From: Aequorivita todarodis | Lineage (GTDB): Bacteria > Bacteroidota > Bacteroidia > Flavobacteriales > Flavobacteriaceae | Assembly (NCBI RefSeq): GCF_028561335.1 | Contig: NZ_JAQQTG010000002.1 | Coordinates: forward strand, 1-64,000 | Direction of reading: 5' to 3' | Length of the DNA: 64,000 nucleotides | Shown here: piece after piece, positions 1-64,000 of the stretch | Position numbering within the stretch: position 1 is the stretch's first letter | Layout of the letters: the number at the start of each line of letters is the position of its first letter | Position numbers and translations under genes: made by a program | The notes under the pieces: generated by a model | Database searches by the model: none | Seen by the model: the letters and a program-made list of their open reading frames with translations, nothing else | Told to the model about the DNA's origin: nothing

Positions 1-1765
1 TGCCGTGGTAGGTGATGTTGTAGCGCGAGGACGGCTCCCCGTCCAGCACCAGCGCGTTGAACTCCGCCGCCAGATCGACCCACTCGCCCCCGTCACCGTC
101 CGCGTCGCAGTAGCTCGCGCTCACCGGCACTAGGCCAGCGATGGCACGGCTGAAGTAGATCTTGAAGTCCGTCAGGTCAAAACAGCTGCCCGTGTTGTCC
201 TCGATGCGCGCATAGATGGTCTGCGGGGACGGCGGGACGATGATGTGCACCCCGCCCAATATCTCGTTGGTATCGTCAAAACTGTCCTGGTAGGTCTGGT
301 AGTACTTTATCGTGAAAAGCGCAGGGTCCTGCCCGCCCAAAATGTTCGCGTCGTTGTCCCTCAGGTTGAAGACACCCGCGGTCGTGCCGTAATCGCACTG
401 GTACAAATTTACCGGGGGGTTCGCAATGGGCTGGGGCGCAAGAACAAGGTTAAATTGGGTAGTTGCATAACAACTTGGAACTGTATTGCTTTCAACTCTA
501 GCAAAAATAAATTCGGACCCAGTAACAACATGTGGTTGGGGCAATGGGTTAATCCCAGCAATTGCATCTGCAGGATTCGCATGATACGTTACTGTATATT
601 GCGCAGGATTCTGTCCATTAAGAATAACAGCATCAAAAGTTGTGTTTAGGTCAATAGACTCTTGTCCAGGAACACCCACATCGCATAAGTAATGGGGGCT
701 TGCAGGAGCTGTTGCAGTTGCGGCCGCAAAGCTAATTTCAAAAGAATCAATCGCATAACAAGTTCCGCTCGGTTCTTCAATACGGACCCAAATTATTTCA
801 GATGAACCAACAATGGGATATGCATTTGCAGGAATTATAGGATTACTATCATTCATTGCGTCCAATTGATTATGGTGATAAGTAATCTCAAACAACGGAT
901 CTTGCCCACCCCGAACATCGTCATCATTTTCGGTCAAATCAAAAATTCCGGGATTGGTGCCATCATCACAGATAGAAAGATCTAATGGAGGACTTGCGAT
1001 TATCGGCTGAGGATAGAAAACTACATCAAAGTGTTCTGAATCAGTAACGCCTCCCGGCAAAAATATATCAGCTTTATAATATCCTGTTGTAGTAACAGAT
1101 AATGTAGGCGAAGTTTCCGCCGGAACAAATGGAAAAAATATGCCTGATCCAATAGGATTTTCATAAAACCATTCATATCCTAAAGCATTTGGAGTTGTTG
1201 CGTCCAGAATCACCGTTTCTCCATCACAAGCCGAGGTTTGTACAATGGAACAGTCAAAAGCATCAGGGTCTCCAAACGTTAAATTGAAAATATCCGGAGT
1301 ATTTGAAAATCTATCAACTACAATGATAACCTCGTCACCCGGAACCAGACTCAAAAACTGAACTTGCCCATCCCCAACGGCCGTTTCACAAAAATCGGTT
1401 GCCGTAAGGTTCAACCCTGTATCGTATTCACCCGCAGAGGGAGCATCATAACTGGCCCTATCAGCCACCCCAAGGTTATTACAGTCTGCATTGACCCATA
1501 CCGCAAAATCGTAATCAACGTTTCCAGTTGGTTCAATCTGAAATGTAAAATTTGTGGCCTGCATAATTGCAAGTCTGAACCAAATAGTACGTGTACCTTG
1601 AAGGATTTGGCAGCCGGTGTCAATGGTTATTGGAGATGGATCTACGGCATTGTTCTGCAAACCATCCTGACTATCACAGATAGGAATAAGGATGTCGCAA
1701 ACCTGAGCTTGTACTGTTGCAAAAGAGACTAAAGAAAGTGCTAATAAAAGTATTAATTTTTTCAT
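1..1765 (-). CDS. Large secreted repeat-containing surface protein, 3' part cut by the window
   Basis: An uninterrupted minus-strand frame starts at ATG 1765-1763 and has no stop before base 1, so at least 588 residues are present and the C-terminus is missing. The N-terminus is a clear signal peptide (MKKLILLLALSLVSF, then ATVQAQ). After a region of about 200 residues come repeated modules of about 100 residues that share a core: a CD or CDxGT motif, then F-[DN]-L-x-x-[ND]-D and GGQDP, an ITYH-like strand, and an IxxRIE strand. At least two modules share the GGQDP core, and a third has a NGQNP variant. This is the layout of flavobacterial cell-surface adhesins that normally end in a T9SS sorting domain; that end is not visible here. 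Bases 1-420 are about 60% GC, against about 40% after about 480, although the frame and the repeat module continue. The family assignment is inferred from architecture. Confidence 0.8.
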   Translation of the reverse strand, partial: MKKLILLLALSLVSFATVQAQVCDILIPICDSQDGLQNNAVDPSPITIDTGCQILQGTRTIWFRLAIMQATNFTFQIEPTGNVDYDFAVWVNADCNNLGVADRASYDAPSAGEYDTGLNLTATDFCETAVGDGQVQFLSLVPGDEVIIVVDRFSNTPDIFNLTFGDPDAFDCSIVQTSACDGETVILDATTPNALGYEWFYENPIGSGIFFPFVPAETSPTLSVTTTGYYKADIFLPGGVTDSEHFDVVFYPQPIIASPPLDLSICDDGTNPGIFDLTENDDDVRGGQDPLFEITYHHNQLDAMNDSNPIIPANAYPIVGSSEIIWVRIEEPSGTCYAIDSFEISFAAATATAPASPHYLCDVGVPGQESIDLNTTFDAVILNGQNPAQYTVTYHANPADAIAGINPLPQPHVVTGSEFIFARVESNTVPSCYATTQFNLVLAPQPIANPPVNLYQCDYGTTAGVFNLRDNDANILGGQDPALFTIKYYQTYQDSFDDTNEILGGVHIIVPPSPQTIYARIEDNTGSCFDLTDFKIYFSRAIAGLVPVSASYCDADGDGGEWVDLAAEFNALVLDGEPSSRYNITYHG

Positions 1766-1800
1766 TGAGGGGATATTAATGCTATCAAAGGGTACTGTTT

Positions 1801-2130
1801 TTATATTTTCTTGAATGGAATTGTTTTTACTTCCGAACCGTCAATTATAAATCGTATTTCATACAATCCATTTTCTAAAAAAGAAAAATCTGTTTTCATT
1901 ACTTGAGGGCCTTCGCTTTTACTTATTTCTTTTGTTAAGACATTACTATTTCTTGAGATTATCACATATTTTACGGTTTTGCTTTCGGTAAATTCAAAGC
2001 TTAAAATTGCGCTAGAAACCACCTCAAGAGGTTCCATGGAAATTGTTGTTTCATAATTCGAAACAGTGTTTTGTTGCCCATATACTAAAGAAACAAAAAG
2101 AAAGGCGATAAAAATAGGAAACTTTTTCAT
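1801..2130 (-). CDS. Small secreted hypothetical protein
   Basis: 109 residues with a signal peptide (MKKFPIFIAFLFVSLVYGQQ). The rest is predicted beta-rich and ends with a short strand pattern, GLYEIRFIIDG then a basic tail IPFKKI, which recalls the last strands of T9SS type A sorting domains (GxYxxxI...KxI.K). The conserved PNP motif of such domains is not evident, so this is only a resemblance. It lies upstream of, and in the same direction as, the large surface protein, 35 bp before its start, so the two could be co-transcribed. No function can be assigned. Confidence 0.7.
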   Translation of the reverse strand: MKKFPIFIAFLFVSLVYGQQNTVSNYETTISMEPLEVVSSAILSFEFTESKTVKYVIISRNSNVLTKEISKSEGPQVMKTDFSFLENGLYEIRFIIDGSEVKTIPFKKI

Positions 2131-2238
2131 GTGCTTTTAAATAATTTTTTGCGAAAATTAAGAAAATTTTATGAAAGCAGAAGGTTTAAAGTCTTAAAAA
2201 TAAGAAGTTCGAGTTTTCAGTACCAAAATGCTATTGCG

Positions 2239-2246
2239 TATCTTTG
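2239..2246 (+). promoter_or_regulatory. Bacteroidota -7 box of the folE promoter
   Basis: TATCTTTG followed by C matches the Bacteroidota -7 consensus TAnnTTTG exactly. It lies 29 bp before the folE start codon. A weak TTTTC stands about where a -33 TTTG would be. Confidence 0.6.
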
Positions 2247-2275
2247 CAGGCCTAAATGAAAAGTTATTTTAATAA

Positions 2276-2953
2276 ATGGATCTAGAAAGACACTTGAAAG
2301 AAATAGAAGCCATGGGCAATGACCACATTAGCGGCTCCACCGAAACGCCCATGCGCCCTGATGCTTTTGAGCTTAGCGATATTGAAAAAATTGCAAGTAT
2401 TAAAAAAGATGTTCAAAACATTATGCACACCTTGGGCCTCGATCTTACGGACGACAGCCTAAAAGGCACCCCAACCCGGGTCGCAAAAATGTTTGTACAG
2501 GAAATTTTTGGTGGACTTCATCCAGACAGACGCCCAAAAGCTTCTACTTTTGAGAATAAATACAAATACCAGGAAATGCTGGTAGAGAAAAATATCACCC
2601 TCTACTCTACCTGCGAGCACCATTTGCTTCCCATTGTTGGGAAAGCGCATATTGCCTATATTTCCAACGGCTCCGTGGTGGGGCTTTCAAAAATGAACCG
2701 AATTGTTGATTATTACGCAAAACGCCCGCAGGTCCAGGAACGGTTAACGATGCAAATAGTGAAAGAGCTGCAACAGGTTCTGAATACGGAAGATGTTGCC
2801 TGCGTAATTGACGCCAAACACCTCTGCGTAAATTCCCGCGGCATTCGCGATATTGATAGCAGTACGGTGACCAGTGAATTTGGTGGCGCCTTCAAAAACG
2901 CCGAAACACGTAGGGAGTTTTTGGATTATATTAAGCTGGATACGGAGTTTTGA
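2276..2953 (+). CDS. folE: GTP cyclohydrolase I FolE
   Basis: Catalyses GTP to 7,8-dihydroneopterin triphosphate, the first step of tetrahydrofolate (and queuosine precursor) synthesis in the cytosol. The 225-residue protein has the family signature: the zinc ligands C113 and H116 in CEHHLLP, C184 in [11 protein letters not shown], and the [15 protein letters not shown] segment between them. The N-terminal extension of about 40 residues is normal for Bacteroidota. The start is supported by a good -7 box 29 bp upstream. It is followed by cysS in the same direction, separated by a low-complexity repeat. The window also carries queE and folD from related pathways, but not adjacent. Confidence 0.97.
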
Positions 2954-2958
2954 GGGAA

Positions 2959-3022
2959 AATGCAAATCCCAAATCCCAAATTCCAACTTTGAATCTCGAA
3001 TTTTGAATCTTGAATCCAGCAC
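2959..3022. repeat. CCAAATCCC / GAATCTTGAATC low-complexity intergenic repeat
   Basis: The folE-cysS gap consists of two short-period arrays, CAAATCCCAAATCCC and then GAATCTCGAATTTTGAATC. The same first array recurs before the HerA-like gene (22741-22937) and after it (24511-24575). The array fills exactly the place where a start codon for cysS would be expected. Confidence 0.7.
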
Positions 3023-3023
3023 A

Positions 3024-4499
3024 TTGAAACAGCAAGACTTATATATTTACAATTCGCTTACCAAAAGCAAGGAAAAATTCAATCCAATTCATGAAGGCGC
3101 AGTAGGGATGTACGTTTGCGGCCCTACGGTTTACAGCAATGTGCATTTGGGCAATTGCCGGACCTTTCTTTCTTTCGATTTGGTTTTTCGCTATTTGAAA
3201 CATTTGGGCTACAAAGTGCGCTATGTGCGGAACATTACCGATGCCGGACATTTGGAAAACGACGGGGAAAGCGGCGACGACCCCATTCTGAAAAAAGCCA
3301 GAATCGAGCAATTGGAACCGATGGAAGTGGTTCAAAAATACACGGTTGATTTTCATACCACTATGGCAAAGTTCAACGCCTTGCCGCCGAGTATTGAACC
3401 CACGGCTACCGGCCACATTATTGAACAAATCCATATTGTTGAAAAAATAATCAAGGAAGGTTTTGCCTACGAAAGAAACGGCTCGGTTTATTTTGATGTG
3501 CTAAAATTCAACGAAACCAACCATTACGGAAAACTGAGCGGCAGGCAATTGGAAGATATGATTGCCAACACCCGTGAACTTTCGGCGCAGACCGATAAAA
3601 AAAACCCACAGGATTTTGCGCTTTGGAAAAAAGCCGAACCCCAGCACATTATGCGCTGGCCATCGCCGTGGAGCGAAGGTTTCCCCGGGTGGCATTTGGA
3701 ATGTACCGCAATGAGCACCAAATATTTGGGCAATAATTTCGACATTCACGGCGGCGGAATGGATCTGAAATTCCCACATCACGAATGCGAGATTGCACAG
3801 GCCGAGGCTTGCAATCACACTTCGCCCGTAAATTATTGGATGCACGCGAATATGCTTACGCTGAACGGCAAAAAAATGTCGAAATCCACCGGAAACTATA
3901 TTCTTCCCAATGAAATGTTCACAGGTGAAAACGATATTTTGAGCAAGCCCTTCTCTCCTACCGTCACGAAATTCTTTATGTACCAAGCACATTACCGGAG
4001 CATTCTGGATTTCAGTAACGATGCTTTGGAAGCTTCGGAAAAAGGGTTCAATCGGTTGATGGATGCACAAAGAATATTGAAAAATATTATTGCTTCGGAA
4101 AAAAGCAGTTTAGATATTGAAAGCTGGCGAAAAGCTTGTTATGAAGCTATGAATGACGATTTCAACAGCCCTATTTTGATAGCACATCTTTTTGAAGCGG
4201 TAAAGTTTATAAATTCCTTAAAGGAAGAAAAGGAAACTATTTCCGCAAGCGACTTGGAATTGCTGAAGCAAACGATGAATGATTTCCTTTTTGATGTTTT
4301 GGGATTGGAGGACAGCGTTTCAGAAAGCTCACAGGACGGCGAAAAACTTTCGGCCGCGGTGGAACTTCTTATTCAATTGCGGAACCAGGCCCGCGCCAAT
4401 AAAGATTTCGCGATGAGCGATAAAATTCGAGATGAACTTTCAGCAAAAGGAATTCAACTGAAAGATGGAAAAGACGGAACTACTTTTTCGTTGAGTTAG
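3024..4499 (+). CDS. cysS: Cysteine--tRNA ligase
   Basis: Charges tRNA-Cys. Class I synthetase signatures are present: the HIGH-like segment in [11 protein letters not shown], preceded by the zinc-binding MYVCGPT, the zinc-site [11 protein letters not shown] segment, and KMSKS in [10 protein letters not shown]. The length from the start chosen here is 491 residues, the usual size. There is no ATG near the expected start. The open frame runs back to an ATG at 2874 inside folE, but the extra 50 residues are encoded by folE codons out of frame and by an intergenic repeat, so they are unlikely to be protein. The TTG at 3024 immediately before [11 protein letters not shown] is the best start. The gene downstream is yidD. 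Confidence 0.95.
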
Positions 4500-4572
4500 G
4501 AAAAACCCTAACCCCTAAAGGGGAAAAAGCAACTTTTAAAAATAGCTCGCTGGCCCCTTCGAAGGGAAAATA
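4500..4572. repeat. CCCCTAAAGGGG-type intergenic hairpin
   Basis: Contains CCCTAACCCCTAAAGGGGAA and a second small palindrome, CCCCTTCGAAGGG. The same element appears at 48980-49010, and a variant (CCCCTAACCCCTGAGGGGG) forms the 3' end of the lgt reading frame at about 5910-5937. It may act as a weak transcription terminator. Confidence 0.5.
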
Positions 4573-4576
4573 GTTT

Positions 4577-4816
4577 ATGAAGAAAATTTTTACATATCCG
4601 TTTATCTTTTTAATTAGAGGGTATCAAAATTTTATTTCACCGCTATTGCCTTCAAGCTGTCGCTACACGCCTACGTGTTCGCATTATGCGGTGGAAGCAT
4701 TGCAAACCCACGGTTTGTTGAAAGGTGGCTGGCTTGCCGCAAAACGGATAGTTAGTTGCAACCCTTGGGGCGGTTCGGGCTATGACCCGGTTCCACCAAA
4801 AAAGAATAAAATTTAA
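4577..4816 (+). CDS. yidD: Membrane protein insertion efficiency factor YidD
   Basis: 79 residues with the full family signature: an N-terminal amphipathic segment, [20 protein letters not shown], then [11 protein letters not shown] and [12 protein letters not shown] near the C-terminus. YidD assists YidC-mediated membrane protein insertion. In many bacteria it lies in the rpmH-rnpA-yidC group; here it is isolated from those genes and sits between cysS and lgt, which is common in flavobacteria. Confidence 0.95.
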
Positions 4817-4820
4817 AACA

Positions 4821-4903
4821 CTATTGAATTATTGAACTGTTCCCCCTCAATAACTTAATAACTCAATAACTTAATAACTCAATAACTTAGTAACCTAATA
4901 ACC
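4821..4903. repeat. CTCAATAA / TTATTGAG octamer array
   Basis: One degenerate TTATTGAA arm, then a run of CTCAATAACTTAATAA units, so the array is partly an inverted repeat. Members of the family recur at 24631-24680, 47941-47964, 61331-61424 and 62658-62726, always between co-directional genes or after a stop codon. Confidence 0.7.
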
Positions 4904-4994
4904 CCTCAAACTGAAATTTTCAAAATAAAATAATTACACTTCAATACTTTTTCGCTTTTGTTATCTTTACACGTCGCAAATAAAACTCCTATTT

Positions 4995-5939
4995 ATGCAC
5001 TATTTAAGTTTTACCTGGAATCCTTCCGAAGGAATTGACCTTGGTTTTTTTATGATCCGTTATTACAGCTTGATGTTTGTGGTAGCGTTTACCTTGGGAT
5101 GGATCTTAACCAAAAAGATTTTTGAGCGCGAAGGGCAACCGCAGGAAAAACTGGACAGCCTTTTCATTTATATGGTCGTAGCTGTATTGGTCGGCGCACG
5201 TTTGGGGCACGTTATTTTTTATCAACCCGAGCTTTTTGTGGACGATCCGCTATCGGTCTTTCTGCCAATACAAACCGTTCCCGAATTTGAATTTACGGGA
5301 TTTCAAGGTTTGGCAAGCCACGGGGCGGCAATCGCTATTTTGATCGCGATGTATTTTTATACAAAAAACGTAATCAAAAAACCTTTTCTTTGGATTATGG
5401 ACCGCATCGTAATTGCCGTTGCCGCCGGAGGAATTTTTGTACGAATCGGAAATTTTATGAATTCTGAAATTATCGGGAAACCTTCGGGCGATTTTCCGCT
5501 GGGCGTTCGTTTTGTGCACGAAGGCATCCGTAAGCAAGATGCCGTACAGGCCACGGGAATTCAAAATCCGGGCAAGGCTTATGATGCGATTGTACACAAC
5601 CCTCAATTTTCCGAATTGCTGAATTCCGTTCCTTTTCGGCATCCGGCACAGCTTTATGAAGCAGCGGGCTATGTGATTGTATTTTTGGTATGCTGGTATC
5701 TCTACTGGAAAACCGAACGCAGAAAGCAGATCGGCTATATTTTCGGGGTGTTTTTGATCCTTCTTTTTACCGTCCGTTTTTTGGTGGAATACGTAAAAGA
5801 AAGCCAAGGTGGATTTGAGTCGGCACTCGGTTTGCTTTCCACGGGGCAATGGCTCAGTATTCCTTTCATAATCGCAGGGATTTATATTATGTGGAAAGCT
5901 TCAAAAAAAAAGCCCCTAACCCCTGAGGGGGAAATTTAA
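4995..5939 (+). CDS. lgt: Prolipoprotein diacylglyceryl transferase
   Basis: Transfers the diacylglyceryl group to the lipobox cysteine of pre-lipoproteins in the inner membrane. 314 residues with about seven hydrophobic segments, the Lgt signature around RIGNFMNSEIIG (near residue 150), and HPAQLYEA (from residue 215). The last residues, KKKPLTPEGEI, are encoded by a copy of the CCCCTAACCCC...GGGG intergenic repeat that has been read into the gene, so the native C-terminus probably ended just before it. The stop codon overlaps the upstream end of the DUF192 open frame. Confidence 0.97.
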   Translation: MHYLSFTWNPSEGIDLGFFMIRYYSLMFVVAFTLGWILTKKIFEREGQPQEKLDSLFIYMVVAVLVGARLGHVIFYQPELFVDDPLSVFLPIQTVPEFEFTGFQGLASHGAAIAILIAMYFYTKNVIKKPFLWIMDRIVIAVAAGGIFVRIGNFMNSEIIGKPSGDFPLGVRFVHEGIRKQDAVQATGIQNPGKAYDAIVHNPQFSELLNSVPFRHPAQLYEAAGYVIVFLVCWYLYWKTERRKQIGYIFGVFLILLFTVRFLVEYVKESQGGFESALGLLSTGQWLSIPFIIAGIYIMWKASKKKPLTPEGEI

Positions 5940-5965
5940 TGTCCCGCAATTTTATTCAATTTAAA

Positions 5966-6460
5966 ATGAAAAAAATACTTATTTCCGCTTTGCTTGTGGC
6001 TTCCCTTGTCTCCTTAAGCAACTGCAATGACAATAAAACTTCAGAAGCAAAAAGTCTTACCAAAGAAATTACTTTTACGAAGGAAGGCGAATTGACCTTA
6101 ATGAAAAGCTCAAACGATTCAATAATAGCCACCCTTGATATTGAAATTGCCGATGACGAATATTCATCCCAAACGGGCTTGATGTACCGTCATTCCATGG
6201 CTGAAAACCAAGCGATGCTTTTTGTGTTCAACAATTCGCAGCGGCGTTCCTTTTATATGAAAAATACCGAGATTCCGCTGGATATAATTTATTTCGATTC
6301 TGAAAAAAAGCTCGTAAACATCCAAAAAAACGCAAAACCTTATGACGAAACCTCATTGCCTTCAGATGCGGCCTCGCAATATGTTTTGGAGGTGAACGCG
6401 GGACTTTCCGATGCATGGAAGCTTGAAAAGGGCGACAGAATTCAGTTTTCAAAAAATTGA
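5966..6460 (+). CDS. DUF192 domain lipoprotein
   Basis: 164 residues from the MKKILIS start, which begins a lipoprotein signal ending in the lipobox LSNC. An upstream in-frame ATG at 5939 overlaps the lgt stop codon but would put nine polar residues before the signal peptide, so 5966 is preferred. The mature part is a DUF192 domain with the family pattern: ADDE.....GLMYR, AMLFVFNNSQ, F.MKNT.IPLDIIYFD, and a C-terminal VLEVNAG....W.L..GD. DUF192 proteins are small exported proteins of unknown function. It is adjacent to lgt, whose product would lipidate it. Confidence 0.9.
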   Translation: MKKILISALLVASLVSLSNCNDNKTSEAKSLTKEITFTKEGELTLMKSSNDSIIATLDIEIADDEYSSQTGLMYRHSMAENQAMLFVFNNSQRRSFYMKNTEIPLDIIYFDSEKKLVNIQKNAKPYDETSLPSDAASQYVLEVNAGLSDAWKLEKGDRIQFSKN

Positions 6461-6519
6461 ATTTATAACAACAGTAGGAGCACGATAAATCGCGCGCCTA
6501 CTTTTGTTTTTTTACAATC

Positions 6520-6554
6520 AAAAAGACCTTTCCGGAAATTGGAAAGGTCTTTTT
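6520..6554. terminator. Bidirectional terminator between the DUF192 gene and secDF
   Basis: A perfect 14-bp stem, AAAAAGACCTTTCC / GGAAAGGTCTTTTT, with a 7-nt loop and T-rich flanks on both strands. It sits between two convergent genes and can end transcription from both. Confidence 0.9.
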
Positions 6555-6579
6555 TATTTATTCCGAAGAGATTGGCAAA

Positions 6580-9500
6580 TTATGCTTCCAAAGCAGGAGT
6601 ACCTTCTTCTTCTTTTTTATCGATCAGATCCTCCACTTTTTTGCGTTTCACGGTATCGTACATAATTGGCGTTGCAATGAACAACGATGAATAGGTACCT
6701 ACAACAATACCAACGATAATCGCAAACAACAATCCGCGGATGGATTCTGCCCCGAAAAAGAACATACACAACAACACGATAAGCGTGGTGAAGGACGTGT
6801 TCAAGGTTCTTCCCAGCGTGCTGCTTAAAGCCACGTCAATAATACGGTTCATTTTCCAACTTGGGTGTTCGCCAAAATATTCACGAATACGGTCAAACAC
6901 AATTACCGTATCGTTCAGCGAGTAACCGATTACCGTAAGTATCGCTGCGATGAAGGCTTGGTCAATCTCCATGCTGAAAGGCATAAATTTGTAAGTTAAG
7001 GAGAAAACCCCGAGCACAATCACAACGTCGTGGAATACGGCCGCAACCGCGCCCAAACTGAACTGCCATCTTCTAAAGCGCAGCAATATGTAAAGGAAAA
7101 CCACTACCAAGGAGCCAAATACCGCCCAAAAGGAGTCTTTCTTTATATCATCTGCAATGGTAGGGCTCACTTTGTAGTATTCCATTCTACCAATGGTTTT
7201 TCCTTCGCGGTCGCCCACAAAATCCTCATAGGTCATACCTGCTGGCATCTCTTTCTTAACGGTTTCAAAAAGCATATGCTCTATTTCCTCATCTACGTCG
7301 GTTCCAGTTTCGTCAACTTTATATTTGGTTGTAATCTTCAACTGGTTATCGCCTCCGTATGTTTTTGCCTCGGCACTTCCGAAGGTTTTAATAAGGTCAT
7401 TTTGGATTTCCTGCGAATTCACATCCTTGGCAAAACGAACGGTATAAGTACGTCCACCCACAAAATCCACACCTTGGTTAAGACCGTTAAAAAATAATGA
7501 GGAAACACTTATTATAAGTAAAATAGCAGAAAATATATACGCCATTTTACGTTTTTTCAAGAAATCAACGTGCACATTCGTGAAGAGATTTTTTGTGACA
7601 GAAGTAGAACAAGGCAATGGTTTCCCGTTCTTGGTATAGCTATCAATAAACAATCTGGTAATGAAGATAGCCGTAAACAATGAAGTGGCAATACCTATTA
7701 ATAAGGTAGTTGCAAAACCTTGGATGGGTCCGGTTCCGAATACCAAAAGAATCAAACCAGTAAGCCCCGTAGTGATGTTGGCATCAAGAATGGAGGACAA
7801 CGCATTGTTGAAACCATCCTTAATGGCATCTTTCTGCGCCTTGCCTTTCGCAATCTCTTCCTTGATCCTTTCAAAGATAAGTACGTTCGCATCTACAGAC
7901 ATACCCACGGTCAATACGATACCCGCAATCCCGGGAAGGGTAAGTACAGCTCCCAGTCCTGCCAAAATTCCGAAGATAAACAGAATGTTTACCATCAAGG
8001 CAATGTCAGCAAAGGCACCCGCTTTTCCATAATAACCAATCATCCATAAAAGCACAATGAAAAGTGCAATCACAAAAGACATTACCCCACTGTCAATAGC
8101 TTCGTGACCGAGGGTTGGCCCCACCACTTCGCCTTGAATAATCTCTGCGGAAGCTGGCAGTTTACCTGCACGCAACACATTGGCCAAATCCTGCCCTTGT
8201 GGTACGGTAAAATTTCCAGAAATCTGGCTACGGCCCCCGGCAATGGGACCTGAAGTTACTCCTGGTGCAGAGTAAACAATATCATCTAAAACAATAGCAA
8301 TCTGGCTTTGGTTTTGGTATGCATCGCCAGTCATTTGTTCCCAAACTTTCGCTCCTTGGCCGTTCATTTGCATTGAAACTACTACACGGCTCAAATTGTC
8401 ATACTCCTGTCTTGCATCAACAACAACGCTTCCTCCAAGGGGTGGAATATTGTCTCTATTTCCTTTCAACGCATAAAGTGAGGTAATTTCCTCTCCGTTC
8501 AATTGTGCATCGGCTTCAGGTAAGCCCCAAACAAATTTTGCATATCGCATTTCAGAAGGCAACAACGATTTTATCTGCGGATTTCGCAAATAACCATCTA
8601 TTACGGAAGTATCTTTTAATCTGAAAGTAGCAATCACAGGACCGCCTTGGCTGCCCAGGGAAACCATTTTTGAGAGGATCGGGTTGGCTTTGTTATCGTC
8701 GGCAAGGGAATCCTTCACATCTTGTCCGCCCAAAAGTTTACTTACATCGTCCTCTTCTGTTTTGGTTGAATCAACAACCGCTTGCGTCGTGTCGGCAGTT
8801 TTTGTGGTTTCGGTTTCAGCGGATGTCTTTGCCATTGCAATTTCACCGGCTTTGGCATCAGCAGCTTGCAGGAAGCCTGCCATTTCATCAAATTTATAAA
8901 CATCCCAGAATTCAAGCTGGGCGGTACTTTGAAGCAGTTTCTTAACCCTGTCAACATCCTTCGCGCCCGGAAGTTCTACAAGTATTCTTGCAGATTTCCC
9001 CAAACGCTGGATGTTTGGCTGGGTTACCCCAAATTTATCGATACGCTTTCTTAAAACTTCAAAGGCAGAAGTAATGGATTCGTCAATTTTCTTCTCTATA
9101 ATTGGTTTTACCTGGGCGTTGGTCATCCCAACATCAATTACATCTTCCAAGTTTTTGTTGAAGAAAATATCCGGCGAAGCAAGTTCGTTATCGCCCGGCA
9201 GCGCCTCAAAAGCCTTGAAGAAAGACTCTAAGTATGTTTCTTGGCTATTTTTTTGAAGCTCCGTGGCATTTTCCAAAGCTTGGTTAAATGCCGGGTCTTT
9301 GGTATTGTTTGCCAATCCTTTCAAGATATCTTTTACCGAAACCTCAAGGATTACGTTGATACCCCCTTTAAGGTCGAGACCTTTGTTCAGTTCCTTCTCT
9401 TTTGCGGTTTTGTAGTCTATTCCCAAGAAGACTGACTGGTTGGCAACAGAATCGAGGTAACGGGCCTCTGCGGTGTCCCGCTTGTGTGGTTCGTCTGCAG

Positions 9501-9630
9501 AAAATTTGCTGTTTGCAAACTCCTTAGCGCTGTCTTCCACTTTGTTCGCCACATAAGTGAAGGAGAGCTGATAAATACTTACCAACCCAAAAAGGATGGC
9601 AAATACGGTAATTAGTCCTTTGTTTTGCAT
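6580..9630 (-). CDS. secDF: Protein translocase SecDF fusion
   Basis: 1016-residue fusion of SecD and SecF, the proton-driven helpers of Sec protein export in the inner membrane. SecD comes first, with an N-terminal membrane anchor, the large P1 periplasmic domain (RKRIDKFGVTQPNIQRLG, VELPGAKD), and a membrane block with GMSVDANVLIFERI near residue 575. SecF follows, with GYSLNDTVIVFDRI near residue 907. The stretch between P1 and the second half of SecD holds a long acidic insertion rich in E, T, D and K (about residues 265-320), seen in other Bacteroidota. The C-terminal tail is charged. The gene has its own promoter (9680-9711) and terminator. Confidence 0.97.
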   Translation of the reverse strand: MQNKGLITVFAILFGLVSIYQLSFTYVANKVEDSAKEFANSKFSADEPHKRDTAEARYLDSVANQSVFLGIDYKTAKEKELNKGLDLKGGINVILEVSVKDILKGLANNTKDPAFNQALENATELQKNSQETYLESFFKAFEALPGDNELASPDIFFNKNLEDVIDVGMTNAQVKPIIEKKIDESITSAFEVLRKRIDKFGVTQPNIQRLGKSARILVELPGAKDVDRVKKLLQSTAQLEFWDVYKFDEMAGFLQAADAKAGEIAMAKTSAETETTKTADTTQAVVDSTKTEEDDVSKLLGGQDVKDSLADDNKANPILSKMVSLGSQGGPVIATFRLKDTSVIDGYLRNPQIKSLLPSEMRYAKFVWGLPEADAQLNGEEITSLYALKGNRDNIPPLGGSVVVDARQEYDNLSRVVVSMQMNGQGAKVWEQMTGDAYQNQSQIAIVLDDIVYSAPGVTSGPIAGGRSQISGNFTVPQGQDLANVLRAGKLPASAEIIQGEVVGPTLGHEAIDSGVMSFVIALFIVLLWMIGYYGKAGAFADIALMVNILFIFGILAGLGAVLTLPGIAGIVLTVGMSVDANVLIFERIKEEIAKGKAQKDAIKDGFNNALSSILDANITTGLTGLILLVFGTGPIQGFATTLLIGIATSLFTAIFITRLFIDSYTKNGKPLPCSTSVTKNLFTNVHVDFLKKRKMAYIFSAILLIISVSSLFFNGLNQGVDFVGGRTYTVRFAKDVNSQEIQNDLIKTFGSAEAKTYGGDNQLKITTKYKVDETGTDVDEEIEHMLFETVKKEMPAGMTYEDFVGDREGKTIGRMEYYKVSPTIADDIKKDSFWAVFGSLVVVFLYILLRFRRWQFSLGAVAAVFHDVVIVLGVFSLTYKFMPFSMEIDQAFIAAILTVIGYSLNDTVIVFDRIREYFGEHPSWKMNRIIDVALSSTLGRTLNTSFTTLIVLLCMFFFGAESIRGLLFAIIVGIVVGTYSSLFIATPIMYDTVKRKKVEDLIDKKEEEGTPALEA

Positions 9631-9661
9631 GATATATTTTTTTGGTCAGATTTCTTTTTAT

Positions 9662-9711
9662 CCCGAAATTTCGGGAGCGCAAATATATGACTTGCTGTTA
9701 TATCTGACAAT
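9662..9711 (-). promoter_or_regulatory. secDF promoter with adjacent CCCGAAATTTCGGG palindrome
   Basis: On the minus strand TATATTTG (9687-9680) is a perfect -7 box and TTG (9710-9708) lies 20 bp upstream. Just downstream in the 5' leader is the 14-bp perfect palindrome CCCGAAATTTCGGG (9662-9675), a small repeat that could fold in the RNA. Confidence 0.65.
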
Positions 9712-9839
9712 TATCGCGGTTATTTAAAATTAATTTTTTACGCTCCGGAATGTGAAATACGGAAGCTGTTGTTTTTAAAGTGAAAAAGGCTCAATTATGT
9801 TTCAATCCTTTTGCTTTAAAAATTTTACGGAGAATTTTT

Positions 9840-10574
9840 TTAAGACAATGGGCCCGCCCGAACCTCTGGGATTTTATGTGAAGTAGTATCTATTAATAGC
9901 GAAACATTGCGATAGTTTTTGAACGCAACCCTTTCAAAATTTTGCTTTAAACCGAAATTAGTACCATTTGTGGCAAGGGAAACAATTTGATTTAAATATT
10001 GATCTTTCGCAGACTTTAATTCCACGGTTAAACCGTGAAAACCCATATCTGAACCATAATCCTTTTGGATTTTGACCACATCCAGTTTGTAGGTATTGGC
10101 ATCACTGCCGAAAGGGGTCTTGGAAGAATTATCCTTTGTATTAAATGCGGTACCGTCTAGGTTAAGTTTGTTCTGATTGTAAAACAGATTCTTTATTGCG
10201 GCTACGTCAATGGTGCTGTAGTAAGTAACTTTTAGTTTGCCATCCAGCAACTCGGATACTTGAACGTGGGCAACGCCAATGGCCTTCAACTGGCTTGTTA
10301 TCTCCGAAACGGCATGCTGTGCCTCCGCTGCACTTACTGAATTGGCATCAAACTGAACAATAATCTCCTGATTGGGAAGCGTTGATTTTTCCTTGCTTAT
10401 TCCAAAAAAAGCAAGGGCAATTATCAATACGGGAATGTACCATCTCCAGTTCACGCGCCAAATATAGAAAAATAACTTTAAAAATGACGCAGGACGGTAA
10501 GTATAAGACTTAGGACGGTAAGACTTAGGACGTAGGACAAAAAATCTTTTGTTGAAGCTGCAGCATACTCCCAC
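9840..10574 (-). CDS. Hypothetical membrane-anchored protein
   Basis: Up to 244 residues. One hydrophobic segment (YIPVLIIALAFFGI, about residues 46-60) after a short basic cytoplasmic part suggests an N-terminal anchor with the rest outside the membrane. The soluble part shows no motif I recognise. The first 30 residues (rich in R, P, K, S and Y) are encoded by a GACTTAGGAC-type intergenic repeat (10490-10610), and the ATG at 10574 lies in the loop of that inverted repeat. The biological start is therefore probably closer to the WRVNWRWYIP segment, for example the GTG at 10454, although no ATG is available there. It is the last gene of the minus-strand run that contains the copper-type receptor; whether it belongs functionally is unknown. 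Confidence 0.65.
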   Translation of the reverse strand: MGVCCSFNKRFFVLRPKSYRPKSYTYRPASFLKLFFYIWRVNWRWYIPVLIIALAFFGISKEKSTLPNQEIIVQFDANSVSAAEAQHAVSEITSQLKAIGVAHVQVSELLDGKLKVTYYSTIDVAAIKNLFYNQNKLNLDGTAFNTKDNSSKTPFGSDANTYKLDVVKIQKDYGSDMGFHGLTVELKSAKDQYLNQIVSLATNGTNFGLKQNFERVAFKNYRNVSLLIDTTSHKIPEVRAGPLS

Positions 10575-10610
10575 AACCTATTGTCTTATGCCCTACGTCC
10601 TATCGTCCCA
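10490..10610. repeat. GACTTAGGACG inverted repeat
   Basis: The left arm (10490-10538) has several GGACGGTAAG / GACTTAGGAC units ending in AGGACGTAGG. The right arm (10581-10610) contains the complement CCTACGTCCT. Related GTAAGAC/GACTTAGGAC text occurs at 17034-17096, 40991-41052 and 49125-49168. The repeat overlaps the apparent 5' end of the gene at 9840-10574. Confidence 0.7.
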
Positions 10611-10616
10611 TATCAT

Positions 10617-11471
10617 TTAAAACTCCAATTCAAAATAAAGACTGCTCTCTGGGTTCAGCTCTGTAACGTCCTCTCCTTTGAGCACCTCGCCGTTTTGGTC
10701 CATCAATTTTAAATTGATCTTCCAATAGCCGGTCATAGTCAATGACAACTTGCCATTATACATTTTTGATGTGGAATTATAGGTCATATCAACATTATTC
10801 GGCGAACTGTGGTTGCCCATTCCCGGCATTCTCGGATCAACGGTTATTTTATAATTTTCAACTATCGGAAAGTTCATCATAGTTTCCATTTTGTAAAGTA
10901 CCGCTTGCAAATCGTTAATTGCAACCATTGGGGATTTGGGGTTTACGTACGCCAAAATATACCGCGTTTCATCGCTGCCCATAAATACTTGTGTCTTCTT
11001 CATGCCATCGGCTGGCTGTACCACAGAAACCATTACCGCCTCCTCCACTGCTTGGCCATTAAGGTTATAATTGAGCGTTAATTCCCAATACTCTGTTTCG
11101 TTGCTCGCCATTTGAAAAACGATATACCCTTTATAAACAGTGCTTTCTTCCGAATTGGTCAACGTAGAATGTGGCGCGGAATGGCTCATGGTTTCCATAT
11201 GCATCATTGGCATCCAAGTGGGAGCGGCATTGCCAACGTATTCATTGCTGGCCAAATCCTTTATTCTGAAGGATATTTCGTTGTAACCCACTTCCAGGTT
11301 TTGTTTTTCTGAATAGATCTGCACAATATGGTCCGCGGCAGGAATCTCATAAATCATAGTTAATCCCTCCACCGGATTGACTTCTACCGGCGTGTTTTCG
11401 TCATCATCCGAACAACTTACGAATGAAACTGAAAGGATAAGAATTGCGAATATATATTTTAGTGTTTTCAT
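10617..11471 (-). CDS. Met/His-rich lipoprotein with two YtkA-like regions
   Basis: 284 residues with a lipobox (FVSC at residues 17-20, then SDDDE), so an exported lipoprotein. Two repeated segments resemble YtkA/FixH-like beta-sandwich domains. The first carries WMPMMHMETMSHS and is followed by YKGYIVFQMAS and WELTLNY. The second carries DPRMPGMGNHSSPN and is followed by MYNGKLSLTMTGYWKINLKL. In this fold the MPxMxH-type loop is typical of proteins near copper systems, and the clustered Met and His residues are plausible copper ligands. It follows the OprC-like receptor gene by 218 bp on the same strand, which supports a role in copper capture or delivery. Function is inferred. Confidence 0.8.
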   Translation of the reverse strand: MKTLKYIFAILILSVSFVSCSDDDENTPVEVNPVEGLTMIYEIPAADHIVQIYSEKQNLEVGYNEISFRIKDLASNEYVGNAAPTWMPMMHMETMSHSAPHSTLTNSEESTVYKGYIVFQMASNETEYWELTLNYNLNGQAVEEAVMVSVVQPADGMKKTQVFMGSDETRYILAYVNPKSPMVAINDLQAVLYKMETMMNFPIVENYKITVDPRMPGMGNHSSPNNVDMTYNSTSKMYNGKLSLTMTGYWKINLKLMDQNGEVLKGEDVTELNPESSLYFELEF

Positions 11472-11689
11472 ATTATATATTTTACTTGTTATTTATTGAT
11501 AATTAGGTTTTTAAATTTTAAAAGCTACAATGTTTTTGCTTTTGAAAAATCCATCCCGAAGGGATGAAATATTTATAGCGCAATAATCGATTCGTGTAAA
11601 TACGACCCCAACGGTGCCGAACATCTCACTGGAATCGTTTATTATAAATATTTGAACCCTTCGGGTTCGTGCATCATTTTTATAGATTA

Positions 11690-13729
11690 TTAATTAATTG
11701 AATACGAAATGGTTAAATAAAAGTTTCGCCCCATCCGCGGAAGGTTGTTCCAATCGGTATAGGACGAATAATACGCATCAAGCATGTTTTCAATCCCTGC
11801 CTTTACAAAAAGGTCGTTTTCCTTTATGAAGAAACGTTTCCCAAAACTTGCCGAAAGCGTGGCATAAGCCGCAGTTTTCGTTTCGCCGTAAGCAGGATTG
11901 TAATTGGTTTGCTCCCCGGCCCCATGAACCGAAAGCGAAGCGGAATACTGGTTTTTATAGAAATCGAGTGCGCTTCCGTATGAAAGCGGACTAATCAATG
12001 GCAAGTTTTCGCCATCATCGTCAATACCGCGGTGATAGGAAACACTGCCCGATAATTTAAAGGCATTTGAAATAGCATACTTTCCCGCCAGCGAAGCATT
12101 GAAAAGCTGCGCATAATCAAGATTGGTATAAATCTTAACACCATCGGCGCCAATGGTCATCGTGCTGAGCGAAGGATCCACAGCTCCAATTATATAATTG
12201 AAAACGTGAAAATAATTTGCTGCAGCTTTAATCTCAAAAGTTGGCTTTTTATACGTTACCGAAAGGTTTGCTTCCGCGGAGCTTTCAGTCTTAAGTTCTG
12301 GGTCGCCAATGTAATCGTGGTTATCAAAACTGTTGAACAGATAAAACCCATACCCTTCCGAAACCGACGGCGCGCGCTCGCCATACGAAAGGCCGCCGTT
12401 AAAATGAAAATCATTCAGCATTTTATGGTATTGCGCCGAAAAACTTTTCAGAAAACGGGTATTGGTCCTGTCCATTTCGGGATAGAAAATTTTTAGACTA
12501 TTTAACCCAAAATCATCTGCCACCGTATTGGAATGGTACGCCAAACGTGTGGAAAGTTTTAAAGAAGCCTTTTCAAACGGTATGTGGCCTTCCGCATAAA
12601 ATCCAACATCCTTGGTGCGAACATCCGGCCACGTAAGCATAAACATCAACGGCTCGTCGCTGTTGACGGGATACATGGTCATTTCCGCATAACTCTTGTT
12701 ATAAAACCCGTCCAGCTTGAAAAAGAAATGATTTTTTTCGTTGTTCAAGCTCGCCTGCGTATAGAAGCCAGCGGTTTTGCTCCAACCCGGCATATCCATA
12801 TGTATCGGCACATTTGGGCGCTTGGTGTCGTCCATGGTGTGCTTTATGGTGTTGTAATACAATTTGGATTCCCAATTGGTTAAGCTCCCAAGTACCGTAT
12901 CTTGATTAAAACTCACCGAACCGATCACCGCCCGCGCCAAGGAAACGTCCATCGTAAGGGCGGGATAGCCCACATCGTTCGCTTCATCATATATTAAGGT
13001 AGCGGAAATGGATTTGTCCTCGGCCAATTTATAGCCCGAATTGAGCGAAAAATTATATTTTTCAAATTGCGAAAAGAGCACCTCTTCATCACCTCCAGCA
13101 TAGAAATTATCAGCCTTACGATAGATTGCATCGGTATTCAGATAGAATTTTGCATTAGAATAATTCAGTTCGCCGCCAAAAACGCGCATCTGGTTATTGG
13201 TTTCATAGGCACTTTCCAAGGAACCATTCCAGCCTGTTGGCCTAAAATTACTTTTATCCAGTTTTAAATTGATGCCGCCGCCAATGGTATTTCCAAACAT
13301 AGCCCCCTGCTGGCCTGAACCTATTTCCGCCTCCGAAAGATTGGAGACATCAACATAGGAAGTTATCGGGTCCATTTTATCGGTACACGCACCAAATATC
13401 TGCATACCGTCTATGGTTATTGCCAAACGTTCGGAGGCCATATCGTTCATTGTTGGCTCCCAGGCGTAGGCGCCACGCTTTACCATTTTGATACTGCGGG
13501 AAGACTCCAAAAACTCGTCCAGTGTGGACAATGGTTTGCGCTGTTTTTGATGGTCCAATTGTCTGCCTGCGGAAATAACCACCACCTCATTGAGTTGAAT
13601 TAATTTCAGACTGTCCGCCGGGGTTTCCTGGGCATAGACTTGTGTGGTAAAACTGCCGCAAATAAGCGCACACCAAAGCCAGCCCATAAGCATTCCCTTT
13701 ACGGGGAACACAGGTATAAATGCTTTCAT
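11690..13729 (-). CDS. TonB-dependent outer-membrane receptor, OprC/NosA copper type
   Basis: 679 residues: signal peptide (ending VYAQ), short plug domain, then a 22-strand-type barrel ending in an aromatic strand (NFYLTISYSIN). The plug has DGMQIFGACTDKMDP with C115 and M119 spaced as CxxxM, and a barrel loop has KHTMDD with H297 and M299 spaced as HxM. The CxxxM plus HxM combination is the copper site known from Pseudomonas OprC and the related NosA. A further HMDM sits at 310-313. Known members import copper across the outer membrane with TonB energy. It sits between a Cys-motif small protein (upstream) and a YtkA-like lipoprotein (downstream). Assignment to the TonB receptors is certain; copper specificity is inferred from the motifs. 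Confidence 0.92.
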   Translation of the reverse strand: MKAFIPVFPVKGMLMGWLWCALICGSFTTQVYAQETPADSLKLIQLNEVVVISAGRQLDHQKQRKPLSTLDEFLESSRSIKMVKRGAYAWEPTMNDMASERLAITIDGMQIFGACTDKMDPITSYVDVSNLSEAEIGSGQQGAMFGNTIGGGINLKLDKSNFRPTGWNGSLESAYETNNQMRVFGGELNYSNAKFYLNTDAIYRKADNFYAGGDEEVLFSQFEKYNFSLNSGYKLAEDKSISATLIYDEANDVGYPALTMDVSLARAVIGSVSFNQDTVLGSLTNWESKLYYNTIKHTMDDTKRPNVPIHMDMPGWSKTAGFYTQASLNNEKNHFFFKLDGFYNKSYAEMTMYPVNSDEPLMFMLTWPDVRTKDVGFYAEGHIPFEKASLKLSTRLAYHSNTVADDFGLNSLKIFYPEMDRTNTRFLKSFSAQYHKMLNDFHFNGGLSYGERAPSVSEGYGFYLFNSFDNHDYIGDPELKTESSAEANLSVTYKKPTFEIKAAANYFHVFNYIIGAVDPSLSTMTIGADGVKIYTNLDYAQLFNASLAGKYAISNAFKLSGSVSYHRGIDDDGENLPLISPLSYGSALDFYKNQYSASLSVHGAGEQTNYNPAYGETKTAAYATLSASFGKRFFIKENDLFVKAGIENMLDAYYSSYTDWNNLPRMGRNFYLTISYSIN

Positions 13730-13810
13730 TTTGAATATGTTTTGATAATTAAAAGAAGTATCTAACTGATTTTTTTCAGAGAAAATTTCAGAAAGAATCG
13801 TTGCTGAAAA

Positions 13811-14188
13811 TTATCCCAACTGCGGCGGATGTAGAATTTTTGAGATATAAAGGGAAGAATTCAAATTTGGCTTGTAGCCGATATTTTCAACTGAAATTAA
13901 TTCGTCGGCCGGAGCAAAGCTATATTCCGCGATATTTTCAGAAATAATAAACTGCGGAATCTCAGTCTTGGATGTTTTATTATTGAACGGATTGTCATCC
14001 TCTGCCCCTGCTTCCTTTGCCAATTCTTTGGTGAGATGGCATTTCCCGTTACATTGCATTTCGGGCTTGTCTTTGTTCTCACAAAGCACGTTCACTATGT
14101 AATCATAATTTGCTACATATTCCACCACGGGCCACATAGGTTTTGTGAGCATTATTAAGGAAGCGATGATGAGAATTACATTTTTCAC
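13811..14188 (-). CDS. Small membrane/exported protein with CxxxxxxxxxCxxxC motif
   Basis: 125 residues. An N-terminal hydrophobic segment (MKNVILIIASLIMLTKPMWPVVEYV) is followed by a conserved-looking cysteine motif: C36-ENKDKPEMQ-C46-NGK-C50-HL. The remaining 70 residues are acidic and polar with no recognised fold. It is the first gene of the minus-strand cluster; its stop lies 81 bp before the receptor start. The three cysteines and following histidine could bind a metal or haem-like ligand, and the neighbourhood makes copper the obvious candidate, but this is inference. Confidence 0.75.
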   Translation of the reverse strand: MKNVILIIASLIMLTKPMWPVVEYVANYDYIVNVLCENKDKPEMQCNGKCHLTKELAKEAGAEDDNPFNNKTSKTEIPQFIISENIAEYSFAPADELISVENIGYKPNLNSSLYISKILHPPQLG

Positions 14189-14476
14189 AAGACAAAGATA
14201 CCATGCACAACCGCTTTCAAAAAATGACTTTTATCACATTATTTAAATCTGTTTAAGACAAAATACTATTATTTAATAAAAATCGATACCGAATTAAATT
14301 TATTTTCAAAATTTGTCAACTTTTTGCTGTTGATAAATTTTTATAACGTTGTATATGAATATATTAACAATCAATTCTTGACAACTTTACATTTTCGGAT
14401 TAGAACGGGCTTGCTATTTTGTTATATTTACGTACTTTAAAATTTCTATTCAAACAACCAAAATAATTTTCAGAAT

Positions 14477-17029
14477 ATGCAAGTAAAAACCGCTATCCCC
14501 GCCCCACAAACCTACACACAGGATGAAGCTTTTGAGGCTTCAGTTGAATATTTTAAAGGAGACGATCTTGCAGCACGCGTTTGGGTAAATAAATATGCCT
14601 TGAAAGATTCCGAAGGGAATATTTATGAAAAAACACCGAACGACATGCACCGCCGCATCGCAAAAGAAATTGCGCGCATTGAGCAGCGCTACGCAAACCC
14701 GATGACGGAAGACGAGGTTTTTGAAGCCATCAAAGACTTTAAATACATCGTGCCGCAGGGCAGCCCGATGGCCGGAATTGGCAATCCGTACCAAATTGCC
14801 TCCCTGTCCAATTGCTTCGTAATCGGCAACGAAGGCGATTCCGATTCTTATGGAGGCATTATGAAAATTGACCAAGAACAGGTGCAACTGATGAAGCGTC
14901 GCGGCGGTGTGGGCCACGATCTTTCGCACATCCGCCCGAAAGGTTCGCCGGTAAAAAATTCAGCGTTGACCTCAACGGGGATTGTTCCGTTCATGGAGCG
15001 CTATTCAAACTCAACCCGCGAAGTGGCCCAGGACGGCCGTCGTGGCGCGTTGATGCTTTCCGTATCCATAAATCACCCCGATTCCGAGGATTTTATTGAT
15101 GCGAAAATGGAACAGGGAAAAGTTACCGGCGCCAATGTTTCCGTGCGAATGGATGATGCTTTTATGCAAGCCGTAAAAGATGGAAAAAACTATACGCAGA
15201 AATATCCAATTTTTAGCGAAAACCCCAAAAACACAAAAGAGATCGAGGCTGGAAAGCTTTGGAAAAAAATAGTGCACAATGCCTGGCAATCTGCCGAGCC
15301 GGGCATTCTTTTTTGGGATACCATTATTAAGGAAAGTGTACCAGATTGCTATGCCGATTTGGGCTACAAAACCGTATCCACAAATCCATGTGGCGAAATT
15401 CCGCTTTGCCCCTACGATTCCTGCCGTTTGCTGGCAATAAACCTGTTTTCGTATGTGGAAGAGCCTTTCACTAAAAAAGCTTCCTTCAATTTTGAACTTT
15501 TCAAAAAACACATTGCTATCGCCCAAAGAATAATGGACGATATCATCGATTTGGAGCTTGAAAAAGTAGATGCGATCCTCGCAAAAATAGACGCCGATCC
15601 GCAAGCCGATGAAATAAAAGCGGTGGAACGGAATCTTTGGAAAAACATACAAAGAAAAGCCGAAGAAGGCCGCAGGACCGGAATTGGCATTACCGCCGAA
15701 GGCGATATGCTGGCCGCTTTGGGCATAAAGTACGGCAGTAAGGAAGGTATCGATTTCTCCGTTGAAATCCACAAAACCGTAGCTTTGGAGGCCTACCGCG
15801 CTTCGGTTTATACCGCAAAGGAAAGAGGCGCATTTGCAATTTTTGATTCCGAAAGGGAAAAAAATAACCCATTTATTCTTCGCCTAAAAGATGCGGATGA
15901 AAAGCTGTATTACGATATGCTCGAATACGGAAGAAGAAATATTGCATTGTTGACAATCGCCCCAACGGGAACTACCAGTTTGATGACACAAACTACTTCG
16001 GGCATTGAGCCTGTATTTCTTCCGGTTTACAAACGAAGAAGAAAGGTAAACCCGAACGATAAAAACGTACGTGTAGATTTTGTTGATGAAGTGGGCGACA
16101 GTTGGGAGGAATACGTGGTTTTTCACCACCGTTTCAAACAGTGGATGGAAGTAAACGGCATTGACACCGAGAAAAATTACAGCCAAGAGGAACTGAACAA
16201 AATTGTGAAAAAGTCGCCGTATTACAAAGCCACTTCCAACGATGTGGACTGGATGAGCAAAGTGCGGATGCAGGGCGCGGTGCAAAAATGGGTGGACCAT
16301 TCCATTTCGGTGACCATCAATTTGCCCGAAGATGCCACCGAGGAACTGGTAGGAAGGCTCTATTTGGAAGCGTGGCAAGCAGGTTGTAAAGGCGTTACCG
16401 TTTACCGCGACGGTTCGCGTTCGGGGGTTTTGATTTCCAATGAGGAAAAGAAAGAGGAAGACAACGAAACGCTTACGGCTTTCCCAACCAAGCGCCCCGA
16501 AGTTTTGGAGGCAGACGTGGTCCGTTTCCAAAACAGCAAAGACAAATGGATTGCCTTTATCGGGTTAATAGATGGTAAGCCGTATGAAATCTTTACCGGT
16601 TTTGCCGATGATGAGGATGGAATTTTGATACCGCGTTGGGTAAACAACGGCCTCATAATCAAAAACCGAAACGAGGACGGAACCTCGCGCTACGATTTTC
16701 AGTACAAAAACAAAAGAGGTTACAAAACCACTATTGAAGGGCTTTCGCATAAATTCAACCCAGAGTTTTGGAATTATGCAAAATTAATTTCCAGCACCCT
16801 CCGCCACGGCATGCCGATAGAAAAAGTGGTGGATTTGATTAACAGTTTACAATTGGACAGTGAAAGTATCAACACATGGAAAAATGGCGTTGCCCGTGCG
16901 TTGAAACGTTACGTTGCAGATGGAACCGAAGCCAAAAAGCAGAAATGTGAAAACTGTAATAGTACTTCGCTTATTTACCAAGAAGGGTGTTTGACCTGCA
17001 AGGATTGTGGGTCTTCGAAATGTGGGTAG
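14477..17029 (+). CDS. nrdJ: Adenosylcobalamin-dependent (class II) ribonucleotide reductase
   Basis: Reduces ribonucleotides to deoxyribonucleotides using adenosylcobalamin. 850 residues with the class II core: SNCFVIG (C113, redox cysteine), ASTGI-like TSTGIVPFMERY, the catalytic NPCGEIPLCPYDSC finger-loop segment, and the IAPTGTTSLMTQTTSGIEPVF block. The C-terminus has the zinc-type tail typical of NrdJ, CENC.........GC..CKDCGSSKC, which carries the thiol relay cysteines. The approximately 290-bp upstream gap is AT-rich; I looked for a cobalamin riboswitch (B12 box) and did not find one. A pair of terminators follows. Confidence 0.96.
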   Translation: MQVKTAIPAPQTYTQDEAFEASVEYFKGDDLAARVWVNKYALKDSEGNIYEKTPNDMHRRIAKEIARIEQRYANPMTEDEVFEAIKDFKYIVPQGSPMAGIGNPYQIASLSNCFVIGNEGDSDSYGGIMKIDQEQVQLMKRRGGVGHDLSHIRPKGSPVKNSALTSTGIVPFMERYSNSTREVAQDGRRGALMLSVSINHPDSEDFIDAKMEQGKVTGANVSVRMDDAFMQAVKDGKNYTQKYPIFSENPKNTKEIEAGKLWKKIVHNAWQSAEPGILFWDTIIKESVPDCYADLGYKTVSTNPCGEIPLCPYDSCRLLAINLFSYVEEPFTKKASFNFELFKKHIAIAQRIMDDIIDLELEKVDAILAKIDADPQADEIKAVERNLWKNIQRKAEEGRRTGIGITAEGDMLAALGIKYGSKEGIDFSVEIHKTVALEAYRASVYTAKERGAFAIFDSEREKNNPFILRLKDADEKLYYDMLEYGRRNIALLTIAPTGTTSLMTQTTSGIEPVFLPVYKRRRKVNPNDKNVRVDFVDEVGDSWEEYVVFHHRFKQWMEVNGIDTEKNYSQEELNKIVKKSPYYKATSNDVDWMSKVRMQGAVQKWVDHSISVTINLPEDATEELVGRLYLEAWQAGCKGVTVYRDGSRSGVLISNEEKKEEDNETLTAFPTKRPEVLEADVVRFQNSKDKWIAFIGLIDGKPYEIFTGFADDEDGILIPRWVNNGLIIKNRNEDGTSRYDFQYKNKRGYKTTIEGLSHKFNPEFWNYAKLISSTLRHGMPIEKVVDLINSLQLDSESINTWKNGVARALKRYVADGTEAKKQKCENCNSTSLIYQEGCLTCKDCGSSKCG

Positions 17030-17033
17030 AAAA

Positions 17034-17096
17034 AAGACGTAAGACCGCTTCGCTTTAAGACCTGCCTGTCGTGCCTTGGCAGGCAGGCGTAAGACT
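17034..17096. repeat. GTAAGAC repeat with nested CCTGCCTG/CAGGCAGG palindrome
   Basis: GACGTAAGACC and GCGTAAGAC units flank a 27-bp GC-rich palindrome (17062-17088) with arms CCTGCCTG and CAGGCAGG and a TCGTGCC-containing loop. Nearly the same palindrome occurs at 24527-24554, and shorter versions lie inside the FIST gene at 62874-62894 and 63919-63939. Confidence 0.75.
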
Positions 17097-17100
17097 AAAT

Positions 17101-17125
17101 CCCAAAGGTTTTAAAAACCTTTGGG
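17101..17125. terminator. Terminator hairpin after nrdJ
   Basis: An 11-bp perfect stem, CCCAAAGGTTT / AAACCTTTGGG, followed on the plus strand by G and then TTTTT. It is the first of two tandem hairpins between the convergent nrdJ and mdh genes. Confidence 0.85.
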
Positions 17126-17140
17126 GTTTTTCAATGAAAA

Positions 17141-17173
17141 AAACCTCACAGGTCTTCGAGACCTGTGAGGTTT
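17141..17173. terminator. Terminator hairpin between nrdJ and mdh
   Basis: A perfect 15-bp stem, AAACCTCACAGGTCT / AGACCTGTGAGGTTT, with a TCG loop and A/T-rich flanks on both sides. It can terminate mdh transcription from the minus strand and also read-through from nrdJ. Confidence 0.9.
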
Positions 17174-17197
17174 ATTTATACTACTTCAATTTTGGAA

Positions 17198-18124
17198 TTA
17201 AAGTTCCAGCAAATCATTCGTCTTTCTTACACCTTCGGCACTTTCTTTCATATGTGCTTTTTCGGCATCGTTCAATTCAATCTCAACGATTTTTTCGATA
17301 CCGTTTCGGCCCAAAATAACTGGAGCGCCAATGCAGATATCCTTCATTCCGTATTCACCATTGAGCATTACGGAACAAGGGAACATTTTCTTTTGGTCGC
17401 AGGCAATGGCCTGTACCAAAGCTGAAACTGCTGCGCCCGGAGCGTACCAAGCTGAAGTTCCCAAAAGTTTGGTAAGCGTTGCGCCACCCACTTTGGTGTC
17501 TTCCATTACCTGGTTCATTCTTTCTTCCGAAATAAATTTTGTTACGGGAACGCTGTTTCTTGTTGCCAATCTTGTCAATGGAACCATTCCGGTATCGCTG
17601 TGTCCACCGATTACCATTCCGTCCACATCACTGATTGGAGCGCCCAAGGCTTCGGCCAAACGATATTTGAAACGTGCGCTATCCAAAGCACCGCCCATTC
17701 CGATGATTTTATTTTTGTCGAGACCCGAGGTTTTATGCACCAAATAGGTCATAGTATCCATCGGGTTGCTTACTACGATTATAATAGTTTTAGGAGAATG
17801 CTTTACAAGATTTGAAGAAACATCCTTCACAATTCCAGCGTTTATACCGATCAATTCCTCACGTGTCATTCCCGGTTTACGCGGAATACCGCTGGTGATT
17901 ACGCAAATATCGCTACCCGCCGTTTTTGAATAATCGCTGGTCACTCCTGTGATTTTGGTATCGAAACCGTTTAGGGAAGCGGTCTGCATCAGGTCCATTG
18001 CCTTTCCTTCGGCAAAACCTTCCTTGATGTCCAACAAAACTACTTCACTTGCAAAATTCTTGATGGCAATGTACTCGGCACAGCTCGCGCCCACGGCACC
18101 TGCCCCTACAACTGTTACTTTCAT
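17198..18124 (-). CDS. mdh: Malate dehydrogenase
   Basis: NAD-dependent oxidation of malate to oxaloacetate in the TCA cycle. 308 residues with the Rossmann motif GAGAVGASCAE (residues 7-17), the substrate-binding RKPGMTREEL loop, SNPMDTMTYL, and the catalytic histidine in GGHSDTGMVPL. This is the LDH-like type of malate dehydrogenase used by Bacteroidota. The 5' leader of about 110 nt contains an ATTCCCGC...GCGGGAAT inverted repeat (18149-18191). Confidence 0.97.
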   Translation of the reverse strand: MKVTVVGAGAVGASCAEYIAIKNFASEVVLLDIKEGFAEGKAMDLMQTASLNGFDTKITGVTSDYSKTAGSDICVITSGIPRKPGMTREELIGINAGIVKDVSSNLVKHSPKTIIIVVSNPMDTMTYLVHKTSGLDKNKIIGMGGALDSARFKYRLAEALGAPISDVDGMVIGGHSDTGMVPLTRLATRNSVPVTKFISEERMNQVMEDTKVGGATLTKLLGTSAWYAPGAAVSALVQAIACDQKKMFPCSVMLNGEYGMKDICIGAPVILGRNGIEKIVEIELNDAEKAHMKESAEGVRKTNDLLEL

Positions 18125-18232
18125 ATTATGTGTTTAGGGTTTATAGTCATTCCCGCGTTTCGACTTCGCTCAATATGAACTGCGGCGGGAATCTGTTAAT
18201 TATTTATCTCAAAGTTCTTTTTGAACTCTGCA

Positions 18233-18240
18233 CAAAAATA
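18233..18240 (-). promoter_or_regulatory. -7 box of the mdh promoter
   Basis: TATTTTTG on the minus strand matches TAnnTTTG. It lies 109 bp upstream of the mdh start. No clear TTTG box is visible at -33. Confidence 0.45.
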
Positions 18241-18329
18241 CCAATATCTGCTTAAAATAATGGTAATAAAGGGTTAAAAAGGAAAGATTAGGTAATTAAT
18301 CCCGAAGGGATTCAACATGAATTTTAAAT

Positions 18330-19178
18330 TCAATGATGTGCAAACCAAACTTTCCGAACTTGATACGGATATCGCTCATAAACTACATTGTCTTCGTTGA
18401 TGGTGTTTCCCTTTAAAATATCTTCTTTTGCTTCGTCAAATAATTTTAATGCTTCGTCAGTCTTACCCAATCTATAAAGACATCCTGCTTTGTAATATTT
18501 CACATCTCCAAAACTTGGATATTTTGATAGGGATTCATCAAAAGCCTTGATGGCGCTTTCGCAATCATTCAATTCCAAATAAGCAATCCCCAAATACATC
18601 AAATCTAAATGATGCACCCAATCCATTCCGCTATTTTTTTCAATTTGATCTATGCTTTTTTCCAAATAAATTTTCGCCTTTTCAAATTCGTTCAACTGCA
18701 AATAGCTTATTCCAATATAAAAATAATAGGTATGGTCCATTACATAGCCTTCGCCGAACATTTCCAGATATTTCTCAAAATCGGCAATGGACGCTGTGTA
18801 ATTCTTAGAAAAGATACACTCCATAAAGCCTTTGTAATCCAAGTATTTTTGGGGATTCAGCTCTGCCGCCTTCTCCAAAAAAGGTTTGCCCAATTCATCC
18901 TTGTCTTCTTTATATAAAGGCATTGCGCGTTGTTGGTAGAAATTGGCAATAGTTGGATATTTTTTTATAACGCTATCCAACGCATTTCTTCGTTTTTGTG
19001 AATTGATTCCCAGTCCCCTCAACGAATACATCACATTTTCAACTATGGAATCGGTCTCAAATACTGTGTAGGATTGCGGTTTCGGAACAACTTCATTTTC
19101 AATTTTTGAATTGCAGGCAACTACAAATACCATCGCCAAAATGAAGAGACCCAATTTGAAGGAGGAAGTAGATTTCAT
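18330..19178 (-). CDS. TPR-repeat lipoprotein
   Basis: 282 residues from the MKSTSS start, which begins a lipoprotein signal with lipobox VVAC; an in-frame ATG six codons upstream would add MIEMIH and is less likely. After the signal the protein is helical, with at least four tetratricopeptide-like repeats visible as paired helices: FEKYLEMFGEG, YFYIGISYLQLNEFEKAKIY, YLGIAYLELNDCESAIKAF and YYKAGCLYRLGKTDEALKLF. TPR domains mediate protein contacts; no specific partner is suggested. It lies downstream of gyrB on the same strand but beyond a terminator, so it is probably transcribed separately. Confidence 0.85.
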   Translation of the reverse strand: MKSTSSFKLGLFILAMVFVVACNSKIENEVVPKPQSYTVFETDSIVENVMYSLRGLGINSQKRRNALDSVIKKYPTIANFYQQRAMPLYKEDKDELGKPFLEKAAELNPQKYLDYKGFMECIFSKNYTASIADFEKYLEMFGEGYVMDHTYYFYIGISYLQLNEFEKAKIYLEKSIDQIEKNSGMDWVHHLDLMYLGIAYLELNDCESAIKAFDESLSKYPSFGDVKYYKAGCLYRLGKTDEALKLFDEAKEDILKGNTINEDNVVYERYPYQVRKVWFAHH

Positions 19179-19207
19179 ATGTATCATTTCAATCAAATTT
19201 AAAATAA

Positions 19208-19234
19208 AAAAGACTCCCGCAAAGAGAGTCTTTT
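19208..19234 (-). terminator. gyrB terminator
   Basis: Stem AAAAGACTC / GAGTCTTTT with a 9-nt loop and a T-run on the minus strand, 22 bp after the gyrB stop codon. Confidence 0.85.
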
Positions 19235-19256
19235 AGTTTTATATATTTCGGAAAAG

Positions 19257-21278
<2,022 letters not shown>

Positions 21279-21498
21279 TTATAAGCTGTAAGTTATTAAC
21301 AAATTCCTGTGAAAAACGCGGCATTATGGGCTTTGGGAAATAGATTTGGGTTTTGGCGTAATAGTTGCGCACTATTTTCGACTTAATGAACGTTTTATAA
21401 TACTCTTTTTCCGGAAATTTTAAGTTGGATTTAAACTTTTCATTGAAATATTTGTCCTAAATTGGGATTCCCAACAATTTTAAAAAACACATTAAATT

Positions 21499-22041
21499 AT
21501 GAAAAAAGCATTCCTCATATTTTTCGTTGCCGCTACGAGCCTGTCATTCCAATATCTACAAGCCCAGAATTTTCCAGAGATGGATGCTTCCCCGATGGAT
21601 CTTGCCATGGCGCGGCCCGACAAAAAAAGTCCGCCTTTGGCCAGGGTTATCTACAGCCGTCCGCAAAAAAAGGGACGTGATATTTTTGGAGGCTTAGTGC
21701 CTTATGGCGAAGTGTGGCGCACAGGCGCAAACGAAGCTACCGAGCTTGATATTTATGTTCCCCTAAAATTTGGAAGTACGGTTTTAAAGCCGGGAAATTA
21801 CACACTTTACACCATTCCTGACGAACAAAATTGGACGATCATTATAAACAGCGACACCAATGTTTGGGGGGCTTTCAGCTATAAAAAAGAAAAGGATGTT
21901 GCCCGAATTACCGTGCCCTGTGAACAAGCCGTTGCGCCCATTGAATCCCTGTCAATGATTTTTAAAACGGACAGCAAAGGCACTATTTTGATGATTGGCT
22001 GGGACGACCATTATGTGGAAATCCCCTTTAAAAAAGTCTGA
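21499..22041 (+). CDS. DUF2911 domain secreted protein
   Basis: 180 residues with a signal peptide (ends YLQAQ). The mature protein is a DUF2911 domain with its hallmark pattern: RVIYSRPQKKGRDIFGGLVPYG, EVWRTGANEATE, FGSTVLKPGNYTLYTIP, and W.....IIN. DUF2911 proteins are common exported proteins of Bacteroidota with unknown function. It is transcribed divergently from gyrB across about 300 bp, which should hold both promoters, and ends in a double hairpin. Confidence 0.9.
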   Translation: MKKAFLIFFVAATSLSFQYLQAQNFPEMDASPMDLAMARPDKKSPPLARVIYSRPQKKGRDIFGGLVPYGEVWRTGANEATELDIYVPLKFGSTVLKPGNYTLYTIPDEQNWTIIINSDTNVWGAFSYKKEKDVARITVPCEQAVAPIESLSMIFKTDSKGTILMIGWDDHYVEIPFKKV

Positions 22042-22042
22042 C

Positions 22043-22097
22043 GTAGAGACGCACGGTCATGCGTCTCTACTTATGGAAGACGCACGGCCGTGCGTCT
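22043..22097. terminator. Tandem GACGCACGG hairpins between convergent genes
   Basis: First hairpin 22043-22070: GTAGAGACGCA / TGCGTCTCTAC, loop CGGTCA. Second 22078-22097: AGACGCACGGCCGTGCGTCT, a perfect 20-bp palindrome that abuts the queE stop codon. The second is a shortened copy of the first unit. The element type (GTAGAGACGC...GCGTCTCTAC) is a repeat found widely between genes in some bacteria, here probably doubling as a bidirectional terminator. Confidence 0.8.
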
Positions 22098-22727
22098 TTA
22101 TGGGATATTTAGGTATTTATGGGTCTGCAACGAAACTTTCCACTGCGGGTTCTGCATTACGTAATCCACAATCAACGGGCTCATTTTTTCGCGTTTGCTC
22201 CATTCCGGTTGTAGATAAAGGATGCACTCTTTGTTTACTTTGGCCGCCTGTTCTTCCGCAAAGCGGAAATCGTCTTTGTTGAAAACGATCACTTTCAATT
22301 CATTTGCTACTTTATAAACTTCCTCCGTAGGCAATTTCATTTTTTTTGGCGAAAGGCAGATCCAGTCCCAAGTTCCGGTAAGTTTGTAAGCTCCCGAAGT
22401 TTCGATATGCGTTTGCATGCCGCGTTCTTTCAACATTTGTGTCAACGGGCCCATATCCCAAGTAAGTGGTTCGCCGCCGGTTATTACAATGGTTTTTGAA
22501 TATTTCGAAGCATTTTCAACTATTGCTTCAATTGCTGTTGGCGGATGCAATTCCGCATTCCAACTTTCCTTCACATCGCACCAATGGCAGCCCACATCGC
22601 AACCGCCCACGCGTATAAAATAGGCGGCAGTTCCCTTATGGAATCCTTCGCCTTGAATGGTGTAAAACTCTTCCATTAAAGGCAACATCACTCCTTTATC
22701 CACTAAATTTTGTACTTCCTTTTTCAT
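22098..22727 (-). CDS. queE: 7-carboxy-7-deazaguanine synthase (radical SAM)
   Basis: Makes the 7-deazaguanine core of queuosine. 209 residues. The radical SAM cluster motif is CxxxCxxC in GGCDVGCHWCDVK, and the SAM-binding GGEPL motif follows. The N-terminal EEFYTIQGEGFHKGTAAYFIRVGG is characteristic of QueE. The protein is compact, as in QueE enzymes with a reduced barrel. No other queuosine genes are adjacent, although folE, elsewhere in the window, supplies the shared precursor. Confidence 0.93.
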   Translation of the reverse strand: MKKEVQNLVDKGVMLPLMEEFYTIQGEGFHKGTAAYFIRVGGCDVGCHWCDVKESWNAELHPPTAIEAIVENASKYSKTIVITGGEPLTWDMGPLTQMLKERGMQTHIETSGAYKLTGTWDWICLSPKKMKLPTEEVYKVANELKVIVFNKDDFRFAEEQAAKVNKECILYLQPEWSKREKMSPLIVDYVMQNPQWKVSLQTHKYLNIP

Positions 22728-22740
22728 TGTGGCAAAAATA

Positions 22741-22937
22741 CTTTAAATGTGAATGGAAATTCCAAATAACAAACACCAAATAACAAATAAATTACAAATG
22801 ACAAGTTCCAAATCCCAAATTCCAAACAAATCTCAAAAAACAAGAACCTACCAAATTTGAATTTAAAACTAATCTGATTTTGAATTTTAAATATTGAAGT
22901 TTGCTTTTTATTTGGGATTTGGGATTTGGGATTTGAG
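22741..22937. repeat. Long CCAAATCCC / GGGATTTGG inverted array
   Basis: The left part (22757-22830) has TTCCAAATAAC, ACCAAATAAC and TTCCAAATCCCAAATTCC units. The right part (22911-22937) has TTTGGGATTTGGGATTTGGG. The arms are complementary, so the whole gap can form a long imperfect hairpin. The right arm supplies TTTG boxes in a position suitable for the -33 element of the next gene. Confidence 0.75.
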
Positions 22938-22958
22938 GTTTATATTTCCTTACCTTTG
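22925..22958 (+). promoter_or_regulatory. Promoter of the HerA-like gene, -33 box inside a repeat
   Basis: TACCTTTG (22951-22958) is a perfect -7 box, 17 bp before the ATG. TTTG at 22925-22928 lies 22 bp upstream of it and belongs to the GGGATTTGGG repeat array. Confidence 0.6.
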
Positions 22959-22974
22959 AACAAAAATTAGAAAG

Positions 22975-24504
22975 ATGGCAGACAAGCAAGTTTTTTTTGA
23001 TTATATAAACAACGGTTATGCGACAAAAGGTGATTTTATAACGCTTGGCGCAGCAATGCTTAACGGCGAAACCGTGAAGGATGCTTACGTTAAAATTCCC
23101 TTGAAAACCTTAAACCGGCATGGCTTGATTGCCGGTGCTACGGGTACCGGAAAAACGAAGACGCTTCAGATTATCGCCGAAAACCTTTCGGAAAAAGGAA
23201 TTCCCGTGCTTTTGATGGACATAAAAGGCGATTTAAGCGGAATTGCCGCCCCCGGAACCAACAATGCCAAAATTGAGGAACGCCATGCGGCCATTGGTTT
23301 TCCGTATGAAGCGAAAAAGTTTCCAGCGGAAATTCTTTCGCTTTCAGACCAAGAAGGCGTTCGGCTTCGTGCTACCGTGAGCGAATTTGGCCCGGTCCTG
23401 CTTTCGCGCATCCTCGATTTGAGCGATGTGCAGGCCGGCATTGTTTCGGTAATCTTTAAATATTGCGACGACAATAAAATGCCGTTGCTTGATTTAAAGG
23501 ATTTCAAAAAAATATTGCAATACGCCACCGATGAAGGAAAAGACGAATTTGCCGATGCGTATGGCCGGATTTCTTCTTCTTCCACTGGTGCCATTCTTCG
23601 GAAAGTAGTGGAATTGGAACAGCAAGGCGCCGATTTGTTTTTTGGCGAAAAATCGTTTGACACCGATGATTTGCTTCGCGTGAACGAAAACGGGATGGGG
23701 TATATAAACATCCTCCGTTTGACCGATATTCAGGATCGCCCGAAACTTTTTTCAACTTTTATGTTAAGCCTTTTGGCTGAAATTTACGCAACCTTCCCCG
23801 AACAGGGCGATAGCGGCAGGCCGGAATTGGTAATCTTTATAGACGAGGCACATTTAATCTTCAACGAAGCCAGCAGCGCACTGCTCAACCAAATTGAAAG
23901 CATCGTAAAATTGATACGTTCCAAAGGGGTGGGGCTTTATTTTTGCACTCAAAACCCAACCGATGTGCCCGATGCTGTTTTGAGCCAACTGGGTTTGAAA
24001 ATCCAGCATGCGCTTCGAGCCTTTACGGCCAAGGATAGAAAGGCGATAAAACTGACAGCGGAGAATTATCCACTTTCCGACTATTACAAAACCGACGAAG
24101 TTTTAACCGCCTTGGGAATTGGCGAGGCTTTGGTAAGTGCTTTGAACGAAAAAGGTATCCCAACACCGCTGGCCAGAACGATGCTCCGTGCGCCCATGAG
24201 CCGCATGGACGTTTTAACGGAGGAAGAATTGAAAAATTTATTGAAATCCTCAAAACTCATCCCGAAATACAATGAAGTGACGGACCGCGAAAGTGCGTAT
24301 GAAATGTTGACCGAAAAAATAGAAACCGCCAACAAGGAAGAAGCAAAGGAAAAAGCCCAAAAAGAGAAGGAGGCTGCAAGAAAAACTACTTCCGGCCGAA
24401 GTTCCTCCAGCCGCAGAAGTACTTCGAACCCTTGGATAAAAACACTTTCAAGCCCAACTGTAATTCGCAGTGTTTTGGGGATTTTGGGGAAAATGATGAA
24501 ATGA
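22975..24504 (+). CDS. HerA-like / DUF853 ATPase
   Basis: 509-residue hexameric-type ATPase of the HerA-FtsK superfamily, DUF853 branch. Walker A GATGTGKT at 54-61; Walker B in ELVIFIDEAHLIF near 280; the LIRSKGVGLYFCTQNPTDVP segment carries the sensor/arginine region characteristic of the branch. The C-terminus has a KEAKEKAQKEKEAARK-type charged helix and a serine-rich linker. The biological role of this branch is not settled; DNA translocation is the general expectation. It is not in a defence-like neighbourhood here (no nuclease such as NurA is adjacent). Confidence 0.9.
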   Translation: MADKQVFFDYINNGYATKGDFITLGAAMLNGETVKDAYVKIPLKTLNRHGLIAGATGTGKTKTLQIIAENLSEKGIPVLLMDIKGDLSGIAAPGTNNAKIEERHAAIGFPYEAKKFPAEILSLSDQEGVRLRATVSEFGPVLLSRILDLSDVQAGIVSVIFKYCDDNKMPLLDLKDFKKILQYATDEGKDEFADAYGRISSSSTGAILRKVVELEQQGADLFFGEKSFDTDDLLRVNENGMGYINILRLTDIQDRPKLFSTFMLSLLAEIYATFPEQGDSGRPELVIFIDEAHLIFNEASSALLNQIESIVKLIRSKGVGLYFCTQNPTDVPDAVLSQLGLKIQHALRAFTAKDRKAIKLTAENYPLSDYYKTDEVLTALGIGEALVSALNEKGIPTPLARTMLRAPMSRMDVLTEEELKNLLKSSKLIPKYNEVTDRESAYEMLTEKIETANKEEAKEKAQKEKEAARKTTSGRSSSSRRSTSNPWIKTLSSPTVIRSVLGILGKMMK

Positions 24505-24510
24505 TTGAAA

Positions 24511-24680
24511 AATTCCAAATAAAAAACCTGCCTGTCGTGCCTCTGGCAGGCAGGTTCCAAATTCCAAAATTTCATCCTTAATAAATCCCGAACTCAAAAT
24601 CAAGACGAAAAAGACCCATAAACCCACTAAACTTAATAACCAAATAACTTTTTAACTCAATAACTTAATAACCCAGTAAC
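24511..24680. repeat. Composite intergenic repeat: CCAAAT, GC palindrome and TTAATAAC array
   Basis: Three families are stacked in one 187-bp gap. TTCCAAAT text at 24511-24575 is interrupted at 24527-24554 by a 28-bp palindrome (arms CCTGCCTG / CAGGCAGG, loop TCGTGCCTCTGG). TTCCAAATTCC resumes right after it, as if the palindrome had inserted into the array. A TTAATAAC/CTCAATAAC octamer array follows at 24631-24680. Confidence 0.75.
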
Positions 24681-24691
24681 TAAAAACTTAA

Positions 24692-25258
24692 ATGAAAAAA
24701 ACACTCATACTAATAGGAATAGTTTCACTTGCTTTTGTTCAATGCGGAAAGGACAGCGATCCTTTTCTGATTAAAAACGGTTCCATCGGCAATCTTACCA
24801 GCGAGATGAAGGTCAAGCAAATCGATTCCATTTTTGCGGCAGATTCCATTGTAAAAATAAATTCATCACCAAACGCTTTGGAAACTCAGGGCGAGGTGGA
24901 GATTTATGAAAAGGGCGGCAAAAAGCTTCTTTTGCTTTCTCCCAAAGACGAGGCCGATCCAAATTCAACAATTACCGATATTTTAGTTTTCGACCCTCGC
25001 TACAAAACAGAAAAAGGACTGAATTCAGCTAGTAAGTTTAAAGATTTTAAGGCAAACCATGCTGTTGCAAATGTTCAAAGAATACTCCGGGGCGTAATGG
25101 TATTTCTAAAAGATTCTGACATTTATTTAACCATTGATGAACAATATCTTCCAGCGGAACTTCGCAACGATCCTGATGCCAAAATTGAGGCAAGTCAAAT
25201 TCCTGATGATGCACCAATAAAATATTTTAGGATTGGCTGGGAACCTGCTGCTCAGTGA
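24692..25258 (+). CDS. Hypothetical lipoprotein
   Basis: 188 residues with a lipobox (AFVQC, then GKDSD), so a lipid-anchored exported protein. The mature part has no motif I recognise; it combines short beta strands with polar helices and ends in IKYFRIGWEPAAQ. It is followed by a run of CAGTGATCAGTGGTCAGTAG text. No function proposed. Confidence 0.75.
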   Translation: MKKTLILIGIVSLAFVQCGKDSDPFLIKNGSIGNLTSEMKVKQIDSIFAADSIVKINSSPNALETQGEVEIYEKGGKKLLLLSPKDEADPNSTITDILVFDPRYKTEKGLNSASKFKDFKANHAVANVQRILRGVMVFLKDSDIYLTIDEQYLPAELRNDPDAKIEASQIPDDAPIKYFRIGWEPAAQ

Positions 25259-25283
25259 TCAGTGGTCAGTAGTCAGTGGTTTT
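25259..25283. repeat. CAGTGGTCAGT intergenic repeat
   Basis: A short-period array of CAGTGATCAGTGGTCAGTAGTCAG type. Similar text, CAGTTGCAGTATTCAGT, occurs at 28664-28691, 29074-29107 and 30482-30528. Confidence 0.5.
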
Positions 25284-25388
25284 ATGAGGCTAAAGAAATT
25301 TTGCGTGCAAAGGTTTTGTTAACATTCATTAAAAAATAAATGCTTTCCTTTAATTTTAGTGCAATTAACCATTCAAAATGATTGTATT

Positions 25389-25463
25389 ATGACTGCGATT
25401 TTAGGTTCTACTTTTGAAGCCATTGCGCTTCTTAAAAACAAAAAAGACACAGCTAAAACATAA
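25389..25463 (+). CDS. Possible 24-residue small ORF
   Basis: ATG to TAA encodes a 24-residue peptide, MTAILGSTFEAIALLKNKKD plus TAKT, with an amphipathic first half. It sits between an AT-rich upstream segment and a hairpin (25471-25503, AAAGCCCTT / AAGGGGTTT with a T-rich loop), the arrangement expected of a short transcript. Nothing else supports translation, so it could equally be the body of a small RNA. Confidence 0.25.
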   Translation: MTAILGSTFEAIALLKNKKDTAKT

Positions 25464-25470
25464 TTTATTA

Positions 25471-25503
25471 ACTTTAAAGCCCTTTGTTTTTCAAGGGGTT
25501 TTA
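25471..25503 (+). terminator. Hairpin before the Rho-N-like gene
   Basis: TTAAAGCCCTTTG, a T-rich loop, then CAAGGGGTTTTATG. The stem is imperfect (one G-G mismatch) and followed by T residues. Probably ends the short upstream transcript. Confidence 0.5.
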
Positions 25504-25521
25504 TGCTTAAAATGAATCGTT

Positions 25522-25761
25522 ATGCCAAATCCAAGAATTAAAAACGAAGAACAGTACGAGGCATTGCGCGACAAAGGATATAGCAAACAAAAAGCTGCCC
25601 GCATTGCCAACACTCCAGACGCCGGAAAAAAAGGCGGGAAAGCAAAACCTTATGAGGAATGGACCAAAGCCGAACTTTATGAACAAGCTAAGCACGTGGG
25701 CATTGAGGGCCGTTCAAAAATGAAGAAAAAAGAACTGATCCACGCTTTAAGAAATAATTGA
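25522..25761 (+). CDS. Small Rho-N / SAP-like protein
   Basis: 79 residues, very basic. The first half (KNEEQYEALRDKGYSKQKAARIANTP) resembles the ChaB/DUF7218 type of small stress proteins. The second half (WTKAELYEQAKHVGIEGRSKM, then KKKELIHALR) is a helix-extended-helix of the Rho N-terminal or SAP type that binds nucleic acids. It starts a tightly packed group: its stop TGA overlaps the ATG of the VOC gene by one base. Function unknown. Confidence 0.8.
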   Translation: MPNPRIKNEEQYEALRDKGYSKQKAARIANTPDAGKKGGKAKPYEEWTKAELYEQAKHVGIEGRSKMKKKELIHALRNN

Positions 25762-26186
25762 TGGCGAACACATTAAGGCCCTTCCATCTCGCAATACCCG
25801 TAGATAATTTGGAAGTTTGCAGAAAATTTTACAGAGACGTACTCGAACTTTCCGAAGGACGCAGCAGCGACCATTGGGTAGATTTCGATTTTTTTGGGCA
25901 TCAGCTTGTAATTCATCTAAAAGAGAAGGATTCCGAAGTAGAAGCCATAAATCCCGTAGATGGAAAAGATGTGCCCATACCGCATTTCGGGGTTGTATTG
26001 GATATGGAAACCTTTAAGGTTTTTTCTGAAAAACTGATTCAAAAAAACATTACCTTCATCATAGAACCGTACATTCGTTTTGAAGGACAGGTGGGCGAAC
26101 AGGCTACCATGTTTTTTAAGGATCCCGCAGGAAATGCTTTGGAATTTAAAGCATTTAACGACCTAACACAATTATTCGCCAAATGA
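25761..26186 (+). CDS. VOC-family (glyoxalase-like) protein
   Basis: 141 residues with the beta-alpha-beta-beta-beta repeats of the vicinal oxygen chelate fold. Likely metal ligands are H9 (PFHLAIPV), H47 or H52 (GHQLVIHL), H75 (IPHFGVVL) and E128 (DPAGNALEFK). Substrates vary (methylglyoxal adducts, aromatic diols, antibiotics) and cannot be chosen from sequence. It starts one base before the previous stop codon ends and overlaps the next gene by 4 bp (ATGA), so the three genes are translationally linked. An upstream TTG at 25758 is a less likely start. Confidence 0.88.
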   Translation: MANTLRPFHLAIPVDNLEVCRKFYRDVLELSEGRSSDHWVDFDFFGHQLVIHLKEKDSEVEAINPVDGKDVPIPHFGVVLDMETFKVFSEKLIQKNITFIIEPYIRFEGQVGEQATMFFKDPAGNALEFKAFNDLTQLFAK

Positions 26187-27223
26187 TCAAACAAATACCG
26201 CCGCAAATCATCCGACAAATATTTGTCATTTTACTCGTTTTATTAATGGGAAGCCTTATTTTTAGGGAGCTACTTCCTTATTTAACAGGGGTTTTGGGAG
26301 CGGTAACCATTTATGTTTTAATGCGCAAATGGATGGCTACATTGGTCAACAAAAAAAAATGGAACCCTTCGCTGGCAGCCACTTTCCTGATGTTCCTTTC
26401 TTTTGTGGGAATCCTAATTCCCATTGCAGGTATTATTTTGATGCTCACCAACAAAATTGGCGACGCAGTCCAGAATTCCGCAGAGGTTATTAGGGCACTT
26501 AAGGAGCAACTTGGAAAAATAGAGGACAAAGTTGGGTACGACCTTAATTCACAGATAGACCCTTCGGCCATTACGGGTTGGATTTCGGAAAACCTGCAGA
26601 GCTTGGCAGGGGGCACTTTCAACGCGTTTATCGCTATCGGGCTAATGTATTTTATGCTTTATTACATGCTGACCAACCGAACCGATTTACGGGAATCGCT
26701 CAAAGAATACATTCCCATGGATCGTGGAAACTTAAAGGAAATCGGTTCCGAAGTACAGGCTATGGTGCGCTCCAATGCGCTGGGCATCCCCTTGGTCGCA
26801 TTAGCACAGGGAATAGTCGCGTTAATAGGCTTCCTTATTTTTGGTGTTGAAGATCCTTTCTTTTGGTTCGTTATTGTTACCATCGGCAGTATGATTCCAT
26901 TTGTGGGAACTTTGGTGGGTATTCTGCCTGTTTTTTTGCTCACACTTTCCACCGGGCACAGCTTTCAAGCCTGGGGAATCCTTATTTACGGCTTTGTGGT
27001 TGTGGGTTCAACAGATAATATCATTCGCCTTTATGTGCTTAAGAAACTGGACAATGTGCATCCTCTAATAACGCTTATTGGCGTTATTGTGGGCGTACCG
27101 CTTTTCGGTTTCATCGGGCTTATTTTTGGCCCGCTGCTCATCAGCCTTTTTATGGTAATTGTCCGTATCTACAGGAAAGAATACGGCAAAGAGGATACCG
27201 CGACCGAAGAAGAAAGATTGTAA
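26183..27223 (+). CDS. AI-2E family transporter (PerM/YdiK-like)
   Basis: 346-residue inner-membrane protein with about seven hydrophobic segments: a pair near the N-terminus, LSFVGILIPIAGIILML, and a C-terminal bundle containing GSMIPFVGTLVGILP and HPLITLIGVIVGVPLFGFIGLIFGPLL. This is the AI-2E superfamily pattern. Members export autoinducer-2 or act as Na+/H+ antiporters; the substrate here is open. Its ATG overlaps the VOC stop by 4 bp. Confidence 0.9.
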   Translation: MIKQIPPQIIRQIFVILLVLLMGSLIFRELLPYLTGVLGAVTIYVLMRKWMATLVNKKKWNPSLAATFLMFLSFVGILIPIAGIILMLTNKIGDAVQNSAEVIRALKEQLGKIEDKVGYDLNSQIDPSAITGWISENLQSLAGGTFNAFIAIGLMYFMLYYMLTNRTDLRESLKEYIPMDRGNLKEIGSEVQAMVRSNALGIPLVALAQGIVALIGFLIFGVEDPFFWFVIVTIGSMIPFVGTLVGILPVFLLTLSTGHSFQAWGILIYGFVVVGSTDNIIRLYVLKKLDNVHPLITLIGVIVGVPLFGFIGLIFGPLLISLFMVIVRIYRKEYGKEDTATEEERL

Positions 27224-27333
27224 ATTTTATTTCTTCCGAAGAATTTATTTTGTCGTTTCAGAAGTATTTATAACATAATTTTAAAAGTATTCCTTCTTCA
27301 ATTCTTTATTTTTAGGGAACAAATAAATATTAT

Positions 27334-27774
27334 ATGCTTTTCAGAAAAAAGAAAGAAAAAAAACCCTCTACCATCGCCATGATGGATTCTAAGATTAACG
27401 AGGATTATGTGGGGGAAAAAGTAACCAAAATAAAAGACGAAGATATTGAAATAGTCATGGACAACGAAGAAGCTATTTCAGAAAAACTGAGCAACGCCAG
27501 CCCCTTGCGCAAATATGCCGAACTCGGAAAAATTATGTTCGCCATGCTCAAAGACGTTAAAAAGGGAAATTATCCAAACGTGCCATGGTTTACCATTGCT
27601 TCCATTGCAGTAGCTCTTTTATATGTTTTCAATCCTTTTGATTTGGTGCCGGATTTTATTCCAGGCGTAGGCTATATTGATGATTTGGCAGTATTATCCA
27701 TCAGTATGGGCTGGATAGAAACAGATCTTCACAAATACTTGGATTGGCGTTTGGCGAACGGTGAAAATGCTTAG
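27334..27774 (+). CDS. YkvA family (DUF1232) membrane protein
   Basis: 146 residues. The charged N-terminal half contains IEIVMDNEEAISEKL; the C-terminal half is the DUF1232 domain with PWFTIASIAVALLYVFNP, FDLVPDFIPGVGYIDDLAVL. The domain has two membrane-associated helices and no known activity. Its stop codon overlaps that of folD, which runs in the opposite direction, by 4 bp. Confidence 0.88.
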   Translation: MLFRKKKEKKPSTIAMMDSKINEDYVGEKVTKIKDEDIEIVMDNEEAISEKLSNASPLRKYAELGKIMFAMLKDVKKGNYPNVPWFTIASIAVALLYVFNPFDLVPDFIPGVGYIDDLAVLSISMGWIETDLHKYLDWRLANGENA

Positions 27775-28649
27775 CCCTTGCGCTGCTCTCTCGCCAAAAG
27801 GGTATTTTTAAGAAGCATCGCAATGGTCATTGGACCCACACCGCCGGGAACTGGCGTTATAAACGAAGCTTTTTTGCTCACATTTGCAAAATCAACATCC
27901 CCTGTAATTATATAGCCTTTTGGATGGCTGGCGTCTTCAACCCTTGTTATTCCCACATCAATAATTACGGCATCGTCCTTTACCATTTCAGCCTTCAAAA
28001 AGTTTGGAACGCCCAATGCTGAAATGATTATATCTGCCTGTGTGGTTATCTGCGCGATGTTTTTGGTGTTGCTGTGCGTAAGGGTTACGGTACTATTCCC
28101 TGGCCAACCCTTTCGGCTCATCAAAATGCTCATCGGGCGGCCCACAATGTGGCTCCTGCCAATAACTACGGTGTGTTTTCCCTTTGTATCCACATCATAG
28201 CGCTGTAGCAATTCAAGAATCCCGAAGGGCGTTGCAGGAATGAACGTGCTCATATCCAAAGCCATTTTTCCGAAGTTTTCGGGGTGAAAACCGTCCACAT
28301 CTTTTGAAGGATCTACGGTAAGCAACACTTTTTGGGTATCAATTTGTGGAGGCAATGGCAGTTGCACGATGAAACCGTCTATATTGTCATCCTCATTTAA
28401 TTCCTTAATCTTTTTCAGTAATTCCAGCTCGCTTGTGGTGTGCGGCATTTTCACCAAAGTAGATTCAAAACCAACCCGTTCGCAAGCCTTAACCTTACTG
28501 CCAACGTAGGTGAGGCTGGCACCATCGTCGCCAACAATAATTGCGGCAAGGTGAGGCACTTTTTCACCGTTGGCCTTCATTTTTTCAACTTCAGCGGCTA
28601 TTTCGTTTTTTATGTCGTTGCTTACTTTCTTTCCGTCTAGTATTGTCAT
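27771..28649 (-). CDS. folD: Bifunctional methylenetetrahydrofolate dehydrogenase/cyclohydrolase
   Basis: Interconverts 5,10-methylene-, methenyl- and 10-formyl-tetrahydrofolate. 292 residues from MTILDGKKV; a TTG three codons upstream is also in frame but less likely. Signatures: YVGSKVKACERVGF with the catalytic lysine, GFIVQLPLPPQID, DVDGFHPENFGKMALD, GRSHIVGRPMSILM for NADP binding, and TPVPGGVGPMTIAMLL. Gene order folD - four-helix protein - ffh on the minus strand is separated by CAGTTGCAG repeats. Confidence 0.97.
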   Translation of the reverse strand: MTILDGKKVSNDIKNEIAAEVEKMKANGEKVPHLAAIIVGDDGASLTYVGSKVKACERVGFESTLVKMPHTTSELELLKKIKELNEDDNIDGFIVQLPLPPQIDTQKVLLTVDPSKDVDGFHPENFGKMALDMSTFIPATPFGILELLQRYDVDTKGKHTVVIGRSHIVGRPMSILMSRKGWPGNSTVTLTHSNTKNIAQITTQADIIISALGVPNFLKAEMVKDDAVIIDVGITRVEDASHPKGYIITGDVDFANVSKKASFITPVPGGVGPMTIAMLLKNTLLAREQRKG

Positions 28650-28663
28650 TTTTTTCAAAAGTT

Positions 28664-28691
28664 TTCAGTAGCAGTTGCAGTTGGCAGTCTT
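28664..28691. repeat. CAGTTGCAGTTGGCAG repeat between folD and the four-helix gene
   Basis: TTTTCAGTAGCAGTTGCAGTTGGCAG text. The matching ACTGCACACTGCAACTAGATACTGCAAC array lies on the other side of the next gene (29074-29107), so the four-helix bundle gene is flanked by two copies in opposite orientation. Confidence 0.55.
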
Positions 28692-29054
28692 TCAAACTCC
28701 AAATTTGCTGGGATTATCGATCATGTAATTTATAAGCTTACCTATTTCTTCACTTCTATTGTTTAAGTCGGTTTCAATTTCTTCTGAAATGTAACCAGAA
28801 GCTTTTGCAAATTGTAACCAAACCTGTGTTTCGGAATTCTCGGCATCACTATCGGTCAATTTACTGATGAAATGTTTTTCATATTTTCTTTTTCGGTAAG
28901 CTTCGGCAATGTTTGCACAGACGGATCGTGAACTTCTTCTAATCTGATCTGTCAAAGAATAGGTTTCTTCTTTTGGAAAAGTTTTCGATAATTCCAAAAT
29001 ATCCATTGCCAAGGCGAATCCTTTCTCATAGGCCAATAAAGTTTTAAAACTCAT
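28692..29054 (-). CDS. Four-helix bundle protein (23S rRNA-IVP family)
   Basis: 120 residues with the S23 family pattern: LLAYEKGFALAMDILELSKTFPKEE, then the signature SLTDQIRRSSRSVCANIAEAYRKR, and a C-terminal helical pair. These proteins form pentamers of four-helix bundles and were first found encoded in 23S rRNA intervening sequences. Their role is unknown, and elsewhere some lie beside diversity-generating or restriction genes. Here it stands alone between folD and ffh, flanked on both sides by copies of a CAGTTGCAG repeat. Confidence 0.9.
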   Translation of the reverse strand: MSFKTLLAYEKGFALAMDILELSKTFPKEETYSLTDQIRRSSRSVCANIAEAYRKRKYEKHFISKLTDSDAENSETQVWLQFAKASGYISEEIETDLNNRSEEIGKLINYMIDNPSKFGV

Positions 29055-29110
29055 ATATGAATAAATTTACGCTCCAAACTGCACACTGCAACTAGATACT
29101 GCAACTTAAA

Positions 29111-30439
29111 TCAACGCATCTTCCCCATAGCCTGCATCATTTTGCGTCCGCCGCCGCCTTGCATCATCTTCATCATCTTGCTCATTTGGTCAAATTGTTT
29201 CAAAAGTTGGTTTACTTGTTGAACGCTGGTGCCGCTTCCTTTGGCGATCCGTTTTTTTCGGCTTCCGTTTATAATTGCCGGCTCGGTTCTTTCCTTTGGA
29301 GTCATTGAATGGATAATGGCTTCAATTCCCTTAAAAGCATCGTCATCAATATCAACATCTTTCAAGGCTTTTCCTGCTCCGGGAATCATTCCCACCAAAT
29401 CCTTCATGCTTCCCATTTTCTTAACCTGTTGGATCTGGTTAAGGAAATCATCAAAACCGAATTGGTTCTTCGCAATTTTCTTTTGAAGTTTTCTGGCTTC
29501 CTCTTCGTCAAATTGTTCCTGAGCACGTTCCACAAGTGAAACAACGTCGCCCATCCCCAAAATACGGTCGGCCATACGCGCGGGGTGGAACACATCAATG
29601 GCGTCCATCTTTTCACCGGTACCGATAAACTTGATAGGTTTATCTACAACACTTTTAATGGAAATGGCCGCACCCCCGCGGGTATCACCATCGAGTTTTG
29701 TGAGCACAACGCCGTCAAAGTTCAATCTTTCATTAAAGGTCTTTGCCGTGTTTACCGCATCCTGTCCGGTCATCGCATCGACCACGAAAAGGGTTTCCTG
29801 CGGGTTAATGGCTTTATGGACGTTTGCAATTTCCGTCATCATCGCCTCGTCTATCGCAAGACGACCGGCAGTATCCACAATTACGACATTAAAGCCATTT
29901 TGCTTGGCGTGGGCAATTGCGTTCTGTGCAATCTGGACCGGATTTTTATTTTCGGGTTCGCTGTAAACGGCAACACCTATTTGGTCCCCCACCACGTGCA
30001 ATTGGTTAATTGCCGCAGGACGGTATATATCACAGGCCACCAAAAGCGGTTTTTTTGTTTTTTTGGTTTTAAGATAATTGGCAAGTTTTCCAGAGAAAGT
30101 AGTTTTACCACTACCCTGCAATCCAGACATTAAAATTACCGTCGGGGAGCCACTTAAATTAATGCCAGCGGTTTCGCCACCCATCAGTTCGGTAAGTTCG
30201 TCCTTTACCAATTTCACCATCAATTGACCGGGCTGCAAGGTGGTAAGTACGTTTTGGCCCAGGGCCTTTTCCTTTACGGTATTGGTGAATTCCTTGGCGG
30301 TTTTAAAGTTGACGTCGGCATCCAAAAGGGCACGGCGCACTTCCTTTAAGGTTTCGGCTACGTTTACTTCGGTAATGCTGCCGTGACCTTTCAGTACGTG
30401 CAGCGCTTTGTCCAGTTTATCGCTTAAATTATCGAACAT
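29111..30439 (-). CDS. ffh: Signal recognition particle protein Ffh
   Basis: GTPase of the signal recognition particle, which binds signal sequences and SRP RNA and targets ribosomes to FtsY. 442 residues. N domain, then G domain with GLQGSGKTT, VACDIYRPAAINQL, DTAGRLAID, TKLDGDTRGG; then the methionine-rich M domain ending in MMKMMQGGGGRKM. All motifs are intact. The SRP RNA gene was not seen nearby. Confidence 0.97.
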   Translation of the reverse strand: MFDNLSDKLDKALHVLKGHGSITEVNVAETLKEVRRALLDADVNFKTAKEFTNTVKEKALGQNVLTTLQPGQLMVKLVKDELTELMGGETAGINLSGSPTVILMSGLQGSGKTTFSGKLANYLKTKKTKKPLLVACDIYRPAAINQLHVVGDQIGVAVYSEPENKNPVQIAQNAIAHAKQNGFNVVIVDTAGRLAIDEAMMTEIANVHKAINPQETLFVVDAMTGQDAVNTAKTFNERLNFDGVVLTKLDGDTRGGAAISIKSVVDKPIKFIGTGEKMDAIDVFHPARMADRILGMGDVVSLVERAQEQFDEEEARKLQKKIAKNQFGFDDFLNQIQQVKKMGSMKDLVGMIPGAGKALKDVDIDDDAFKGIEAIIHSMTPKERTEPAIINGSRKKRIAKGSGTSVQQVNQLLKQFDQMSKMMKMMQGGGGRKMMQAMGKMR

Positions 30440-30464
30440 ATTCTTGCTTTCTTTTTGAGAGTTG

Positions 30465-30472
30465 CAAAGGTA
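30465..30472 (-). promoter_or_regulatory. -7 box of the ffh promoter
   Basis: TACCTTTG followed by C on the minus strand, 26 bp before the ffh ATG. A CAGTATTCAGT repeat (30482-30528) begins just upstream. Confidence 0.6.
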
Positions 30473-30642
30473 AAAAAAAGTTGGCAGTATTCAGTTGCAG
30501 TATTCAGTATTCGGCACCCTGCAATTCGGCACATAGTTTTCTGTAGATTTGCTGTCTACGTTTTTTTAAATGAAATTTTAAAAAATAAACAACAAAAAAT
30601 ATTTATACGGGTTTTGTATATTGCCAACTCGCAGAAAAACTT

Positions 30643-31965
30643 ATGATAAAAGAAAAAGTACTCTCCCCTTTTCAGAAATTCGTCAACCTTCAGAGCTCTA
30701 CTGGTATATTGCTTTTGGCAACCACTATTATTGCACTGGTCTGGGCCAATTCGGCCTTTTCGGAGAGCTATCAATCTTTTTGGCAATATGAAATCGGTAT
30801 TGTTACGGACAGCTTTGAACTCGTAAAACCTTTGATACTTTGGGTAAATGACGGATTGATGTCTATTTTCTTTTTCTTAATCGGGCTGGAAATAAAACGC
30901 GAATTTTTGATTGGCGAGTTAAATTCCACCAAAAAGGTAATGTTTCCACTATTTGGAGCTTTAGGCGGCATTGCCCTGCCAGTGATTCTATATTTGGTCC
31001 TCAACCAAAATCCGGACACCCTAAAAGGTTGGGGGATTCCTATGGCTACGGATATTGCCTTTGCCTTGGCTGTGTTGAAAGTGCTGGGAAATAGAGTTCC
31101 CACCAGCCTAAAAATCTTCCTCACCGCCTTTGCGATTGTGGACGATTTGGGGGCGGTGCTGGTAATTGCCATTTTTTACAGTGGAGAGCTAAATTTGGTC
31201 ATGTTGGGCGGCGCCTTGGGGCTTCTGGCCCTCATTTACATTTTAAGCTATAGAGGTTTATACTCCGAATTTGTAACCATTATTGCCGGATTTATCGTGT
31301 GGTTGTTGTTTTTAAAAGCGGGTCTACACCCCACCCTGGCGGGAATCCTAATGGCATTTGCGGTTCCGGTTCGTCAGAAAATAAGCACCGATGAATTTAC
31401 CGACCAATTGGACAGTATTGTAAAAAACATAAAGGAAAGCACCATTCTGCAAAAACCCGTTCTTTCTGGCGAACAGCTCGAACTGATCGACGATTTGGAG
31501 GACTGGTCTGATAAGTATCGATCTCCCTTGCAGCATTTGGAACACAAACTGCACAACTGGGTGGCATATTTGGTGATTCCTATTTTTGCACTTGCCAATG
31601 CTGGAGTAGCCATCAATGGTGAAGGTGGGCTGGAAACGGCTTTGGTCGTGAACATTATGATCTGTTTGATTTTGGGGAAAAGCATCGGGATTTCAACCGT
31701 TATCTTTGCGGCGCGAAAGTTAAAGCTAATAGATGTGCCTTCAGATATTACAAACAGACAGATAGTCGGGGTTTCATTTTTGGCGGGAATTGGATTTACT
31801 ATGGCTATCTTTATTGCCGGTCTTGCCTTTAACAGTAGCCCGGAATATATAGATTCCGCTAAAATAGGAATCTTGATAGGCTCGTTTATTTCTGCCATTC
31901 TTGGATATGGAATCCTTCGTTTTAACTCAGTAAAAGGAAAGTTCGGCCCTGCTCCGAAAGCTTAA
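30643..31965 (+). CDS. nhaA: Na+/H+ antiporter NhaA
   Basis: Inner-membrane antiporter that expels Na+ in exchange for protons. 440 residues, about 12 membrane segments. The ion-binding pair of aspartates is present in IVDDLGAVLVIAIFY, with the preceding ATDIAFALAVL segment; FFFLIGLEIKREF and the C-terminal SFLAGIGFTMAIFIAGLAF are typical. A hydrophilic loop of about 70 residues between segments 8 and 9 is longer than in E. coli NhaA but normal for Bacteroidota. Confidence 0.96.
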   Translation: MIKEKVLSPFQKFVNLQSSTGILLLATTIIALVWANSAFSESYQSFWQYEIGIVTDSFELVKPLILWVNDGLMSIFFFLIGLEIKREFLIGELNSTKKVMFPLFGALGGIALPVILYLVLNQNPDTLKGWGIPMATDIAFALAVLKVLGNRVPTSLKIFLTAFAIVDDLGAVLVIAIFYSGELNLVMLGGALGLLALIYILSYRGLYSEFVTIIAGFIVWLLFLKAGLHPTLAGILMAFAVPVRQKISTDEFTDQLDSIVKNIKESTILQKPVLSGEQLELIDDLEDWSDKYRSPLQHLEHKLHNWVAYLVIPIFALANAGVAINGEGGLETALVVNIMICLILGKSIGISTVIFAARKLKLIDVPSDITNRQIVGVSFLAGIGFTMAIFIAGLAFNSSPEYIDSAKIGILIGSFISAILGYGILRFNSVKGKFGPAPKA

Positions 31966-31990
31966 TAAAATCATTATTTAAATTATTTTA

Positions 31991-32042
31991 GGGAAGCCCT
32001 GTCTTCCCCGCGCCCTCCACTGCCACGATGCGATGTGGAGGG
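31991..32042 (+). terminator. Two hairpins after nhaA
   Basis: GGGAAG / CTTCCC (31991-32008) and CCCTCCAC / GTGGAGGG (32013-32042). Neither is followed by a strong T-run, so their role as terminators is uncertain. Confidence 0.4.
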
Positions 32043-32046
32043 GATT

Positions 32047-32098
32047 TGGCCATTCAAAACAGTTTAATGGACATTTAAAACAATAATTGGCCATTCAC
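32047..32098 (+). promoter_or_regulatory. Three ~21-bp-spaced TGGCCATTCA direct repeats
   Basis: TGGCCATTCA at 32047, TGGACATTTA at 32068 and TGGCCATTCA at 32088; the first two also share the following AAACA. Periods of 21 and 20 bp place all copies on the same DNA face. The arrangement recalls LytTR-regulator sites such as the E. coli YpdB site GGCATTTCAT-N11-GGCATTTCAT. They lie about 95 bp upstream of the FG-GAP protein gene. Regulation by a LytTR protein is inference. Confidence 0.5.
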
Positions 32099-32191
32099 CG
32101 CATAATCGAATATTTCCAAACCGTTTCGAATTAATTTCACTTCCTTAAACAGCTTTCACAACCAAAATTTAAGCTATAATTCGAATCTATT

Positions 32192-33934
32192 ATGACGAAA
32201 CCATTACTATTATGCAGCCTTTGCCTCCTTTTATTTTTCGCCGAAAAAACAAGGGCACAATCCTTTGAGGAAACCACTTTTGAAGATATTACCACCACGC
32301 CTTCAGCCTCGCGAAGTGCCAATTTTATTGATGTGAACGGCGATGGATGGGATGATATATTTTTCACTAACGGACCCGCCGCGGGGCAAAACAATATGCT
32401 TTATTTAAACAATGGCGATGGCAGTTTTACCACTGTAATTGCAGACGATATTGTTTCGGACAACGACCGCTCAGACGGCGCCAGTTTTGCCGATGTTGAC
32501 AACGATGGCGATTTGGATGCCGTGGTGGTCACTTACGGCAGAAATGGTACGGGGAAGAAAAATTATTTCTACCGAAACAATGGCAACGGCACTTACACAT
32601 ACGAACCCGATAACGCCATTGGAATTCCGTTGACCTATTCTGAAATGGCAAATTGGATAGACCTCAACAACGATCAGTATTTGGATGCCTATATTACCAA
32701 CAGTGTGGTTTCCACCCGAAATCTTTATTTTGAAAATCAGGGCAATGGTTCTTTTGAAGCGGTAACCGGTCTGTCAATTACCAGTGAAACGCTTGCTTCG
32801 CGCTCCATAAATTGGATAGATTACGACGGCGATGGCGACAGCGATTTGTTTATTGCGAATGAAAACGATGCCAACAATTCCCTTTTCAGAAATGACGGAC
32901 CCGATAATTTCACGCAAATCACCAATCTGGCCATCACACAAAACGGAAGGAATTCCGCTGGCAGCTCGTGGGCCGATGTGGACAACGACGGCGATTTCGA
33001 TCTTTTTGTGGCAAATTGGGACGGACAAAGCAACCAACTTTTCCTCAATGAAAATGGAACTTTTGTAGAACAGACAAGTTCTGCCATTGCGCTGGAAATT
33101 GGAAGTTCATTTGGTTCCGCCTTTGCCGATGTTGATAACGATGGCGATTTGGATTTGTTGGTTTGCAACGCCTATTTTCCGGGCCAAATTACAAATTCAC
33201 TCTTTATAAATGACGGAAACGGTGTTTTTACCAAGGACACTAACAGTGCGCTGGCAAACCATCAGGGCAATACGTTTGGCTGCGCTTTCGGCGATTACAA
33301 CAACGACGGGTGGCTGGACGTTATATTGGCGAATACCTTAAACGAAAACCAGGCCAATTCACTTTTCAAAAATACTGGCAGTGGAAACAATTGGATAAAG
33401 ATTCGTTGTGTTGGCGATCCGTCCAATGGTTCTGCGGTAGGCGCCAAAGTGCGGGTTCGGGCCAACATTAACGGAAACGAAGTATGGCAAATCCGACAAA
33501 TTGAAGCCGCCAGTGGCTATTGCAGCCAAAACAGTTTCACCAACCATTTTGGATTGGGCAACGCTACAAATGTGTCTGAAATTAGGGTTGAATGGCCTTC
33601 GGGCACGGTAGAAACTTTTACCGATATTGAAGAAAACAACACCTATTTGATCGTGGAAGGCAATGGCATTCAGTTGGGAGTGACAGCTAGCGCAAAGCAC
33701 GATTATATAATTTACCCCATTCCGGCGAAGGATGTTTTGATGATCAATTTTCCTTCAAATGGACTTGCTTCAAAGGTGGAAATTTTCGACTTGAATTCCC
33801 GTAAATTAAAGGAAGAAAACAAGGTTTCAACATCATCTTTTGCGATGGACGTGAGCCAATTGAGCGCGGGGGAATATATTCTGAAAATCACCAATAACGC
33901 CGGCATTACCTCAGAAAAAATCATAATTAAATAG
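32192..33934 (+). CDS. FG-GAP/VCBS-repeat and ASPIC-UnbV protein with T9SS sorting domain
   Basis: 580 residues, exported (signal peptide ending TRAQ). About six FG-GAP/VCBS repeats follow, each with a calcium-binding DxDxDGDxD loop (NGDGWDDI, NDGDLDAV, DGDGDSDLF, NDGDFDLF, NDGDLDLL, NNDGWLDV), probably forming a beta-propeller. Near residues 395-490 is an ASPIC/UnbV domain with VRANINGNEVWQIRQ and VEWPSGTVETF. The last ~75 residues are a T9SS type A sorting domain (YPIPAKDVL...LSAGEYILKI...SEKIIIK), so it is a cell-surface or secreted protein. Role unknown; surface binding is likely. Confidence 0.92.
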   Translation: MTKPLLLCSLCLLLFFAEKTRAQSFEETTFEDITTTPSASRSANFIDVNGDGWDDIFFTNGPAAGQNNMLYLNNGDGSFTTVIADDIVSDNDRSDGASFADVDNDGDLDAVVVTYGRNGTGKKNYFYRNNGNGTYTYEPDNAIGIPLTYSEMANWIDLNNDQYLDAYITNSVVSTRNLYFENQGNGSFEAVTGLSITSETLASRSINWIDYDGDGDSDLFIANENDANNSLFRNDGPDNFTQITNLAITQNGRNSAGSSWADVDNDGDFDLFVANWDGQSNQLFLNENGTFVEQTSSAIALEIGSSFGSAFADVDNDGDLDLLVCNAYFPGQITNSLFINDGNGVFTKDTNSALANHQGNTFGCAFGDYNNDGWLDVILANTLNENQANSLFKNTGSGNNWIKIRCVGDPSNGSAVGAKVRVRANINGNEVWQIRQIEAASGYCSQNSFTNHFGLGNATNVSEIRVEWPSGTVETFTDIEENNTYLIVEGNGIQLGVTASAKHDYIIYPIPAKDVLMINFPSNGLASKVEIFDLNSRKLKEENKVSTSSFAMDVSQLSAGEYILKITNNAGITSEKIIIK

Positions 33935-34038
33935 CAACCTACTGTTCCTAAATGTTGGTTGGAAAATGAACGTGTTGGATTTTCACAATGAAAATTCAGC
34001 GCGTTTTTTTATCTTCACTTTGCCAATATCCAAAGTAG

Positions 34039-34494
34039 ATGAAGCTTATACGCACAGATTCCAACAACCCAGATTTTGCTGAATTGGTAAAACAGCTGGA
34101 CGCAGATCTTGCCATACGCGACGGGGAGGACCATGCGTTTTACGATCAATTCAATAAATTGGACGCTATAAAACACACTGTTGTGGCCTATAATGAAGCC
34201 AATCGGGCAGTGGGTTGCGGTGCCATCAAGCAGTTTGAAACAGGAATTATGGAAGTAAAGCGAATGTTTGTTCCCCTTAAAGAACGCGGAAAAGGAATTG
34301 CGGGGGAAATTTTAAAAGAACTGGAAATCTGGGCAAAGGAATTGGGCAACGACAAATGTATTTTAGAAACCGGAATAAAACAGCCGGAGGCCATTTCGCT
34401 ATATAAAAAAAGTGGCTATAGATTTATTGATAATTATGGCCAATATGCCGGGGTGGAGAACAGTGTTTGTTTTGAAAAGTTATTGAAAAATTAA
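34039..34494 (+). CDS. GNAT-family N-acetyltransferase
   Basis: 151 residues with the GNAT fold. The acetyl-CoA-binding motif A is VKRMFVPLKERGKGIAGEIL (R-x-x-G-x-G/A type), followed by the AISLYKKSGYRF motif B. It acetylates an amine on an unknown substrate in the cytosol. The next gene, an amino-acid permease, starts 4 bp after the stop codon, so the two are probably co-transcribed. Confidence 0.9.
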   Translation: MKLIRTDSNNPDFAELVKQLDADLAIRDGEDHAFYDQFNKLDAIKHTVVAYNEANRAVGCGAIKQFETGIMEVKRMFVPLKERGKGIAGEILKELEIWAKELGNDKCILETGIKQPEAISLYKKSGYRFIDNYGQYAGVENSVCFEKLLKN

Positions 34495-34498
34495 AAGC

Positions 34499-35794
34499 AT
34501 GAAAAATTCCAAAGACTCCATAAAACTGAAAGACGCCGTTGCCATCGGTATCGGCGGGATGGTGGGCGGAGGAATTTTTGCAGTTTTGGGGCTTGCGGTT
34601 TCATTGGCAAAAGGAGGAACGCCGGTGGCATTTCTCTTTGCAGGAATTATTGCTTTGTTTACAGCATATAGTTATTCAAAATTATCACTTTCGTACCCCG
34701 ACAGGGGCGGCACGGTAAAATTTGTGAACGAAGGTTTTGGCAGGGGTATTTTCAGTGGCGGCATCAATAACGTTTTGTGGATAAGCTATATTATTATGCT
34801 TTCTCTTTATGCAACTGCGTTTGGCAGTTATGCGCCAAACCTTATTTCGATAACTGGCAGCAAGGCAATTGACTCCCATATTTTTGTGAGCGGGGTTATT
34901 TTATTGGCAACGCTTATCAATTATTACAGCTTAAAGGTTGTTGGCGAAATTGAAAGTCTTGTAGTATTTATCAAACTCTTTATTCTACTGGCCTTTGCAG
35001 GAATCGGAATTTATGGTCTGTTCGGAAATGCAAATATCGGCCAACTGAATCCCGCAAACTGGGAAAGCCCGTTTCTTTTGCTTACCGGCGGAATGGTAAT
35101 CTTTGTTGCCTACGAAGGTTTTGAACTCATTGCCAACGCCGTTCCAAACTTGGAAAACCCGAAAAAAAATGTGCCCCGCGCCTACTTTGTTTCCGTTGGT
35201 TTTGTGGTTTTGCTTTATATCATCATTGCAATGGTTACCGTGGGTTCCTTGGGTTTTGATAAAATTGCAACGGCCAAAGACTACGTTTTGGCAGCCGCGG
35301 CCAAGCCGATGATCGGGCAAATTGGGTTTACCGTTATGACCGTGGCCGCACTTATTTCAACCTTTTCAGCAATAAATGCCACGCTATATGGCGGCAGCCG
35401 CGTAAGTTATGAACTTGCCGAAGACGACGAACTGCCCCATTCCTTTACCGACCAATTTTGGAATAAGCCCATAGGATTGGCAATTACGGTAATACTCACA
35501 TTACTGACGGCAAATTTTTTAAATCTCGAAAGTATTTCAACTTCTGGCAGCGCTGGTTTTCTTTTGATTTTCGCTGTTGTGAACTATGTAAGTTTTCGCA
35601 AGGCAGAAACGATAAATTCCAGCAAAACCATTAGCTTGATTGGGACGATTCTTTCGGCTATGGCGTTTGTTGTTTTGATTGTCCAGCAATCCACTTCAAA
35701 TTTGTTGGGTGTGTCTATTTCTTTGGGAATAATAGTAGTTTGCTTTCTTATTGAATGGTTTTATAAAAAACACAAACCAAAAACGAATCAGTAA
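34499..35794 (+). CDS. APC-superfamily amino-acid permease
   Basis: 431-residue inner-membrane transporter with about 12 hydrophobic segments. TM1 has the APC signature GIGGMVGGGIFAVLG, with the unwound glycine-rich helix; TM6 is FVAYEGFELIANAVPN. It differs clearly from the two other APC permeases of the window (51634 and 57834), which resemble each other. The substrate is undetermined. Confidence 0.9.
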   Translation: MKNSKDSIKLKDAVAIGIGGMVGGGIFAVLGLAVSLAKGGTPVAFLFAGIIALFTAYSYSKLSLSYPDRGGTVKFVNEGFGRGIFSGGINNVLWISYIIMLSLYATAFGSYAPNLISITGSKAIDSHIFVSGVILLATLINYYSLKVVGEIESLVVFIKLFILLAFAGIGIYGLFGNANIGQLNPANWESPFLLLTGGMVIFVAYEGFELIANAVPNLENPKKNVPRAYFVSVGFVVLLYIIIAMVTVGSLGFDKIATAKDYVLAAAAKPMIGQIGFTVMTVAALISTFSAINATLYGGSRVSYELAEDDELPHSFTDQFWNKPIGLAITVILTLLTANFLNLESISTSGSAGFLLIFAVVNYVSFRKAETINSSKTISLIGTILSAMAFVVLIVQQSTSNLLGVSISLGIIVVCFLIEWFYKKHKPKTNQ

Positions 35795-35846
35795 AATCTT
35801 ATAATTTTTTTAAAATTTCCTATCTTTTTTACAATCTTTAATCGTA

Positions 35847-35858
35847 ATATTGCAATAT
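35847..35858. promoter_or_regulatory. Probable ArsR operator palindrome
   Basis: The perfect 12-bp palindrome ATATTGCAATAT lies 17 bp before the arsR start codon, within TAATATTG, which nearly matches the -7 box. ArsR-type repressors bind AT-rich inverted repeats overlapping their own promoters, so autoregulation is likely. Confidence 0.55.
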
Positions 35859-35875
35859 ACAATTCAATTAGAGAA

Positions 35876-36205
35876 ATGGGAATCACAAAAACCGAAATAT
35901 TCACTGAACAACAAAACGAGATTGCAACATTGGCCAAAGCCTTTGGGCATCCGGCGCGCGTGGCCATTCTTCAGCATCTTTTCAAAATAAACGCTTGTAT
36001 CTGTGGCGATTTGGTGGAAGAAATTGGGCTGGCGCAACCTACAATTTCACAACATTTAAAGGAACTAAAAAACCTCGGCCTAATTAAGGGAAGTATTGAG
36101 GGCACTAGCATTTGCTATTGCATAGCTACAGAAAATTGGATCAAAATGAAGAAAGTAATGCTGCAGTTTTTGGATCAGGATATTTCCAAAGAAAGCTGTT
36201 GCTAA
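35876..36205 (+). CDS. arsR: ArsR-family metalloregulatory repressor
   Basis: 109-residue winged-helix repressor. The recognition region is IGLAQPTISQHLKELKNLGLI. Cysteines at C41 and C43 (ACICGDLV) match the alpha-3 metal-sensing box of ArsR/SmtB proteins (ELCVCDL type), and C80, C82 and a C-terminal CC pair add further thiols. It sits 41 bp before arsM and is preceded by an ATATTGCAATAT palindrome, so it probably represses the arsRM operon until As(III) binds. Confidence 0.92.
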   Translation: MGITKTEIFTEQQNEIATLAKAFGHPARVAILQHLFKINACICGDLVEEIGLAQPTISQHLKELKNLGLIKGSIEGTSICYCIATENWIKMKKVMLQFLDQDISKESCC

Positions 36206-36246
36206 AAAAGATTAAACTGAAACACAAACCAAAAATTTCAAAAAAA

Positions 36247-37134
36247 ATGAAAAACGAACAAGAATTAAAAGACATCGTAAAAGACCGATACGCCAAAATA
36301 GCCGAACAGGGCAAAGCCGAAAACGCGGCCTCCTGCTGCGGCGCAACAACGCCTTCAAACAAGGTTTATAATATAATGATGGACGATTACTCAGAAACAG
36401 GCGGTTATGTAGAAGATGCAGATTTAGGGTTGGGCTGTGGCCTTCCTACGCAATTCGCGAAAATTAAAAAAGGCGATACCGTAATCGATTTGGGTTCGGG
36501 CGCGGGTAACGATTGCTTCGTGGCAAGGCACGAAACGGGAAGCGAAGGAAAGGTAATTGGGATTGACTTTACCCCAATTATGATTCAAAAAGCGCGAAAC
36601 AATGCAGAAAAACTGGGATTCAACAATGTAGAATTCAGAGAGGGAGATATAGATGCAATGCCTGTAAACAATGACGTTGCAGATGTAATAGTGAGCAACT
36701 GTGTTTTAAACTTGGTGCCGAACAAACAAAAGGTAATCGGCGAAATTTTCAGAACGTTGAAACCGGGCGGCCATTTTAGTATTTCCGATATTGTTTTGGT
36801 CGGAAATCTTCCAGATGCCCTTAAAGAAGACGCCGAAATGTACGCGGGCTGCGTGGCGGGAGCAATCCAAAAAACGGAATACTTACAATTTATAAAAGAC
36901 GCAGGGTTTCAGAATATCCAAATTCAAAAGGAGAAACCTATTGTAATCCCGAACGATATTCTTGAAAAGTATCTTTCTTCGGAAGAAGTGAAAACATTCA
37001 ACACTTCCGATACGGGCATTTTCAGTGTTACGGTATATGCCGAAAAACCGGGAACAAAGCCTGAAAAACCGAAAAGACAATTGGCTGAAATAAATGATGA
37101 ACCCTGTTGCTCCCCGGACGGGAATTGTTGTTAA
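36247..37134 (+). CDS. arsM: Arsenite S-adenosylmethionine methyltransferase
   Basis: Methylates As(III) with S-adenosylmethionine. 295 residues from MKNEQELKDI; the open frame extends 45 codons upstream into arsR but that part is an out-of-frame reading of arsR. SAM-binding motif DLGSGAGND at 81-89. The arsenic-binding cysteines expected of ArsM are C64 (LGLGCGLPT), C152 (SNCVLNL) and C202 (MYAGCVAG); extra pairs are C30-C31 and a Cys-rich tail (EPCCSPDGNCC). The next gene begins 1 bp after the stop. Confidence 0.95.
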   Translation: MKNEQELKDIVKDRYAKIAEQGKAENAASCCGATTPSNKVYNIMMDDYSETGGYVEDADLGLGCGLPTQFAKIKKGDTVIDLGSGAGNDCFVARHETGSEGKVIGIDFTPIMIQKARNNAEKLGFNNVEFREGDIDAMPVNNDVADVIVSNCVLNLVPNKQKVIGEIFRTLKPGGHFSISDIVLVGNLPDALKEDAEMYAGCVAGAIQKTEYLQFIKDAGFQNIQIQKEKPIVIPNDILEKYLSSEEVKTFNTSDTGIFSVTVYAEKPGTKPEKPKRQLAEINDEPCCSPDGNCC

Positions 37135-37135
37135 A

Positions 37136-37753
37136 ATGGAACTATCCGACCCAATTCACAAATTTATTGAAGAACTGGAAACGAAAGATATTTCCGAAGA
37201 AAGAAAAACCGTTTTACAGCCCTTGGCCGATTACATAATTTCAAAAAACAAAAACAAAAAAACAGTCCAACTTAATTTCATCTGCACCCACAACTCCCGC
37301 CGGAGCCATTTGGCACAGGTTTGGGCGCAGACCATGGCGGAATACTTCCGAATCAAAAATATAGCATGCTATTCTGGCGGGACGGAAGCTACTGCCGTTT
37401 ACCCAATGGTTGTGGAGGCTTTGGAAAATGCCGGATTTAAAATTTCAAAAGAAAGTGGAGGCAACAATCCCGTTTATAAAATCAGTTTTTCTAAAACAGA
37501 CCCGCCTATTTTTGCCTTTTCAAAAAAATATGATAACGAGGCAAATCCCACAACTAACTTTGCCGCAATTATGACCTGTTCGCAGGCCGATACAGGCTGC
37601 CCTTTTGTGGCTGGTTCGGAAAAGCGGATTTCCATAATGTATGAAGATCCAAAAATTTCAGATGGCACTGCCCAACAACTGCAAGTTTATAAGGAACGCA
37701 GCGAGCAGATTGCTTCCGAAATGAAATATGTTTTCTCGCAAGTAAACTTTTAA
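37136..37753 (+). CDS. Low-molecular-weight phosphatase / arsenate reductase-like protein
   Basis: 205 residues from MELSDPIHKF. The phosphate-binding loop is CX5R (C50-THNSR-R56, followed by SHLAQVW), as in low-molecular-weight tyrosine phosphatases and the related ArsC arsenate reductases. Further cysteines occur in MTCSQADTGCPF near residue 150. About 40 residues precede the loop, longer than classic ArsC. Position right behind arsM suggests arsenate reduction or an accessory arsenic role, but phosphatase activity is possible. No arsenite efflux gene (arsB or acr3) follows. Confidence 0.85.
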   Translation: MELSDPIHKFIEELETKDISEERKTVLQPLADYIISKNKNKKTVQLNFICTHNSRRSHLAQVWAQTMAEYFRIKNIACYSGGTEATAVYPMVVEALENAGFKISKESGGNNPVYKISFSKTDPPIFAFSKKYDNEANPTTNFAAIMTCSQADTGCPFVAGSEKRISIMYEDPKISDGTAQQLQVYKERSEQIASEMKYVFSQVNF

Positions 37754-37815
37754 AGTAATTTTTCCAACGGTATTTTCACAACAAATTGAACTGAAAAAAG
37801 TTTTATCTTGGCATA

Positions 37816-38178
37816 ATGAATCCCAAACTAAAAGCCAAACTCTTCAGATTCAGTTTTCTGCTGAATGCTTTTATTTTCTTTATCGGCGGCCTGGGTTTAC
37901 TGGAAGAAGGAAAAAACGCCCTTGCCATCCTTCAGTTTGTTACTGCGCTTTTCAACCTGTTCATGTTGCTAAAAAAGCTTTCGCCAAAAAAACGAATAGC
38001 CCTAAACTATATCATACTCATCCTCAATATTCTCGTGGCCGCGAGTGTTGCGTTTGATTACTATTTTATGGGGAAGGAAAAAATCAAGTATTTGTGGTTT
38101 TTTGCGGCATTTATGTACACGGTTGCGCTTATCGTGCACATTCGGAAACAGCGAAATTCTGAAGCCAGGGTCCATTAA
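37816..38178 (+). CDS. Small hypothetical membrane protein
   Basis: 120 residues with four hydrophobic segments (about 13-30, 36-52, 61-80 and 92-110) and a basic C-terminus. No motif recognised. It follows the arsenic genes on the same strand after 62 bp with its own likely promoter region, so membership in the operon is uncertain. Confidence 0.75.
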   Translation: MNPKLKAKLFRFSFLLNAFIFFIGGLGLLEEGKNALAILQFVTALFNLFMLLKKLSPKKRIALNYIILILNILVAASVAFDYYFMGKEKIKYLWFFAAFMYTVALIVHIRKQRNSEARVH

Positions 38179-38321
38179 AGATTTATCGAGAAAATTTTCC
38201 TGTTGCACAACTATTTCAGAATGCTGATAATAGGGCCCTTCTAAATCGGAGTTTTTTGTTTCCTATAGTTTTTTATTATACATTTAGTCTTTAACTTGTT
38301 TCCGTTTTAAAGGATTCCTAT

Positions 38322-39605
38322 ATGAAAAAAACAATACTTTTTGTTCTAACATGTGTTCTTTTCAATACAGCCTCTGCGCAACAAGGATGGTTTTATTCCG
38401 CCTTTATTCCCACGGAAAACCACCATGGGGCCATTGCTACCATAACGGAAGACATTGCTGTAGCAGTGGTTGACGGTGGCGATTTTTACAAGACCACCGA
38501 TGGCGGAGCTATATGGAATATCTTTGAAAGCGGAATAAACCAAGAATTCTACGACTTGGCATTTGCCGATGCCAATTTGGGTTTTGCCGTAGGTGCGGAA
38601 GGAGCTATGCTAAAAACCAACGACGGCGGCGATACTTGGGCACAAATTTCCACCTCGATTACTGTCAAATTATACGCCATTGGCATTGCTTCCGCAGATA
38701 ACATCTGGGCAGTAGGCGATGCAGGAGTGGTTCTGCATTCCACAAACGGCGGAAATACTTGGAGTTTGGATACTACCCTTTCCACCGAACGATTGAATTC
38801 CATAGCTTTTAGGGATGAAAATACGGGCTATATTGCCGGCGATCATGGCGAACTTCTTTTTACCGCAAATGGCGGATCTACCTGGGAACCAATCCCTGAG
38901 ATCGATACCCAAAAAGATCTATTGAAAATAAACGCCACTGCCAATTTTGTCCAAATTCTTGCAGGTGTTTCCGGCGATGTACCTTTAAGGGAAGGTGATG
39001 AAACATTTAAAAGTTCAGACAATATAACTTGGACAACGTACCAGGCTCCCATATTTGCCCCTACTGCCAGTGATCTTTATTTTTTTGATGATGCCATAGG
39101 CTTTACTATTTCCTCTCAAAACGCACTGTGCAATTGTTGTTATATTGAAGTCCTTAAAACCGAGGACTCGGGAGAACAATGGAACACCAGTTATTTTGGA
39201 AATGACATCGGAACAGTTTGCAACGCATTCTTTGGTTATGCCGATATTGCTTTTGCCACAGATTTAACGGGCTATTTTTTCATCGGAAACTTGATATACA
39301 AAACCGTGGACGGCGGCACCGAAACCGTTATTATCGTAAACACGGAAGACTTCAACAAGCCAAAAGACTTTGCGCTTTACCCCAACCCCACCCAAGGAAA
39401 CAATCTGACCGTGGCGCTTACGAATATAAATACTTCCGATTTGCTTTTGAATATTACGGACATAACCGGAAAAACGGTTTACTCCACCACCGAGTTGGGC
39501 AATAACACTACCTTGAACATTTCTGGGTTGGCGAATGGGCTTTATTTTGTTACTTTGAAAGAAGACGGAAAACCTTTAGTCTATAAAAAACTGATCAAAA
39601 ATTGA
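38322..39605 (+). CDS. YCF48/BNR-type beta-propeller protein with T9SS sorting domain
   Basis: 427 residues, signal peptide ending TASAQ. The body carries repeats of YCF48-like form: TTDGGAIWNIFESG, TNDGGDTWAQIS, STNGGNTWSLDT and TANGGSTWEPIP, each a xxGGxxW turn typical of a propeller blade, with AVG/AGD strands between. The last ~75 residues (ALYPNPTQGNNLTVAL ... LNISGLANGLYFVTL...YKKLIKN) form a T9SS type A sorting domain, so it is exported through the outer membrane. Role unknown; photosynthesis relatives are only fold homologs. Confidence 0.9.
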   Translation: MKKTILFVLTCVLFNTASAQQGWFYSAFIPTENHHGAIATITEDIAVAVVDGGDFYKTTDGGAIWNIFESGINQEFYDLAFADANLGFAVGAEGAMLKTNDGGDTWAQISTSITVKLYAIGIASADNIWAVGDAGVVLHSTNGGNTWSLDTTLSTERLNSIAFRDENTGYIAGDHGELLFTANGGSTWEPIPEIDTQKDLLKINATANFVQILAGVSGDVPLREGDETFKSSDNITWTTYQAPIFAPTASDLYFFDDAIGFTISSQNALCNCCYIEVLKTEDSGEQWNTSYFGNDIGTVCNAFFGYADIAFATDLTGYFFIGNLIYKTVDGGTETVIIVNTEDFNKPKDFALYPNPTQGNNLTVALTNINTSDLLLNITDITGKTVYSTTELGNNTTLNISGLANGLYFVTLKEDGKPLVYKKLIKN

Positions 39606-39718
39606 TAGCGTTCTTTATTAATCTTCTGTTTAGATTACTCTCAGATTTTATAAATGCCCTCGCCACCGCACTGCCGAGACTTCGGTACATCCTGCGGTAT
39701 TCCCGCATTTAGAAAAAC

Positions 39719-40990
39719 CTACCTTCTCCCCCTATTCCTATTGCTGCCCTTTTTGGAATGCGTATTTACTTTAGTCCCAGCATTACGCCCACGGCTGTGT
39801 CGCTGCGCTTTTTGGCGTTTCTTTTCTTCCTCGGCTTCCTTAACGTCGGCCATGGTTTCGGTGGGCTGAAAGTTTGGTAGGGTTTTGGGCTGAAGGCGCT
39901 CGCCGATCAACTTTTCAATATCCTTTAAATAGCCAACTTCATCAAGGCTCACCAACGAAAGCGCTTCGCCACTGGCTCCTGCCCTTCCGGTACGGCCAAT
40001 GCGGTGAACGTAATCTTCGGAAACGTTTGGCAATTCAAAATTGATAACGTGCGGCAATAATGGAATGTCCAGGCCACGGGCGGCAATATCGGTGGCTACC
40101 AATACGCGTACTTTTCCTTCCTTAAACCCAGACAATGCTCTGGTACGCGCGCCTTGGCTTTTATTTCCGTGGATAGCGGCCGAAGTGATTTTCGCCTTTT
40201 CAAGTTTTTCGCTCAAACGGTTGGCACCGTGCTTGGTCCGCGTAAACACTAATACTTGTTTCCAATTTCCTTTAGAAATAAGTTTTATGATCAAATCCGT
40301 TTTTTGGGCTTTATCAACTCGATAAACAGTCTGATCAATCTTTTCGACCGTAGTATTCTGAGGCGTAGCTTCAACCAAAACGGGATGTTGCAAAAACTCA
40401 TTGGCCAACTTTTTTATTTCCTTAGAAAAGGTTGCCGAAAACAATAAATTCTGTCTTTTTGAAGGCAATAGGGCGAGTATCTTTTTAATATCGCGCAGAA
40501 AGCCCATATCGAGCATCCTGTCGGCTTCGTCCAAAACGAGGATTTCAACTTTTGAAAGGGAAAGCGCATTTTGGTTTTCCAAATCGAGCAACCTGCCTGG
40601 GGTTGCCACCAAAATATCCACGCCGTTACGAAGGGCACGAATCTGTGGGTTTGCGCCCACGCCGCCGAAAATAACGGTGGAACGCAGGTCTGTAAATTCG
40701 CTGTATTCCTTAAACTCATCCTGTACCTGTGCGGCGAGTTCGCGGGTTGGGGTAAGTATCAAGGCGCGAACGGGGCGTTTTCTCAACGCGGGTTCGCCGT
40801 TCAATATTTGGAGCATCGGCAGGGCAAAACCTGCGGTCTTTCCGCTACCGGTCTGGGCGGAGGCGAGTACGTCCTTGCGTTCCAAAATTAAAGGGATTGC
40901 TTTTTGTTGAATTGCCGAAGGCGTTTCATATCCTTTTTTGCTGATTGCTTTCAGCAGGGCATCGGACAGCCCAAGGGATTTAAATGACAT
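39719..40990 (-). CDS. DEAD-box RNA helicase (RhlE-like)
   Basis: 423 residues. Q motif [13 protein letters not shown], motif I AQTGSGKT, Ia [29 protein letters not shown], and the C-domain motifs [15 protein letters not shown] and [10 protein letters not shown]. The C-terminal tail is basic and repetitive ([25 protein letters not shown]) as in RhlE-type cold and ribosome-related helicases. Upstream is a GACTTAGGAC repeat (40991-41052). Confidence 0.95.
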
Positions 40991-41052
40991 TTTTTAGATA
41001 TTAGATTTTAGACATAAGACTTAGGACTGCATGACCTAAGACGAGTGACCAA
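40991..41052. repeat. GACATAAGACTTAGGAC repeat upstream of the helicase
   Basis: TTAGATATTAGATTTTAGAC then ATAAGACTTAGGAC and GACCTAAGACGAG. The last two are imperfect inverted copies. Same family as 10490-10610. Confidence 0.55.
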
Positions 41053-41218
41053 AAAAAATGAGTATTGTATGATTTTGATTATTTGTGACCGCTGCGCTTG
41101 GAGATAGTATATCGCGGCGCTTTTAGAATTCGGTCTTTTTAAGAACCATTAAAACTAAGAAGACGGTTTTAATAAGCGGCGAAGGTACGGCTAATTTTCT
41201 GCGTGAAAGCCAAAATGG

Positions 41219-41884
41219 TCAAATACGTTTCATAACATTTTCCACCACCGCATCACACTTATGGTTGCCAAACTCAAAAATGGAAGCATCGTGGGTAGTT
41301 TTGAAGAGCTCTTCCTTCAATAAATTTTTGGCCCGATGCAGACGGACTTTCACGTTGCTATCCGTCAATTTAAGGCAGTCGGCAATCTCTAAATTGGACA
41401 ACCCTTCCACTTGATGGAGCATAAAAACCACTCGGTATTTTTCAGGGAGTTGGTCAACTGCTTGTTCCACCAAGGTTCGGGTCTCGGTCTTTATGGTTTG
41501 CTTTTCTGGGTTCATCTGGTTTGTATCTGGCAAATGGAAAACGTTGTCTAAGCGTTCCGTTTTTCCGTAATTAGTGGTTTGTCTTTTGTTCTTTCGTATT
41601 TGCTGCAAGGCTTCATTTATGGCAATCCGAATGAGCCAGGTAGAAAATGAGGCTTCATTGTTGAATTGTTCCAACTTGGTATAGGCCTTAACATAGGCAT
41701 CCTGCATAATGTCCTTTGTGTCGTCTTCCGAGTGGATATAACTTCGCACGACCCTGAAAAGCCGCTGGTTATACCGTCGCAATAAAATTTCAAAAAGTCC
41801 CTTTTCCCCTTGCAAAACCCTTTCCACAATAATGGAATCGGGCAATTTGGTCAAGGTAAATGATTCGAGATGGTGTGCTTTCAT
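41219..41884 (-). CDS. ECF-type RNA polymerase sigma factor
   Basis: 221 residues from MKAHHLESF. An in-frame ATG at 41911 (27 bp upstream) and one at 41962 are alternatives; the first is possible, the second would include the palindrome at 41924-41940 in the gene. Region 2: FEILLRRYNQRLFRVVRSYIHSEDDTKDIMQDAYVKAY; region 4: LPEKYRVVFMLHQVEGLSNLEIA, then SNVKVRLHRAKNLL. No anti-sigma gene is adjacent on the same strand, which is unusual; the DoxX-like gene is divergent. Targets unknown. Confidence 0.9.
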   Translation of the reverse strand: MKAHHLESFTLTKLPDSIIVERVLQGEKGLFEILLRRYNQRLFRVVRSYIHSEDDTKDIMQDAYVKAYTKLEQFNNEASFSTWLIRIAINEALQQIRKNKRQTTNYGKTERLDNVFHLPDTNQMNPEKQTIKTETRTLVEQAVDQLPEKYRVVFMLHQVEGLSNLEIADCLKLTDSNVKVRLHRAKNLLKEELFKTTHDASIFEFGNHKCDAVVENVMKRI

Positions 41885-41923
41885 ACTATGTTCTTTTCCT
41901 TTTGATGCCATAAGCTGCCTAAA

Positions 41924-41940
41924 GTTACAAATTTTGTAAC
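41924..41940. promoter_or_regulatory. 17-bp palindrome between the sigma factor and DoxX-like genes
   Basis: GTTACAAA-T-TTTGTAAC is a perfect inverted repeat in the 107-bp gap between divergent genes. It could be a shared operator. Its arms contain TTTG boxes as seen in Bacteroidota promoters. Confidence 0.5.
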
Positions 41941-41991
41941 CGCGACCCATCCATGGCATCAAACCTATAGAACCAAAAAATTCATTTAATC

Positions 41992-42384
41992 ATGACAACA
42001 GTAACAAAAACTTCGGAAATCAACAAAATCCAGAACCTCCTAAAAGCGGTGTTCATCATCGTGCCCATAGTTGCGGGCTTGGACAAATTCTTCAACATTT
42101 TAGTGCAATGGGATACCTATCTGGCCCCCGCTACTTTGGAAATGCTTCCCTTTAGCGGCGAAACGTTTATGAAAATAGTTGGGATAATCGAGATTGTGGC
42201 AGGTATAATCGTAGCCATCCGCACCCAGATAGGCGCCTATATCGTTTCGCTCTGGCTGCTGCTTATCGCGCTAAGCCTCATTTTTACATGGCACCACCCC
42301 GATGTTGCCGTACGCGACATCGTGATGGCCATTAGCGCCTTTATTCTGGCCAAATTAAGTACTCCTCCAGCAAATGCAGGCTAA
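41992..42384 (+). CDS. DoxX-like small membrane protein
   Basis: 130 residues, four hydrophobic segments (about 18-36, 55-75, 80-98 and 108-122). The pattern (AGLDKFFNILVQW, then FSGETFMKIVGIIEIVAGIIVAI) resembles the DoxX/MauE group of small quinone- or sulfur-linked membrane proteins. The divergent ECF sigma gene, with a 17-bp palindrome between them, suggests linked regulation. A clear terminator follows. Confidence 0.8.
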   Translation: MTTVTKTSEINKIQNLLKAVFIIVPIVAGLDKFFNILVQWDTYLAPATLEMLPFSGETFMKIVGIIEIVAGIIVAIRTQIGAYIVSLWLLLIALSLIFTWHHPDVAVRDIVMAISAFILAKLSTPPANAG

Positions 42385-42411
42385 GCGCTAATTCTATTTT
42401 GCCCGTGTTGC

Positions 42412-42450
42412 AAACTTCCCTTTGGACATTTTTTTTCCGAAGGGAAGTTT
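42412..42450 (+). terminator. Terminator after the DoxX-like gene
   Basis: Stem AAACTTCCCTT / AAGGGAAGTTT (11 bp) with a T-rich loop and a TTTAT tail. Confidence 0.85.
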
Positions 42451-42609
42451 TTTATTGAATGAAAAGAGCCGGGTGGTTCCAAACACTGTAAAATATTGAT
42501 TTTAGGATAGTTTGGGTTTAATTCTTAAAATGATTTTTTTTAGGGCCTTTTCCATTTCCAAAAAAATAATCGTACATTTAAAATCAACAAACAACCAATC
42601 AAAACCAAA

Positions 42610-44487
42610 ATGAAACGACTATTACTCTTGGCAGTATTAGCGTGCGTTTCGTGGAGCAGTCTTCCCCAAACTCCTTCCCAAACACAAGAAGACACGCTAC
42701 AGACTTCCGCTTCAGAAATAATTCCAATCGTTGAAGACACCCTTCAGCAGTACAAAGATTTCAAGAAAACCATTCGGCTTTCCCAAAAAAACAAGGATTT
42801 TGAAACCCTTGGCGCGGCGTATATAGACTTGGCTAAGTGGCACGAGGACCATACCGTGCTGGATTCTTCCATCGTTTATTTGAAAAAGGCCATTTCGGTT
42901 TACGATAAACAGAAAATGACAAAACAGCTGGCAGACACCTATCTCCTGTTGGTTATGAATTACAGCGGCACGGCCGAATACGACAAAGGTTCCGAAGCCG
43001 TTTACAAAGCATTGGCGCTCTACGAAAAAACAGGCGACCAGCGCGGAATTGGGCAATGCTACACAAAAATTTGCGACCTACTTTATTATTCAGACAGTTA
43101 TGCCGAAGGGGCGGAATACTGCAAAAAAGCAATCGAAATACAAGAGAAAAACGGGTATGAGGAAGATTTGGCCCTCTCGTACCGGCGACTGGCGGAAAAC
43201 CAATTGTTTCTGGGAAATCTGGATGAAAGCCTAAAAAGTATGAACACCGCCCTCAATCTTTATAAGAAAATTGGCGAAACCGGCCCACCGCTTTTGGCCT
43301 GCTATAACGGTCGTGGCAATATCTACAAATACATGGAACGCTATGACGAAGCCATTGCAGATTACAACCGCTGTTATGAAGGTGCCGAAAAAATAGGATT
43401 TACCCGCTATATGATGCCGCCCACCGCAAATATTGGCCACGTTTATATTTTGCAAGGAAAATATGCCGAGGCCCTGCCCTATAATCTAAAGGCAATCGAG
43501 ATTATGAAACGCATCGGCAACACCAAAAACCTTTGGGAAAACTATATGCATGTTTCCAACATTTACAGTGAATTGGGTGATTACAAAAACGCGCTAGAAT
43601 ACCACGAACTATACGAACAGGGCCATACGGAATACCTCAACACCATCATAGCGCGGAAGGACAGCGAGCTGCAGGTAAAATATGAAACGGCGCAAAAGGA
43701 TTTGGAAATTATGAGCCAACAGGCAAAAATTGCGCAACAGCGAAAGACCCAATGGCTCTACATTGGCATTGCGGGCTTGCTTGGCGTAATTCTCTTCGGA
43801 ATGTATTTTACGCTGAAGAACATCCGCAAAAAACGAAAAGCTTTGGCCGCCGTTAATATTGAATTGGACGCCAAAAACAAACAGAATGAATTGCTGCTGA
43901 AAGAAATTCACCACCGCGTAAAAAACAATCTGGAAATGGTGAAAAGCCTCATCGCGCTACAATCGGCAAAACTGGAGGACGGCGCCAGCAAAGAAGCCAT
44001 GCTCGCCAGCCAGAACCGGGTGCAGAGCATGGGCATTATCCACCAGAAATTGTATCAGGGCGAAAACTTGGGCAGCATTGAAATGAAGGATTATTTTATG
44101 AATTTAAGCGAAGGCGTTTTGGACACTTTCAATGCCGAGGAAAAGGTGAAGATAGAATGCGCTATGGATGACCTTAACTTAGATGTGGACACTGCAGTAC
44201 CAATAGGATTAATTGTAAATGAATTGCTTACAAATGCCCTGAAATACGCTTTCCCCGAAGGCGTAAAAGGGCAAATAAATATTAGTCTTACGCAAAAGGA
44301 CAACGATCTTTTACTGGAGGTTTCAGACAACGGCGTCGGCAAAACGGAAGGTTTAAAGCCAAAAGGCACGGGCTTCGGCACACAATTAATCCAGCTATTG
44401 ACCCAACAATTGAACGGCACTATTTCCGAAGACTCTAAAAACGGCACCGCAGTATTTTTCAACTTTAAAAATTTCAAAATAGCTTAA
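42610..44487 (+). CDS. TPR-containing sensor histidine kinase (HisKA_2/HATPase)
   Basis: 625 residues. Signal peptide (about 1-20), then about seven TPR repeats in the periplasm (AAYIDLAKWHEDHT, YLLLVMNYSGTAEYDKG, CYTKICDLLYYSDSYAEG and similar), one membrane helix (about 381-402) followed by a basic coiled linker, then the HisKA_2 dimerization domain with the phospho-acceptor histidine in EIHHRVKNNL (H434/H435), and the HATPase domain (NELLTNALKYAF, SDNGVG, GTGFGTQLIQLL). It is followed by its cognate LytTR regulator, whose start codon overlaps the stop (TAATG). A periplasmic TPR sensor domain is typical of Bacteroidota kinases of this family. Confidence 0.94.
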   Translation: MKRLLLLAVLACVSWSSLPQTPSQTQEDTLQTSASEIIPIVEDTLQQYKDFKKTIRLSQKNKDFETLGAAYIDLAKWHEDHTVLDSSIVYLKKAISVYDKQKMTKQLADTYLLLVMNYSGTAEYDKGSEAVYKALALYEKTGDQRGIGQCYTKICDLLYYSDSYAEGAEYCKKAIEIQEKNGYEEDLALSYRRLAENQLFLGNLDESLKSMNTALNLYKKIGETGPPLLACYNGRGNIYKYMERYDEAIADYNRCYEGAEKIGFTRYMMPPTANIGHVYILQGKYAEALPYNLKAIEIMKRIGNTKNLWENYMHVSNIYSELGDYKNALEYHELYEQGHTEYLNTIIARKDSELQVKYETAQKDLEIMSQQAKIAQQRKTQWLYIGIAGLLGVILFGMYFTLKNIRKKRKALAAVNIELDAKNKQNELLLKEIHHRVKNNLEMVKSLIALQSAKLEDGASKEAMLASQNRVQSMGIIHQKLYQGENLGSIEMKDYFMNLSEGVLDTFNAEEKVKIECAMDDLNLDVDTAVPIGLIVNELLTNALKYAFPEGVKGQINISLTQKDNDLLLEVSDNGVGKTEGLKPKGTGFGTQLIQLLTQQLNGTISEDSKNGTAVFFNFKNFKIA

Positions 44488-45269
44488 TGGGGAAAGCGAT
44501 AAAAATACTGATCATTGAGGACGAAATGGTAATTGCGGCAAACATTTCGCTGCAATTGAGCGAACTGGGCTATGAAGTAATAGGAATTTTGCCCCGCGGC
44601 GAGGAAGCGCTTTCACATATAAAAATAGACCAGCCGGACATCATTTTATTGGACATTCGGTTAAAAGGCGAACTGGACGGTATAGAAACCGCCCACGAAA
44701 TCCAAAAGCAATACAACATCCCCATCATCTACCTTACCGCAAATGCAGATGAGGCCCACTTTAACCGCGCCAAGGAAACCCATCCGTATGCCTTTATATC
44801 AAAACCCTTCAAAAAACTGGACCTGCAACGCGCCATTGAGCTGACCGCTGATAGAATTGAATTGAAAAAATCTTCTGAAAATGGAAATGGCAATGGCAAT
44901 AGCAATGGCAATGGTAATGAAACAGTAGCCAATGGCAACACCACAGATTTTATATTGAACGACCGCATTTTTGTGCGCCACAACGAAAAGATGCTGAAAA
45001 TAGATATTAAGGACATATACTATATTGAAGCCGACCGTAATTATTGCCGCATTTTTTCACAAGGCAGGGAATATCTTTTGGTAATGACGCTGAAGGATAT
45101 TGACGAAAAACTTCCGCAGAACCATTTCCTTAGAATACACCGTTCCTATATAATCAATCTTTCCCAAATTGACGAAGTGGCGGGCACGCACGTGGTCATT
45201 TCAAAAAAAGCAATCCCGATGAGCAAGGCCATGCGGGCGGAACTTCTCAAAAGGTTGCAAACAATCTAA
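44487..45269 (+). CDS. LytTR response regulator
   Basis: 260 residues. Receiver domain 1-125 with the acidic pair E11-D12, phosphorylation site D56 (ILLDIRLKG) and K106 (SKPFKK). A linker of G, N and S residues (about 130-150), made of a 6-bp repeat of the AATGGC type (44881-44926), joins it to a C-terminal LytTR DNA-binding domain (about 160-258; EADRNYCRIF, HRSYIINLSQID). Its start overlaps the kinase stop, so the pair is a classic two-component system. LytTR proteins bind short direct repeats spaced about 21 bp. Confidence 0.95.
   Translation: MGKAIKILIIEDEMVIAANISLQLSELGYEVIGILPRGEEALSHIKIDQPDIILLDIRLKGELDGIETAHEIQKQYNIPIIYLTANADEAHFNRAKETHPYAFISKPFKKLDLQRAIELTADRIELKKSSENGNGNGNSNGNGNETVANGNTTDFILNDRIFVRHNEKMLKIDIKDIYYIEADRNYCRIFSQGREYLLVMTLKDIDEKLPQNHFLRIHRSYIINLSQIDEVAGTHVVISKKAIPMSKAMRAELLKRLQTI
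44881..44926. repeat. Hexanucleotide repeat in the regulator linker
   Basis: ATGGAAATGGCAATGGCAAT and so on: about seven in-frame AATGGC-like units encode alternating N and G. Because the unit is 6 bp, gain or loss of units changes linker length without a frameshift. Confidence 0.7.
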
Positions 45270-45415
45270 ATCTTAGACTTTTTGAAACACGAGGGTTTGA
45301 ATCACGACTTTGGATTATCTCAAATGGAATAAAAATTTATATTCAGATAAACCATCGTGAGTCCAAACATCGTGAGTCAAATCGTCATTTTTCTCCCTTC
45401 GGCAACAAAACACTA

Positions 45416-45449
45416 CCCTTCGGACATAATTTTGCTCCCTTCGTCCTAA
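45416..45449. repeat. 34-bp direct repeat, left copy, flanking the M15 peptidase gene
   Basis: CCCTTCGGACA, 13 variable bases, TTCGTCCTAA. The right copy at 46091-46124 has identical end blocks and the same spacing; the centre matches at only about six of 13 positions. Confidence 0.6.
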
Positions 45450-45510
45450 CTGCCTTGTTTTCAAGTGTTTCATTAAAGTACTTTGGGGTAAACCAATAAA
45501 ACTTGATGTT

Positions 45511-45996
45511 ATGATTTCAACTACAGAATTAAAAAAGGTATATGGGGCTCCCAACCAGGAGGGTTCATATTTAGTGACTATCAAACTGCCCTACCCCATG
45601 CGCTTGGCGTGGGACAAGCGGGTAACCGTAAACCGCATGCGCTGCCATGTAAACGTGGCCGACCAGCTTACCAATATATTCAACGACATTCTTGCCCATT
45701 ACGGAATGGAAAGAATTAAGGAGCTTGGCCTCGACCTATTTGGGGGATGTTTCAACTACAGACAGATGCGTGGAGGTTCCGACTGGTCGCGCCACAGCTG
45801 GGGCGTTGCGGTAGATCTTGATCCCGAAAACAATCCTTTGCGGGCAAACTCGTCAACCGCAAAATTCGCGAGACCCGAGTATCAACCCATGATCGATATT
45901 TTTTACAAGCACGGCTTCGAGTCTTTGGGAAGGGAAAAAAATTATGACTGGATGCACTTTCAGGTAAAGTCGCAAGCAATACCAACGATGGCTTAA
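45511..45996 (+). CDS. M15-family (VanY/endolysin-like) metallopeptidase
   Basis: 161 residues without a signal peptide. Zinc-site residues H95 (RHSWGVAVDLDP), D102 and H149 (DWMHFQ), with R and D nearby, match the M15 family of D-Ala-D-Ala carboxypeptidases and phage L-Ala-D-Glu endopeptidases. The CFNYRQMRGGS segment and the overall size fit phage endolysins more than cellular VanY, but no holin or phage gene is nearby. It is flanked by a 34-bp direct repeat. Peptidoglycan cleavage is inferred. Confidence 0.85.
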   Translation: MISTTELKKVYGAPNQEGSYLVTIKLPYPMRLAWDKRVTVNRMRCHVNVADQLTNIFNDILAHYGMERIKELGLDLFGGCFNYRQMRGGSDWSRHSWGVAVDLDPENNPLRANSSTAKFARPEYQPMIDIFYKHGFESLGREKNYDWMHFQVKSQAIPTMA

Positions 45997-46356
45997 ATGC
46001 CACAATTTAAACCATCATGACAATAGCGTCAAGGTCAATTTCGCTTTCTATTTCGTCTCGGTTTTATTTTCGTTCAGTAAATAAAAGTATCCCTTCGGAC
46101 AGAAATTGACCCTGTTCGTCCTAAATCACTTTTAAAATTTATTGATTGTCAGTTATTTAGATGCACTCCCCACGGCATATATTTCAGAATAAAATCTTTC
46201 AACTATGAAAACAGTACTTCTTTTGGGGTTTTCTGGAATTATTAAAAAATACTTCAGACTTGAACCAATAAAAAAGTATTCTCAAAAAAATACTGAAACT
46301 CAATTCTGAATGCAACCAAAATAAAATATAACTAACCAATTCAAATATTTAAACCA
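45997..46356. other. 360-bp gap with a direct repeat and a possible small ORF
   Basis: The gap contains the right copy of the 34-bp repeat (46091-46124, CCCTTCGGACA...TTCGTCCTAA), a 34-codon ORF at 46205-46309, and otherwise AT-rich DNA with no recognised element. Confidence 0.6.
46205..46309 (+). CDS. Possible 34-residue ORF or gene remnant
   Basis: ATG to TGA encoding MKTVLLLGFSGIIKKYF and a short polar tail. The first residues resemble the N-terminus of the SDR gene at 46989 (MKTVGIIGGSGFIGSY), so it may be a remnant of a duplicated 5' end; chance similarity is equally possible. No ribosome site or conservation can be judged. Confidence 0.2.
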   Translation: MKTVLLLGFSGIIKKYFRLEPIKKYSQKNTETQF

Positions 46357-46917
46357 ATGAAAAAACTACTCTTTTTAGGACTTGCAATAGTCCTTTCAAT
46401 GGCAGCTTGCCAACAACAGGAAAAGCGCTACACCCAACAATCGCCTGAAATAAATTCATTAAAAGAAGGTATTGCAGCGTATGAAAACCGAGATTGGGAA
46501 GCATTGGCAAGCCACTACGCAGATACTGCAAAGATAATGTACAATGTAGTTGAAGAGGATGGAAAAACACCGGCCCAACTAATGGCAATGCACAAAGAAG
46601 ACGCAACTGTCTTTTCAGACTGGAAATATATAGACAATGAATCTGAATATGAAATGGTAGTAACCGACAAAGGAAAAACCTATGTAAACTTCTGGGGCCT
46701 TTGGAAAGGCACACTTGCAGCCACCAACAAGACATATACCATTCCTACACACATTACGGCCCAATTCGTAGATGGCAAAATCGTAAAGGAATTTGGCTAT
46801 TGGGACCTATCCAAAATAATGCTGGATATGCAGGCCCTGCAAGAGGCCGATAAAAGTTCTGCCGAAGCAAGTGAAATGGACGGCTCCACTACCACTGAAG
46901 CAGCGGGCGAACAGTAA
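46357..46917 (+). CDS. NTF2/SnoaL-like lipoprotein
   Basis: 186 residues; lipoprotein signal (SMAAC, then QQQEKR). The mature part has the NTF2-like pattern: a helix EGIAAYENRDWEALASHYADTAKIM, then beta strands with YVNFWGLWKGT and the FVDGKIVKEFGYWDLSKI C-terminal strand pair, and a polar tail of E, S and T. NTF2-like domains in such proteins bind small ligands or act as small enzymes; no active-site residues are assignable. It opens a 9.7-kb co-oriented run. Confidence 0.8.
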   Translation: MKKLLFLGLAIVLSMAACQQQEKRYTQQSPEINSLKEGIAAYENRDWEALASHYADTAKIMYNVVEEDGKTPAQLMAMHKEDATVFSDWKYIDNESEYEMVVTDKGKTYVNFWGLWKGTLAATNKTYTIPTHITAQFVDGKIVKEFGYWDLSKIMLDMQALQEADKSSAEASEMDGSTTTEAAGEQ

Positions 46918-46988
46918 TTACCCAGGCCTAACGGGCATTACAAGTGAGGATGTAGTTAACCCGTTAGGTCTAATTTAAAACCAAAATT

Positions 46989-47927
46989 ATGAAAACAGTA
47001 GGTATCATAGGAGGCTCTGGCTTTATAGGAAGTTACACCACCAAGAAATTTCTGGAAGAAGGATACAATGTAAAAGTATCTGTTACCGACATCAAAAAGA
47101 GCGAAAAGTACCAACACCTCTTCAATTTTGAAAACTCGGACAACCTCAACATTAGTGCACTGAAAGTGGAAGATTTGGAAACGTTGAAAGGTTTCATCAG
47201 CGATTGCGAAATTGTAATCCACGGCGGCACGCCTTTTCAGTTAGATGTTAAAGATCCACAGACAGAACTTTTTGACCCAACCATTAAAGGAACCGAGAAT
47301 TTTTTGGAAGCCGTAAGTGAGACCCCTTCTATTGAAAAGGTTGTGTTGATAGCTTCCGTCGCGGCCTGGAATACCAATTTTCCACTGCCATCATACGGAA
47401 AGACCGCCACAGACACCTTTGATGAAACCGATAAAAAATACATAAGCGTCGAAAGCCATCCGTATGCACAGGCCAAGTTTATGGCCAACCAAACGGTGGA
47501 AAACTTTATAAAGAAAAACCCAAATCTTTCCTTTGAAATTACATCGGTATCGCCAGTTGGGGTTATGGGGAAATCTCTGTCAAATAGGGAAGATTCTACT
47601 TCCACTGGAATGCAGTTTCTCTTTAAGAACAAAATTGCCCCCAATCCATTTGTGCAAATGCTTTATGACACCAATGCCGAAATGGCCGTAGTAGATGTAA
47701 ACGATGTAGCGGAAGCCATTTTTAAAGCCGCAACAATTTCCGGCCTACACGGCAAAAACTATTTGCTGAGCAGCGAAAGTTACCCAGTGAGCGATATGAG
47801 CTTAATGCTGAACCATAAAGAACCGAAAAACAAAGGAAATATAATTTACCAGAACCAACTGGCAATGAACGATCTGGGCGTGAAATTCAGACCTGTTCAA
47901 GAGACTTTAAACAGTTATTCAAAATAG
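46989..47927 (+). CDS. NAD-dependent epimerase/dehydratase (extended SDR)
   Basis: 312 residues. Rossmann glycine motif GGSGFIGSY at the N-terminus, and the SDR catalytic YxxxK in SHPYAQAKFM (Y and K about residues 159 and 163), with a serine upstream in ASVAAW. The closest described relatives are dihydroflavonol-4-reductase or NmrA-like proteins; the substrate is not inferable. It follows the NTF2-like lipoprotein by 71 bp. Confidence 0.9.
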   Translation: MKTVGIIGGSGFIGSYTTKKFLEEGYNVKVSVTDIKKSEKYQHLFNFENSDNLNISALKVEDLETLKGFISDCEIVIHGGTPFQLDVKDPQTELFDPTIKGTENFLEAVSETPSIEKVVLIASVAAWNTNFPLPSYGKTATDTFDETDKKYISVESHPYAQAKFMANQTVENFIKKNPNLSFEITSVSPVGVMGKSLSNREDSTSTGMQFLFKNKIAPNPFVQMLYDTNAEMAVVDVNDVAEAIFKAATISGLHGKNYLLSSESYPVSDMSLMLNHKEPKNKGNIIYQNQLAMNDLGVKFRPVQETLNSYSK

Positions 47928-47940
47928 TAAAAAGAAAAAA

Positions 47941-47964
47941 GTTATTGAGTTATTGAGTTATTTA
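47941..47964. repeat. TTATTGAG octamer repeat
   Basis: GTTATTGAGTTATTGAG, then TTATT, in the gap after the SDR gene. Confidence 0.6.
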
Positions 47965-48032
47965 TGAAAACCCCTTAATGAGCTATAAACCAACAATATA
48001 AAACCGAATATTAACCAAATAAATACATAAAA

Positions 48033-48965
48033 ATGAAAACAACAATTCTATCGGCAATGCTACTCATAGCTTTCATTGCCACAGCACAGAAAAAGAACGG
48101 AACGGTCTATATTGAGCATCCGGCAATTGACGTAGTAAATGATTTTACCAAAGCATCAGCTGCGGGCGACAGAGCCAAAATGGCGAGTTACCTGACCGAC
48201 GACTTCAAGGCCTATAACGGTACTTCAGACAATGCCAACGACAAGGGAATGGACAAGGAAGCCTTTCTGGACAACCAAATGCTTTACCACGATAATTTGG
48301 ACTACTATGCCATTGAGACATTTCCCGGCTCCTACCCAGATGCCATTGAGTATAAAAAGGACAATCCGGATGGCGATGTGTGGGTACAGACCTGGGATTT
48401 AATAAAGGGCGTCCACAAAACCACCGGCGTGAAGATTGATGCCGCTTCGCACCGGCTTTATACCCTTACCAAAAACAATAAAATAAGCAGGCTCATCATA
48501 TACAAAAACGACGGGGTAATTGATGAAATACGCTCCAGTTTTTCCGACAGGAAAAACGGCACCATCTACAACCACCACGATTTTATAAATACAGTCAGGA
48601 AGATGATGTACGCCATCGAGAACAACGACTGGGACAAGGCATACAGTTTTTATGATAAAGACGCCCGGTTTGTCGATTCCAGTTCGCCCGATTTCAAGAG
48701 CATTTCGCTGGCAGAGCAGAAAGCCATAGACAAACAGATACTGGACAAATTTGACGTGGCCAGTATTGATGTGGTGGGCTATCCCGATTATTTACATTAC
48801 GAAATGGGTGATGCCCACGTAGTGCAGTCCTGGTGGAACATCAACTTTATACGCAAATCGGACAAAAAAGCAATCACGGTCCCCATCCACTACCAAATGT
48901 ATTTTAATGAGGATGGTAAGATAACCAGTGAAACCGCCTATTACAACCCGAAATTGTTGGATTAA
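48033..48965 (+). CDS. Exported two-domain NTF2-like protein
   Basis: 310 residues; signal peptide ends ATAQ. Two NTF2/SnoaL-like domains seem to be present: the first with DFTKASAAGDRAKMASYLTDDF and DVWVQTWDLIKG, the second with MMYAIENNDWDKAYSFYDKDARFVDSS, VQSWWNINFI and the C-terminal strand KITSETAYYNPKL. Both share the helix-then-beta-sheet order. It is part of the accessory run that holds several such proteins. No active-site assignment. Confidence 0.8.
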   Translation: MKTTILSAMLLIAFIATAQKKNGTVYIEHPAIDVVNDFTKASAAGDRAKMASYLTDDFKAYNGTSDNANDKGMDKEAFLDNQMLYHDNLDYYAIETFPGSYPDAIEYKKDNPDGDVWVQTWDLIKGVHKTTGVKIDAASHRLYTLTKNNKISRLIIYKNDGVIDEIRSSFSDRKNGTIYNHHDFINTVRKMMYAIENNDWDKAYSFYDKDARFVDSSSPDFKSISLAEQKAIDKQILDKFDVASIDVVGYPDYLHYEMGDAHVVQSWWNINFIRKSDKKAITVPIHYQMYFNEDGKITSETAYYNPKLLD

Positions 48966-48979
48966 GATTAAACGAAATA

Positions 48980-49168
48980 GAAAGACCCCTGACCCCTAAA
49001 GGGGAATAACTGACTAATTGTTTTTAGACACTTTTTAGGACCGGGGTAAATTCTTTTGAAATTGAAACCTGAAAAAATCTCAATGGATATCTGTTGCATA
49101 ATTAAAGATGAAAATTAAGACTAAACTAACCCGTCCTATGTCTTAAGTCCTTTAGTCATAAGTCAAAA
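48980..49168. repeat. CCCCTAAAGGGG and GTCTTAAGTCC repeats
   Basis: GACCCCTGACCCCTAAAGGGG at 48980-49005, then TCCTATGTCTTAAGTCC and TAGTCATAAGTC units at 49134-49168, members of two families seen elsewhere. The rest of this 282-bp gap is AT-rich with no recognised element. Confidence 0.55.
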
Positions 49169-49247
49169 AAAAAACTCCCCAGTTATAAAGCAAAACAATT
49201 CAATTTTAACCCGTTTCCGCCTATTGTGGAAACACAAATTAAAAATC

Positions 49248-50018
49248 ATGAGAAAATTAATTTTTACAATGCTTTTAGTACCCTTTTTGGCACTATCGCA
49301 AAACAGTACCGAATACGCCGTATTCGAAACCGCAAACTTAACCCCCAACCCTGCGCAAATAAGCCAGTTTGAAAAAGGGTTGGCGGCACACAACAAGAAA
49401 TACCATGGCGAGGGACCTTACGGGGTAAGGGTTTACTGGATAATGAATGGACCCAACACCGGTAGCTATCATTGGAGTATGGGACCATTTCCTTGGAGCT
49501 CTTTGGACAACAGACCTGCCCAAAAAGAAGGCCATGATGCCGATTGGAACACAAATGTAGCTCCATACACAACAGCAGAAAGTGGCGCGCAAAGCTATTG
49601 GCGCTTTGAGGCCGAACTTTCAAGATTCCCAAAAGACTTTACCATTAAGAATATGGAAGTTGATTACTGGAACATTAAAAGAGGTAAGATGGAAGATGCC
49701 AAAAAATTGGTTGAAAAAGTACATAAAGTATATGCCGAAAAAAGCCCCGATGATACGTTTGGCATTTATATAAATGAATTTCCAAGCACCAAGGAAGGAC
49801 GCGACTTAGCGGTAATCTCATTTTTTGATAAATCTGCTTGGTTAGGCCAAGATAGAGGTTTTGTCCAAAAATATGAAACCGTGCACGGCAAAGGCAGTTG
49901 GGCTACTTTTTTAAACGACTGGATGAACGTAACTGACGGTGGCGAAACCGAAATCTGGATGTATGTTCCGGAATTAAGTGGCATTAGTGGCGACGTAAAA
50001 GCCGCTGATAGAAACTAA
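49248..50018 (+). CDS. Exported hypothetical protein
   Basis: 256 residues from MRKLIFTML, signal peptide ending LALSQ; an ATG 8 codons upstream is in frame but would precede the signal. The mature part is rich in aromatic residues (GPNTGSYHWSMGPFPWSS, SYWRFEAEL) and contains a ferredoxin-like repeat, VDYWNIKRGKMEDAKKLVEKV, suggesting an ABM-like alpha-beta barrel fold. No motif allows a function. It is followed by a CACAGAG-type inverted repeat. Confidence 0.75.
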   Translation: MRKLIFTMLLVPFLALSQNSTEYAVFETANLTPNPAQISQFEKGLAAHNKKYHGEGPYGVRVYWIMNGPNTGSYHWSMGPFPWSSLDNRPAQKEGHDADWNTNVAPYTTAESGAQSYWRFEAELSRFPKDFTIKNMEVDYWNIKRGKMEDAKKLVEKVHKVYAEKSPDDTFGIYINEFPSTKEGRDLAVISFFDKSAWLGQDRGFVQKYETVHGKGSWATFLNDWMNVTDGGETEIWMYVPELSGISGDVKAADRN

Positions 50019-50022
50019 CAAA

Positions 50023-50090
50023 ACTTTGCGCCCTTTGCGCCTTCGCGGTAAAATGTACCCACCGCAGAGGCGCAGAGTACGCTAAGAAAT
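50023..50090. repeat. CTTTGCGCC / GGCGCAGAG inverted repeat
   Basis: Arms CTTTGCGCCTTCGCGGT and ACCGCAGAGGCGCAGAG (14 of 17 complementary) around an 11-nt loop. Same family as 57752-57809. Confidence 0.7.
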
Positions 50091-50106
50091 TGTAAAAAAC
50101 AATAGT

Positions 50107-50442
50107 ATGAAAACTTACGAAACCCAATGGAGCAAAGCAGAGCTGAAAACATACATTCTAATGCTCTGTGCCAAAGCAGATAATTTGGAAACCGAGGAAG
50201 AAATAGCCCTGATAAAGAAGAAAACTTCTGAAGAAATGTTCGAAAAAATGTACCGGGAATTTCAGAATGATGACGAAGATGAAAGCCTTGAAAAAATACA
50301 GGACGCACTGGAACGGCACCAATACTCTGAACTTGAACTGTGCGAGCTGAAAAATGAAATCCAGCAACTCTTTGCCGCAGACCGCAAGGTCCCGATGGCC
50401 GAAAGCAATCTGGGAAGAATTCTGGAGAATATTATTTACTGA
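50107..50442 (+). CDS. Small TerB-like helical protein
   Basis: 111 residues, all helical, acidic, no signal peptide. The pattern TYILMLCAKADNLETEEEIALIKKK resembles TerB-type tellurium-resistance domains, in which a helix pair carries an acidic loop, but the match is weak. The stop codon is embedded in a GAAATCGAAATCG repeat that begins at 50441. Confidence 0.6.
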   Translation: MKTYETQWSKAELKTYILMLCAKADNLETEEEIALIKKKTSEEMFEKMYREFQNDDEDESLEKIQDALERHQYSELELCELKNEIQQLFAADRKVPMAESNLGRILENIIY

Positions 50443-50472
50443 AATCGAAATCGAAATCGAAACTGAAACTGA
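50441..50472. repeat. GAAATCGAAATCGAAACTGAAAC repeat
   Basis: Hexanucleotide-period array starting inside the stop codon of the previous gene. A second copy with a CCCGAT / ATCGGG hairpin appears at 51583-51612 after the next gene. Confidence 0.6.
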
Positions 50473-50586
50473 AGATGATCCTGGTAACCCCGTGAAAAGA
50501 TGAATTTCCTGCAAAATATTCCCCGCCCTTAAGCGTGGCTCCTTGTAGATATAATCATCGAAGTTGTAAATGAAAATTAAGAAATA

Positions 50587-51576
50587 ATGAAAATTATAAT
50601 GCAAATCCTGTTTTTGTTATTTGTGGGTTTCGCAATGAACGCCCAAGGCGCAGACCCGCATGGGAGTGCCGAATCTGCAATTACAGGAATGGTTTCTTCG
50701 GAAATAAAAAACCACAAAAACTTGGATAAAATGGGTAGTCAAAAGCATCTAACTACTTCAGAAAAAGTTTATGCCAAAGACGAAGCAGACGTAAAGGCAT
50801 CAATCGAACAATTTCTAATCGTAGCAGGAAACTACCAGCTCGACAAAATGGAAAAAATGATGTCCGACAATGCAAGTCTCGCAACCAAAAGATTAAGGGA
50901 CGGCAAATGGACTACTGAAACCATATTGATGCGCGACTATTTTGAAGCGGGAAAAATCAGAACCAACCGGCCATATTTTGAACCCGTAAAAGAATACACA
51001 ATACATGTGAGCGAAGGGCAATTGGCATTCGTAAAAGCCGATGCCGTTTTACATGCTTTCGGAGTTCCACTTTTGCACAACATTGATTATTTCACATTGC
51101 TAAAGAAAAACGGGGCTTGGAAGTTTATCAATATTTCGTTCACCTCAACCCGTATTCCGGAAACTGAAAGAATTTACGACCCAATCGTCTTCGCCAAAAG
51201 TTACGCACAGGCCTGGTGCAGCCAAAACCCAGATTTTGTGGCGTTGTTTTATGCCGAAGATGGCTCGCTAAACATAAACAATAGTACGCCTTCAGTTGGA
51301 AGAACGGACATTGCAAAATCTGCCGAGGCCTTTATGGAAACCTTCCCTGACGATATGGTTGTCGCTTTTGACAAATTGGTCAAAACTCCAAAGGGAACAG
51401 AGTTCCATTGGACATTGACCGGGACCAACACAGGCCCCAACGGCACCGGAAAAAAAGTAAACATAAGCGGTTTTGAACTTTGGCAGTTGGACGAAAACGG
51501 TTTGATAAAAGAATCGAAAGGCAGTTTTGATGCTGAAGAATATAGCCGGCAGATTAAATATGGTGTAGCAGATTAA
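50587..51576 (+). CDS. Exported two-domain NTF2-like protein
   Basis: 329 residues, signal peptide ending MNAQ. The first NTF2-like domain (about residues 60-185) includes ASIEQFLIVAGNYQLDKMEKMM and LHNIDYFTLLKKNGAWKFINISF. The second (about 195-320) includes SYAQAWCSQNPDFVALFYAEDGSLNIN and ELWQLDENGLIKESKGSFD, typical of SnoaL domains. It belongs to the same accessory run as the gene at 48033 and is followed by an APC permease. Confidence 0.82.
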   Translation: MKIIMQILFLLFVGFAMNAQGADPHGSAESAITGMVSSEIKNHKNLDKMGSQKHLTTSEKVYAKDEADVKASIEQFLIVAGNYQLDKMEKMMSDNASLATKRLRDGKWTTETILMRDYFEAGKIRTNRPYFEPVKEYTIHVSEGQLAFVKADAVLHAFGVPLLHNIDYFTLLKKNGAWKFINISFTSTRIPETERIYDPIVFAKSYAQAWCSQNPDFVALFYAEDGSLNINNSTPSVGRTDIAKSAEAFMETFPDDMVVAFDKLVKTPKGTEFHWTLTGTNTGPNGTGKKVNISGFELWQLDENGLIKESKGSFDAEEYSRQIKYGVAD

Positions 51577-51582
51577 AGTTGA

Positions 51583-51618
51583 AATCGAAATCGATCCCGA
51601 TAGCCATCGGGAGAAGAT
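51583..51618. repeat. GAAATCGAAATCGATC repeat with CCCGATAGCCATCGGG hairpin
   Basis: Two GAAATCG units, then a 16-bp hairpin (CCCGAT / ATCGGG), then GAGAAGATGAAAAC. It fills most of the gap before the permease. Confidence 0.55.
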
Positions 51619-51633
51619 GAAAACAACAAAAAA

Positions 51634-52953
51634 ATGAAAACACAAGACGAAGGCTTAAAAAGAGAAATAGGTTTATGGGGACTTTCAGCCAATATGATTA
51701 ACATAATCATAGGCTCCGGTATTTTTGTATTGCCTGCCATTGTAGCGGGAATTTTAGGGCCGGCATCTATAATTGCTTATATATTCTGCGGTATTCTGGT
51801 AATACTTATTATGCTGTGTTTTGCAGAAATGGGAAGCAAAATAACCAACTCTGGTGGGGATTATACCTATGTAGAAACCGCTTTTGGTAAATATCCCGGG
51901 TTTTTGATATTTTTGGTAGGTTTTGTCGCGAGAATCTGCGCAACAGCCGCCGTGGCTAACGCTCTGGTTGATGTGTTAGCAGTTGTTTTTCCTTTGTTCC
52001 ATTCTTATACTATCAAAATAGGGTTCTTTGTATTGCTCTTTTTCGGCTTTGCAGTCATTAATGTTTTAGGCGTAAAACAAGGAATTGGCCTTGTAAAATT
52101 CAATACTGTAGCCAAACTCCTTCCGTTGATTTTGCTCGTAATATTTGGTTTAAATTATGTTGACATTGAAAATTTAAAATGGACTGCCACACCCAGTTTT
52201 CAGCAAATAGGAGATGCCTCCCTAATTTTGTTTTTTGCTTATACTGGTGGCCCTACTGGTCTTATGGTTGGCGGTGAAATTAAACACCCCGAACGTACGA
52301 TACCGCGAGCGGTTATTATAAGTATGGCTTTTTTAATACTCTTTTATATCGCCATTCAAACCGTTGCCCAAGGCGTTTTGGGGAGTCAGCTTTCTCCCGA
52401 TATGGCTACTCCGCTTGCAATGGTAGGACAAGTAGTTTTTGGCCCCATTGGGTTTACTTTTATCATGCTTGGAACGGCCATTTCTATGATGGGAAACATA
52501 AGTGGCCAGACCTTAAATACACCGAGAAGTTTGTTTGCGGTTTCCCGCGATGGAATATTGCCCGTAAAAGCATTTCAAAAAATACATAAAAAATACGCCA
52601 CACCCTATACTTCCATTTTAACCTTTTCCACACTCGGGTTTCTCTTTGCTGTTCTTGGCGGCTTTAGAATACTAGCAGTATTATCAGTTGTCGGAGCACT
52701 TTTGAGTTATGCAACCGTTTCACTTGCTGTACTTAAATTCAGAAAAAAACCAGAACTAAAAGCCAAAGGATTTACCATTCCCGGAGGATCAATAGTACCG
52801 CTTTTATCTATTGCAATCTGCTTGTTCTTTATGTTTCATTTAAAAGTAAACGAGGCCATAAGTATCGCGGTATTTTTAGGGGTTGCCACTATTTTGTATT
52901 TGGGTTTAAAGTGGGTTAAAAAGAAAAATATGGAAACTATAAAGGAGAAATAA
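51634..52953 (+). CDS. APC-superfamily amino-acid permease
   Basis: 439-residue transporter, about 12 membrane segments. TM1 signature LSANMINIIIGSGIFVLPAI; conserved ITNSGGDYTYVETAFG loop and MGNISGQTLNTPRS before TM9. Paralogous to the permease at 57834, with which it shares the N-terminal GLKR..G..GLSAN segment. Substrate unknown. It follows the NTF2-like gene by 57 bp and precedes the methyltransferase by 55 bp, so it is part of the same run. Confidence 0.92.
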   Translation: MKTQDEGLKREIGLWGLSANMINIIIGSGIFVLPAIVAGILGPASIIAYIFCGILVILIMLCFAEMGSKITNSGGDYTYVETAFGKYPGFLIFLVGFVARICATAAVANALVDVLAVVFPLFHSYTIKIGFFVLLFFGFAVINVLGVKQGIGLVKFNTVAKLLPLILLVIFGLNYVDIENLKWTATPSFQQIGDASLILFFAYTGGPTGLMVGGEIKHPERTIPRAVIISMAFLILFYIAIQTVAQGVLGSQLSPDMATPLAMVGQVVFGPIGFTFIMLGTAISMMGNISGQTLNTPRSLFAVSRDGILPVKAFQKIHKKYATPYTSILTFSTLGFLFAVLGGFRILAVLSVVGALLSYATVSLAVLKFRKKPELKAKGFTIPGGSIVPLLSIAICLFFMFHLKVNEAISIAVFLGVATILYLGLKWVKKKNMETIKEK

Positions 52954-53008
52954 GCCGCACAATTTTGAAGCATTATTTACTATAAAAATCACATATAATA
53001 TCATTAAA

Positions 53009-54049
53009 ATGGAAACACAAGCACAACCAACACCAGCGGCGATCCTTCAAATGGGATCAGGGTTTTGGGCATCAAAAATACTTTTGACAGCAGTAAACTT
53101 CGAACTCTTTACACATCTTGCAAAGCAACCAAACCAGTCTGCCAAGAACCTCAAAACTTTATTGGGTTTGAAATGCACAGACAGAAACACTTACGACTTT
53201 TTGGACTGTCTGACCGCATTTGGATTTTTGAAACGAGAAGGGCTTTTGGAAACTGCCAGCTACTCAAACACTTTAGATACCGATGTGTTTTTGGATAAAA
53301 CCAAACCTTCTTATATAGGCGGGATCCTTGAAATGATGAACGAAAGACTGTGGGAATTTTGGGGAAATCTAGAGGACGGTTTAAAAACAGGCTTGATTCA
53401 GAATGAAGCCAAGGATGGAGGCGAGGGCATTTTCAATGTGATTTATGACAATCCCAACTTATTAAAAAACTTCGTGAATGGAATGACAGGTGTTCAGATG
53501 GGGAATTTTATGGCTTTGGCGCAAAAGTTTGATTTTTCAAACTACAAAACTTTGGTAGATGCAGGGGGCTCGGCAGCCGTACTTTCTGCGATGGTCGCGA
53601 AGAATAATCCACATATAAGCTGTACCACGTTCGACTTGCCTTCCTTGGAAACTATGGCGAAGGAAACTGTTCAAAAATTCCAGTTAGAAGATCGTGTGAA
53701 AGTTTTGAGCGGTGATTTTTTCAAGAATGGATTGCCAAAAGCGGATATCGTAACCATGGGGAATATATTGCACGATTGGGACGAAGACACAAAAATAAAA
53801 CTGATGCAAATCGCTTATGATGCGCTGCCAAAAGGAGGTGCTTTTATCGCCATTGAAAATGTTATTGACAATGATAGAAAACAAAACGTTTTTGGATTGA
53901 TGATGAGCCTGAACATGCTCATTGAAACTGGTGACGGATTCGACTACACCTTTGACGATTTTACAAAATGGGCAAAAAAAGTAGGTTTTTCATCTACTGA
54001 ATTGATGCCTTTGGCAGGACCAGCGAGCGCTGCGATTGCTTATAAATAA
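53009..54049 (+). CDS. SAM-dependent O-methyltransferase (acetylserotonin/caffeate type)
   Basis: 346 residues: an N-terminal dimerization region (FWASKILLTAVNFELFTHLA), then the methyltransferase domain with the SAM motif LVDAGGSAAVLSAMV (about residues 180-195), CTTFDLPSLE, and DIVTMGNILHDWDEDTKIKLM, in which the HDW pair is the usual catalytic histidine and neighbour. The layout matches class I plant-like and bacterial O-methyltransferases acting on hydroxylated aromatics or polyketides. Substrate unknown. Confidence 0.9.
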   Translation: METQAQPTPAAILQMGSGFWASKILLTAVNFELFTHLAKQPNQSAKNLKTLLGLKCTDRNTYDFLDCLTAFGFLKREGLLETASYSNTLDTDVFLDKTKPSYIGGILEMMNERLWEFWGNLEDGLKTGLIQNEAKDGGEGIFNVIYDNPNLLKNFVNGMTGVQMGNFMALAQKFDFSNYKTLVDAGGSAAVLSAMVAKNNPHISCTTFDLPSLETMAKETVQKFQLEDRVKVLSGDFFKNGLPKADIVTMGNILHDWDEDTKIKLMQIAYDALPKGGAFIAIENVIDNDRKQNVFGLMMSLNMLIETGDGFDYTFDDFTKWAKKVGFSSTELMPLAGPASAAIAYK

Positions 54050-54081
54050 TAATATTAACGTAAACATTAAATTGTATAAAT

Positions 54082-54600
54082 ATGAAGACAATAAAATTCA
54101 CAACAATAGCAATTGCTTTGGTTGCGACAATTTCAATATCGAGCTGCAACGAGAAAACCAAAACGGAAACAAACGTTGAAAAATCGGAACCCACCGAAAC
54201 CGTTGTTGCTAATGAAACCCCAGACTATTTCCTGCTGCGTCCCGAAGTTGAAAAAGCCTATGGCTACTCGCATGCCGTAAAAATTGGCAACGACATAAAA
54301 ATTTCCGGAGCCGTAAGTATGGACGATGAAGGCAACCCAACCGCTGTGGGCGATTTGGAACAGCAGATGAAAAACTGCTATGCCGATATTGAAAAAATTC
54401 TAAGCCACTACGGCTGCACTTATGACGATGTGGTAAAGGAAAACATATTTACCACCAACATGCCCAAGTTTTTGGAAGTGGCGGCCTATAGAGCAGAGAT
54501 TTATAAAAACCATTTCCCCACAGGCTCATGGCTTGGTGTGAAGGAATTGGCACTACCGGAATTTATGATTGAGATTGAGATGGAAGTATACAAAAAATAG
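54082..54600 (+). CDS. RidA-fold lipoprotein
   Basis: 172 residues; signal peptide and lipobox (SISSC, then NEKTKTE), so an exported lipoprotein, unusual for this normally cytosolic fold. The mature part is a RidA/YjgF domain: YSHAVKIGNDIKISGAV, EQQMKNCYADIEKILSHYGCTYDDVVKENIFTT, and the final IEIEMEVYK strand. The arginine that RidA uses for imine hydrolysis (P-x-R-S segment) is replaced by T-G-S here, so deaminase activity is doubtful. It precedes the cupin gene by 25 bp. Confidence 0.9.
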   Translation: MKTIKFTTIAIALVATISISSCNEKTKTETNVEKSEPTETVVANETPDYFLLRPEVEKAYGYSHAVKIGNDIKISGAVSMDDEGNPTAVGDLEQQMKNCYADIEKILSHYGCTYDDVVKENIFTTNMPKFLEVAAYRAEIYKNHFPTGSWLGVKELALPEFMIEIEMEVYKK

Positions 54601-54625
54601 ATTTACGAATACTAAAAAACATATT

Positions 54626-55077
54626 ATGAAAACACTTAGAAATTACCTGTTAATCATTGCTGTCTTTGCAATAACGGCAGCTTCATTTGGCCAACAAAAA
54701 TTGGATGCTTCAACTTTTGCCTATAATACCGGAAATCCTGCCGATTGGCCCGCAGCGCTGGACGCAGTAGTAGCCGCCCCAAAAAACCATAAAATTTTAT
54801 TGGAAAACGACAAGGTGAGGGTTTTGGAGGTAACACTTTTACCGGGCAAAAAGAACCGCTGCACCATCATCAATGGCCAAGCACGCTTTATATAATGAGT
54901 GCGGGAGATTTTGTGGATTATGACGCCCAAGGCAATGTGATCCTCGATTCCCGAAAATTCCCCGAACAACCAACGTATCCGCTGACCATATTCAAGAATG
55001 CCGAAGCGCCGCATCAAGCCGAAAACCTGAGTAAAACAGAAACCATCAAGCTTATTCGGGTTGAAATGAAACAATAA
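54626..55077 (+). pseudogene. Cupin-domain gene split by a -1 frameshift
   Basis: The frame starting at 54626 has a signal peptide (AASFG, then QQ) and runs to a stop at 54893-54895. The next frame continues MSAGDFVDYDAQGN to a stop at 55077. A one-base shift back at 54848-54853 (AAA AAG, within CAAAAAG) joins them and restores a cupin metal motif (EPLHHHQWPS) exactly in the interrupted place. It is therefore a single gene of about 150 residues, either disrupted by a one-base deletion, or translated by -1 slippage at an A-A-A-A-A-G run, or affected by a sequencing error in that run. Confidence 0.85.
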
Positions 55078-55206
55078 ATAAATTACCTCGGGGCATTTTC
55101 GTGAGCTATTAAAATTTCAAATTCTAAATTCCAAAAGGAAGCGAGATAGAGCCTCCGGGAATGGAACCCAAAAAAAATTATATAGTAAGTCATAAAACAA
55201 ACAAAT

Positions 55207-56085
55207 ATGAAAACATCAAAATTACTTTTAGCCATCGCTTTCTTGAGCATTTCAACAGTATTCGCCCAAAAAAGCAACATTGAAAAAGACCTGAAAATGT
55301 ACGAACAGGTTTGGAGCGATATTGTTAACAAAGGTCAGATTGAGCTTATCAACGATAAAAACTTCGACCCAAATGTCGTGCAGCTCAACAATACGGGAAA
55401 TCTTGAAGGCATCGCAGCGTTTCGGGATTATTACCAAAATTTCCTGACCGGATTTTCCAATATAAAATTTACTGTGAAGGACATTTTTGGCCAAGGCAAC
55501 AATATCGCAAAACATTGGAGTTTTACAGGAAAACATACTGGCAATTTCTTCGGAATTCCACCTACGGGAAATGTAGTAAATATCGAAGGTGTTACCATCG
55601 CCAAAATGAAGGACGGCCGCATTGTGCAGGAGCAGGATTTTATGGACCCGAACATGATGATGCAGCAGTTGGGTCTGGTTTCTGATCCCAACAACTTAAG
55701 CGTAGTTGACAATATGTACAAAGCCTTTGCGGTTGGCGATATTCCAACCGTCCTCGCCGGCATGGACCCAAAAATAGTTTGGAATGAAGCCGAAAGCAAT
55801 TCCCTCGCAGATGGCAATCCATACATTGGCCCAGATGCGGTATTAAATGGTGTTTTCAAAAGACTTGGAGAGGAGCACGAATATTTCAGATTAGAAGATA
55901 TCCAGCTTCACGGTATGGACAATAACCAAGTGCTGGCAACGCTTCGTTATGATGCCAAAGTAAAGAAAACCGGAAAGACCTATAACGCCCAAGTTGCACA
56001 TCTTTGGACACTCAAGGATGGAAAGGTTGTCGCATTTCAGCAGTTTTTGGATACCGAGAAAGTGGCCGAGGCGATGGAAAACTAA
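55207..56085 (+). CDS. Exported two-domain SnoaL-like (ester cyclase type) protein
   Basis: 292 residues, signal peptide ending TVFAQ. The first domain has the SnoaL ester-cyclase pattern (FRDYYQNFLTGFSNIKFTVKDIF, WSFTGKHTGNFFGIPPTG, VTIAKMKDGRIVQEQDF with the Q/D-x-F strand); the second is a shorter SnoaL_2 domain (VDNMYKAFAVGDIPTVLAGMD, WNEAESNS, LWTLKDGKVVAFQQF). It is the last gene of the co-oriented run and is followed by a strong terminator. Confidence 0.85.
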   Translation: MKTSKLLLAIAFLSISTVFAQKSNIEKDLKMYEQVWSDIVNKGQIELINDKNFDPNVVQLNNTGNLEGIAAFRDYYQNFLTGFSNIKFTVKDIFGQGNNIAKHWSFTGKHTGNFFGIPPTGNVVNIEGVTIAKMKDGRIVQEQDFMDPNMMMQQLGLVSDPNNLSVVDNMYKAFAVGDIPTVLAGMDPKIVWNEAESNSLADGNPYIGPDAVLNGVFKRLGEEHEYFRLEDIQLHGMDNNQVLATLRYDAKVKKTGKTYNAQVAHLWTLKDGKVVAFQQFLDTEKVAEAMEN

Positions 56086-56118
56086 ATTTTCAACTAAAAC
56101 GGAGCAAGCCGAAAACCC

Positions 56119-56152
56119 AACCTGCAAGGTCTTTTTCAGACCTTGTAGGTTT
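56119..56152 (+). terminator. Terminator at the end of the NTF2-like gene run
   Basis: AACCTGCAAGGTCT / AGACCTTGTAGGTT with a TTTTTC loop; nearly perfect 14-bp stem followed by TTTAATG. Confidence 0.85.
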
Positions 56153-56282
56153 AATGACAAATTCCGAATAAACACCTACAAATAAGGTAACCACAATATA
56201 ATTTTTAGCAAATTCATTTTAGACAAGAAGCACAGATTAATTATAGAAGAAAAGGCAGTTTCCCCATGTCACCAATAAAAAA

Positions 56283-56300
56283 GGAGGATTTTAATCCTCC
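56283..56300 (+). promoter_or_regulatory. GGAGGATT / AATCCTCC hairpin in the MFS transporter leader
   Basis: An 8-bp perfect stem with a TT loop, 18 bp before the ATG. Could be the end of an upstream transcript or a leader structure that hides the ribosome site. Confidence 0.45.
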
Positions 56301-56317
56301 CCTTAAAACCTAAAATC

Positions 56318-57682
56318 ATGGCAAAAGAAACTACTATCAGAAAAAAAAGATTGGGCAGGATCTTGACCGATAATGCCTTAACCAGGTATATTACCTTTTC
56401 GGCACTTTATATTGCCCAGGGAATTCCCGAAGGCATTACCTTTTTTGCGATTCCCGCCTGGTTGGCCATGAACGGCAAGTCGGCCATGGAAATCGCAGCT
56501 TATGTAGGGGTGATTGGAATTCCGTGGAGCTTTAAAATTGTGATTGCGCCTTTGATCGATCGTTTTACCTTGCTTGCAATGGGCAGAAAAAGACCGTGGG
56601 TCATTTTTGGGCAGCTTGGTTTAATTATAAGTTTTTTATGTATCGGGTTGATTCCAGATCCATTGAACAATCTCTCCGCCTTAATGGTTGCGGGTTTTTT
56701 CATCAGTTTTTTCGGCGCATTTCAGGACGTGGCAACCGATGGGATGGCCGTGGATGTGATTCCCGAGAACGAACAGGCCCGGGCCAATGGCCTTATGTGG
56801 GGGGCGAAAACCATTGGCATTTCGGCCTCGTTGCTTATCGGCACTTGGCTTATCAATACGTTTGGTTTCCCAACGGCCATCTCTTCCCTTTCCATTGCGG
56901 TGGCAACCATTATGCTTTTCCCGATTTACTTTAAGGAACGGCCCGGCGAAAAGACAATGCCCTGGACAGCCGGTGAAATTTCCCCAGATTCAAAGCAGAC
57001 TCAATTGCGAAGCTGGAAACACATTTTTAAATGCCTTTACAAGGTTCTTCGGTTAAAATCGAGCTTGGTGTTTGGCCTCGGGGTTTTTGCCGTGGGTTTA
57101 ATGTTCGGACTTATTGATACGCTGCTGCCTATTTTCAGCATTCAGGAATTGGGGTGGACAAATTCGTATTTTTCAAATGTATTTTCCATTACAACGGTAA
57201 TTGGAGGTTTTTTGGGCATGTTCATCGGGGGCTATTTGGTGGACTATTTTGGAAAAATCAAAATGCTTTCATTGTATTTATTTTTCTTGACCCTACTTAT
57301 AGCCGTATTTGCATCCCTGTCCAATCTATGGGGAAATAATTTAATTGTATACGCCTTTATCCTTTCCTATTACACGCTATATACGTTTTTGTGTATTGCG
57401 GTGTTCGCATCGGCCATGCACCTTTGCTGGAAAACCGTTGCCGCGACCCAATTCACCCTTTATATGGCGCTTTCAAATATGGGGCGCGCTGCCGGAGCTG
57501 CAATGCTTGGGGTCTTGAAAACAAATTTTACTTGGGAAATCGTCTTTCTAATTATAGCCGCTATGCCCGTGATTATGATAATCCTTATTCAACTTATAAA
57601 CTTTAAGAAACACCGGGTTACCGTGGATAGCTTTGTTATTTTGAAACAAACGGTCGTGGCGCCACCGGTATTAAAAGATTGA
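56318..57682 (+). CDS. MFS transporter, PAT/AmpG-like
   Basis: 454 residues, 12 membrane segments. The first loop has the MFS signature APLIDRFTLLAMGRKRPWV, and AFQDVATDGMAVDV in TM5 is the PAT-family motif (acetyl-CoA, muropeptide and related transporters such as AmpG). C-terminal AMHLCWKTVAATQFTLYMALSNMGRAAGA corresponds to the second conserved block. Cargo is not inferable; muropeptides or acyl-CoA derivatives are typical for the family. Confidence 0.9.
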   Translation: MAKETTIRKKRLGRILTDNALTRYITFSALYIAQGIPEGITFFAIPAWLAMNGKSAMEIAAYVGVIGIPWSFKIVIAPLIDRFTLLAMGRKRPWVIFGQLGLIISFLCIGLIPDPLNNLSALMVAGFFISFFGAFQDVATDGMAVDVIPENEQARANGLMWGAKTIGISASLLIGTWLINTFGFPTAISSLSIAVATIMLFPIYFKERPGEKTMPWTAGEISPDSKQTQLRSWKHIFKCLYKVLRLKSSLVFGLGVFAVGLMFGLIDTLLPIFSIQELGWTNSYFSNVFSITTVIGGFLGMFIGGYLVDYFGKIKMLSLYLFFLTLLIAVFASLSNLWGNNLIVYAFILSYYTLYTFLCIAVFASAMHLCWKTVAATQFTLYMALSNMGRAAGAAMLGVLKTNFTWEIVFLIIAAMPVIMIILIQLINFKKHRVTVDSFVILKQTVVAPPVLKD

Positions 57683-57751
57683 TTTCAAAAAAGAAAATCC
57701 ATTGCGGGAATTTGTTTCGGGTTTTAAATGCGAATGAAAAAAATAAATTAG

Positions 57752-57809
57752 CACCACAGAGACACAGAGAACACGAAGAAATCTCTGTGCGCTCTGTGCC
57801 TTTGTGGTG
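57752..57809. repeat. CACAGAG / CTCTGTG inverted repeat
   Basis: Arms CACCACAGAGACACAGAG and CTCTGTGCCTTTGTGGTG, 16 of 18 complementary, around AACACGAAG. It precedes the second APC permease and supplies the in-frame GTG that an automatic start choice might select. Confidence 0.75.
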
Positions 57810-57833
57810 AAAAATTCAATTAACCAACAACAA

Positions 57834-59135
57834 ATGATTCAAAAAGAGGAAGGTTTAAAAAGAAGGGTTGGCGTATTTGGCTTATCGGCTAATATCGTCA
57901 ACATCATCATCGGGTCCGGTATTTTTGTGCTGCCTGCAATTGTAGCCAGTTATATGGGAGCATCCAGCATCATTGCGTATCTGTTTTGCGGACTTTTAAT
58001 GGCAATGGTAATGCTTTGCTTTGCCGAAGCTGGAAGTAAAGTTACAAACACCGGGGGGCCTTACACCTACATAGAAACCGCTTTTGGAAATTACGCTGGC
58101 TTTGTAGCTGGTTTTTTTGCCGTTGGAAGCAACTTGTTTGCAGATGCCGCAGTTTCAAATGCGTTAGTAAATGTAGTCGCTTCAGCATACCCAATATTTG
58201 AAACCGGATGGCCCCGTTTTTTGTTTTTATTTATTCTTTTTTATGGTTTGGTTTACGTCAATGTAATTGGGTTAAAGCAAGGCATAGGCTTGGTGAAATT
58301 CAATGCAATTGTAAAGCTAATACCATTGCTTTTACTAATTACTATTGGCTTTAAAGATGTATCGGTAAGCAATCTGTATTTTCAAAATATGCCAAGTCTC
58401 AAAACATTGGGTGAAACCTCGCTTATTTTATTTTTTGCTTTTCAGGGTTGTGAAACGGGAATTATTGTTGGCGGGGAAGTTGTCAACCCAAAACGAACAA
58501 TTCCGAGGGCTATCTTAATAAGTATTACAACTGTTGCGGTTGTTTATATCTTGATTCAAACCGTTTCACAAGGTGTTTTAGGGGATGCTTTACCAAATTT
58601 TACAGCGGCTCCACTCGCAGAAACCGCTAAAGTAGTTTTTGGCAATTTTGGATATTTACTTTTAATTATTGGCGCCGTTATATCTATGTTTGGGTACATG
58701 AGCGGCACTATCCTTAACAGTCCAAGGATTGTTTACGCACTTTCAAGAGATAATGTAATCCCGATAAAAGCACTTTCCAAAATTCACAAATCTTATGCTA
58801 CGCCATACATAGCCATTATTATTTATGCAACCATTGGCTTTATGCTGGCTGTTTCCGGCAGTTTTGAGCAATTGGCAGTCATTGCCAGTAGTTCTATGCT
58901 CATTCTTTATTTAGGCGTAGCACTATCTGTAATGAAGCTGCGTAATTCTAAAAAAGAATATTCCGGCGGATTTAAAATTCCAGGAGGTTGGGCAGTTCCC
59001 ATAATAGCAATTGCTATAATTCTATACTTTTTATCAAGTCTTTCAGCAAATGAAATGATTGGTACGGGAATATTTATAGGTTCATTAACGCTTATTTTTT
59101 TCGCTATTAAATTTCTAAAAAAGAAAGTGGTATGA
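57834..59135 (+). CDS. APC-superfamily amino-acid permease, paralog of 51634
   Basis: 433 residues from MIQKEEGLKRRVG; a GTG at 57804 lies inside the upstream repeat and is a less likely start. TM1 LSANIVNIIIGSGIFVLPAIVA, the ITNTGG-like VTNTGGPYTYIETAFG loop, and GYMSGTILNSPRI before TM9 are nearly the same as in the permease at 51634. Its stop overlaps the next gene by 4 bp (ATGA). Substrate unknown. Confidence 0.92.
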   Translation: MIQKEEGLKRRVGVFGLSANIVNIIIGSGIFVLPAIVASYMGASSIIAYLFCGLLMAMVMLCFAEAGSKVTNTGGPYTYIETAFGNYAGFVAGFFAVGSNLFADAAVSNALVNVVASAYPIFETGWPRFLFLFILFYGLVYVNVIGLKQGIGLVKFNAIVKLIPLLLLITIGFKDVSVSNLYFQNMPSLKTLGETSLILFFAFQGCETGIIVGGEVVNPKRTIPRAILISITTVAVVYILIQTVSQGVLGDALPNFTAAPLAETAKVVFGNFGYLLLIIGAVISMFGYMSGTILNSPRIVYALSRDNVIPIKALSKIHKSYATPYIAIIIYATIGFMLAVSGSFEQLAVIASSSMLILYLGVALSVMKLRNSKKEYSGGFKIPGGWAVPIIAIAIILYFLSSLSANEMIGTGIFIGSLTLIFFAIKFLKKKVV

Positions 59136-59944
59136 TAAAACTCTTTAGAAACATTCGAAGAAACCTTCTCGCTGAGGGCAAGACTTCAAAATATCTTAAA
59201 TATGCCATTGGCGAAATAATCCTTGTGGTCATCGGTATTTTAATTGCCTTGAGCATCAACAACTGGAATTCCAACCGTATTGAACGTCATAAGGAATCTG
59301 TGTATCTATCAAATATTCAACGCGATTTGAAAGAACAGTTCAAATCCATCGAGCAACAAATGGGTTTCGAATTTGAAATTAACAAAGCTGCGAAACCGAT
59401 TATTATTTACTATAAAGCACATCACGAATTTAAGGTGGACAGTACCTTTACAGCCAGCATTGGCAAATTAAGCGCACGTATAACTTTTGTAAAAAACAAC
59501 CCAACTTATATTGAACTGCTATCGTCGGGCAATATCGATATTATTAGTAATGATGGCTTTAAAAACGAGTTGATAAAATATTACCAAGAAATGGAACGTA
59601 TTGAAAAAGTTATCAATAAAAACAACAATCTTTTTACCGATGCTGTATTTGTTCCCGAAATGCTAAAATTGACTGAGATTCAATCGACCGACCTTTATAA
59701 AAGAAAAATGTTTCAAGATCTCTTATCTGATATACCTGCCGAAATTTCAACTGATATCGTGAGCCTAAATGAAGCTAATTTAGAAGCCATTACTCGGTCG
59801 AATTTGCAAATTCCCGAGAAACAACTTTTAATGATTAATGCGATAAATTTCAGATATCAATTGGCAATTCTTCATTATAGGTATCTGAATAAACAAAAAA
59901 TAAAAACCCAAGAATTGCTGGACAAATTGAAGACAGAGGATTAA
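59132..59944 (+). CDS. DUF6090-family membrane protein
   Basis: 270 residues, Bacteroidota-restricted. N-terminal signature RNIRRNLLAEGKTSKYLKYA, then IGEIILVVIGILIALSINNWN, one membrane anchor, followed by a helical domain of about 220 residues that is probably outside the membrane. Function unknown; family members are usually scattered single genes. Here it is translationally coupled (4-bp overlap) to the permease at 57834, which suggests a shared role or regulation. Confidence 0.88.
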   Translation: MIKLFRNIRRNLLAEGKTSKYLKYAIGEIILVVIGILIALSINNWNSNRIERHKESVYLSNIQRDLKEQFKSIEQQMGFEFEINKAAKPIIIYYKAHHEFKVDSTFTASIGKLSARITFVKNNPTYIELLSSGNIDIISNDGFKNELIKYYQEMERIEKVINKNNNLFTDAVFVPEMLKLTEIQSTDLYKRKMFQDLLSDIPAEISTDIVSLNEANLEAITRSNLQIPEKQLLMINAINFRYQLAILHYRYLNKQKIKTQELLDKLKTED

Positions 59945-60186
59945 ACCTTGAGAAAGGTTCGTATAAATTTCCTGATGCCCTTTAATCAAAATAAAATGCT
60001 TCGGTAACAATTTCAAGCGTCTCGGACAGTTTTAAAATGTCTTTGTCCAAAAAAGTTAACTTCTTAAGGCATAATTTCTTAACTTTAGCATACTCCCCAT
60101 AAAACACATCCCCAATTTAAAAAAAAACACGGATCAGTGCCATTGGCCTACAACGTCATGGTTTATGACCTATAAAAATTAGCATA

Positions 60187-61326
60187 ATGAACGCAAAATC
60201 CATCAAAGGAAAATCAGTCGCAGAAATCAAGGCGGCGCTGGAGAAAGCCACAGAAAACGGTTTCAAGCCTACCCTGGCAATCTGTTTTATTTCAAAAAGC
60301 CTGGACAGAATGGCCATTTGCAAACTATTGGACGAAAGGAGCATTAGCGTGTTTGGCTGCACCACCAATGGCGAATTTATAGATGAAGTTTCTGAGAAAG
60401 CATCGGCAGCCATTTTACTACTCGATATGGACAAAGAATATTTTCAACTTTATTTTGAAGAATATCCCAATGAAAATTATCGTGAGGTTGCCAGGGGAAT
60501 TGCCCAAAAGGCAAAAGCAAGCTTTAAAGAGCCAGCTTTTTTAATTGGCATCAGCAATGCCGCGGCCGATGGCGAAGAAATCCTCCGCGGTATCGAGGAG
60601 GTTGCCGGCCCAGAGGTAAATGCCTTTGGCGGTGCCGCCGGCGACGACTACGCCTTTACCGAAACCTATGTTTTTACCAATGGAAAGGACAGCGGCAATG
60701 CCATGGTGTGCCTCGCCCTGGATGAGGAAAAGGTTGAAGTGCAAGGTATCGCCACTTGTGGCTGGAAAGCCGTGGGCACCGTAAAAACGGTTACCAAGAG
60801 CGAGGGCAACCACGTTTATACCGTAGATAATATGCCCGTATTGGATCTTACCGCAAAATATGGCGGCATTGAAAATGCAAGTCCACAAAACAATAATCTC
60901 CTCATTGAGATTGCCGCAAATTTCCCCTTGCAACTGCAGCGTGAAAAAGGCGATCCGGTAATGCGGCCCGGCCTGGTGGTAGATTGGGAAGACCGTTCCT
61001 ATTACACCAGCGGTTCGGTGCCAGAAGGCTCAAAAGTACGGTTTTCCCTTCCCCCGGATTTTGACGTGATGGACAAAGTGGTAAAAGGGGTAGCGAATCT
61101 AAAAGCGACAAAAATGCCGGAAGCAGACGCTTTGGTGGTGTTCAGTTGTGCGGGCAGAATCTTATCGCTTGGCCCTTTAATGGCCGACGAGCTTGAAGGC
61201 ATCAAGAATGTCTGGAACGTCCCCATGGCCGGAATGTTCAGCAATGCGGAACTGGGAAGAGCAACGGGCGGAAATCTGGAAATGCACAACCTGACCACTT
61301 GTTGTGTGGCTTTGAAGGAAAAGTGA
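60187..61326 (+). CDS. FIST-domain sensory protein, first of three
   Basis: 379 residues. FIST_N: KPTLAICFISKSLDRMAI, then VFGCTTNGEFID (the conserved cysteine/threonine loop), AILLLDMDKEYF. FIST_C: GIATCGWKAVGTVKTVTKSEGN, SGSVPEGSKVRFSLPP, ALVVFSCAGRILSLG and GMFSNAELG. FIST proteins are intracellular small-molecule sensors, often of amino acids, usually linked to signalling proteins. It lies 240 bp downstream of the DUF6090 gene and is followed by a TTATTGAG array. Paralogs follow at 61497 and 62801. Confidence 0.9.
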   Translation: MNAKSIKGKSVAEIKAALEKATENGFKPTLAICFISKSLDRMAICKLLDERSISVFGCTTNGEFIDEVSEKASAAILLLDMDKEYFQLYFEEYPNENYREVARGIAQKAKASFKEPAFLIGISNAAADGEEILRGIEEVAGPEVNAFGGAAGDDYAFTETYVFTNGKDSGNAMVCLALDEEKVEVQGIATCGWKAVGTVKTVTKSEGNHVYTVDNMPVLDLTAKYGGIENASPQNNNLLIEIAANFPLQLQREKGDPVMRPGLVVDWEDRSYYTSGSVPEGSKVRFSLPPDFDVMDKVVKGVANLKATKMPEADALVVFSCAGRILSLGPLMADELEGIKNVWNVPMAGMFSNAELGRATGGNLEMHNLTTCCVALKEK

Positions 61327-61330
61327 AATG

Positions 61331-61424
61331 GTTATTGAGTTACTGAGTTATTGAGTTATTGAGTTATTGAGTTTTTTTGGCGAACAGTTCTTAGTAACTT
61401 AATAACCAATAACTTAATAACTCA
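61331..61424. repeat. TTATTGAG / CTCAATAA inverted octamer array
   Basis: Four GTTATTGA(G) units, then T7, GCGAACAGTTCTTAG, then ACTTAATAACCAATAAC... The two arms are complementary; the same element with the same centre occurs at 62658-62726. Confidence 0.75.
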
Positions 61425-61496
61425 TATATCTAAAATGTTTAAATAATTTACATATATGGAAATAAGCAAACTATTTTCAATTTAAGACCAAACCCA

Positions 61497-62666
61497 ATGC
61501 AAGCAAAAACCATAAAAGGACATTCCATTGAAGCTATAAAATCAGCTTTCTCTGAAAGCATATCGGATAACTTCAAACCCACCTTGGCCATCGTTTTCCT
61601 GTCCATAAAACAGGACTGGGAGACCGTCTGCAAAATATTTGAAGATCCAAAAATTGCCATCTTTGGCGCCACCACTTCGGGAGAATTCATTGATGGCGAC
61701 ATTGAAGAAGGAAGCATAACCGTAATGTTGCTCGATATAAATCCAGATTATTTCACACTAAAATTCTTTGAAACCGGTGAAAAGTCCACTTTTGAAAATG
61801 CGAAGCAACTGGGCGCAGAAGGCAAAAATACCTTTAAAAACCCTGCATTTCTCATCGTCACAGGATGGTTGACCGAAGAAGGTGAAAATATCGTAGAAGG
61901 TATTACGGCAGGTTTTGGCATGCCTGCCCCGTCGAAGGACGGGGTGACGATTTTCGGTGGGATGGCCGGCGACGACCTTTCCCTCAGTGGCCCGATGGTT
62001 TTTACAAAAGACAAGAGTAGCGACAAAGGACTTTTGGCACTCATTATTGACGAAGATAAGATTGAAATAAATGGCATTGCAACCTGTGGGTGGAAAGCCA
62101 TTGGCACTACCAAAACCATTACCAAAAGCAAAGGGAATATCGTTTACACCATTGATGATAAACCTGCTTTGGATATGATAATAAAATACCTTGGGGTAGA
62201 TTATAATTTTAGTACGGGAAATGAAATAGTTACCCAAATCGGCGCGTATTACCCATTGCAAATGGAACGTGAAGGCGTGGCCCCAGTAATGCGCACCGCA
62301 ATGCTCGCAAACCGGGAAGACCGCTCGCTCATCTGCGCCGGCAACGTGCCACAAGGCTCCAAGGTCAAGTTTTCACTTCCACCGGATTTTGATGCCATTG
62401 AAACGGTTATAGAAGAATGCAACGAGTTAAAGCAGGAGCATCAACAAGAGGCTGATGCGCTCATCATGTTTTCATGTATCAGCAGACATTTGTCCTTCGG
62501 CATCTTAATGAGCGAAGAAATAAGTCAGGTAAAGCAGGTCTGGGATGCCCCCATGGTAGGCTTCTTCACTTATGGCGAATTCGGAAAATCGAAAACCGGG
62601 AAGCATGAGTTCCATAACAATACCTGCTGCGTAGTGGCCTTAAAGGAAAAATACAATGGTTACTGA
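61497..62666 (+). CDS. FIST-domain sensory protein, second of three
   Basis: 389 residues, start MQAKTIKGHSIEAIKSA. FIST_N: KPTLAIVFLSIKQDWETVC, IFGATTSGEFIDGDIEEGSITVMLLD. FIST_C: NGIATCGWKAIGTTKTITKSKGN, AGNVPQGSKVKFSLPPDFDAIE, ALIMFSCISRHLSFG. It contains an 18-bp perfect palindrome CCCCGTC-GAAG-GACGGGG (61927-61944) in a variable loop. The last residues (YNGY) and the stop codon are part of a TTATTGAG repeat, unlike the first copy. Closely related to the third copy. Confidence 0.92.
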   Translation: MQAKTIKGHSIEAIKSAFSESISDNFKPTLAIVFLSIKQDWETVCKIFEDPKIAIFGATTSGEFIDGDIEEGSITVMLLDINPDYFTLKFFETGEKSTFENAKQLGAEGKNTFKNPAFLIVTGWLTEEGENIVEGITAGFGMPAPSKDGVTIFGGMAGDDLSLSGPMVFTKDKSSDKGLLALIIDEDKIEINGIATCGWKAIGTTKTITKSKGNIVYTIDDKPALDMIIKYLGVDYNFSTGNEIVTQIGAYYPLQMEREGVAPVMRTAMLANREDRSLICAGNVPQGSKVKFSLPPDFDAIETVIEECNELKQEHQQEADALIMFSCISRHLSFGILMSEEISQVKQVWDAPMVGFFTYGEFGKSKTGKHEFHNNTCCVVALKEKYNGY

Positions 62667-62726
62667 GTTATTGAGTTATTGAGTTTTTTAGCGAACAGTT
62701 CTTAGCGACTTAATAACTCAATAACT
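62658..62726. repeat. TTATTGAG array overlapping the end of the second FIST gene
   Basis: Begins before the stop codon of the upstream gene (TACTGAG) and ends in GACTTAATAACTCAATAAC. The centre, TTTTTTAGCGAACAGTTCTTAG, matches that of 61331-61424 nearly base for base, showing that the element was duplicated with the gene. Confidence 0.75.
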
Positions 62727-62800
62727 CTGATATCTAAAATGTTTAAAAAATTTATAAATATCGAAATACGCAAATTATTTTCAATTTAAGAACGAACCCA

Positions 62801-64000
62801 ATGCAAGCAAAGACCATAAAAGCAAATTCCACCGAGGAAATCAAAAAAGCGTTTCAGCATAGCATAGCGGACGCCTGCCGGACGGACGGGCAGGGCTTCA
62901 AACCTACCTTGGCCATTATCTTTCTGTCCATAAAACAGGATCGGGAGGCGGTATGCAAACTATTTGAAGATGCCAATATTGCCATCTTCGGCGCAACAAC
63001 CGCGGGTGAATTTATAGACGGCGACATCGAGGAAGGAAGCATCACAGTGATGATGATGGATATGCCCCAGGCGTATTTCAAAATTGAATTTCTTGAAACT
63101 ACCTTGGAAACGACCTTTCAGGATGCCAAAAATTTGGGCGCCATTGGAAAGAAAACCTTTCCCAATCCGGCGTTTATTATAGCCACTGGAGGAATATTTA
63201 TCGACGGGGAACAAATCATTGATGGCATTATTGAAGGTTTTGGAAAACCTGCCAATTCTAACGGCGAAGTAACTATTTTCGGAGGAATGGCGGGAGACGA
63301 TCTGGTAGCCGAAAAACCACTTGTTTTTACCAACGGGAAAAGTAAGGACAACGCCTTACTGTCCCTCATCATTGACGCCGACAAAATTGATGTTAGGGGA
63401 ATTGCAAGTTGTGGCTGGAAGGCTATTGGCACTTCAAAAACGGTTACCAAAAGCGAAGGCAATATTGTTTATACCATAGACGACAAACCGGCTTTGGATA
63501 TGTTAATGAAATACCTGGGCGTGGAGATAAAGCAGGAAGACAACAAAAACATAGCACCATTCCTGAATTCCTGGTATTACCCCTTGCAGGTAGAACGCGA
63601 CAATGGCGATACCGTGATACGTGCTACCCGTTTTGCCAATAGCGAGGACCGCTCGCTTATCTGTACCGGCGGGGTGCCCCAAGGGGCAAAAATCAAGTTT
63701 TCCCTGCCCCCGGATTTTGATGCTATCGAAACAGTCGTTTCAGAATGTGAGAGCATTAAGGACAACGCCCAGCAACAAGCCGACGCCCTGATTATGTTTT
63801 CGTGCGTGAGCAGACATTTGTCGTTTGGAGCTTTGATGAAAGAAGAGATAGAACAGGTAAAAAATATATGGAACGCCCCTTTGGTCGGCTTTTTCACCTA
63901 CGGCGAATATGGAAAATCCCTGTCTGCCGTACAGGCAGGAAAAATCGGCACTAATGAATTTCATAACAACGCCTGTTGTGTGGTGGCACTAAAGGAAAAG
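62801..64000 (+). CDS. FIST-domain sensory protein, third of three, cut by the window end
   Basis: 400 codons are present up to the window edge (MQAKTIKANSTEEIKKA ... VVALKEK); by comparison with the other two copies, the stop codon should follow almost at once. FIST_N and FIST_C motifs as in the second copy (IFGATTAGEFIDGDIEEGS, GIASCGWKAIGTSKTVTKSEGN, GGVPQGAKIKFSLPPDFDAIE). Relative to it there are two small in-frame insertions, about 7-8 residues near residue 25 (ACRTDGQ) and 7 residues near 372 (LSAVQAG), each encoded by a palindrome of the CCTGCC/GGCAGG family. Confidence 0.92.
   Translation, partial: MQAKTIKANSTEEIKKAFQHSIADACRTDGQGFKPTLAIIFLSIKQDREAVCKLFEDANIAIFGATTAGEFIDGDIEEGSITVMMMDMPQAYFKIEFLETTLETTFQDAKNLGAIGKKTFPNPAFIIATGGIFIDGEQIIDGIIEGFGKPANSNGEVTIFGGMAGDDLVAEKPLVFTNGKSKDNALLSLIIDADKIDVRGIASCGWKAIGTSKTVTKSEGNIVYTIDDKPALDMLMKYLGVEIKQEDNKNIAPFLNSWYYPLQVERDNGDTVIRATRFANSEDRSLICTGGVPQGAKIKFSLPPDFDAIETVVSECESIKDNAQQQADALIMFSCVSRHLSFGALMKEEIEQVKNIWNAPLVGFFTYGEYGKSLSAVQAGKIGTNEFHNNACCVVALKEK
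62874..62894. repeat. In-frame CCTGCC / GGCAGG palindrome in the third FIST gene
   Basis: Arms CCTGCC (62874-62879) and GGCAGG (62889-62894), loop GGACGGACG. Codons of the insertion read A-C-R-T-D-G-Q; the first and second FIST genes lack it. Confidence 0.75.
63919..63939. repeat. In-frame CCTGTCTG / CAGGCAGG palindrome near the end of the third FIST gene
   Basis: Arms CCTGTCTG (63919-63926) and CAGGCAGG (63932-63939), one G-T pair, loop CCGTA. It is 21 bp long; the encoded L-S-A-V-Q-A-G has no counterpart in the second FIST gene, where KS continues directly into KTGKHE. Confidence 0.75.

Follow-up and report, generated by a model that had tools for sequence, protein, structure and literature searches.

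The window analysed here, 64,000 nucleotides of the Aequorivita todarodis genome (positions 1 to 64,000 of contig NZ_JAQQTG010000002.1), ends inside the third of three FIST genes, whose product contains two short peptides encoded by palindromic DNA. This raises the question whether such palindromes are copies of a small element that enters genes as well as gaps, and how the proteins accommodate it. The features concerned are the following.

60187..61326, + strand: first FIST gene, a paralogue with both insert sites empty
61497..62666, + strand: second FIST gene, likewise a paralogue with both insert sites empty
62801..64000, + strand, frame continuing beyond the window: third FIST gene (FIST3) with FIST N and FIST C domains (Pfam PF08495, 2.9e-28; PF10442, 4.1e-24)
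62874..62894, no strand assigned: insert 1, the 21-bp palindrome CCTGCCGGACGGACGGGCAGG, adding the seven residues ACRTDGQ (residues 25-31)
63919..63939, no strand assigned: insert 2, the 21-bp palindrome CCTGTCTGCCGTACAGGCAGG, adding the seven residues LSAVQAG (residues 374-380)
17061..17087, no strand assigned: intergenic 27-bp relative of the element, sharing its arms with the FIST3 inserts
24527..24554, no strand assigned: intergenic 28-bp relative; this form is listed repeatedly at other places of the genome

An earlier sequence-only reading of this DNA had described two peptide insertions of 7-8 and 7 residues in FIST3, each encoded by a palindrome. Both insertions and both palindromes are present, and the second was correctly measured at exactly 21 bp, but the comparison with orthologues gives exactly seven codons for each of the two. 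The intergenic palindromes had been assigned to the same family, which holds for the common arms, although they represent longer forms of 27 bp and 28 bp, and the first of them had been placed at 17062-17088, one base off its true span. The case for an insertion of the 24527 copy into an existing array is weak, as this copy is flanked by AATTCCAAA-type stretches but no array was reported by Tandem Repeats Finder.

Recent insertion had been tied to the peptides being absent from orthologues and to the existence of empty sites, and both were found. In the alignment, all 16 named orthologues lack insert 1, and 14 of the 15 that are readable at site 2 lack insert 2, Aequorivita lipolytica being among those with empty sites. 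L034, which is frameshifted further on, is readable at site 1 and was not counted for site 2, and L039, equal to L020 in sequence, was counted once. The sole occupied orthologue at site 2 is L030 from a distant Bacteroidota MAG, which carries its own palindrome at the same codon: CCTGCCTGTCCGGCAGGCAGG and a further 21 bp lie between the same two codons and differ in sequence from the insert of the window. The FIST3 gene of the same-genus genome G020 is identical to that of Aequorivita lipolytica at 1161 of 1161 bases.

As single-stranded DNA, inserts 1 and 2 fold better than shuffled sequences (z of -2.9 and -2.7). A structure of FIST3 was modelled from 19 sequences (mean pLDDT 73, pTM 0.77). 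In this model insert 1 lies in the loop 24-36, preceded by the helix 11-23 and followed by the strand 37-43, and insert 2 is placed with low confidence (pLDDT <50) between the strands 369-372 and 391-399, so that both inserts are predicted to fall between secondary structure elements.

The FIST3 frame, completed with L038, stops after 411 codons at 64034-64036. It passes the usual KEK end and reads APSSSPKGENK before the stop (64001-64036; L038 2701-2736); this extension is encoded by a second palindrome of the CCCC/GGGG type, and further palindromes follow downstream. In the second FIST gene a CCCCGTC/GACGGGG palindrome at 61920-61950 lies within a length-variable loop and is a candidate insert only.

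The pattern CCTGCC-N0-30-GGCAGG was found three times in the window, where 0.04 matches were expected. The genome-wide search for such elements, which had been proposed as a check, yielded 77 matches in 3.33 Mb and 2 for the reversed control pattern; nested matches at one site are scored separately in the count of 77, whose positions are only partly listed. The 21-bp pattern with 8+5+8 bases is matched in the genome of the window by the two FIST3 inserts only, and this genome also contains other 21-bp variants of the family. With a stricter pattern, 15 of 28 genomes of the genus were positive (0 to 39 matches each) and the control was zero in all 28. Among 198 Bacteroidota genomes the pattern occurs in 89, many of them with 1 or 2 matches, and for some genomes the control count is as high or higher (e.g., G166, 3 against 12); outside copy-rich genomes the counts are near noise.

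The main forms of the palindrome are the perfect 20-mer CCTGCCTGCCGGCAGGCAGG, 21-mers, 19-mers and 27-29-mers. The 21-mers, such as CCCGCCTGCCGGACGGGCAGG and CCTGCCTGCCGGCAAGGCAGG, correspond to the 20-mer with one extra middle base and some substitutions, and one identical 21-mer was found again in unrelated genes and species. With GTAG/CGTC REPs the family shares a stem-loop of 20-40 bp that is present in many copies. Ordinary local indels or chance GC-rich loops, with no repeat family behind them, would agree with the observation that loop lengths elsewhere in the FIST protein also differ among orthologues. This explanation is regarded as refuted by the genome-wide and genus-wide counts and is further contradicted by the recurrence of the identical 21-mer, and it is given practically no credence.

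In G081 (L325, L326), about a dozen 20-mers were seen within 32 kb, mostly inside a larger conserved intergenic repeat, with neighbouring genes that resemble glycan genes. This palindrome-rich region was considered as a possible cassette array and set aside; most of its palindromes belong to the larger intergenic repeats.

Pfam searches with palindrome-bearing ORFs identified chorismate synthase, a MenC-type enolase, thiamine monophosphate synthase, a PLP enzyme, an HI0933-like flavoprotein, a 2-oxoacid dehydrogenase E2, a CoaBC-like flavoprotein, TonB receptors, NamZ, a topoisomerase and others. When 12 genic segments were searched in the genus, 11 showed an empty site in relatives with an insertion of seven codons every time, whereas for the twelfth, L136, its own genome stood alone among the matches listed. 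The inserted stretch equals the 21-nt element in the alignments of 11 further genes, in which no target site duplication of the kind that defines MITEs was seen by eye. In the genus the palindrome thus occupies gaps as well as genes, as the earlier reading had supposed, and within conserved genes it is in frame.

G012 and G025 each have a single chorismate synthase match, and its frame is intact. Solved structures are consistent with the insertions: the best match of chorismate synthase is five residues shorter at the insert. For the PLP enzyme, a probable serine racemase, the best solved-structure match leaves a gap of seven residues at this position. Beyond the genus, in-frame 21-mers are present in two ORFs, one with 792 codons (G122) and the other with 348 codons (G171); the latter by appearance resembles uroporphyrinogen decarboxylase. 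Four proteins of three genomes (L063 in G072, L066 and L074 in G061, L067 in G063) also have in-frame palindromes in their N-termini, and these proteins are called DUF6090-like by resemblance to the DUF6090 protein of the window.

The DUF6090 protein of the window is encoded at 59132-59944 beside the FIST genes. In the DUF6090-like N-termini of L067 and L074 the palindrome is located between K and YLKYA. In L062 and L167, from Altibacter lentus and an Aequorivita genome, similar proteins share a putative LPAGEAG insert close to the C-terminus. Near position 1488 of L156 and 1538 of L144, a 21-mer lies inside another palindrome of the CCTCCGTAGC...GAGGAGG type, and in L156 the nested palindromes are themselves in frame within an E2 gene.

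The length of the copies differs between genes and gaps. Among units found without regard to length, 31 20-mers and 17 21-mers are intergenic, and 0 and 11, respectively, are genic (p = 7.7e-5). The proposed check for multiples of three, applied to all lengths, gave 11/13 genic against 17/59 intergenic units (p = 3e-4). It had been argued that in-frame lengths leave the proteins intact, and as regards the frame this is borne out: genic inserts keep the frame because the genic form has 21 nt, and the 20-nt form is absent from all 13 units called genic. Three of the 11 genic 21-mers were assigned by hand (L112, L136, FIST site 1), and L091 and L111 represent one site in two genomes. Without the hand-assigned units the 20/21 test stands at 8:0 (p = 7.6e-4), with L091/L111 counted once at 10:0 (p = 1.6e-4), and with both restrictions at 7:0 (p = 1.7e-3). 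The test leaves out 10 ambiguous units near a gene start or in ORFs of 120-200 aa, three of them 20-mers, as well as FIST site 2, in which one arm is one base off the pattern. The remaining two of the 13 genic units, with 17 and 22 bp, are not multiples of three, and their status as insertions is only putative. Under a looser unit definition multiples of three make up 13/17 genic and 26/79 intergenic units (p = 0.002); in our judgement some of the misfits are loose matches.

None of seven variants tested contains a stop codon in any of the six frames, a property shared by 20 percent of 21-mers sampled from the window. All three codon phases occur among 16 insert sites, yet they are skewed, with forward copies in phase 2 in 10/12 cases and reverse copies in phase 0 in 4/4, and this skew leads to linker-like peptides, e.g., PPAGRAG, LPAGKAG, and PARPAGG. 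The phase bias may reflect selection on the peptide or may be a by-product of the target.

These lengths and frames also bear on the fate of the insert in gene expression. Mitochondrial bypass elements resemble such GC-rich hairpins inside conserved genes, and the insert could accordingly be removed or skipped after transcription, as a mini-intron or by ribosome bypass, giving a protein without it. However, a spliced or bypassed insert would be free of the need for a length divisible by three, so the length selection, like the stop-free frames, suggests that the ribosome reads the insert and that the peptide is translated. Removal or bypass is considered very improbable.

With empty and filled sites, insertions of exactly seven codons, a length bias and a recurring family observed, the inserts are quite probably copies of a non-autonomous mobile hairpin, a REP/RPE-like mini-element of Aequorivita and some other Bacteroidota. 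Such a hairpin would spread without target duplication and its copies would land in genes and gaps alike. They would be filtered by purifying selection, so that the copies surviving in genes would nearly all be of the 21-nt form, whose length is divisible by three and which is stop-free in six frames, and would be translated into a seven-residue loop peptide. The original suggestion of a mobile mini-element tolerated in proteins is thereby supported; the scattered presence of the palindrome and its empty sites point to copies that move rather than arise otherwise.

For 7 of 11 genes the identical base is occupied in at least two genomes of the genus, in a comparison whose genomes were picked for high copy number and not randomly. 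Some of these sites may have been hit independently more than once. Alternatively, the shared sites were filled once in an ancestor and emptied by precise excision in other lineages, and no same-site targeting would be needed. A single gain requires 8 losses for the TonB1 receptor (28 genomes) and 7 for Vps10 (20), two each for AroC (11 genomes) and GT4 (4), one each for HI0933 and TonB2 (6 each) and none for the sulfotransferase (7). These counts include only genomes in which the site was read, and they use the midpoint-rooted TonB1 gene tree in place of a species tree. Counting unread genomes as empty had given more losses (AroC 4, HI0933 4, TonB2 4, sulfotransferase 2); the lower numbers on read genomes weaken the case for independent insertion and strengthen that for old inserts.

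In the alignment of all 28 genomes, the TonB1 site is filled only in G000 and G012, which stand in separate parts of the gene tree, and it is empty in G017 and G022, the nearest to G000 in this tree; this speaks against an old insert. In a ten-gene tree, unlike the TonB1 gene tree, G012 groups with G000 and G016, and one loss in G016 would then be enough for TonB1 among those few genomes. At Vps10, G000 and G022 have one mutated insert in common, which is consistent with descent; the rows of G017 and G003, identical in the stretch shown, perhaps represent another gene copy. The shared sulfotransferase inserts differ at 4/21 bases, as old copies might. Over all seven shared pairs, in contrast, the inserts differ at 8/147 bases and the 120-bp flanks at 170/840 (p = 2.5e-6), with 2-8 differing positions in the nearest 21 bp on either side. 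Inserts that are less diverged than their flanks are the reverse of what old neutral inserts would show, and they also argue against a recent transfer of the segment. FIST site 2, filled with different sequences in the genome of the window and in the distant MAG, likewise disfavours ancestry.

The trees favour independent gains clearly at two of the seven sites (TonB1 and Vps10) and hardly elsewhere. Taken overall and together with L030 at FIST site 2, independent insertion fits best, each single site being unproven, and ancestral filling with later excision keeps a real but minor chance. We therefore suggest only tentatively, with a confidence somewhat below even, that different species have acquired a translated 21-nt hairpin at identical nucleotides of the same genes through repeated, independent insertions. 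The site specificity of the enzyme would then be greater than its weak sequence preference accounts for, and the same seven-residue loop would have been gained in parallel in TonB receptors, FIST, chorismate synthase and others.

The preference of the target is indeed weak: of 31 sites, 27 have a purine at -1, and positions +2 and +3 are each A or T in 29; in this table L062/L167 look orthologous and L144/L156 share a second palindrome around the site. Such a preference leaves same-site insertion unexplained. Since Y1 enzymes act on hairpins without target duplication, the palindrome could be the cognate substrate of a resident REP-associated tyrosine transposase (RAYT). A total of 26 Y1_Tnp loci were found, four in G000 and 22 in 8 of 10 other genomes. 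The Y1_Tnp gene of G000 C7 (5320-5565) is the only one of the 26 to have CCTGCC palindromes on both sides, at 5005 and at 5751. However, as judged by eye, a 19-bp palindrome at C7 is present in two copies of a larger repeat and missing from a third, which speaks for insertion, and the CCTGCC palindromes are apparently nested in this other repeat. Around the 22 further loci no CCTGCC hairpin was found within up to 1.5 kb on each side by a scan for perfect 7-bp arms, which misses degenerate copies, and many of the other Y1_Tnp loci have different palindromes nearby. In G019, which is 87 percent complete, the palindrome is matched 12 times and Y1_Tnp not at all. Within 6 nt of the stem and reading towards it, the REP tags GTAG and CGTC were found in 2/73 and 0/73 units. 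With one flanked and apparently nested locus in G000 and the 10 genomes searched, a Y1_Tnp/RAYT protein as cognate mobiliser was rejected as unsupported, and a resident RAYT is held to be unlikely. Mobilisation by single-stranded hairpin transposition, with a Y1 HUH transposase acting in trans, is judged the likeliest mechanism, although it is itself rather doubtful.

A contig of G012 with palindromes near one end and inside (L135) was considered as an autonomous element and discarded, as its ORFs of at least 80 aa by eye resemble a two-component system and include no transposase. A different 27-bp palindrome, CCTCACAGGTCT...AGACCTGTGAGG, is present in the window at 17131-17180 and around the L019 Y1_Tnp match, which contains two stops; it is likely a REP of the L019 RAYT.

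The inserts offer a natural experiment in protein tolerance, in which much the same seven-residue peptide is found in many conserved enzymes. Sister species provide the filled and the empty version for comparison, the genomes themselves contain a control element that is shorter by one base, and the entry of selfish hairpins into coding sequence becomes testable. Same-site insertion, if true, would point to targeted mobilisation by a hitherto unrecognised system in one of the major bacterial phyla.

Several known systems resemble the element in part. In REPIN/RAYT systems, short hairpin DNA is spread that has no gene of its own, which is the likeness to the Aequorivita element; unlike there, the same palindrome flanks both sides of only 1/26 Y1 loci, apparently nested. 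Rickettsia palindromic elements (RPE) and their Wolbachia equivalents are likewise palindromic repeats found in gaps and in frame in conserved genes. The passages available from two sources describe RPE of 105-146 bp with 12-bp terminal repeats (PMC2229807) and of about 150 bp (PMC10969869). The Aequorivita element, with 21 bp, falls outside a class of about 100-150 bp with a long stem-loop; it occurs in Bacteroidota, has a sister form of 20 bp that stays out of genes, and at some sites occupies the same base in two genomes.

GTAG/CGTC REPs are described, in the part of the source available, as palindromes of 20-40 bp, mostly intergenic and some within ORFs, with carriers of CGTC REPs including Bacteroidetes, and in recB of two Xanthomonas species REPs were found at about the same site (PMC3733652). 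As far as this description goes, the short, mostly intergenic and partly intragenic palindromes of Aequorivita are alike, but they are without the defining end tag, which when read away from the stem occurs in 1 (GTAG) and 0 (CGTC) of 84 units with duplicates kept. Among the matches listed from the open-licence PMC literature, none concerned in-frame palindromic elements in Bacteroidota, which is no proof of absence from print, and of the element strings only the DNA string CCTGCCTGCC and none of four peptide strings appeared.

For Correia/NEMIS elements, the available passage reports forms of 107 and 155 bp, one in genes and the other almost only intergenic, sorted by stop codons (PMC2229807). 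Two related lengths, one genic and one almost only intergenic, are also seen here, but both Aequorivita forms lack stops and are sorted by their length modulo three. To the extent that these sources describe them, RPE, Correia elements and intragenic REPs provide precedent for the Aequorivita element, which differs from them in its size, its lineage, the absence of the tag, the sorting of 20 and 21 nt and the occupancy of the same base.
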